DNA of 34,004 nucleotides from Fidelibacterota bacterium (lineage in GTDB: Bacteria; Fidelibacterota; Marinisomatia; SCGC-AAA003-L08; JACNLC01): positions 1 through 34,004 of the forward strand of contig JACNLC010000062.1 of the NCBI GenBank assembly GCA_014381725.1, written 5' to 3'. Positions 1 through 34,004 of this stretch are shown piece by piece. Every line of letters begins with the position of its first letter. Within the stretch, counting starts at the first letter, position 1. The position numbers and the translations under genes are program-made. A model generated the notes under the pieces. It had not been told where the DNA came from. It did no database searches and saw nothing but the letters and a program-made list of their open reading frames with translations.

Positions 1-2663
1 CTGAAGAAACTGGTTGTACAGATGAGTTAGCTTGTAACTTCGTGGAAACTGCAACAGAAGATGATGGTAGTTGTTATTCTGAAAATACAGTAACTTGTTA
101 TGAAGATGTAGATGCAGATGGTTATTACAACCAAACTCAAGATTACACAGAATGTGATGCTGTATGTTTAGACTTAGGTGAAGCTTGGTCAGACTCAGAA
201 GGTAGTGGAGTTGAAATATTTGGTTGCGATGATCCAGAAGCTAATAATTATGATGAAACTGCTACTGAAAACGATGGAAGTTGCGAATATAATACTCCTC
301 CTGTAGCATTTGATGATGCTTTTGAAACATCTGAAGATGTTATTTTAACTATCGAAGCACCAGGAGTTCTCGGTAATGATGAAGATGCAGAAGCCGGTGG
401 TTCTCCTGATTGGGTTGTGGATGTACCTTTTTATGAATTTAATGCAACAATTACTTCCGTTGTTTTCTTTAACGATGAGGAATCTGTTGATGAAAATGAT
501 ATAGTTGCTGCATTTGTAGATGATGTATGCCGTGGATTAGCAAGTCCAACATATTTCCCAGTTAATGGAAGATACACTGTAAATATGATGATTTATAGCA
601 ATTTGTCAACTGGTGAAACTATGACATTTAAGGCCTATGACTCATCTGCAAATATGGTTGGTATTGTAGATTATTCGTATGATTTTATAGCTAACGAGAA
701 TGTAGGTAATGATATGGTGCCTAATGAGTTACATTGTACTTATGAAGGTGAAGGTCAGGTTTTATCAACTGTTTTGGATACTGATGTAACAAATGGTAAT
801 CTTACATTAAGTGCAGATGGTTCATTTGAATATACTCCAAATGCAGATTGGTTTGGAACCGATAGTTTCACATACACAGCGTTTGATGGTGAGTTTTATT
901 CTGATCCTGCAACTGTTACTATTACTGTAACATCTGTGAATGATGCTCCAACAATTGATTTACCTGAAAGTTTTACATTTGATGAAGATGGTAGTTTAAC
1001 TGAAGATTTCACTTCTTATTTATTTGATATAGATGAAGATATTCTAACATTAGATGTTTCTGATAGTGAAATTATTTCAGTAGTCATTGATGGCTTTACT
1101 GTAACACTTGAAGCTGCAGAAAATTGGAATGGTACTGAAACTATCACATTTATTGTTGACGATTCTCAAGGTCGTGAAATCGCAAGTGATTTAGTTGATA
1201 TTATAGTATTACCAACTAATGATGCACCAACTGCAAACGAAATGTTTATTGCAACTGATGAAGATACTCCAGTAGAAATTACATTGTCTGGTTATGATAT
1301 CGATGGAGATGATTTGACCTTTACAGTTGTAGATGCACCAATTAACGGTACTTACGAAGGTGGGATTTATACTCCAAATGCTAACTATTTTGGTGAAGAT
1401 ACATTTACTTTTGTAGCAAATGATACTGAGCTTGATTCTGATCCTGCAACTGTTACTATTACTGTAACATCTGTGAATGATGCTCCAACAATTGATTTAC
1501 CTGAAAGTTTTACATTTGATGAAGATGGTAGTTTAACTGAAGATTTCACTTCTTATTTATTTGATATAGATGAAGATATTCTAACATTAGATGTTTCTGA
1601 TAGTGAAATTATTTCAGTAGTCATTGATGGCTTTACTGTAACACTTGAAGCTGCAGAAAATTGGAATGGTACTGAAACTATCACATTTATTGTTGACGAT
1701 TCTCAAGGTCGTGAAATCGCAAGTGATTTAGTTGATATTATAGTATTACCAACTAATGATGCACCAACTGCAAACGAAATGTTTATTGCAACTGATGAAG
1801 ATACTCCAGTAGAAATTACATTGTCTGGTTATGATATCGATGGAGATGATTTGACCTTTACAGTTGTAGATGCACCAATTAACGGTACTTACGAAGGTGG
1901 GATTTATACTCCAAATGCTAACTATTTTGGTGAAGATACATTTACTTTTGTAGCAAATGATACTGAGCTTGATTCTGATCCTGCAACTGTTTCAATTACA
2001 ATAGCACCGATTAATGATGTACCTTCAGATTTTGTATTATTAACACCTGAAGATAATACAGAAATCTTGATAACAGAAGAAAATCTTGATGTTGTATTAG
2101 AATTCTCGTGGGAAGCTTCAACCGATCAAGATGATGATGAATTAACTTATACATTTATTGGATATGGTGATCTTGAAATGTTGGCCTTCGGTTCTACTAC
2201 CGAAACAAGTTTCTCAGTAACTTATGGAGAATTAGAAGATTTGATGTATCTTCAAGGCTTAGAAGTTATAACAGGAACTTGGTCAATACTTGTTACTGAT
2301 GGTGTGGAAAATGTAGAAGCTATTGCGTTTGCATTAACAATTGATGGTTCTGCTGTTGGAATTGATGGCGTAATTGCTCCTGATAATTTTGCATTACGAC
2401 AAAATCATCCAAATCCATTTAATCCTGTAACAACTATTTCTTACGATATTTCTGAGGTTTCTCATGTTGTGTTAGAGGTTTACAATGTTATGGGACAAAG
2501 AGTAAATACTTTAGTTAATGGTACAGTTAATGTTGGATATCATCAAGCACAATGGGATGGTAGAGATGATTCAGCAAGACAACTACCTTCTGGAGTTTAT
2601 CTATATCATCTTACAGTGAATGGAATTACTGTGGATATGAAGAAGATGATGATGATTAAATAG
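1..2663 (+). CDS. 5'-truncated cadherin/Ig-like repeat surface protein with T9SS sorting domain
   Basis: The frame is open from base 3, so the gene begins upstream of the window. A GTG at 42 is probably internal, because the codons before it already encode the first half of a Cys repeat (GCTDELACNF...DDGSC). Two such repeats lie at about 12-100 and 222-290. A cadherin/bacterial-Ig-like domain starts near 295 (TPPVAFDDAFET) and is interrupted at 408-755 by a 116-aa domain that reappears at the N-terminus of the next gene. It resumes with NGNLTLSADGSFEYTPNADW. Two identical 179-aa units of paired Ig/cadherin-like domains follow (898-1971), then another Ig-like segment. The C-terminus (about 2395-2663) has HPNPFNPVTTISYDI, LEVYNVMGQRV and LPSGVYLYHL, a type A T9SS sorting domain. 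A large adhesin or matrix-type exoprotein is the likely role, but no ligand is visible. A strong terminator follows. Confidence 0.85.
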   Translation, partial: EETGCTDELACNFVETATEDDGSCYSENTVTCYEDVDADGYYNQTQDYTECDAVCLDLGEAWSDSEGSGVEIFGCDDPEANNYDETATENDGSCEYNTPPVAFDDAFETSEDVILTIEAPGVLGNDEDAEAGGSPDWVVDVPFYEFNATITSVVFFNDEESVDENDIVAAFVDDVCRGLASPTYFPVNGRYTVNMMIYSNLSTGETMTFKAYDSSANMVGIVDYSYDFIANENVGNDMVPNELHCTYEGEGQVLSTVLDTDVTNGNLTLSADGSFEYTPNADWFGTDSFTYTAFDGEFYSDPATVTITVTSVNDAPTIDLPESFTFDEDGSLTEDFTSYLFDIDEDILTLDVSDSEIISVVIDGFTVTLEAAENWNGTETITFIVDDSQGREIASDLVDIIVLPTNDAPTANEMFIATDEDTPVEITLSGYDIDGDDLTFTVVDAPINGTYEGGIYTPNANYFGEDTFTFVANDTELDSDPATVTITVTSVNDAPTIDLPESFTFDEDGSLTEDFTSYLFDIDEDILTLDVSDSEIISVVIDGFTVTLEAAENWNGTETITFIVDDSQGREIASDLVDIIVLPTNDAPTANEMFIATDEDTPVEITLSGYDIDGDDLTFTVVDAPINGTYEGGIYTPNANYFGEDTFTFVANDTELDSDPATVSITIAPINDVPSDFVLLTPEDNTEILITEENLDVVLEFSWEASTDQDDDELTYTFIGYGDLEMLAFGSTTETSFSVTYGELEDLMYLQGLEVITGTWSILVTDGVENVEAIAFALTIDGSAVGIDGVIAPDNFALRQNHPNPFNPVTTISYDISEVSHVVLEVYNVMGQRVNTLVNGTVNVGYHQAQWDGRDDSARQLPSGVYLYHLTVNGITVDMKKMMMIK
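898..1991 (+). repeat. Perfect 537-bp in-frame tandem duplication
   Basis: Bases 898-1434 recur at 1435-1971 with no difference that I can find by eye, and the first 20 bases of a third unit continue to 1991. The period is exactly 179 codons, so the reading frame is kept. Each unit encodes two Ig/cadherin-like subdomains, beginning at NDAPTIDLPESF and NDAPTANEMF. Identity at synonymous sites points to a very recent duplication or ongoing homogenisation. Repeats like this can also be miscounted in short-read assemblies. Confidence 0.93.
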
Positions 2664-2690
2664 TCACATCATCAAATGCTAATTTATATG

Positions 2691-2727
2691 AACGGGGGAG
2701 AGATTATTCTTCCCCGTTTTTTTTTCA
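2691..2727 (+). terminator. Rho-independent terminator after the repeat adhesin
   Basis: AACGGGGGAGA pairs with TCTTCCCCGTT (11 bp with one G-T pair) around a 6-nt loop, followed immediately by a run of T. It lies about 28 bases after the stop codon at 2663. Confidence 0.9.
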
Positions 2728-3027
2728 CCTCACCCTTAAACCATTTATTATTAAGTCCCATACGAGTATATTTATTTCCATATTGAAATTTGAACCTTGA
2801 ATAGTAGTTCTCAATCGTCAACTATTAACTGCTTTTAACTTTGAGAATAATATAATTTAGATGTAACATTGCCCATAGTTTGGAGGTATAATAATGTTAA
2901 GTTGTTACATATTGTAATACAATATTTATTGGAATGACATCCTTACTGTTGGTATTATAGAGTGCTAATTGAGATAATAATTTAAATTTAATCAAAAAGT
3001 AAAAACCTAAAAAGAAAGGAAATAATA
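2728..3027. other. 300-bp AT-rich intergenic region
   Basis: No gene-sized frame lies between the terminator and the start of the 1457-aa gene. It holds a perfect TATAAT at 2851-2856 without a good -35 box, a seven-codon frame with a strong Shine-Dalgarno (see next entry), and a second weak promoter-like pair (TTGGAA at 2929, TATTAT at 2953, 18-base spacer). It probably carries the promoter and leader of the downstream gene. Confidence 0.5.
2851..2917 (+). promoter_or_regulatory. Possible leader: TATAAT, GGAGG and a seven-codon frame
   Basis: TATAAT at 2851-2856 is followed by GGAGG at 2882-2886 and, seven bases later, an ATG at 2894. This opens a seven-codon frame (MLSCYIL) ending with TAA at 2917. 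The Shine-Dalgarno is better than that of most full-length genes here. It could be a regulatory leader peptide for the gene at 3028, the remnant of a deleted gene, or chance in AT-rich sequence. Confidence 0.2.
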
Positions 3028-6000
3028 ATGATTAAGTTAATGAAAAAACAAATGATTGTAGTGCTTACGCTTGTTGCGTTTGGTGCAATCTTATTTGCAG
3101 ATGCTCCTGTTTGGGAAGTAGATGTACCAGCGTATGAGTTTAATGCGACTCAAACTGGTGTAGTTACTTTCGATGGTGTGGAATCAGTTGATGAAACTGA
3201 CATCATAGCTACATTTGTAGATGATGTATGCCGTGGTGTTGCAAGCCCATCGTTTTTCCCAGTTACTGGAAGATACACTGTAAATATGATGATTTACGCA
3301 AATTCAAACGGTGAAACTATGACATTCAAAGCTTATGATTCTTCTGCTGATGTAGTATTTGAAGAATTGTTTGATATTGATGGAAATGTCTATACTTACA
3401 CTTTCTTAGCAAATGAAAATGTAGGTAATGATATGACACCAGTTGAATGGTTTGCTGTAACTCCAGTTGAAGCAATTACTGCTGAATTTTCAGCAGATGT
3501 AACTGAAGGTGCTGAAGCTCCTTTAACTGTTACATTCACTGATTTGTCTGTTGTAAATGAAGGTGAGATTACTTCTTGGACATGGGATTTTGGTGATGGC
3601 GAAACAAGTGTTGAGCAAAACCCTATTCACGAATTTGTAACTGCTGGATATTTTACAGTTGCACTTACAGTAAGTGATGGAGTTAACGAAGATACAGAAA
3701 CTAAAATTGATTATATTCATATCAATGAAGCTCCTGTTTTGACTGATATTGCAGACCAAACTATCAACGAAGATGAGTTTATCCAAATAATTTTGGAAGC
3801 AACTGATGACGGTGGTAATTTAGTTTTTGGTGCAACTTCTGATGAAGTTAATATAACGGTAAGCGTAAACAATGACCATATGTTACTCACTCCAGCTGAA
3901 AACTGGTTTGGTGAAGCGTTAGTTACTGTTACAGTTGCAGATAATTTTGGTGCAACTGATACAGATGATTTTACACTAACTGTAGTTTCAGTATTAGATG
4001 CTCCTGTTGCAGATTTTGATGCTGATGTAACATCTGGTATTGGTTCTTTAGAAGTTCAATTTACCGATTTATCAACAGATGTTGATGATGCGATTGTGGC
4101 TTGGGATTGGAACTTTGGTGACGATGCTACAAGTACTGACCAAAATCCTATTCATCTTTATGAAATGGCAGGAAACTATACAGTAACATTAACTGTAACT
4201 GACGAAGCTGGTTTAACAGGTACAGAAGAAAAAGTTGATTATATTGTAATTGTACCTCCGGAAGAATTATTCCCTCCAAGAAACCTAAATGCAGAAGTTG
4301 TTGACATTAACGATGTTAATTTGACTTGGTCTGCTCCTAACTCAGGTGGTGAAGGTGATGAAATTGAAGAAGGTTTTGAAGCTGCATTTCCTCCAGAAGG
4401 TTGGTTAGATATCGATAATAATGGAGATGGATACTCTTGGCAAGCTTATGAATATGATCCACATAGTGGAACATATGCTGCTGGAAGTTCTTCTTGGCCA
4501 GATCAAAATCCTGTTACACCTGATAACTGGTTAATTACACCAGCACTTGCATTGGGCGGTGCAGAAGAATTGACTTTCTGGACAGCAACACAAGATCCTG
4601 CATATCCAGCGGAACATTATTCTGTGAAACTATCAACTACGGGTACAAATGTTTCTGATTTTACAAATGTGTTGTTTGAAGAAACATTAGCTGATGATAT
4701 TTGGCACGAAATTACAGTTGACTTATCTGCATTTGCAGGTGAAACTGTTTATATCGCTTTCCAACATCACGATTGTTATGATATGTTTTGGATGAAATTA
4801 GATGATATTTCTGTACTTAATAGAAATACAAGAGAAGTTGTATTTTCTGCAGATTTTGAAGATGTAAGTGATTTTGCAAAAATGACACAAAGAAGTAGTG
4901 GTTCAACTAAATATTCTACAACTAACCGTGAATTTTTGGGCGAATACAATGTTTACCGTGATGGTGTTCAATTAAATGTTGATCCTATTACTGAAACGAA
5001 CTTTGAAGAATATGATCTTGAGGTTGGAACTTATGCTTATACTGTAACAGCACTTTATACAGGTGGGTATGAATCTGATCCAACTGAACCAGCTGAAGCT
5101 ATAATCTTAGGTACTGGTACAATTACAGGTACAGTAACTGATGCTTTAGATGGAGTTGCAATTGAGGGTGCTTTAATCACAGCTGGTGAATTTGAAGTAT
5201 TGACAGATACCGAAGGTTCTTTCGTACTTGAAGTTATTGAAGGAACTTATGATGTTACTTGTTCTGCAGGTGGTTATGCAGACCAAACAGAAACTATTAC
5301 AATTGCTTATATGGATGTTATTACTTTAGACTTTTCTATGGATGAAGTACCTTATGCTCCAACCGTAGTTGAAGCTGTAGTTAATGAAGATGATACTGAA
5401 GCAACAATTACTTGGTCTATGAATGCTGAACCTGTTGGTGAATGTGCTGGAAGTTATTCTGTAGTTGGTATTGCTGACCTTGATGAGGATGGTGTTGATG
5501 ATCCTTGTTGGTCAGACGGTACTGGTTACTTCTATTTCACTTGGGAAGGTGGCTGTTTGGCTACTTTTATTGAGTATAGTGCTGGTGGAATTGATCTTTC
5601 ATCTTATGGATTTACAGAAGGTTTCTTCTTCTATGGATTTGAGCCGGGTGTAACTGAAACTTTTGCAATGACTTTTGATACAGGTGATGTTGCGACAGGC
5701 ACAGCAACTTCAGCTTGTGGTGGTCGTGATGGTTTAACTCCTGGTGAGCTTATTACAGATATAAAATACAGAAGATATAATCATTTTGAAGATGCGAGCT
5801 ATATAAGTCACTCAGATTATGTGTATGAAACACCTAACCTAAGAACTTTAGATGGCTATAATGTGTATCTACTTTTAGAAGATGATGAAACCAACGAAGC
5901 TAACTGGGTTACTATTGCTGAATCTGTTGTAGATACTTTTTATGTAGATGCAACTTGGGCAGATGTAGAATCAGGTATTTACGAATATGCTGTTAAAGCG

Positions 6001-7401
6001 GTTTATTCAAGTGGTACACATTCTGATCCAACATTCTCTGATGTGCTACCAAAAGATATGACAGTAGAAGTTACAGTGAATGTAATCTTGAACTCAGAAG
6101 AAAGTCCAGCTGGCGCACAAGTTACTTTATATGGTGATGAATTTGATTATACAGAAACTGCTGGTGCAGATGGTGTTGTATTTCCTGAAGTATGGAAAGG
6201 TAACTATGATTTGTTAGTTGAGTTAAGTGGCTATACTGAGTATGAACAATCTAATATTGATATTCAAGATGCAACTACTTTAGATGCTGTGCTTACAGAA
6301 ATCATAGAAGCACCTGAAAACTTAGTTGTGAGTGTAGATGCTCCAAATGTTGAATTATCTTGGGATGAAGCTGGCCAAACTACAATTTTGACTATCGAAA
6401 TATTAACTGATGATTATGGTTATGAAACTACTTGGGATCTAGTAGATTCTAATGGTAATGTGATTGATAGTGAAATGAATGGTGATTTTGCCAATGCAAC
6501 TTTATACACTTGGGAATATGAACTTGAACTAGGTACTTATGTTTGGACGATATATGATGAGTGGGGTGATGGCATTTGCTGTGATTATGGTGAAGGTTAC
6601 TATAATCTATATCTTAACGGTGACAACTTTGCAAGTGGTGGAGTTTTTGGAGCTTCTGAAAGTATCGAATTTGATACGGATGGTGGATCTACACCTGATG
6701 GATATTTTGATTGCGATGGTGTAGAGTTTGATGATGCTTATCTTGCTTGGCTTGGTGATGGATATTGTGACGATGGTACTTACGGTGTAAACTTCCTCTG
6801 TGATGATTGGGGATGGGATTGTGGAGATTGTGAAGGTCAAACAGGTCCAGATCCAAACGGTTGGTGCGATGGTAGAGAATTTGCTAATGATATGCCTGCA
6901 AAAGATAGTTTTGTACCGGTGTTCAGAAGTTTAGAAGGATATGTAATTTATGTTGATGGATTAGAAGTAGATATTGCAACTGAAACTTCATACACTTGGG
7001 TAGCAACGGTAGGCGGAACTTATGATTTCTGTGTATCTGCACTATATACAACTGGTGAATCTTCAATCATCTGCGAAGAAGGTGTTGAAGTACCATTTGG
7101 TGATGTTAGTGATTTACATCCGATAGCATTTGACTTGCATCAGAATTATCCAAATCCGTTTAATCCTGTAACAAGTATTGGTTACGATATTCCTGAAGCT
7201 TGTGAAGTTCAAATTAGTATTTATAATGTACTTGGACAACAAGTTAAAACACTTGTGAATGATTCACATCAACCTGGTTATTATTCAGTTCAATGGGATG
7301 GTACAAATGGTGCAGGTAATATTTTACCAAACGGTTTGTATATTTACACCATTGATGCTGGTAATTTCAGTAGCGTTAAAAAGTTAGTATTAATGAAATA
7401 A
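3028..7401 (+). CDS. 1457-aa mosaic T9SS exoprotein (PKD, cadherin-like, interrupted FN3, carboxypeptidase-regulatory-like domains)
   Basis: ATG 3028 follows AAAGGA with a 7-base spacer and gives a signal peptide (MIKLMKKQMIVVLTLVAFGA, cleavage near residue 25). Approximate layout: 26-145, the domain also inserted in the previous gene (AFVDDVCRGVASP, GETMTFKAYDSSA); 151-233, PKD (WTWDFGDGE); 234-326, cadherin-like; 327-411, second PKD (WDWNFGDDA); 415-693, FN3 split by a choice-of-anchor J/cleaved-adhesin-like module; 695-771, carboxypeptidase-regulatory-like (GTITGTVTD); 777-1011, second split FN3; 1012-1091, another carboxypeptidase-regulatory-like domain; 1094-1355, third split FN3 holding a GDGICCDYGEGYYNLYLNG module and a Cys-rich LNR-like segment; 1365-1457, T9SS sorting domain (YPNPFNPVTSIGYDI, NGLYIYTIDA). 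No catalytic motif was found. Probably a surface adhesin or glycan/protein-binding scaffold. Confidence 0.92.
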   Translation: MIKLMKKQMIVVLTLVAFGAILFADAPVWEVDVPAYEFNATQTGVVTFDGVESVDETDIIATFVDDVCRGVASPSFFPVTGRYTVNMMIYANSNGETMTFKAYDSSADVVFEELFDIDGNVYTYTFLANENVGNDMTPVEWFAVTPVEAITAEFSADVTEGAEAPLTVTFTDLSVVNEGEITSWTWDFGDGETSVEQNPIHEFVTAGYFTVALTVSDGVNEDTETKIDYIHINEAPVLTDIADQTINEDEFIQIILEATDDGGNLVFGATSDEVNITVSVNNDHMLLTPAENWFGEALVTVTVADNFGATDTDDFTLTVVSVLDAPVADFDADVTSGIGSLEVQFTDLSTDVDDAIVAWDWNFGDDATSTDQNPIHLYEMAGNYTVTLTVTDEAGLTGTEEKVDYIVIVPPEELFPPRNLNAEVVDINDVNLTWSAPNSGGEGDEIEEGFEAAFPPEGWLDIDNNGDGYSWQAYEYDPHSGTYAAGSSSWPDQNPVTPDNWLITPALALGGAEELTFWTATQDPAYPAEHYSVKLSTTGTNVSDFTNVLFEETLADDIWHEITVDLSAFAGETVYIAFQHHDCYDMFWMKLDDISVLNRNTREVVFSADFEDVSDFAKMTQRSSGSTKYSTTNREFLGEYNVYRDGVQLNVDPITETNFEEYDLEVGTYAYTVTALYTGGYESDPTEPAEAIILGTGTITGTVTDALDGVAIEGALITAGEFEVLTDTEGSFVLEVIEGTYDVTCSAGGYADQTETITIAYMDVITLDFSMDEVPYAPTVVEAVVNEDDTEATITWSMNAEPVGECAGSYSVVGIADLDEDGVDDPCWSDGTGYFYFTWEGGCLATFIEYSAGGIDLSSYGFTEGFFFYGFEPGVTETFAMTFDTGDVATGTATSACGGRDGLTPGELITDIKYRRYNHFEDASYISHSDYVYETPNLRTLDGYNVYLLLEDDETNEANWVTIAESVVDTFYVDATWADVESGIYEYAVKAVYSSGTHSDPTFSDVLPKDMTVEVTVNVILNSEESPAGAQVTLYGDEFDYTETAGADGVVFPEVWKGNYDLLVELSGYTEYEQSNIDIQDATTLDAVLTEIIEAPENLVVSVDAPNVELSWDEAGQTTILTIEILTDDYGYETTWDLVDSNGNVIDSEMNGDFANATLYTWEYELELGTYVWTIYDEWGDGICCDYGEGYYNLYLNGDNFASGGVFGASESIEFDTDGGSTPDGYFDCDGVEFDDAYLAWLGDGYCDDGTYGVNFLCDDWGWDCGDCEGQTGPDPNGWCDGREFANDMPAKDSFVPVFRSLEGYVIYVDGLEVDIATETSYTWVATVGGTYDFCVSALYTTGESSIICEEGVEVPFGDVSDLHPIAFDLHQNYPNPFNPVTSIGYDIPEACEVQISIYNVLGQQVKTLVNDSHQPGYYSVQWDGTNGAGNILPNGLYIYTIDAGNFSSVKKLVLMK

Positions 7402-7415
7402 GAAAAAGTGATACG

Positions 7416-7444
7416 GATTAAGTGATTGTACAATTCACTTAATC
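7416..7444. repeat. 29-bp near-perfect palindrome after the stop codon
   Basis: GATTAAGTG and CACTTAATC flank the self-complementary ATTGTACAAT, with one extra T. It starts 15 bases after the stop at 7401 and lies just upstream of a conventional terminator. It could stabilise the mRNA 3' end or bind a protein. It has no T-run of its own. Confidence 0.75.
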
Positions 7445-7458
7445 ATAAGCTATAAACT

Positions 7459-7490
7459 AAAACCCCTTGGAGAAATCTGAGGGGTTTTTT
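7459..7490 (+). terminator. Rho-independent terminator after the 1457-aa gene
   Basis: AAAACCCCT pairs with AGGGGTTTT around a 12-base loop and runs into a T-tract (7485-7491). Confidence 0.9.
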
Positions 7491-8286
7491 TAAATGGTTC
7501 TTAACAGATTTGAGTACTTTATTGAATTTGGCCTTACTCAATTTGCGTATAAAAACAAAAGTTGAATTCCGTTTAAAAAGAAATGCTGTCTGAAGTCAGT
7601 CAACTGACGGACAAGTTTATTTCTTTTAGGAATGAAAATAGTTGTTTTAGCAAATTGAGTGTCGCCTTGACCTTTTTGGTTCTTTTTCTGTCAAGAGAAA
7701 AAGAACAAGCTACTAAACTAATAATTGAGATAAATCCCGTATATCTATAAATCCTACTTCTGGCAATGTTTAGGGTCACAACAAAATCTTTCGTCAAGTC
7801 CGATTTACTTTATTCTAAAATAGTTAATCGATGTTCGATATTCAAAAAATAAGGGCAAGTTTGCACTAGCCATTACATTTAGCTTTGAAACCTTCACATC
7901 GAAAAGTATCGTTTATTGTGAAGAACCTTTTAAACTAAAAATGGATAACTGACAATGACATTACCAAGTTTCCAGTTTCAAATTTCAACCGGGAAACAAA
8001 TATGCTCTTAGGAACCTCAATTATAAATGCGGGGGTAGCCACAGTAAGCAGTGGCTTAGACTGTGCAATCTGAGGTTAAATAGAAGGATTTCTTTGTAGT
8101 GAAAGAGAACATCGAAATTTAATATATATGGTTTGTGATTATTACTTGAATGGGTCTATAAAAATGGGGTAAATTCGAAGATGAAATTTCAGAGAAATTT
8201 GGTGGCTTGATTTAAGTTATTTACTTCTGAAAACTATAATTGAAAATATTTATTCTCTTGAAGGAATGAAAGGCAAACAAAAACTG
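7491..8286. other. Gene-free, hairpin-rich intergenic region
   Basis: About 800 bases without a convincing gene. The 65-aa frame on the minus strand (7600-7797) has no family resemblance and lies over repeats. Inverted repeats visible: 7587-7613 (TGTC tgaa GTCAGT CA ACTGAC g GACA); 7679-7706 (GTTCTTTTTCT/AGAAAAAGAAC, loop GTCAAG); and a two-level structure at 8013-8077 (outer AACCTCA/TGAGGTT, inner AGCCAC/GTGGCT). It may be the remains of REP/MITE-type elements or an uncharacterised structured RNA. The 3' end carries a promoter-like TATAAT. Confidence 0.6.
8212..8240 (+). promoter_or_regulatory. Putative promoter of the possible lipoprotein gene
   Basis: A perfect TATAAT (8235-8240) has a poor -35 match (TTAAGT, 8212-8217) at a 17-base spacing. 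Transcription would begin near 8247, about 40 bases before the preferred ATG at 8287. Confidence 0.3.
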
Positions 8287-10407
8287 ATGAAAAAGATTTA
8301 TTTTATACCGTTATTATTCTCACTAATTCTTATACCAAATTGTGATGATCCCCTAGAAGAAAATGATGCAACTGTGACAGATACACGAAATCTGACATCT
8401 ATTGGAAACGGAAATATTGGATCCGTAGATGAATATTTCTACGATTTTGATAATGAAATTAATGTAACATTTTTAAATTGGGGTTATACAAATCTCCAAA
8501 ACCCTGATTTGAACCCACCGAATATTGACGATGATGCTCTAAGCTTTAGAACGTTCCCATCAATAACTGTAACTGATACGAGTTACAATCCATTAAATGA
8601 TTCAACATTTTCAGGTTATATTGAAATAACCTATGATGAACTTACCGAAGCTGATAAAGATTCATTATTCACACGAACTGTATTAGATTCTATTGCGGAT
8701 TATACGGTTCTTATTGAGGACTCTTTGGAAGTTGATCAGTTCAAGAATAAAAACTTCATTACTTGGGATTTAAGTCTAAAACGATATGATACAAATAAGG
8801 ATGAAGATTGGACAAGACCAAAAGAATTATTTGAATTTGTGGATTCACTGGATATCATAGAGTATCATGTTGTTGTTGACACTAATGTTACAGAAATCCA
8901 TGATGTTACTTTATTTGTAGATACAGACCAACTCGTGAAAGCCGAAACAGAATATTTAACTCTAAATGATTCAGGCGAACCTGTTCCTCATACTTATGGA
9001 GATTATATTTCGTACACCAAAAAAGAATTTGCCCCAGATTCTTTGCAGTACATCACTCATGGTGATTGTAGATATAACGGAGTAATAGATGATGCTGAGA
9101 CTGAAATCGAAGAAGAATGTATTTATGGAATTTGGAATGGCACAGGCACATATTGCGATGAGCCAAATGGATTACATGATATGGCAGAAACTTTTGTTGA
9201 TGAAAATAATAACTCAACTTGGGATGAAGGTGAATTGTATAAGGATTGGAATTGCAACAATCAATGGGATGATGCTGAGACTGAAATCGAAGCTGAATGT
9301 ACGGATGGTATCTGGAACGAAGAAGAAGGATTCTGCGATGTGCCGAACGGAAAATGGGATGATGCAGAAACTTCTTACAATGGTCATATCGGAGAACTAA
9401 GTGATCGACCAGGAAATTTGTTAGTAGATTATTCTAATCCTTTAAATCCAACTATTGTAGATAGCATAGCTTGTGGAGATTCGCTTAAATTGAAGTTTAG
9501 TAATGATTATTATAAAATAATTGTAGAAAATGAGTATAGTGATTATGTCCAAATGAATATTGACGATATTGATTATATTGAAACTATTTGGACCAACAAC
9601 ATAATAGATCAGACTTTTGCAAATGGTTCAACAGATTACTATGTAACCAAAACAGAATGGTACGATGAATCAAATGATAGACAATATGATTACCATCTCT
9701 TCAAACAAGGTTCATCTGTTGTTTCAAAATTAGAACATCCAAGTTATTTTCTTCCTGGAGGTGCTTTTGCAGGTTTCGGACATGATTCTTGGGAAGAAGG
9801 GACTTATAGCCCAGATGCTTTTGTAGATGGTTTCTGGTTTGAAGAATTTGCACAAGATATCCCATTATATTACACCTATAGTGGACAGTTTAGGGATGGT
9901 GAAATTGTACAATCTGACACTACAATTGTTACACCAATAGCAATTTACAATATAACAAAATCTTACATGGTGGAGTCTGACACTGTTACAGTACCGTTAT
10001 CTGTTCATGATGAAAGTGATTCTCTTTTATCTTCGAATACATTTTTTGATAAAGAATCTTGTTTTAAGATTACTCGTGAACTAAGCATGATTATGGTTGG
10101 TAGTGGTGTGGAATATGGTGAGAAAAATATTACTTGGGTTGCTGAAGGAAATGGAATTGTTAGAGATGAAGTTTATATCCGTTGGACAGAACCATCTTGG
10201 ATTAATGGTCAACAGTGGTTTCCATATTCAAAATGGGAAATTGTTAGTTATTCAGAAAATGAAATACTTGGAAGAGGATTTAATAATTCCAATTATATAA
10301 AATTAAATGAACTTGAAAATTTACCTGAAGTAAATAATGATCCATATCAAAAAAGACGGACAGTCGGTTTGCAAAGGGTTTCATTAATTGAATCTACAGG
10401 GAATTAG
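8287..10407 (+). CDS. Possible lipoprotein with Asp-rich WDDAE/WDEGE repeats
   Basis: I prefer ATG 8287 over the in-frame ATG 8266, because AAGGA abuts 8266 with no spacer while GAAAGG lies 13 bases before 8287. The product is 706 aa. The N-terminus MKKIYFIPLLFSLILIPNC ends in Cys19 after a hydrophobic stretch. This suggests a lipoprotein, but Asn at -1 is a poor lipobox. Residues about 265-375 hold repeated acidic Trp motifs (DDAETEIE, NSTWDEGE, NQWDDAETE, GKWDDAET), with an exact 25-base repeat at 9088-9112 and 9268-9292, period 60 codons. These resemble Ca-binding acidic loops, and similar motifs occur in the barrel protein encoded at 11265. No sorting domain is visible. The stop codon falls inside the border repeat of the adjoining RAYT element, so the C-terminus may have been altered by insertion. 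The function is not recognised. Confidence 0.8.
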   Translation: MKKIYFIPLLFSLILIPNCDDPLEENDATVTDTRNLTSIGNGNIGSVDEYFYDFDNEINVTFLNWGYTNLQNPDLNPPNIDDDALSFRTFPSITVTDTSYNPLNDSTFSGYIEITYDELTEADKDSLFTRTVLDSIADYTVLIEDSLEVDQFKNKNFITWDLSLKRYDTNKDEDWTRPKELFEFVDSLDIIEYHVVVDTNVTEIHDVTLFVDTDQLVKAETEYLTLNDSGEPVPHTYGDYISYTKKEFAPDSLQYITHGDCRYNGVIDDAETEIEEECIYGIWNGTGTYCDEPNGLHDMAETFVDENNNSTWDEGELYKDWNCNNQWDDAETEIEAECTDGIWNEEEGFCDVPNGKWDDAETSYNGHIGELSDRPGNLLVDYSNPLNPTIVDSIACGDSLKLKFSNDYYKIIVENEYSDYVQMNIDDIDYIETIWTNNIIDQTFANGSTDYYVTKTEWYDESNDRQYDYHLFKQGSSVVSKLEHPSYFLPGGAFAGFGHDSWEEGTYSPDAFVDGFWFEEFAQDIPLYYTYSGQFRDGEIVQSDTTIVTPIAIYNITKSYMVESDTVTVPLSVHDESDSLLSSNTFFDKESCFKITRELSMIMVGSGVEYGEKNITWVAEGNGIVRDEVYIRWTEPSWINGQQWFPYSKWEIVSYSENEILGRGFNNSNYIKLNELENLPEVNNDPYQKRRTVGLQRVSLIESTGN
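9088..9292 (+). repeat. Internal 60-codon Asp-rich repeat with exact 25-base cores
   Basis: The 25 bases at 9088-9112 recur exactly at 9268-9292, and the following codons (ECIYGIWN versus ECTDGIWN) are similar. They lie within the possible lipoprotein gene and encode the DDAETEIE motif followed by Cys/Trp-rich sequence. Confidence 0.8.
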
Positions 10408-10658
10408 AGATAAACCGATGAATCGGTTTTGTTTTATGAATAATATTATTCCCACGACTGAAGTCGCGGGCTACGGTTGGCTGTGTTTAGATTTAAATAA
10501 ACTAGTTGCAATTAGACTAAAGCAACCAACATGTGGGCAATGAGAAGATGAAAAGATGTAACAATAATGGTTTCTTGATGTTATGGTAAAATCAAGCAAC
10601 CCACAGTTTCAACTGTGGGTAATTAAAAGAAGAAAAGATATAACCATTTCAATGGTTT
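10402..10658. repeat. Left REP-like hairpin array of the RAYT element
   Basis: Hairpins, left to right: 10412-10429 (AAACCGAT GA ATCGGTTT, perfect); 10451-10470 (CCCACGACT GA AGTCGCGGG, one mismatch); 10599-10620 (ACCCACAGTT TC AACTGTGGGT, perfect); 10642-10657 (AACCATT TC AATGGTT). A separate palindrome GAATAATATTATTC is at 10438-10451 and a CTTGAT/ATCAAG stem at 10574-10596. It overlaps the last codons and stop of the upstream gene. Confidence 0.85.
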
Positions 10659-10670
10659 ATTAGTAATTTG

Positions 10671-11108
10671 ATGAGTCATTCACTTACAAAATTATGGATA
10701 CACAGTATATTTGGAACGAAAAACAGAGAACCTCTGATATCAAAAGATATAAGCGGTACTGTTCATAATCATATGCAAGAACAATTAGAAGAAATGGGCT
10801 GTAAGGTGCGGATTATTAAAGGAACTAGTGACCATGTTCACCAACTATTTTTGCTGTCGAACGATAATTCTATTGCACAAGTTATGAAATCGATAAAAGG
10901 TGAATCTTCTCATTGGATAAACCAGAAGAATTTGACAAAGACAAAATTTAGTTGGCAGACTGGGTATGGTGCATTTTCAGTTAGTGAATCAAATGTTAGT
11001 AAAGTTGAACGATATATTAGAAACCAAGAAGAGCATCATAAAAATATGACTTTTAGAGAAGAATATGAACGATTTATGAAACAACATAAATTAGAGATAA
11101 ACCAATGA
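10671..11108 (+). CDS. REP-associated tyrosine transposase (IS200/Transposase_17-like, Y1 HUH)
   Basis: A 145-aa protein from ATG 10671. A TTG three bases earlier is possible, and neither has a clear ribosome-binding site. Family hallmarks: LWIHSIFGTKNREPLI at the N-terminus; the HUH metal-binding pair H55-V-H57 in SDHVHQLF; WQTGYGAFSVS; and the nucleophile tyrosine Y115 in VERYIRNQEEHH. HUH transposases of this kind cut single-stranded DNA next to hairpins and form a 5'-phosphotyrosine link. All the key residues are present and the length is normal, so the enzyme looks intact. The stop codon lies in the loop of the first right-hand hairpin, so the gene and the element end overlap. Confidence 0.93.
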   Translation: MSHSLTKLWIHSIFGTKNREPLISKDISGTVHNHMQEQLEEMGCKVRIIKGTSDHVHQLFLLSNDNSIAQVMKSIKGESSHWINQKNLTKTKFSWQTGYGAFSVSESNVSKVERYIRNQEEHHKNMTFREEYERFMKQHKLEINQ

Positions 11109-11228
11109 ATCGGTTTTGGTTTATGAATATTGTTATTCCCACGACTGAGGTTGTGGGTTTCGAGACTAAAGCTACCTACAGTTACTGTGGGTGTTGGAAA
11201 TAAAATAAGCATAACCATTTAATGGTTT
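11089..11228. repeat. Right REP-like hairpin array of the RAYT element
   Basis: Hairpins: 11099-11116 (AAACCAAT GA ATCGGTTT, one mismatch); 11138-11157 (CCCACGACT GA GGTTGTGGG, with G-T pairs); 11174-11192 (ACCTACAGT T ACTGTGGGT); 11213-11227 (AACCATT T AATGGTT). Same order and orientation as the left array, with more substitutions, several of which keep pairing through G-T. It lies just upstream of the TonB-like gene and could act in its 5' leader. Confidence 0.85.
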
Positions 11229-11264
11229 TGTTAGTGGAAAGAAATAAAGAAAGATTTTATTAAA

Positions 11265-14200
11265 ATGAGAAAACAAAGTATGATGAGATATATTCTATTA
11301 TCACTCAGTTTAGTAACCGTTATATTTGCAGGTACTGATGGTACAATTCGAGGTAAAATTACTGATCAAGCAGGAAATGCCTTGCCATTTGCTCAGATTT
11401 ATATAGAGGAACTGAGCATTGGGGCAGTCGCTGATGTGGATGGTGATTATATTGTGATGAATGTTCCTGTAGGAACCTATGATGTAACCTTTATGATGCT
11501 CGGTTATAGTAAAGTGGTAGTTACAGATATTGGTGTTAAAATGGATCAATCGGTTTACATAAACCAAATTCTATCTGAAGAAGTTATTGAAGGTGAAGAG
11601 ATTATTGTTCGCGGTGAAAGGGATTTGGTCGAAAAAGGTACCACAGCTAAAAAAATTACTGTTGGCAAAGAAGCTATTGAAGCTCTTCCTATAAGAGATA
11701 TTACAGAATTATATTCGCTTCAATCAGGTGTGGTTAAAGTAGAAAGTAAAACTCAAGGTATTCCAGACCACGAAGAAAGAGGATTAGAAGAAGTGCATGT
11801 TCGTGGAGGTAGAAGCGGAGAAATTGCCTATATGATTGACGGTTTATACATCAGAAATCCTATTTTTGGTGGAATTGGAAATGGAACTCGTCTCAATCTG
11901 TTTGCTGTTAAAGAATTTGACTGGCAACCAGGTGGCTTTAATGCTGAATATGGTGATGCTATGTCTGCTGTTTCAAATATGCACACTAACTTTGGTAATG
12001 ATAATTTTGAGTATAAATTCAAATATGAAACCAGTACTTTAGGTGCTGTATCTGGAAACTACTATGATGAACTCCGTGGCTATAACGATTATAATTTTGG
12101 CATAGGTGGTCCTATATCGGTAGCACAAGATATTCACTTTTGGCTTTCTGGACAATATACTGATAATCAAACATATAGTGTTTATAAATTTGATGATAAA
12201 GTATTTATAGAAGATGACCCAAATAATGACAATAACAGAGAAAATTTAGTTAATCCTTGGGATAACATTGCTGGTTTTAAAGGTTTTGGGTTTGACAGAA
12301 CTATTGATGGGTTTGGTAAGATATCATGGAAACCAAACAACAAAATCCGTACTAATTTTTCGTATTGGCAAGTTGCTGCGCACAGAAAAGTATTTAATCC
12401 GAGATATATGTATTGGGATGACGGACAGAACGAGTTATTCCGCGATACAAAGAGATATACTTTTGAACTCAATCACCAGTTAACAGGTAACTCATTTTAT
12501 ACAGTTAGATATTCCCGTTTTGAACAAGGACAATTTCAAGGTGTAAGATGGGCTGATAGTGATAACGATGGTTACCCTGATTGGTTTGAGTGGAATCATC
12601 CTGCTGGTGAAAGGAGTATGTCTGATCCATATAATGCAAATGTCGTGCCTTATGATATTGTTAATGGTGATACTGTAAACTATGTAATGCGTGATGGAAA
12701 TGGTCCAGATGATTGGTCGAGTGGTTGGTATTATGGAGCAGATGCTGGAAATTATAATTGGGATGTCGCAGAAGATTTTGATGATGTTAACGGAAACGGA
12801 ATTAGGGATTATGGGGAAGATTTTACAGATTTGAACAATAATAATGAATGGGATGGTCCGGCAAAAACAGAGGATTGTTATTACAGAGATGGTTCATATT
12901 GGCTAACTCCTGAAATGTATGTAAACTGGCAAAATTTTACAGATTATTCTTCAATTTACAATAGATATGAGCAAGACCCTTGGTATGATGAATTCTATGG
13001 CGATGCACAAGAAGCAGTAAATAATGGCTCAGTAAATAATCAGCCATCACAAGCATCTTTAGAAATTGTGGATAATTACAGTATGTATAATTCATGGTTT
13101 GGTACTATTAACGATTCACTTTATTATTTAGGTGGCTGGGATGAAGGTCAAACTTTTGGTGGACACGATAGATTTTATGGTACTTCAATGGCTGTTACAG
13201 ATGAATTTAGAGCCGATTTCACTACACAGTTAACTAAAAAATGGAAAGTCCGCTCTGGAATTGATTGGAAAACTCATAAACTAAATTTTTATGAAGTAAA
13301 AAATCCATGGGACGATGTAGCTGCATTCAGACAAAGATTTTCTGAACAATGGGACGATTATGGTGCTGATGGTATTCCTATGATCGATAATGCTGGTGTT
13401 GCAGATGAAGGAGAAGGAAACGGTGTTTGGGATGAGGGTGAGAAATTTAGTGACTTTAACGGAAATGGTCGATGGGATGATTATGTAGAACCAGAAGAGT
13501 TGTCTGGCTATATACAAAACACATTTGAAGTGCCTTGGATGGTTATCAATGCTGGTATAAGACTTGATGCTGTAAATTATAATTCTAAAATATGGGCAGA
13601 TACTACTGGTGAATTTTCACCGGGAGTTCCTTGGTATTTTAATGATGAAGATGGAGATGGGAATTGGGATCAAGGAGCTGAAGAAGCAGATGACCAATCA
13701 CAGGATAGTTGGGGTTCAAATACTAAAGTTATTTTCAAAAACTCAGAATGGCTATGGAAACTCAGTCCTCGTTTAGGATTTAGTCATGTGATTACAGACC
13801 AAGCTACATTTACATTTAACTATGGTTTATATTATCAAACACCTGTTTACCAAAATGTATATTTGAATACAAATCGTCAAGAAGATCCAATGGAATTATT
13901 TGAAGAAAGTGATGGATATATTGGTAATGCAACTATGATTGCAGCAAGGACACAATCTTATGAATTTGGATTTAACATTCAAGTTAACCGTAATTGGGCC
14001 TATTCGTTAATGGGTTGGGTAAAAGATATGGATCAATTGGCAACTGCTAAAACATACAGAAGTGGGGTTTATGAATATCAAATTTATGACAATGGAGATT
14101 ATGGAAGTGCAAAAGGTATTGATTTCACTCTGCAAAATCGAGGAATGTTTTTTACTACAATGCTTCAATATACATACTCACACGCAAAAGCTAATAGTCA

Positions 14201-14732
14201 ATACGATGGTGCAGCTTTTGGGCAAGTTTATGTAGATGCTCCTTCACAAGAGTTTACAATGTCGTATGATAGAACTCACGATTTAACTGTATCAATGTTT
14301 ACAGTTCTACCATTTGGTATTAGAACATCGCTTACTGGATTTTATCAATCTGGAGCACCTTATACTCCAATGATTTTTAATGGAGATAAACCTGAAGAAG
14401 ATGTTAAGAATAAATTCACAAAACGAGGTCCAGCATATAAAAATGCTAACTTATCATTCTCTAAATATGTATCTTTGAACGATATAAAATTAGCAATTGG
14501 ACTAAATGTTTACAATGTATTTAACTATATGAGTCCTTGGGATGTATGGCCATTAACTGGAGAAGCTGATGATCCTGGTGACTATTATACAGATGATGTA
14601 GGTTTACCTTATGATAGTGATGCTTCAGGAGATGGCCCAGACGGAAACTTGTCGTCAGCTTATTATGATATGCCGTGGTTTTATTCTCCTCCACGACAGA
14701 TAAATTTCTTTGTACAAATTGAATTTAAATAA
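11265..14732 (+). CDS. TonB-dependent-receptor-like outer-membrane protein
   Basis: An 1155-aa protein with a signal peptide ending near residue 23 (LSLVTVIFAG). Residues about 26-110 form a carboxypeptidase-regulatory-like domain (GTIRGKITDQAGNALPFAQI, PVGTYDVTFMMLGY). Residues 115-235 look like a plug (EEIIVRGERD, EEVHVRGGRSGEIAYMIDGL, GGFNAEYGDAMSAV). The rest is a long beta-barrel ending INFFVQIEFK with a terminal aromatic/charged strand. Acidic loops interrupt the barrel: DVNGNGIRDYGEDFTD (about 12781), GNGVWDEGEKFSDFNGNGRW (about 13417) and DEDGDGNWDQG (about 13645); these look able to bind Ca. Such receptors usually move ligands across the outer membrane using TonB energy, but no TonB box or substrate is evident, so a structural role is possible. 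The next gene starts 14 bases downstream, so the two are probably co-transcribed. Confidence 0.85.
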   Translation: MRKQSMMRYILLSLSLVTVIFAGTDGTIRGKITDQAGNALPFAQIYIEELSIGAVADVDGDYIVMNVPVGTYDVTFMMLGYSKVVVTDIGVKMDQSVYINQILSEEVIEGEEIIVRGERDLVEKGTTAKKITVGKEAIEALPIRDITELYSLQSGVVKVESKTQGIPDHEERGLEEVHVRGGRSGEIAYMIDGLYIRNPIFGGIGNGTRLNLFAVKEFDWQPGGFNAEYGDAMSAVSNMHTNFGNDNFEYKFKYETSTLGAVSGNYYDELRGYNDYNFGIGGPISVAQDIHFWLSGQYTDNQTYSVYKFDDKVFIEDDPNNDNNRENLVNPWDNIAGFKGFGFDRTIDGFGKISWKPNNKIRTNFSYWQVAAHRKVFNPRYMYWDDGQNELFRDTKRYTFELNHQLTGNSFYTVRYSRFEQGQFQGVRWADSDNDGYPDWFEWNHPAGERSMSDPYNANVVPYDIVNGDTVNYVMRDGNGPDDWSSGWYYGADAGNYNWDVAEDFDDVNGNGIRDYGEDFTDLNNNNEWDGPAKTEDCYYRDGSYWLTPEMYVNWQNFTDYSSIYNRYEQDPWYDEFYGDAQEAVNNGSVNNQPSQASLEIVDNYSMYNSWFGTINDSLYYLGGWDEGQTFGGHDRFYGTSMAVTDEFRADFTTQLTKKWKVRSGIDWKTHKLNFYEVKNPWDDVAAFRQRFSEQWDDYGADGIPMIDNAGVADEGEGNGVWDEGEKFSDFNGNGRWDDYVEPEELSGYIQNTFEVPWMVINAGIRLDAVNYNSKIWADTTGEFSPGVPWYFNDEDGDGNWDQGAEEADDQSQDSWGSNTKVIFKNSEWLWKLSPRLGFSHVITDQATFTFNYGLYYQTPVYQNVYLNTNRQEDPMELFEESDGYIGNATMIAARTQSYEFGFNIQVNRNWAYSLMGWVKDMDQLATAKTYRSGVYEYQIYDNGDYGSAKGIDFTLQNRGMFFTTMLQYTYSHAKANSQYDGAAFGQVYVDAPSQEFTMSYDRTHDLTVSMFTVLPFGIRTSLTGFYQSGAPYTPMIFNGDKPEEDVKNKFTKRGPAYKNANLSFSKYVSLNDIKLAIGLNVYNVFNYMSPWDVWPLTGEADDPGDYYTDDVGLPYDSDASGDGPDGNLSSAYYDMPWFYSPPRQINFFVQIEFK

Positions 14733-14746
14733 GAGATCGAAACAAA

Positions 14747-17700
14747 ATGAAAATTAATTATATGAAATTATGCAAAAGTGTTCTGTTTGTATCTGCAATT
14801 GCATTTGGTAGTATTTTTGCCGCAGATGACAAACCAAACGATGGTGTTGGAGAAAATTTCAATTCCAATGGTGGTAGTCTTGGCAAAATTGGTGATTGGA
14901 ACCAACCATCTAACCCAATGTTAGACAGAGCAAAGGGATTTTTGCTTAAAGGAAAAGTGAAAAATGCGGTTACTAACTATGGTAATTTTATAACTTGGGA
15001 CGAACATCCAGCCGGATTATGGGGTGATTATACTTATCTTCCTCATGTTGCGTTTGTTTCTGGTGTTCCGGGACAAGTTTATTCGTCTGATTTTGAATGG
15101 TTAGAGGGTGAAGTCTCGGATGATGGTAAATTCAAATTTTGGGAATCTCCATCTGCTTATGATAAGTGGTTTGAAAATGGTAGTGATAATTTTGTAGGTG
15201 TTGTTTTTGAAGTATCTGATGATAAGGGAAAAGTTGGAGAAAAAGTTGAGACAATTGATGATTTAACCACTTATAATCAATGGGGAATTGAAAATGGTGC
15301 AGTTTTTATAAGTGTTGAGTATGATGAATATTTCCCAATTGATCCGAATAATTCCAGTGCTGATATTGGTTTAATTTATCCTTGGGCATTAAGACCAAAA
15401 CTTAAAGAAAGATTATCTGATTTTGATTTATATGATTATGGCGATGACGGTGAAGAATGGACTTTTGGATATTGTTATAACGCAGAAAGTGATGAATATA
15501 TTTATGATTTGGTAACTTGCGCAGACCTTGAATTAGAATGGGTTGACGAGATGGATCAGTATGATTATTACGGAGCTACTTTTAGTGAATCTTGGTTCAC
15601 TAGATGGAATCCTAACACAAATACTGATTGGCAAGCCACAACAAATTCTAGAGTAAATACACATAACTCTGATGTAGATGCTGGTGATGTTTTTGGTTCA
15701 ACTGACTTTACTGATACTGGTGATACATATCCTATGTTAGCTCATAGTGACCACTCTGAAACTTGGCCAGTAAAAATGATTGAGGGTGCAGAAACTCCCT
15801 TTTGGCCAGGATGGAGAGCTGAAAATTATATTCCTGAAGAATCTGGTTGTTCTCCACAATCACGAAGTAATCCGGATTGCTGGGAAAAAGACCCTGATAG
15901 ATTTATTTCTGATACCGATGTTTATATGGAATTTGATGATAGATGGGCTCATCGAGGTAATTTGGTAAGTGATAACGAATATCTTCAAACGGGGTATCCA
16001 ATGGGTCTTAAAGTAATGGCACAAGCTCATTCTTATGGTGTAGCTTATGCTGAAGATATTATGTTTGTAACTGTAAATGTAAGAAATGAAAGTGGTGATT
16101 GGTGTGCTTTCGAAAGAGATAAAGATGGCGTTGAAATTCCAGTATTGGATGATGATGGTTATCAAATTTGTGGTGATGGTTTGATTATGCCTGACGGTAC
16201 TCAATTAAATCGTGGAGAAGGTTTTGATTATAAAGATGTATTTCTAGGTTTTTATATGGATGCGGATGCTGCATCTACAGATTATTTTGGTAATTTTTGG
16301 CCACACTCTAATGAAGATGATTTTATGGAATACTATTGGGAGAGAATGTATGTAAAAGGTGATTCTATGCGCATTAGTATGGCAATGATTTATGATTATG
16401 ACGGCAATAGTAATGGAGCAACAGATTTAGGCATTGTAGCTACTCAGTTACTCGACTCTCCATTAGCAACTCACAATATTGATTTAGATAAAGATGGTGA
16501 ACCTGATATTTATGCTGGTGAACCTTTAAAAATGACAGATTGGCACTGGTTTGATTGGTATAATAGACCAGGTGTTGTAACTCGAGAAAGTAACTCAAAC
16601 TGTTGTGCAGGTGCACCAGGAAGACCTCAAGCATTAAACAAAGAAGAAATTCAGTATAAGGTTCTTGCTGGAGATACAACAAATCTTTCTAACGATGAAA
16701 AAGATTGGTTTTTCCATACTAATAATCCTGCTGTTGACAGTGATGACGACCTTAATCCTCATTTTGATTCAATTGAAGGATTAGAAGAAGAACCTATTTT
16801 TGATGAAGGATTAGATTGCGTTTTTGAAATGAGTTGTGGTCCTTTTGATTTAGATGTTGGTGAACAAGTACCTTTTTCTTTCTGCATTATTTTTGGACAA
16901 GATAAAGACGATTTAATTAACAATGCTCGTTTTGCTCAAATTATGTATAATTCACGATATCAAGGTTTTACAGCTCCTGAAAAACCTGAAGTAACTGCTG
17001 ATATAGATTTTGATCAGGTGGAACTGACTTGGAAACAAAGTCCAATATTTTCACAAGATATTTTATCTGAATACTCTGATTTTGAAGGATTCAAAATTTA
17101 TAAAAGTACTGATGGTGGACGGACTTGGGGTAATCCAGAGGATAAAATCAAAGATAGTGATAATGTATTTGTTGGATGGAGACCGTACAGCAAAGGCAAT
17201 TTTGTAGCGCAGTATGATTTAGATCGTATAGAAGATTCTTTGTTCTGTATAAAAGGTTTCCAACCAGACATGTACGACGATTGGATAACAGCAGTTGGAG
17301 AATATAAAGATGATTTAGCTACGGATGAACTTGAAGACGACTATGATTTTGAACAATACTGTATTCCTCTTGAAGATGAGACAGCGAGTTCTTTACGAGG
17401 ATATGATATTCAGGGTGAAGATCCAAAAGCAGGATGGTACACATTGGGTTACAATACTGGTCTTTTTGAAGATGTTTGGAATGAAGATAATACAATTGGA
17501 TTTTCTTTCAACCAAGTTGATTCAGTTTACACATTTATTGACAGAAATATAACTCCAGGAATTGAATATACATATTCCGTTACTGGATATGATATGGGAG
17601 TTGAAGAGGATTTTGAAATTACTTATTCTGGAAGTGGTGTAATTGAACAGGATACAACTTGGTCACATTCAAATCCTGATAATTGGTCATCACCTGTTGG

Positions 17701-18091
17701 ATATGAGAGTATCGAAAACTCAAAAGGAACTACACCACAAGATCAAAATTTTGTTACTGTTTACCCTGGTAGATCTCCACAAGATGATATGAATAATATT
17801 AGAGTTATACCTAATCCATATATTGTTCATTCAGATTATGCGGAAACTGAATATATGAGAAAAATTAGATTTGCTAATTTGCCTGCGAATTGTAAAATTA
17901 CAATATATACAGTTACAGGAGAAAAGGTTATGTCTCTTGACCATAAATATGAAGCAGATGGAATCTATGGAAGCGATTATTATTGGGATTTAAGAACTGT
18001 TAACAATCAAGAAGTAGCACCTGGATTATACATTTTCGTCGCTGAATCAGGCGATAAGAAGCACATAGGTAAATTTGCTATAGTTAGGTAA
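14747..18091 (+). CDS. Large exoprotein with FN3-like region and divergent T9SS-type sorting domain
   Basis: An 1114-aa protein with a signal peptide ending near residue 26 (AIAFGSIFA). The N-terminal part (KNAVTNYGNFITWDEHPAGL, YLPHVAFVSGVPG) resembles a class of long exoproteins that I associate with FCB genomes; I know no function for it. An FN3-like stretch begins at about residue 744 (PEVTADIDFDQVELTW, then SDFEGFKIYKSTDGGRTWG). The last 95 residues (VIPNPYIV, LPANCKITIYTVTGEKV, EVAPGLYIFVAES, GKFAIVR) have the layout of a T9SS sorting domain but not the PNPFNP signature. The last 28 codons lie inside a 1263-bp repeat shared with the gene at 19303, giving both proteins the same C-terminus. 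The position between a TonB-like barrel and a PorV-like gene suggests that it is a cargo handled by that neighbour. Confidence 0.85.
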   Translation: MKINYMKLCKSVLFVSAIAFGSIFAADDKPNDGVGENFNSNGGSLGKIGDWNQPSNPMLDRAKGFLLKGKVKNAVTNYGNFITWDEHPAGLWGDYTYLPHVAFVSGVPGQVYSSDFEWLEGEVSDDGKFKFWESPSAYDKWFENGSDNFVGVVFEVSDDKGKVGEKVETIDDLTTYNQWGIENGAVFISVEYDEYFPIDPNNSSADIGLIYPWALRPKLKERLSDFDLYDYGDDGEEWTFGYCYNAESDEYIYDLVTCADLELEWVDEMDQYDYYGATFSESWFTRWNPNTNTDWQATTNSRVNTHNSDVDAGDVFGSTDFTDTGDTYPMLAHSDHSETWPVKMIEGAETPFWPGWRAENYIPEESGCSPQSRSNPDCWEKDPDRFISDTDVYMEFDDRWAHRGNLVSDNEYLQTGYPMGLKVMAQAHSYGVAYAEDIMFVTVNVRNESGDWCAFERDKDGVEIPVLDDDGYQICGDGLIMPDGTQLNRGEGFDYKDVFLGFYMDADAASTDYFGNFWPHSNEDDFMEYYWERMYVKGDSMRISMAMIYDYDGNSNGATDLGIVATQLLDSPLATHNIDLDKDGEPDIYAGEPLKMTDWHWFDWYNRPGVVTRESNSNCCAGAPGRPQALNKEEIQYKVLAGDTTNLSNDEKDWFFHTNNPAVDSDDDLNPHFDSIEGLEEEPIFDEGLDCVFEMSCGPFDLDVGEQVPFSFCIIFGQDKDDLINNARFAQIMYNSRYQGFTAPEKPEVTADIDFDQVELTWKQSPIFSQDILSEYSDFEGFKIYKSTDGGRTWGNPEDKIKDSDNVFVGWRPYSKGNFVAQYDLDRIEDSLFCIKGFQPDMYDDWITAVGEYKDDLATDELEDDYDFEQYCIPLEDETASSLRGYDIQGEDPKAGWYTLGYNTGLFEDVWNEDNTIGFSFNQVDSVYTFIDRNITPGIEYTYSVTGYDMGVEEDFEITYSGSGVIEQDTTWSHSNPDNWSSPVGYESIENSKGTTPQDQNFVTVYPGRSPQDDMNNIRVIPNPYIVHSDYAETEYMRKIRFANLPANCKITIYTVTGEKVMSLDHKYEADGIYGSDYYWDLRTVNNQEVAPGLYIFVAESGDKKHIGKFAIVR

Positions 18092-18178
18092 TTGGGTGAT
18101 TCTGGCGACAGGAACTCCTTTTTCGAGTGTAAAATTAGTTGTAAGTAAGAAAGTAGAAAGTTTAAAGTAAAGATATAG

Positions 18179-18220
18179 GGAACAAGGAAATAAGTAGAGT
18201 TTGTACTAACTCCTTGCTCC
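18179..18220. repeat. Hairpin in the exoprotein-PorV spacer
   Basis: GGAACAAGGA pairs with TCCTTGCTCC (one mismatch) across a 22-base loop, 24 bases before the PorV-like start. The same hairpin lies at 22510-22551 in the second repeat. There is no T-run, so it is not an obvious terminator. It could set relative expression of cargo and PorV, or mark an RNA processing site. Confidence 0.5.
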
Positions 18221-18244
18221 AAGCTATAATAAGGAACAAAATTG

Positions 18245-19264
18245 ATGAAGACAAGACGAATAATAACCATAGTATTACTGATGTTTGGGTTTGTTTATAC
18301 CCAACAATTCAGAGATATACCTGATGTAGTAACAAAAGTAGCTACAGCCGCTTGTAACTGGCTCAAGATAGAGACAGGAGCTCGCTCCATAGGAATGGGT
18401 GGAGCAGGAGTAGCCGCTGGCGAAGGGATATCATCAGTTACATATAATCCAGCAAATATTGGATTTATCAATGGAACTGACACCTATTATTCTAAATCAA
18501 ATTATTTAGCAGGTATTTCTCATAGTGTATTTGGTTATGGCAAGCAGCTTAGTACAACAGATTATTTTGGACTTCATATGTTTTATTTAGATTCAGGTCC
18601 TATAGAGATAACAGATGAGCTAAACTCTGATGGAGGGATAGGAGATTACCATGTATATAATTTTGCACTAAGGGCTACTTATGCAAGAGTATTAACTAAT
18701 CGTTTAAAAGTAGGTATGTCTGTAAAGTATATCCGTGAAGATATTCATACGACCTTTATGCAGTCATTTGCGCTTGATATTGGTTCTAATTTTGATACAG
18801 GTATATATGGATTTATATTAGGAATGTCAGTAAGTAATTTTGGACCTGAGGTACAATTTCAGGGTGAAGGGTTAGAAGTTTCGTCAGATGATTACCAGAG
18901 GTTTTCCAAGATTACACAGAAGTTTGGATTACCCTTAACCTTTAGGTTAGGTGTAAAGAATGATATAATGGGTAGTAAGAGTGTATTTGTACCAAATAAT
19001 CAACATAGGTTGACAGTAGCACTTGATGGTATAAATCCTATTGATTACACAGTTTATGGAGTTATTGGTTTAGAGTATGGTTGGAATGAGATGGCATTTT
19101 TACGAGCAGGCACTCATATAGGTCACGATACAGCGGGGCTGAGTTTAGGTGGAGGTTTGCAGTATGGCATTAAAGGAGGGTTCAATTTCTCTTTAGATTA
19201 TGCTTATGTTGATTATGCTATCCTTGAGAAAACTCACCAGTTTGGTATAAGTCTAGGATTTTAA
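18245..19264 (+). CDS. PorV/PorQ-family outer-membrane protein (T9SS-associated), copy 1
   Basis: 339 aa from ATG 18245, with AAGGA about 9 bases upstream; TTG 18242 is less likely. A signal peptide ends near residue 20 (VLLMFGFVYTQ). The diagnostic N-terminal segment is WLKIETGARSIGMGGAGVA followed by SSVTYNPANIGFI, as in PorV/PorQ and related FadL-like 14-strand barrels. The C-terminal strand ends HQFGISLGF. In characterised T9SS systems PorV takes substrates from the translocon to the attachment complex, while PorQ has a related role; the sequence alone does not decide between them. The gene lies wholly within a 1263-bp repeat and its protein is identical to the one encoded at 22576. By eye it uses ATA, AAG and AGG codons more than its neighbours. 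Confidence 0.82.
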   Translation: MKTRRIITIVLLMFGFVYTQQFRDIPDVVTKVATAACNWLKIETGARSIGMGGAGVAAGEGISSVTYNPANIGFINGTDTYYSKSNYLAGISHSVFGYGKQLSTTDYFGLHMFYLDSGPIEITDELNSDGGIGDYHVYNFALRATYARVLTNRLKVGMSVKYIREDIHTTFMQSFALDIGSNFDTGIYGFILGMSVSNFGPEVQFQGEGLEVSSDDYQRFSKITQKFGLPLTFRLGVKNDIMGSKSVFVPNNQHRLTVALDGINPIDYTVYGVIGLEYGWNEMAFLRAGTHIGHDTAGLSLGGGLQYGIKGGFNFSLDYAYVDYAILEKTHQFGISLGF

Positions 19265-19302
19265 AAAAATTTAATAATAAAAAATTGAAATTAGGTAAAA
19301 TA

Positions 19303-22300
19303 ATGAAATTTATGAAATATGTAATTGTTGGTTTATTTGGGTTACTTACGATGTTATTTGCACTTGAGGCAGATGCTGGTCCTGACCAGACTGTTGAACA
19401 AGGGACTGAAATAAAGTTAGATGGATCAGGATCTGAATGGACGGATGATGAAGAAACCAAAAATTGGCATTGGTCCTTAATATCACCTGTTGATGCTGAT
19501 ATTGAATTGTCAGATTCTACAACAATGCGACCAGAGTTTACAGCACCTGATGAACTTGAACAAATCGAATATGTTTTCCAGTTAGTTATTGAGCAATTAA
19601 ACGAATATTCAGACCCTGATGAAGTTACAATAACCGTAAAAGAGAACCAAGCTCCGGAAGCACTAGCAGGCGATGATGTTATTGTGTATTACTCTGATGA
19701 AATCAAGTTAAATGCTATGTCATCATTTGATGTTAATATCGATTATATTTCATATCAATGGACAGCGCCAGATGGTTTAGCAATATCAGATTTGAATGTA
19801 GCGCAACCTAAATTTACAATTCCAGATTCTTTAATGAATGTGGACGAAAGCGGTGAATTTATTAACACTGAATTTCAATTTTCATTAATAGTAACTGATA
19901 TTAATGAAATAGGATTTGAACCACTAGATTCTCAACCTGATACTGTTAGTGTAACAGCAACTGTAAATGCTCCAACTGCACCGCTGGTTCCAAATCTATT
20001 CGCAAGAGTAGAGCATATGAAAATTATTCTTAACTGGGATAAAGTTGCAGAAGAATCAATTGACGGATATACAGGATATTCTGATTTTGAAGGATATAAA
20101 GTTTACAGAAGTACAGATGGCGGTATAACCTGGGGTGATGAAGACGACAAAATTTATAACTTTGATGGTGCTTTTATTGGATGGGAACCGATAGCACAAT
20201 TTGATCTAACTGAGATACAAGACGAAACACACTGCATTTACTCAAACTCTTACGATGAAGAGTGTGAAGCAAGAGGACGGGAATTCTCTGGCTTAGATTC
20301 TTTGTCAGAATCTTCGAGGTTTTATTGGGGAGATAATTCCGGATTAAGCCATTCTTTTACTGATGAAACTGTGTTAGATGGAGTAGAATATACTTATGCA
20401 GTTACTGCTTATGATATTGGACTTCATACCTTTACAGAAACATTTAATGGAGATACTGGTAATGGATATGGAGTAGATTGGTCATCTACAAATCCTGGCC
20501 ACTTTATAGGTCCGGGTGGAAATGGTTTGGCCACTCTTGAATCCATTAAAGGCTACACTTCTAGCTCATTCACAGACTGGGAAATGGATGAAACATATAA
20601 TCGTGGTGATGCAGTTAAACATAGTGATAGATTTTGGGTTGCTACTGAGTCAATTATTAATGGTAATGAAACTCCTCAAGAAACACTAGATTGTCCTTGG
20701 CAGAAAGTTAGTGACGCTTCAACAATTTGGTTTGATAATATTTCTTATGACATTAATACCGTTGTAGATTATGATAATCAGTTATGGATTGCGATAACAA
20801 CAATTGATGCTGGAGTCGTTCCTGAACGAAATAGTAATGTTTGGCATATGATGTATCCAAATCTTGCGTCCAAAGTTAGAGCAGGTTTTTATGCAAGTAA
20901 TATTACTTTCCCTGATTTAGATAATGCAGAGAGTTTTATTGAAAAGTCAGACAACAATATTGGTAATGGCTTTATGTCAGTAGCAATAATTAATGAAGTT
21001 GAATTAACTGATGATATTGTTAAATTTGAAATCCAAGCTGATTATTCAGGTAATTCGGAATTATTTGAAGATTTACCTACTGAAAATCCGAAATTATTTA
21101 TTTATGAAATTGAATCTTTGGAAGATTTCACGCCATCTGACTATGAATCAGAAATTGTTGCAGATTTAGATTCATTGGAGATAATTGAGTATTTAGATAA
21201 ACCTGGAGCTATCTACAATTCTGATTCTACAGAAATTCGTTATCCATCAAATTACAAAATTGAAGATTTTCCAGTTGACAATATACTAAATGAAGGCTGG
21301 GAAAATAATTGGACAGACTTTTTTGACGGTATTCGTATGAGAACAGATAATGCCATTGCTGATTATGATATTCTTGATGATATTTATGGGTGGACTGGAG
21401 CTGTTCCAATTATAGAAAAATTTGGATATGTTAATGATGAACTTGACACTAACTTTGCAAATCAAATAGATATCAAATTAACATATAAAAACTTAGCATC
21501 GTTTAGTATGCGTCCTCCATATACTTACAAAATTGAATTCAGTAATTCTATAATTGATTACTCTGAAAAATCATCTCCTTCGGGCTGTTGCGATGGAACA
21601 CCATTTGAAGATGATAGAACAGTACCATTCCCTTTTACTGTTACTAATTTAACAACAGGCAAAAGAGTAGGTATTCAACATATGGATAAAGGGTATCTAT
21701 CCGAATCAAGCGATAATGGCTATAAAGATTGTTTTTGGGAAAGAAACGAATTATTACAAATGAAGTATGATACTGTTACTGTTGATGGAGAAATTGATGA
21801 AACAGGTGATATTTTTAAGATGAATATAGATTTTACTGGTTATGGTCAATATTTGGCTACATTATCTCCTTGGGTAGCAACAAAATTATACGAAACTGGC
21901 GATGTAGTTAGTTATGCTTATATGGCTTTTGAAGCAACTACAGCTGTTTCTGATATTTTACCAACAAAATGGGTTGGTGAGAGTACAATTGTTAATGAGA
22001 ATCCTTGGAAACCTCTATATCCTTGGGAAGATGGAAGTTATATAATTGTTGAACCATTCAAGTGGTTTGTAGATGGTGATTCGTGGGTAGCTGATTTATC
22101 ATTATTAGGCGATAGTCACGAAGTAACTCAAGAAGAGTTGGAAGGAATTAAGGTTGTACCAAGCCCATTCATTGTTGATTCTCCTTATGCAAATGATGGG
22201 ATTCATTTTACAAAACTTCCACAAGAATGTAGAATTACAATTTATACATTGACTGGTGAAATGGTTAAAACAATTGATCATTATGACCAGTATAGAGGAG

Positions 22301-22422
22301 ACACAAACGCAGATTGGGATTTAACCAATGAGCATAATCAAGAAGTAGCACCTGGATTATACATTTTCGTCGCTGAATCAGGCGATAAGAAGCACATAGG
22401 TAAATTTGCTATAGTTAGGTAA
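19303..22422 (+). CDS. Second large exoprotein with PKD-like, FN3-like and CBM5/12-like segments and divergent sorting domain
   Basis: 1039 aa from ATG 19303 (AGG 7 bases upstream); a TTG at 19285 is less likely. The signal peptide ends near residue 25 (LLTMLFALEADA). Residues about 26-230 contain two PKD/Ig-like domains (DAGPDQTVEQGTEIKLDGSGS; EALAGDDVIVYYSDEIKLNA). An FN3-like region has YSDFEGYKVYRSTDGGITWG, close to the matching part of the 1114-aa paralogue. Three segments resemble the Y..GD.V.Y...W.A core of CBM5/12 carbohydrate-binding modules: about 426-475, 477-520 and 857-905. The C-terminus (VVPSPFIV, LPQECRITIYTLTGEMV, EVAPGLYIFVAES) is the divergent sorting domain, and its last 28 codons lie in the 1263-bp repeat. 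The first 650 or so residues are not like the paralogue outside the FN3-like part, so identical tails join very different cargo bodies. Confidence 0.85.
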   Translation: MKFMKYVIVGLFGLLTMLFALEADAGPDQTVEQGTEIKLDGSGSEWTDDEETKNWHWSLISPVDADIELSDSTTMRPEFTAPDELEQIEYVFQLVIEQLNEYSDPDEVTITVKENQAPEALAGDDVIVYYSDEIKLNAMSSFDVNIDYISYQWTAPDGLAISDLNVAQPKFTIPDSLMNVDESGEFINTEFQFSLIVTDINEIGFEPLDSQPDTVSVTATVNAPTAPLVPNLFARVEHMKIILNWDKVAEESIDGYTGYSDFEGYKVYRSTDGGITWGDEDDKIYNFDGAFIGWEPIAQFDLTEIQDETHCIYSNSYDEECEARGREFSGLDSLSESSRFYWGDNSGLSHSFTDETVLDGVEYTYAVTAYDIGLHTFTETFNGDTGNGYGVDWSSTNPGHFIGPGGNGLATLESIKGYTSSSFTDWEMDETYNRGDAVKHSDRFWVATESIINGNETPQETLDCPWQKVSDASTIWFDNISYDINTVVDYDNQLWIAITTIDAGVVPERNSNVWHMMYPNLASKVRAGFYASNITFPDLDNAESFIEKSDNNIGNGFMSVAIINEVELTDDIVKFEIQADYSGNSELFEDLPTENPKLFIYEIESLEDFTPSDYESEIVADLDSLEIIEYLDKPGAIYNSDSTEIRYPSNYKIEDFPVDNILNEGWENNWTDFFDGIRMRTDNAIADYDILDDIYGWTGAVPIIEKFGYVNDELDTNFANQIDIKLTYKNLASFSMRPPYTYKIEFSNSIIDYSEKSSPSGCCDGTPFEDDRTVPFPFTVTNLTTGKRVGIQHMDKGYLSESSDNGYKDCFWERNELLQMKYDTVTVDGEIDETGDIFKMNIDFTGYGQYLATLSPWVATKLYETGDVVSYAYMAFEATTAVSDILPTKWVGESTIVNENPWKPLYPWEDGSYIIVEPFKWFVDGDSWVADLSLLGDSHEVTQEELEGIKVVPSPFIVDSPYANDGIHFTKLPQECRITIYTLTGEMVKTIDHYDQYRGDTNADWDLTNEHNQEVAPGLYIFVAESGDKKHIGKFAIVR

Positions 22423-23598
22423 TTGGGTGATTCTGGCGACAGGAACTCCTTTTTCGAGTGTAAAATTAGTTGTAAGTAAGAAAGTAGAAAGTTTAAAGTA
22501 AAGATATAGGGAACAAGGAAATAAGTAGAGTTTGTACTAACTCCTTGCTCCAAGCTATAATAAGGAACAAAATTGATGAAGACAAGACGAATAATAACCA
22601 TAGTATTACTGATGTTTGGGTTTGTTTATACCCAACAATTCAGAGATATACCTGATGTAGTAACAAAAGTAGCTACAGCCGCTTGTAACTGGCTCAAGAT
22701 AGAGACAGGAGCTCGCTCCATAGGAATGGGTGGAGCAGGAGTAGCCGCTGGCGAAGGGATATCATCAGTTACATATAATCCAGCAAATATTGGATTTATC
22801 AATGGAACTGACACCTATTATTCTAAATCAAATTATTTAGCAGGTATTTCTCATAGTGTATTTGGTTATGGCAAGCAGCTTAGTACAACAGATTATTTTG
22901 GACTTCATATGTTTTATTTAGATTCAGGTCCTATAGAGATAACAGATGAGCTAAACTCTGATGGAGGGATAGGAGATTACCATGTATATAATTTTGCACT
23001 AAGGGCTACTTATGCAAGAGTATTAACTAATCGTTTAAAAGTAGGTATGTCTGTAAAGTATATCCGTGAAGATATTCATACGACCTTTATGCAGTCATTT
23101 GCGCTTGATATTGGTTCTAATTTTGATACAGGTATATATGGATTTATATTAGGAATGTCAGTAAGTAATTTTGGACCTGAGGTACAATTTCAGGGTGAAG
23201 GGTTAGAAGTTTCGTCAGATGATTACCAGAGGTTTTCCAAGATTACACAGAAGTTTGGATTACCCTTAACCTTTAGGTTAGGTGTAAAGAATGATATAAT
23301 GGGTAGTAAGAGTGTATTTGTACCAAATAATCAACATAGGTTGACAGTAGCACTTGATGGTATAAATCCTATTGATTACACAGTTTATGGAGTTATTGGT
23401 TTAGAGTATGGTTGGAATGAGATGGCATTTTTACGAGCAGGCACTCATATAGGTCACGATACAGCGGGGCTGAGTTTAGGTGGAGGTTTGCAGTATGGCA
23501 TTAAAGGAGGGTTCAATTTCTCTTTAGATTATGCTTATGTTGATTATGCTATCCTTGAGAAAACTCACCAGTTTGGTATAAGTCTAGGATTTTAAAAA
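22336..23598 (+). repeat. 1263-bp direct repeat, copy 2
   Basis: Second copy of 18005-19267, same orientation, offset 4331. The two copies bracket 3068 bases that are almost entirely the second exoprotein gene. Recombination between them would remove or add one exoprotein + PorV module while keeping an intact exoprotein C-terminus. Confidence 0.95.
22576..23595 (+). CDS. PorV/PorQ-family outer-membrane protein, copy 2
   Basis: 339 aa, identical in protein sequence to the product at 18245 and preceded by the same 153-base spacer and ribosome-binding site. It follows the 1039-aa exoprotein in the same arrangement as copy 1 follows the 1114-aa one. Two identical copies so close together imply recent duplication, gene conversion, or an assembly join across a repeat. 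If both are real, the dosage of this PorV-like protein is doubled, with one copy co-expressed with each cargo. Confidence 0.82.
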   Translation: MKTRRIITIVLLMFGFVYTQQFRDIPDVVTKVATAACNWLKIETGARSIGMGGAGVAAGEGISSVTYNPANIGFINGTDTYYSKSNYLAGISHSVFGYGKQLSTTDYFGLHMFYLDSGPIEITDELNSDGGIGDYHVYNFALRATYARVLTNRLKVGMSVKYIREDIHTTFMQSFALDIGSNFDTGIYGFILGMSVSNFGPEVQFQGEGLEVSSDDYQRFSKITQKFGLPLTFRLGVKNDIMGSKSVFVPNNQHRLTVALDGINPIDYTVYGVIGLEYGWNEMAFLRAGTHIGHDTAGLSLGGGLQYGIKGGFNFSLDYAYVDYAILEKTHQFGISLGF

Positions 23599-23645
23599 TT
23601 CAAAACAGTAAGTAAAAATTTCTTTAACTAAAAAAGGAGAGTAAA

Positions 23646-26420
23646 ATGAGAAAGTATGTTATTATTTCGTTGTTGGTTAGTGTTGGATTATTGTTTGCAA
23701 GAGAACGATTTCTTCAAACAAATTCATCTGATTTAACAATTGAAGGAGCTAAAACAATAAAATCCACCGAAGTATCTGAATCGGCATTAAACAGAGAAGA
23801 AATTATTCTGTTTGAACAGGATTTTGAAGGTGATGTAAGTGACTGGAATAATGGTTCCGGATGGGAGTTGACTGAATTAGAATCCTACAGTCCAACGCAC
23901 AGTTTTAATTCACCGAATGAACTTAACGGTGCAAACGCAGGTATTTGGACATTAACATCGCCTGTAATTCCAATACCAGAGATTGGTGGGGAAGAAATTA
24001 TGCACTTCAAATTTGCATTAAAAACTGATATGCCTGATTCTGACGGTGATGATGATACTTTACTCGAAGATTATTACTGGGTTGACATTGCAGATGCAGA
24101 TGCACTTGCATGGCATACATCAGATTTTAATGCTTACACAGCAAATTCTTATTGGTGTGGTCAAGAAGAAGAGTCTGGTTATTTAGATGGTTGGCTTCAG
24201 TTCTTAGATTCACCAGAAATAACTATCCCAGATAATAGTTTCGTAATGAAAACTCAACTTAAATGGGGTATTGAAAGTCCTGCTGGTGCAGGAGATGTAT
24301 CTGAAGGTTGGATTGATGGTTGGGATGCGGCAAATGTGCGAATTTCAACTGATGGTGGAGCAACTTGGGATATCTTAATTGGAGATCATGCTTATGATTT
24401 TTATAGTGGTTATGGTTGGGTGTTCAATGGTGAAGAAGATGGAACTGATGGTGTACATACAATTGCATCAGGTTGGGGAAACCAACAAGGTTGGCATCCG
24501 GTAGAATTTGATTTATCTGCTTATGCTGGAGAAACTGTTATCGTCCGTTTTGCATTTGGTTCTGACCCTGCGTATTCTGTAATTGATGATGCAAATTTAA
24601 TTGGATTCTTGGTTGACGATGTATCAATTGAAAGTAATGGAACTGCTATCTTTACAGCAAATGCAGATGATGAAGATCCTATGACTGCTTCAGGTTTAAC
24701 TTGGGTTAGTCAGTTTTATGATTATTATGATGATGGAAGTGAAACAGGTTCACCTCGTCCAGGAAGTTTAGGATGGGAAGAATATCTACCAGGCTATCCT
24801 TTCTGTGATGGTTGTAATACTTATTTAGATATCAGTGAATTTGCTGGTAAAAATGTTATATTTAAGTTTTCTTCAAGATATGATGAAGATGATGATGGCG
24901 GAAACGGAACTGGAATATTTATTGATGATTTAACAGTTTACAAAGAATCATCAGCTAATTATGTAGCACCTTCTGGGCTTGAAGGTGAAGCACTAAATTC
25001 TCAGTGTAATGTTTGGTGGGACGATATGAATCTATCAGGAACTGATGATTTTATTTATGATAATGATGATGTAACTGATGGAATTAATTTAACTGCAGAA
25101 GGTGATGCTTGGGCAGGCGAAATTATTAATTTAGTTGGAGTATCAACAGTTAATACGGTTTCTATTTTTAGTGTAAATGGTGAATCTGTCGATTCTAAAA
25201 TAACAGCTTATGGAACAGTAGGAGCATTCTTTGAAACAGATCCAATGTATGAAATGGATGTAACTCTAGTGCCTGGTTGGAATACTTTTGAAGTAACTGG
25301 TTGGGATTTTGAAGGAACTTATATTATTGCAACTCTGTTTACTGATATTATTTTAGCTGGTTTGGATGCCTCCGCTTCACCAAGTACAAATAGCGTTGTA
25401 ATGCTTGGTGGTGGTTGGGACCTTTGGTCAACTATTGCAGGTGGAGATCTAAATGACGGTGAATGGGGAATTAGAGCAAATATCACATTTGATGGTGCAA
25501 ATGTAACTTACAATGTTTACCGTGACGGAGAAGCAATTGCAAGCGACTTAACAAATGCTTCATTCTCAGATTATGATGTTGTGAACAATTTTAGTTATGA
25601 ATATGCTGTAAGTGCAACTTATGACGATGGCGAAGAAAGTGATTTATCAGACTCGATACAGTTAACTCCACAAGCAGATACAGTTTATGAGTTAGCTTAC
25701 GATGATGGATCGCAGGAAAGTGGTTTCAATGCGGGATCTGGAAATTACTCTATGGTGAAATTCACTCCATTAGGATTAAATGATTTAATTCGTTTGAAGT
25801 GGTACCAAGTTGGTGATGGCGGAGCATTGTATTTGAAGATATACGATGATATCGATGGAATTCCTGGCGACCAAGTTTACAGCAAAATTATTACTGATGC
25901 TGTGGATGGCTGGAATACTTATGATGTCGGCGACGAAGAATTTGTATTTGGTGCAGATTTCTGGTTTGGAATTAAAGAATTCAGCTCAACTATGCCAATT
26001 GGTTTAGATACAGGTTCTGATGCTGGATTATCATATTTTAGTGGTGACGGTGGAGATTCTTGGGAACCTATCTCAAATCTTGGTTACTCTGGAAATCTAA
26101 TGATTAGGGTATTTTTGGATGAAGGTCAAGCTGGAATTGGTGAAAACTTGGTTATTGATGATTTTGCACTATATCCTGCATATCCAAATCCGTTTAATCC
26201 TGTAACTACAATTTCATTTAATTTGGAAACAGCATCATCTGTAAGTGTAACAGTTTACAATGTAACAGGTCAACTAGTTGATACTATAGTTTCAGAAAAT
26301 ATGAATGCTGGATATCAAGCGTTTAACTGGAATGCTAATAATCATCCAAGTGGACTTTATATCGTGAATGTAAATACGAATGATGAAACTCTTTCACAGA
26401 AAGTGCTTTTAATAAAATAA
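23646..26420 (+). CDS. 924-aa T9SS exoprotein with MAM/jelly-roll-like modules and an interrupted FN3
   Basis: ATG 23646 has AGGAG at a 6-base spacing. The signal peptide ends near residue 19 (LLVSVGLLFA). Residues about 56-330 resemble the MAM-like/choice-of-anchor modules of immune-inhibitor-A-type exoproteins (FEQDFEGDVSDWNN, VRISTDGGATWD, GFLVDDVSIE). A second module runs to about 437 (GIFIDDLTVYKES). An FN3 begins at 441 (APSGLEGEALNSQCNVWWDD), is broken by about 155 residues, and resumes at about 618 (VTYNVYRDGEAIAS). A beta-sandwich follows (DDGSQESGFNAGSG, LYLKIYDDIDGIPGD), then the T9SS sorting domain from 843 (YPNPFNPVTTISFNL, SGLYIVNVNT). No protease motif is present. The role is probably binding or adhesion. 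The gene ends before a clear terminator. Confidence 0.9.
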   Translation: MRKYVIISLLVSVGLLFARERFLQTNSSDLTIEGAKTIKSTEVSESALNREEIILFEQDFEGDVSDWNNGSGWELTELESYSPTHSFNSPNELNGANAGIWTLTSPVIPIPEIGGEEIMHFKFALKTDMPDSDGDDDTLLEDYYWVDIADADALAWHTSDFNAYTANSYWCGQEEESGYLDGWLQFLDSPEITIPDNSFVMKTQLKWGIESPAGAGDVSEGWIDGWDAANVRISTDGGATWDILIGDHAYDFYSGYGWVFNGEEDGTDGVHTIASGWGNQQGWHPVEFDLSAYAGETVIVRFAFGSDPAYSVIDDANLIGFLVDDVSIESNGTAIFTANADDEDPMTASGLTWVSQFYDYYDDGSETGSPRPGSLGWEEYLPGYPFCDGCNTYLDISEFAGKNVIFKFSSRYDEDDDGGNGTGIFIDDLTVYKESSANYVAPSGLEGEALNSQCNVWWDDMNLSGTDDFIYDNDDVTDGINLTAEGDAWAGEIINLVGVSTVNTVSIFSVNGESVDSKITAYGTVGAFFETDPMYEMDVTLVPGWNTFEVTGWDFEGTYIIATLFTDIILAGLDASASPSTNSVVMLGGGWDLWSTIAGGDLNDGEWGIRANITFDGANVTYNVYRDGEAIASDLTNASFSDYDVVNNFSYEYAVSATYDDGEESDLSDSIQLTPQADTVYELAYDDGSQESGFNAGSGNYSMVKFTPLGLNDLIRLKWYQVGDGGALYLKIYDDIDGIPGDQVYSKIITDAVDGWNTYDVGDEEFVFGADFWFGIKEFSSTMPIGLDTGSDAGLSYFSGDGGDSWEPISNLGYSGNLMIRVFLDEGQAGIGENLVIDDFALYPAYPNPFNPVTTISFNLETASSVSVTVYNVTGQLVDTIVSENMNAGYQAFNWNANNHPSGLYIVNVNTNDETLSQKVLLIK

Positions 26421-26430
26421 ATCTATTACT

Positions 26431-26490
26431 AACCTTGCGAAGGTTTACCAGTTCCGACTTAGCGTTGTGGGGACCTTCGCAGGGTTTTAT
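26431..26490 (+). terminator. Long-loop terminator hairpin after the 924-aa gene
   Basis: AACCTTGCGAAGGT (26431-26444) pairs with ACCTTCGCAGGGTT (26473-26486), one mismatch, across a 28-base loop, followed by a short T-run. Strong stem but weak T-tract, so termination may be partial. Confidence 0.7.
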
Positions 26491-26516
26491 CTTTAACTTA
26501 AACATGAAAGACAATA

Positions 26517-29500
26517 ATGAAACATACTAGATTAATGTTGTTGGTTATGAGCTTACTTATTGGAAGCTCAGGGCTATTGTTTCCTTCCGGGAAAATGCCA
26601 TATCACAGAGATAATACTATCCTGTTTTGCCTTAATTCTAATCAAGAGTTATTGGAGATTTCAAGACAAGATAATGGTGTAACTATAGATAATTCTGAAA
26701 TCAATAGATATTTCCAAGAAAATGGAATTATAGATATTGAGGTGTGGTCACCAGCTGCAGGACCAAATGATTACGACGGAGAGATTTATCTCAATCGAAT
26801 CTATCGTGCATATATTTCTGAAAACTCAAAGTCTGAGATTAACTATATCAAAGAAAATATAGCATATCTATCTTGTGTGTTATCATCTGAATTTGAAAAT
26901 ATTAACAAACCGTTTTACTCTCCGAATGATCCTCGATTAAACGAACAGTGTAGCATTGAAGCTGTTAAAGCAGATTTTGCGTGGGATTATTGGATAGATT
27001 CAGGTTTAATTCCTGGAGACCAACATGTTTTGTTAGCATCTGTTGATACTGCAGTTGATTATACTCACCCTGATTTAGAACAAACAAATTGGATAAACCA
27101 AAATGAAATTCCAGCAGGTATATTTGATATAGCTGATACGGATGGTAATGGTTATGTAACATCTACAGAAGTTATTGAGTTTTTGGAAATTGAAGGTTAT
27201 GACCTTAATGAGGATGGACTAATTAATCTAGAAGATGCGATACACCAAGGATCTCCATTCATAGATGGAGTTGACGCTGATGATTGGGATAATAATCCAT
27301 CTTCATATGTAGACGATTTAATAGGATGGGATTGCTCAGGTTACAGTGGTGCTGATGATAATAATCCATATCCTAAATTAGGAGTTCAAAATAATGGTAC
27401 TTGGGCACACGGGACTCATGTGGCAGGTATTTTAGGCGCAGCTTCCGACAATAATATTGGAATAGCGTCAACATCTTTTAACTGTAGTGTGATGCCTGTA
27501 AAATGTTCACGAGAAAATCAAACTGGAGACCCTTATGTATCTGATGGTTATTCTGGGATTCTATATGCTGCAAAAGCTGGTTTTGCATCTGGAACATTTA
27601 CAATTATTAACTGTAGTTGGGGTGGTGGTGGTTATAGTGGTTATGAACAAAGCCAAATTGATATTGCTCACGATAACTATGGTGCTGTAATTGTTGCAGC
27701 AGCTGGTAATGGTGATGATTATACTTGGCAGGAAGAATATTCAGCTCATTATCCATCAAGTTATGATAATGTGATTTCTGTATGTGCAATGGGATGTAGT
27801 GGATCTTGGGGTCATTGGGCTACTTACCACGAAACAGTAGATTTAGCAGCACCAGGTGAAGACATTTTAAGTGCGATTATTGGTAATGGTTATGAAGCTT
27901 GGCATGGTTCTTCTATGGCAAGTCCAAACGCAGCAAGTTGTATTGGTTTGCTCAAGGCATTTTTCCCTGATATGACAAATACTGAACTTGAAGAGAGAAT
28001 AGTTCAAACTGCAGACGATTTTATTTATGATTTAAATCCCGGATACGATACTTGTGATGGTGCTGATGGAAATCACACTGGAACTGACTGTTTTGGCTCG
28101 GGGATGGTAGATGTATTCAAAGCTATTGGTGGGGATATATTTCCGAATTTGAGTTATTTTAGTCACTCATTTATCCTAAACGGTGGTGATGGAGACGGTG
28201 TTTTAAATCCAGGTGAACCTGCTGAGATGAGAGTAATATTAAGCAATGAAACTGGTTGGGTAAATGCAGAAAATGTATCAGCAACATTAAGTTGCGAGCA
28301 TCCTCAAGTAACAATTACAGATGATTCTGCAGTTTATCCTAATACGATTAATGCTGGTGGTACAGGAGTAAACATATCTGATACTTTTGCGTTTGAACTT
28401 GCAGATGATATTGAGTTAGGCGATGTTGAGTTTTTACTACTTGTAACATCTGATGCAAGCGAAGAATTAACTTATTACAAAACCATAGAATTTGTAGTAA
28501 CAGTTTCTATAAATCAAGATGGTTGGCCTGTTAGTATGGATAATCAAGTAGTATCATCACCTGCAGTTTTTGATGTAAATAACGATGGAATAAACGAAAT
28601 AATTTTTGGTGATTACAACGGATTGGTTCACGCATTTGGTATTAATGGACAGGAAATTAGTGGTTTCCCTTTTGAAACTGGTAGCCAAATTTGGGGATCT
28701 CCAGCGATAGCTGATATAGAAGATGACGGAGATTATGAAATTGTAATCGGATCAAAAGACAAACATTTGTATATTCTTAATTCTGATGGATCTGTTCAAG
28801 CAGACTATGATTCAGAGCAGTATATTATGGGAACTCCTTCAATTGGTAATATTGACGATGATAGTGATTTAGAAGTTATCTTTGGAGGATATTCTTCTCC
28901 AGGTAAACTTTTTGCAATTAATGCAGATGGTTCTCTTGTTCCTGGATTTCCTTATGAAATTGGAGAAAAAATCCAACGAGGAGTAACTATTGCTGATATC
29001 AATGGAAATGGTAAAGTAGAAATGATTTTCGGTACAGACAGCGAGAACATCCATCTGATTTATGATAATTTAACAGAAGCACCTGGATTTCCTTTTGAAG
29101 CAGGAAATGATTTTAGAACTGCTCCATCTGTTCTGACTATAGACGGAGAGGTTATTATTTTTGCCGGCTCAAGGGATGATAATTTTTATGCAATAAATAT
29201 AGATGGAAGTTTAAGATTTACTATTGAAACCGGAGATGATGTAAGCACATCACCTGGCTTTGTTGTAATTGAAGATGAGATTGCTGTTTTCTTTGGCTCG
29301 GAAGATGGATTTATTTATGGTGTAAATACTAATGGTCAAAGCATAGACGGATGGCCTATTGATGTTGGTGATCAAATTGTTTCATCACCTGTGTTTGCTG
29401 ATTTAGATGGTGACGGAACTGCAGAAATAATTACTGGAACTGATATGGGAGATATCCTTGCTTATAATTTAGACGGTTCTCTTTATAATCGTTTCCCAAT

Positions 29501-29999
29501 TGAAAATGAATTCCCTATTTCTGGTTCACCTGCCTTGCAGGATATTGATTCAGATGGAGATTTGGAGATACTCATTGGCTCTACTGGAAGTATGGTAATT
29601 ATAGATATAAAAGAAACTGGAAATAATACCGATTTCTGGAATATGCACCGTGGAAATCTTCTAAGAACAGGTTTCTATACAGATGGCTCTGCGAGTATTG
29701 GTGATTTTCAATATTCAATTAACAATTTTCAATTAGAAAAAGCTTATCCGAATCCATTTAACCCAGTAACAACTATTACATACCAACTCCCAACTCCCAG
29801 TTCTGTACTACTTGCTATTTACAATATTAATGGTCAGTTAGTTGAACAGTTGGTAGATAGACAAATGGAAATCGGTTACCATCAAGTAACTTGGAATGCA
29901 GATAATCACCCAAGTGGGATATATATTATGAGATTTACAGCTAATGGTATTAATGGTAAATCTTACAAAGAAACTCAGAAATTACTACTAATAAAATAA
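26517..29999 (+). CDS. Secreted subtilisin-like serine protease (S8) with EF-hand insert, FG-GAP-like repeats and T9SS sorting domain
   Basis: 1160 aa; signal peptide to about residue 23; propeptide-like region about 30-145. The catalytic triad is complete: Asp177 in SVDTAVDYTHPDL, His298 in WAHGTHVAG and Ser466 in GSSMASPN, with oxyanion Asn398 in AAAGNGDD. Between Asp and His are two canonical EF-hand loops, DTDGNGYVTSTE (207-218) and DLNEDGLINLED (229-240). Residues about 540-665 form an Ig-like domain (GDGVLNPGEPAEMRVIL). Residues 668-1058 form a propeller of FG-GAP/VCBS-like blades (SSPAVFDVNNDGINEIIFGD, SPAIADIEDDGDYEIVIGS). The sorting domain starts near 1075 (AYPNPFNPVTTITYQLP, SGIYIMRF). 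It should cleave extracellular protein, probably in a Ca-dependent way (inference). The long propeller may hold substrate. Confidence 0.95.
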   Translation: MKHTRLMLLVMSLLIGSSGLLFPSGKMPYHRDNTILFCLNSNQELLEISRQDNGVTIDNSEINRYFQENGIIDIEVWSPAAGPNDYDGEIYLNRIYRAYISENSKSEINYIKENIAYLSCVLSSEFENINKPFYSPNDPRLNEQCSIEAVKADFAWDYWIDSGLIPGDQHVLLASVDTAVDYTHPDLEQTNWINQNEIPAGIFDIADTDGNGYVTSTEVIEFLEIEGYDLNEDGLINLEDAIHQGSPFIDGVDADDWDNNPSSYVDDLIGWDCSGYSGADDNNPYPKLGVQNNGTWAHGTHVAGILGAASDNNIGIASTSFNCSVMPVKCSRENQTGDPYVSDGYSGILYAAKAGFASGTFTIINCSWGGGGYSGYEQSQIDIAHDNYGAVIVAAAGNGDDYTWQEEYSAHYPSSYDNVISVCAMGCSGSWGHWATYHETVDLAAPGEDILSAIIGNGYEAWHGSSMASPNAASCIGLLKAFFPDMTNTELEERIVQTADDFIYDLNPGYDTCDGADGNHTGTDCFGSGMVDVFKAIGGDIFPNLSYFSHSFILNGGDGDGVLNPGEPAEMRVILSNETGWVNAENVSATLSCEHPQVTITDDSAVYPNTINAGGTGVNISDTFAFELADDIELGDVEFLLLVTSDASEELTYYKTIEFVVTVSINQDGWPVSMDNQVVSSPAVFDVNNDGINEIIFGDYNGLVHAFGINGQEISGFPFETGSQIWGSPAIADIEDDGDYEIVIGSKDKHLYILNSDGSVQADYDSEQYIMGTPSIGNIDDDSDLEVIFGGYSSPGKLFAINADGSLVPGFPYEIGEKIQRGVTIADINGNGKVEMIFGTDSENIHLIYDNLTEAPGFPFEAGNDFRTAPSVLTIDGEVIIFAGSRDDNFYAINIDGSLRFTIETGDDVSTSPGFVVIEDEIAVFFGSEDGFIYGVNTNGQSIDGWPIDVGDQIVSSPVFADLDGDGTAEIITGTDMGDILAYNLDGSLYNRFPIENEFPISGSPALQDIDSDGDLEILIGSTGSMVIIDIKETGNNTDFWNMHRGNLLRTGFYTDGSASIGDFQYSINNFQLEKAYPNPFNPVTTITYQLPTPSSVLLAIYNINGQLVEQLVDRQMEIGYHQVTWNADNHPSGIYIMRFTANGINGKSYKETQKLLLIK

Positions 30000-30087
30000 A
30001 AGCTGAGTTATTTATTGCACAAATTACTAAATTAAAAGCTTGATTATCAATTAGATTTTATTAACTAAAGTAAAAAGGAGAAACAAA

Positions 30088-32274
30088 ATGAGACAATTAG
30101 TAAAGATGATAACCATTGCTGTTTTCAGTTTTGGTCTTGTGTTTGGTGTAGTATCCAGATCAAGCCATAAAGTAAGCAATGTTTATAAACCTCGCTTTGA
30201 GCCAACAGGAAGTGTGCTAGATAATGGCACTTCAAGTCCTATTATGCAATACAATAGCCGTGATAACTATTTCCAAGCTGCACTAATAGATTCATCAAAA
30301 AATGGTTATGGTATGATTGCAGGAGGTACTTACCCTCTAGCAGTTCGTGCCGAAGGATTTTTTGCTGTTTACCGTCAATGGGCAGGAGAAACCGGTACAA
30401 GTGGCCAAATAGGTTCAGCATTTTCTGAAGATGGCGCAGATTGGACAACCTACCAGAATCTAAATCCTGGTATGGGAGTTGGCCGTTATCCAAGTGCATT
30501 AGCAAATGAAGAATATCCTTATGCATTTTGGAATGAGTACACAGGCGATGGAAATCCAAGTTATGGTGGAAGGCCATATTATGCTTATGATGAATTTGGA
30601 TGGGATGGCGGTTCTTTTTCAGAGCCCTACAATGTTGATCCTGCTTGGACAGCAGGTAAAGATTTATGGGTAGGTTCTGTAGATTATTCTTATGATGCAG
30701 ACAATGATGAACATCATTTTAATGCTTGTTATAATGATTGGACAAGAGCAGATCGTTATTGTTTCACATCAGAAGCTTATGAAGATGGATTTATAGTTTT
30801 CAGTAACGAAAATAAAGTAATTGATGAAAACACTGATTTTATAGGTGGTGATGATGAAGGAAGTTATATGTCTAGCCCTGTTCTTGATATCAACGAGAGT
30901 GGTGTTGGGTATGTTGCAGTTTCTGCATACTTCTTGGGTGCAACTGATGGTGTAAGTCATTATGCTAATACACACACAATTGTATTTAAAGGGACTAATG
31001 ATTATGGTGAACACTGGGATGATGGAGACCAAGGTGGTTCAGGTTACTATTTTATTCCAGATAATGTATTTGATCATATGTTTACAAGTGGTGTATTCGA
31101 TGAGTCAACAGAATATGATCCTTGCTTTTTAGATGAAAACGGAGAACCATATTATTTTAATGAACTTTTTGTGACTTATGATTTTGCATTAAAAGTAGAT
31201 TCTGATGGTAATCCACATTTTATTGGCGGAATTTTACCTTCATCTGCGGATTTTATTTTCCCTGGTTTTAAAGATAATGGATATTATCATTTTACTATTG
31301 ATAAAGATTATTTATTAGATCCAGGCGCACCTCAAAGTGCAACAGGCTGGAATTACTCTAAAGTGATTGCTACTGACGATATGTGGCCTTATGAAGACGA
31401 AGACGGACTTTCATACTGGCAAAATGTATTTCCATCATTAGCAATTAGTACAGAAAATGAAGACATTATGTATGTTGCTGTATCTGGTCCAGCTGCTACT
31501 GATTTTGTTACAGTAGATGATTCTGGAACTCCAGATGATGAATGTGATGATATGGGCTTTAGACCAACTTGGAATGAAGATGTTTATGTTGTTAAAACTA
31601 CTGATGGCGGTGCTGCTTGGTGGGATCCATACAATGTTACAAATACAACTCCAGATTGTTGGGTAGCTGCGTGTTCAGATGTACAATACCACAATGAGGA
31701 AGATTGTATAGCCGCAGGTGAAACTTGGAGTTTGCTTGGAGCAGAAGAAGTTCATTGTGAAGATGCAGAATTCTGTGCAGATGGCGAAACTATGAATCAA
31801 CCTGATGAAATAAGTGCACACGCAGGTAATGGTGCAACTGACGAAGTTATGTATGTTATGTTTCAAAGTCCAGATTGGTGCTATGGTTCAACAACAGGTG
31901 ATATGAGTGCACCAAATCATAAAAATCGTGTGTATGTCGGAACAGTAACTATCGAAGGAACTGCGTCAACTGATCCAATTAGTGATGTAGTTGTTTCAAG
32001 TTATGAATTGAATAGTGCATATCCTAATCCGTTTAATCCTACAACTGCAATTCAATACACTGTTGCAAATGCTGGCGATGTATCAATTACAGTTTATGAT
32101 ATGCTTGGCCGTGAAGTAAGAACTTTAGTTTCTGAACATCACAATCCTGCTACATATTCTGTTTATTGGAATGGTATGGATAACACTAATAACGAAGTTT
32201 CTAGTGGTGTTTATTTCTATAAAATGACAGCAAATGATTTTGTTAAAACAAACAAGATTGTATTCATGAAATAA
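30088..32274 (+). CDS. 728-aa T9SS exoprotein, possible sialidase-like/BNR beta-propeller
   Basis: ATG 30088 follows AAGGAG by 7 bases. The signal peptide ends near residue 23 (AVFSFGLVFGVVS). The body has repeated strand patterns with S.DG..W-type motifs (FSEDGADWTTYQNL, VVKTTDGGAAWWDP) that suggest BNR/sialidase-like propeller blades. I do not see a complete sialidase active site, so no enzymatic claim is made. A Cys-rich insert lies near residues 525-575 (DCWVAACSDVQYHNEEDC, HCEDAEFCADGE). The sorting domain starts at about 643 (SAYPNPFNPTTAIQYTV, SSGVYFYKMTA). Its 263-base coding sequence and the following hairpin are closely repeated in the next gene. Its promoter is not obvious; the 88-base upstream gap shows no terminator. 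Confidence 0.88.
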   Translation: MRQLVKMITIAVFSFGLVFGVVSRSSHKVSNVYKPRFEPTGSVLDNGTSSPIMQYNSRDNYFQAALIDSSKNGYGMIAGGTYPLAVRAEGFFAVYRQWAGETGTSGQIGSAFSEDGADWTTYQNLNPGMGVGRYPSALANEEYPYAFWNEYTGDGNPSYGGRPYYAYDEFGWDGGSFSEPYNVDPAWTAGKDLWVGSVDYSYDADNDEHHFNACYNDWTRADRYCFTSEAYEDGFIVFSNENKVIDENTDFIGGDDEGSYMSSPVLDINESGVGYVAVSAYFLGATDGVSHYANTHTIVFKGTNDYGEHWDDGDQGGSGYYFIPDNVFDHMFTSGVFDESTEYDPCFLDENGEPYYFNELFVTYDFALKVDSDGNPHFIGGILPSSADFIFPGFKDNGYYHFTIDKDYLLDPGAPQSATGWNYSKVIATDDMWPYEDEDGLSYWQNVFPSLAISTENEDIMYVAVSGPAATDFVTVDDSGTPDDECDDMGFRPTWNEDVYVVKTTDGGAAWWDPYNVTNTTPDCWVAACSDVQYHNEEDCIAAGETWSLLGAEEVHCEDAEFCADGETMNQPDEISAHAGNGATDEVMYVMFQSPDWCYGSTTGDMSAPNHKNRVYVGTVTIEGTASTDPISDVVVSSYELNSAYPNPFNPTTAIQYTVANAGDVSITVYDMLGREVRTLVSEHHNPATYSVYWNGMDNTNNEVSSGVYFYKMTANDFVKTNKIVFMK
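32012..32274 (+). repeat. Sorting-domain repeat, copy 1 (263 bp)
   Basis: Aligned without gaps to 33224-33486. I count about 16 differences in 263 bases. It covers the whole PNPFNP sorting domain of the 728-aa protein and stops at the stop codon. Confidence 0.9.
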
Positions 32275-32303
32275 AATAGAACACAGTTTGTAAAGTTTAA
32301 GTA

Positions 32304-32330
32304 GGGGCGATTCACGAATCGCCCCTTTTT
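32304..32330 (+). terminator. Terminator after the 728-aa gene
   Basis: GGGGCGATTC pairs perfectly with GAATCGCCCC around AC, followed by five T. The same stem, with loop GT, ends the next gene. Confidence 0.92.
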
Positions 32331-32697
32331 GTTTACCGAATATTGCACTTCCCTATAACTAGGTAAGTGCTGGCAGGCAAGGTGAAAAATATCAATCTGT
32401 ACAAAGTATGCTTGCTCACTTGTCAATTAATAACGAGTGTCGAACATCGTTTAATGAATGTTGATTTATGAAGAAAATTGGATTTGTCCAATATTTCTTC
32501 TTTTCGATGGAGTGGATTAAGGTGTGTGGTAACTCAATAAAACCTTGTAAATGTTGTCGTTGGCTTTAGGATGAAAACTTTAGAATTGTTTATCTTTCAA
32601 ATCACTCAATTAGTTTTACAATTTCAATGTATTTATGATTATTGATTTATGTCTATATTAGCACATTAACAATTTATCTCATTTTAGGAGGTTGACG
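32331..32697. other. Intergenic region before the 262-aa gene
   Basis: About 370 bases with no convincing gene on either strand. A minus-strand frame at 32217-32426 is a shadow over the sorting-domain end and terminator. Apart from the strong AGGAGG at its 3' end I see no conserved structure and no clear promoter. Confidence 0.5.
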
Positions 32698-33486
32698 ATG
32701 AAAAAATTGATAGTAATACTTTTTGCATGTGGATTTCTATTTAGTACTGATATGAATTTATGGGTATCCGATGTTACAAATTCATCTGTTCAAATATCAG
32801 CATCAAGCGCAGAAGGCCTTGTTGAGATTTCTGGTTTCCAGTTTAATTTGGTTACAGATCCGATCAGTAATAATATTTTAGAACTTATCGATACACTTTT
32901 TGTTGAAGGAGATACTGTTTCTTCTTCAATTTTATATCCAATATCTGGTGCAGTAACTGAGTCAAATTTCACCTGCTTTGCAAATCCTGAAGGGAAGATA
33001 GTAAGTTTTTCATTTGAAGTAAATCCGATTGCGTTTGAAGGAACTCAAGTTTTGGCAGAATTCACTTGGGATATTAGTGATGTTGCAATCACGAGTGTTA
33101 CAGTTGAAGATCCGGTATTCATATTTTCAAGTGGTGAATCACTAATCGAGTTATCTGTTGATGTCGGTGAACCTTTTGTCTTGGGAACTAGTATTTTCGA
33201 AAATATAAGTACATTTAAATTAGATAGTGCATATCCTAATCCGTTTAATCCTATAACTGCAATTCAATATACAGTAGCAAATGTTGGCTATGTATCAATT
33301 ATAGTTTATGATATGCTCGGCCGTGAAGTAAGAACTTTAGTATCTGAACATCATAATCCTGCTACATATTATGTTAATTGGAATGGTATAGATAACACTA
33401 ATAACGAAGTTTCTAGTGGTGTTTATTTCTATAAAATGACAGCTGGTGATTTTGTTAAAACAAACAAGATTGTATTCATGAAATAA
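32698..33486 (+). CDS. Small T9SS exoprotein with one N-terminal beta-sandwich (cohesin-like) domain
   Basis: 262 aa from ATG 32698, which has an ideal AGGAGG 6 bases upstream; the TTG at 32692 is rejected because it overlaps the AGGAGG. The signal peptide ends near residue 16 (LIVILFACGFLFS). Residues about 18-165 form one domain with alternating strands (VEISGFQFNLVTDP, IVSFSFEVNPIAFEGTQVLA). It resembles the first strands of cohesin-type modules, but this is a weak match by eye. Residues 177-262 are a PNPFNP sorting domain nearly the same as that of the upstream 728-aa protein. It may be a small surface-anchored binding or docking module. Confidence 0.85.
   Translation: MKKLIVILFACGFLFSTDMNLWVSDVTNSSVQISASSAEGLVEISGFQFNLVTDPISNNILELIDTLFVEGDTVSSSILYPISGAVTESNFTCFANPEGKIVSFSFEVNPIAFEGTQVLAEFTWDISDVAITSVTVEDPVFIFSSGESLIELSVDVGEPFVLGTSIFENISTFKLDSAYPNPFNPITAIQYTVANVGYVSIIVYDMLGREVRTLVSEHHNPATYYVNWNGIDNTNNEVSSGVYFYKMTAGDFVKTNKIVFMK
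33224..33486 (+). repeat. Sorting-domain repeat, copy 2 (263 bp)
   Basis: Partner of 32012-32274 at offset 1212. Changes are scattered and include several amino-acid replacements (T/I, A/V, D/Y, T/I, S/Y, Y/N, M/I, N/G), so it is older than the 1263-bp repeat. Confidence 0.9.
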
Positions 33487-33515
33487 CAGCAGTTTAATCA
33501 GTTTATAAATTAAAG

Positions 33516-33545
33516 AAAAGGGGCGATTCGTGAATCGCCCCTTTT
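33516..33545. terminator. Bidirectional terminator after the 262-aa gene
   Basis: AAAAGGGGCGATTC pairs with GAATCGCCCCTTTT around GT. The A-run on the left and T-run on the right would allow termination in both directions. It separates the exoprotein array from the rRNA operon. Confidence 0.9.
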
Positions 33546-33952
33546 CAATATCCTGGGGGTTTGTTACATGCAACAATTAATTATTTGTATTTTGCCCAAA
33601 ACAAATATTTAGCAATAACAAACTCCAGTCATAAATGAATAGTTAAATATCGTCTAAAGAATAAATTATTTTGAAAATACACAAAATATCATTTTGGTGA
33701 TGTTATTAGACTGATGTAATTTATGTGCCCTGCAAGAGATTAGTTATAAAGCAGGTGTGTAGAAAAATAAAATAAAAATAATTGATAAAAGTGTTGTTCA
33801 AAGTATGTAAACACTTTTAAATTTAGAAGCTCTGCACAAGAGTATTTTTTTGAAGTATAGATTTTTGAAATTGAGAGTGCGTGAGTGTTCAATATTTGAG
33901 TGGTCGTAAACGATCAACAAAAATAAAAAAGATAATGAGTTAATCAAACTAT
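33546..33952 (+). promoter_or_regulatory. rRNA operon upstream/leader region
   Basis: About 400 bases of AT-rich, gene-free DNA before 16S. Candidate promoter elements: TTGATA (33782) with TATGTA (33804), 16-base spacer; and TTGAAA (33865) with TCAATA (33889), 18-base spacer. A 9-bp inverted repeat AAAAGTGTT/AACACTTTT (33787-33818) covers the first candidate. The rRNA promoter must lie here by position, but I cannot choose between the candidates and see no clear boxA. Confidence 0.4.
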
Positions 33953-34004
33953 ACAATGGAGAGTTTGATCCTGGCTCAGGACGAACGCTGGCGGCGTGCT
34001 TAAC
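33953..34004 (+). rRNA. rrs: 16S ribosomal RNA, 5' end only
   Basis: The universal bacterial 5' sequence AGAGTTTGATCCTGGCTCAG starts at 33960, followed by GACGAACGCTGGCGGCGTGC. Matching the E. coli 5' end, where this motif begins at base 8, puts the mature start near 33953. The gene runs off the window. The bases after the motif differ from the usual GATGAACGCTAGCGGCAGGC of Bacteroidota, which argues against that phylum even though T9SS genes are abundant. Confidence 0.97.

Follow-up and report, generated by a model that had tools for sequence, protein, structure and literature searches.

Recurrent concerted evolution has been documented for 26 prokaryotic genes, on the basis of conserved synteny and of clustering seen in five or more species (PMC6053082). 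In Bacteroidota, PorV serves as a carrier of type IX secretion (PMC5562754; structure 6H3I), and in Flavobacterium the gene for a PorP/SprF carrier lies directly downstream of the type B cargo gene (PMC12618676). The operon analyzed here touches on all three: as in the 26 genes, its carrier copies are syntenic duplicates that cluster by genome and are identical even at synonymous sites in at least five species, but a secretion-carrier gene here alternates with diverged cargo genes in one operon.

The window, which is the whole stretch of DNA analyzed (34,004 nucleotides), is an entire contig, one of 88 in a 2.18-Mb draft genome that is 98% complete; no overlap of its right end with the other contigs of the draft was found. 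Named loci homologous to it come nearly all from Candidatus Neomarinimicrobiota (Marinimicrobia). The operon encodes, in this order, a 713-aa protein, a TonB-dependent receptor-like protein, the cargo protein exo1, a PorV-family protein, the cargo protein exo2, a PorV-family protein again and then more secreted proteins, several of which carry type IX sorting tails. Exo1 and the PorV gene behind it form slot a, exo2 and its PorV gene slot b (Table 1). An IS200-like Y1 transposase gene (10668-11108) is located between the genes for the 713-aa protein and the TonB receptor and was not seen there in annotated relatives. Cadherin-like repeats with a 537-bp period are present at 831-2019, the first two units being 92% identical over 300 bp.

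Table 1. Features of the two-slot operon in the window.
Feature	Position	Strand	Basis
TonB-dependent receptor-like protein, first conserved neighbor of exo1	11265..14732	+	Pfam Plug and CarboxypepD_reg; same position in relatives
exo1, secreted cargo of slot a, 1114 aa	14747..18091	+	Same-slot orthologues across the class
Repeat copy 1 (slot a): last 28 codons of exo1, 150-bp spacer, PorV, 3 bp	18005..19267	+	Exact match to copy 2
PorV/PorQ-family gene, slot a, 340 aa; likelier start ATG 18245	18242..19264	+	NCBIfam PorV_fam (NF033709) 168.8 bits (cut-off 90); PDB 6H3I by profile
exo2, secreted cargo of slot b, 1045 aa; PKD domains in front part	19285..22422	+	Same-slot orthologues in relatives
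Repeat copy 2 (slot b): last 28 codons of exo2, 150-bp spacer, PorV, 3 bp	22336..23598	+	Exact match to copy 1
PorV/PorQ-family gene, slot b, identical to slot a	22573..23595	+	Exact repeat
Secreted protein with type IX sorting tail, next after slot b	23646..26420	+	Por_Secre_tail 46.5 bits

The carrier gene belongs to the PorV/PorQ family (the score for PF19572 is 37.2 against a cut-off of 27), and a profile search matched it to the solved PorV structure. It scores far below the cut-off of the equivalog model for classical PorV (T9SS_OM_PorV, 72.1 against 250 bits). The same genome contains an SprA-type translocon (631 bits, cut-off 200), the marker by which type IX secretion was assigned. 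Unlike the PorV of Bacteroidota, the window's carrier gene stands directly behind its cargo genes, and their tails miss the type A model (TIGR04183; exo2 12.2 against a cut-off of 23, exo1 without a match). Across the order, 43 of 49 PorV-family places lie at most 300 bp downstream of a match to an exo1/exo2-type cargo tail, and three of the remaining six sit at the start of a contig. The arrangement resembles the Flavobacterium type B pairs, where the carrier likewise adjoins the 3' end of the cargo gene; here, however, the carrier is PorV-like instead of PorP/SprF, and the two carriers are kept identical instead of being specialised.

Direct comparison of the two repeat copies, which are offset by 4331 bp, showed identity at all 1263 of 1263 positions, a value that short-read collapse of a 1.26-kb repeat may have inflated by hiding a few differences. 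The first mismatches occur at 18004 and 19268, and the 28 shared exoprotein codons are followed by the stop codon. Only these two copies are found in the whole draft genome. The earlier note had described the repeats as identical-looking and as containing the end of an exoprotein, a spacer and a full PorV-like gene, which is confirmed on both points; chance as their source is excluded. The two exoproteins have related C-terminal domains, and weak homology therefore extends upstream of the repeat, with 12 identical bases at 17982-17993; downstream, the flanks of the two copies show no homology. The 150-bp spacer between cargo and PorV genes (18092-18241 and 22423-22572) is present at just these two places in the genome, which rules out a mobile or widely repeated element; in the relatives lacking it, cargo and PorV genes overlap or nearly do so.

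Both slots were found on one contig in 14 genomes including the window, all of which are drafts, so that exact identity in any one of them may hide a few differences. The two PorV copies match exactly or almost exactly in the window and in G164, G162, G159, G145, G133, G149, G125 and G135 (in the latter two, most differences are ambiguous bases). DNA identity of the pair is 97% in G127, 77% in G047 and about 66-69% in G129, G131 and G015, so that nine genomes besides the window have pairs at 97-100%. Between genera, the protein is much more variable, the window PorV sharing about 45-60% identity with those of other genera. Of the 28 codons that differ between the G127 copies, 23 are synonymous. 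The PorV tree joins the two copies of each genome as sisters; G129 and G131 are the exceptions, their slot-a and slot-b copies falling into separate clades, and the pairing in G015 is uncertain, as long branches are involved. A constraint placing all slot-b PorVs in one clade was rejected (p-AU 1e-5). G129, G131 and G015 keep diverged copies, showing that homogenisation is not universal. Copies as different as the cargo genes in related genomes had been named beforehand as an outcome that would refute the earlier interpretation; they do occur in these three genomes, and we read them as an old pair that was not homogenised.

The cargo genes have a different history. Exo1 and exo2 of the window share 42% amino acid identity over 254 aligned columns of their two shared domains, and a tree of these domains splits by slot across families (SH-aLRT 100). 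Pairing exo1 with exo2 of the same genome was rejected for G133 (p 3e-86), G127 (6e-13) and the window (0.019, which is weak alone). Judged from these sequences, exo1 and exo2 are separate, ancient, slot-specific lineages, and the order TonB receptor, exo1, PorV, exo2, PorV recurs across the class. The very recent duplication suggested by the earlier note is therefore ruled out for the module as a whole; recent re-copying of PorV alone may have occurred in the window. Exo2 differs greatly between genera in the length of its front part, and the exo2-type protein of G152 (L148:12046-19836, flipped orientation) reaches 2596 aa, over double what is usual. In G001-G004, the closest relatives of the window, a single PorV accompanies one long exoprotein with an exo1-like front and an exo2-like back. 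Since the split form is class-wide, this fused form is more likely derived than ancestral, and perhaps arose when the shared domains recombined; for the same reason, the two-module state of the window is less likely to descend from it.

The ends of the identical tracts are informative with respect to mechanism. In the exact pairs, the left edge of identity lies 7 to 28 codons ahead of the cargo gene's stop codon, and the right edge no more than about 13 bp from the stop codon of PorV. The end of the cargo gene overlaps the PorV start, or comes close to it, in most relatives, so that these final cargo codons also contain the sequence directly preceding PorV. In G162, G159, G133 and G149, identical PorVs have different stop codons in the two slots, and the two slots of G164 still diverge in the final 13 bases of PorV. 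Downstream flanks are also specific to the slot: G133 and G153 have the same slot-b flank, which likewise follows the only PorV of G132. That stop codons and flanks go with the slot favors conversion between resident copies over fresh duplication. Taken together, the PorV pairs very probably reflect recurrent concerted evolution, for which gene conversion between the fixed slots of an ancient two-module operon is the simplest mechanism. Such an operon would comprise two cargo-carrier modules, each a secreted protein followed by its PorV-family partner, whose cargos diverged long ago. Gene conversion would repeatedly equalise the PorV genes together with a few cargo codons just upstream, recombination running from conserved DNA at the cargo gene's end as far as the PorV stop codon. 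The slots would retain their own flanks and often their own stop codon, and the copies would drift apart between events. The enzymology is presumably that of general homologous recombination, and PorV is taken to be the outer-membrane carrier of exo1 and exo2. The continuing gene conversion proposed in the earlier note is thus strongly supported, through recurrence in many genera and not by the window's genome alone. The C-terminal tails of two adjacent secreted-protein genes further downstream (32006-32274 and 33218-33486) are 92-93% identical in DNA, compared with 66 and 72% for their counterparts in G001 and G003; this tail pair could represent a second, partial homogenisation or swap.

Similar pairs would also result if a slot repeatedly lost its PorV and later regained it from the other slot by way of the shared cargo end, with no conversion of a resident copy. 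PorV can indeed be missing from either slot (from slot a in G023, from slot b in G025 and G166), and the tracts cover whole PorV genes; yet the downstream flanks and stop codons are slot-specific and common to relatives, and the residual differences at the PorV end in G164 are likewise at odds with re-gain, which we regard as unlikely overall. For the window itself, the relatives with a fused exoprotein and one PorV speak against the conversion account, so that its own history could include loss and re-gain. That the second copy is an assembly artefact of a single PorV or of mixed strains is highly improbable. The genome is a draft of many contigs, and exact repeats of more than 1 kb are presumably hard for short-read assemblers, but the joins from PorV to exo2 and from exo2 to PorV each need reads at the junction. 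The same order is found with distinguishable copies in G127, G047, G129, G131 and G015, and also in G133 and G149 (AG-404-J18 and AM-382-M06), whose record names look like those of single-cell genomes; G127 and G047, whose copies differ enough for assembly to separate them, show two true copies. At PorV, several contigs terminate and overlap exo2 contigs by 141 or 55 bp; a repeat that forms a branch point in the assembly graph would produce this pattern, which supports real repeats.

Instead of undergoing gene conversion, the same repeats may cross over, deleting exo2 and one PorV. G132 and G133 are 91-94% identical in the TonB gene, exo1 and PorV, and in G132 exo1 is followed by a single PorV and then by the flank that stands after slot b in G133. 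An exo2 orthologue was not found in this 96%-complete genome. G132 therefore corresponds to the product expected from a crossover between the repeats, and deletion is likely in at least one relative. G139 resembles G132 but is 76% complete, and in both genomes an unbinned exo2 contig could mimic a deletion. Thus, of the deletion or amplification predicted earlier, deletion has one strong natural example, subject to these assembly caveats, whereas amplification was not seen: none of the surveyed genomes listed more than two such PorV copies. It is scarcely credible that the locus works as a cassette system whose repeats serve to delete, add or exchange surface proteins, as had also been proposed. 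The repeats could recombine and G132 resembles a deletion product; against this, the cargos are conserved, slot-specific orthologues, arrays of more than two such PorVs are missing from the listings, and nothing like a dedicated recombinase gene was found next to the repeats or elsewhere among the window ORFs searched. The sole transposase-like gene, the Y1 gene, lies away from the repeats.

The process is of a known kind, and the PorV case is not on the published list of 26 genes. Synteny of the duplicates is conserved in the class-wide operon order, the copies cluster by genome and not by position (with the exception of G129 and G131), and ten genomes including the window show 97-100% DNA identity. 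No report linking PorV to gene conversion or to Marinimicrobia was found in the open literature, which omits some journals. The advantage of identical PorVs could lie in dosage or in both cargos needing the same carrier. A further, rather speculative suggestion is that homogenisation is selected and not just tolerated: the two different cargos would have to share one carrier, conversion between the slots would keep both the carrier and the adjoining cargo end matched, and an occasional crossover of these repeats would remove the second cargo in some populations.

For genome work on these bacteria, the results carry a warning, as contigs tend to break, or to lose exo2, at PorV. The cargo-carrier operon suggests that type IX secretion beyond the Bacteroidota includes a dedicated pairing of cargo and carrier. 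Prokaryotic protein genes rarely show long-lasting concerted evolution, and a secretion carrier of a mostly uncultured marine group would now be added to the known cases. Since pairs were found at several stages (100, 97, 77 and about 66% identity), suggesting graded ages, the cycle of conversion and drift is open to study.
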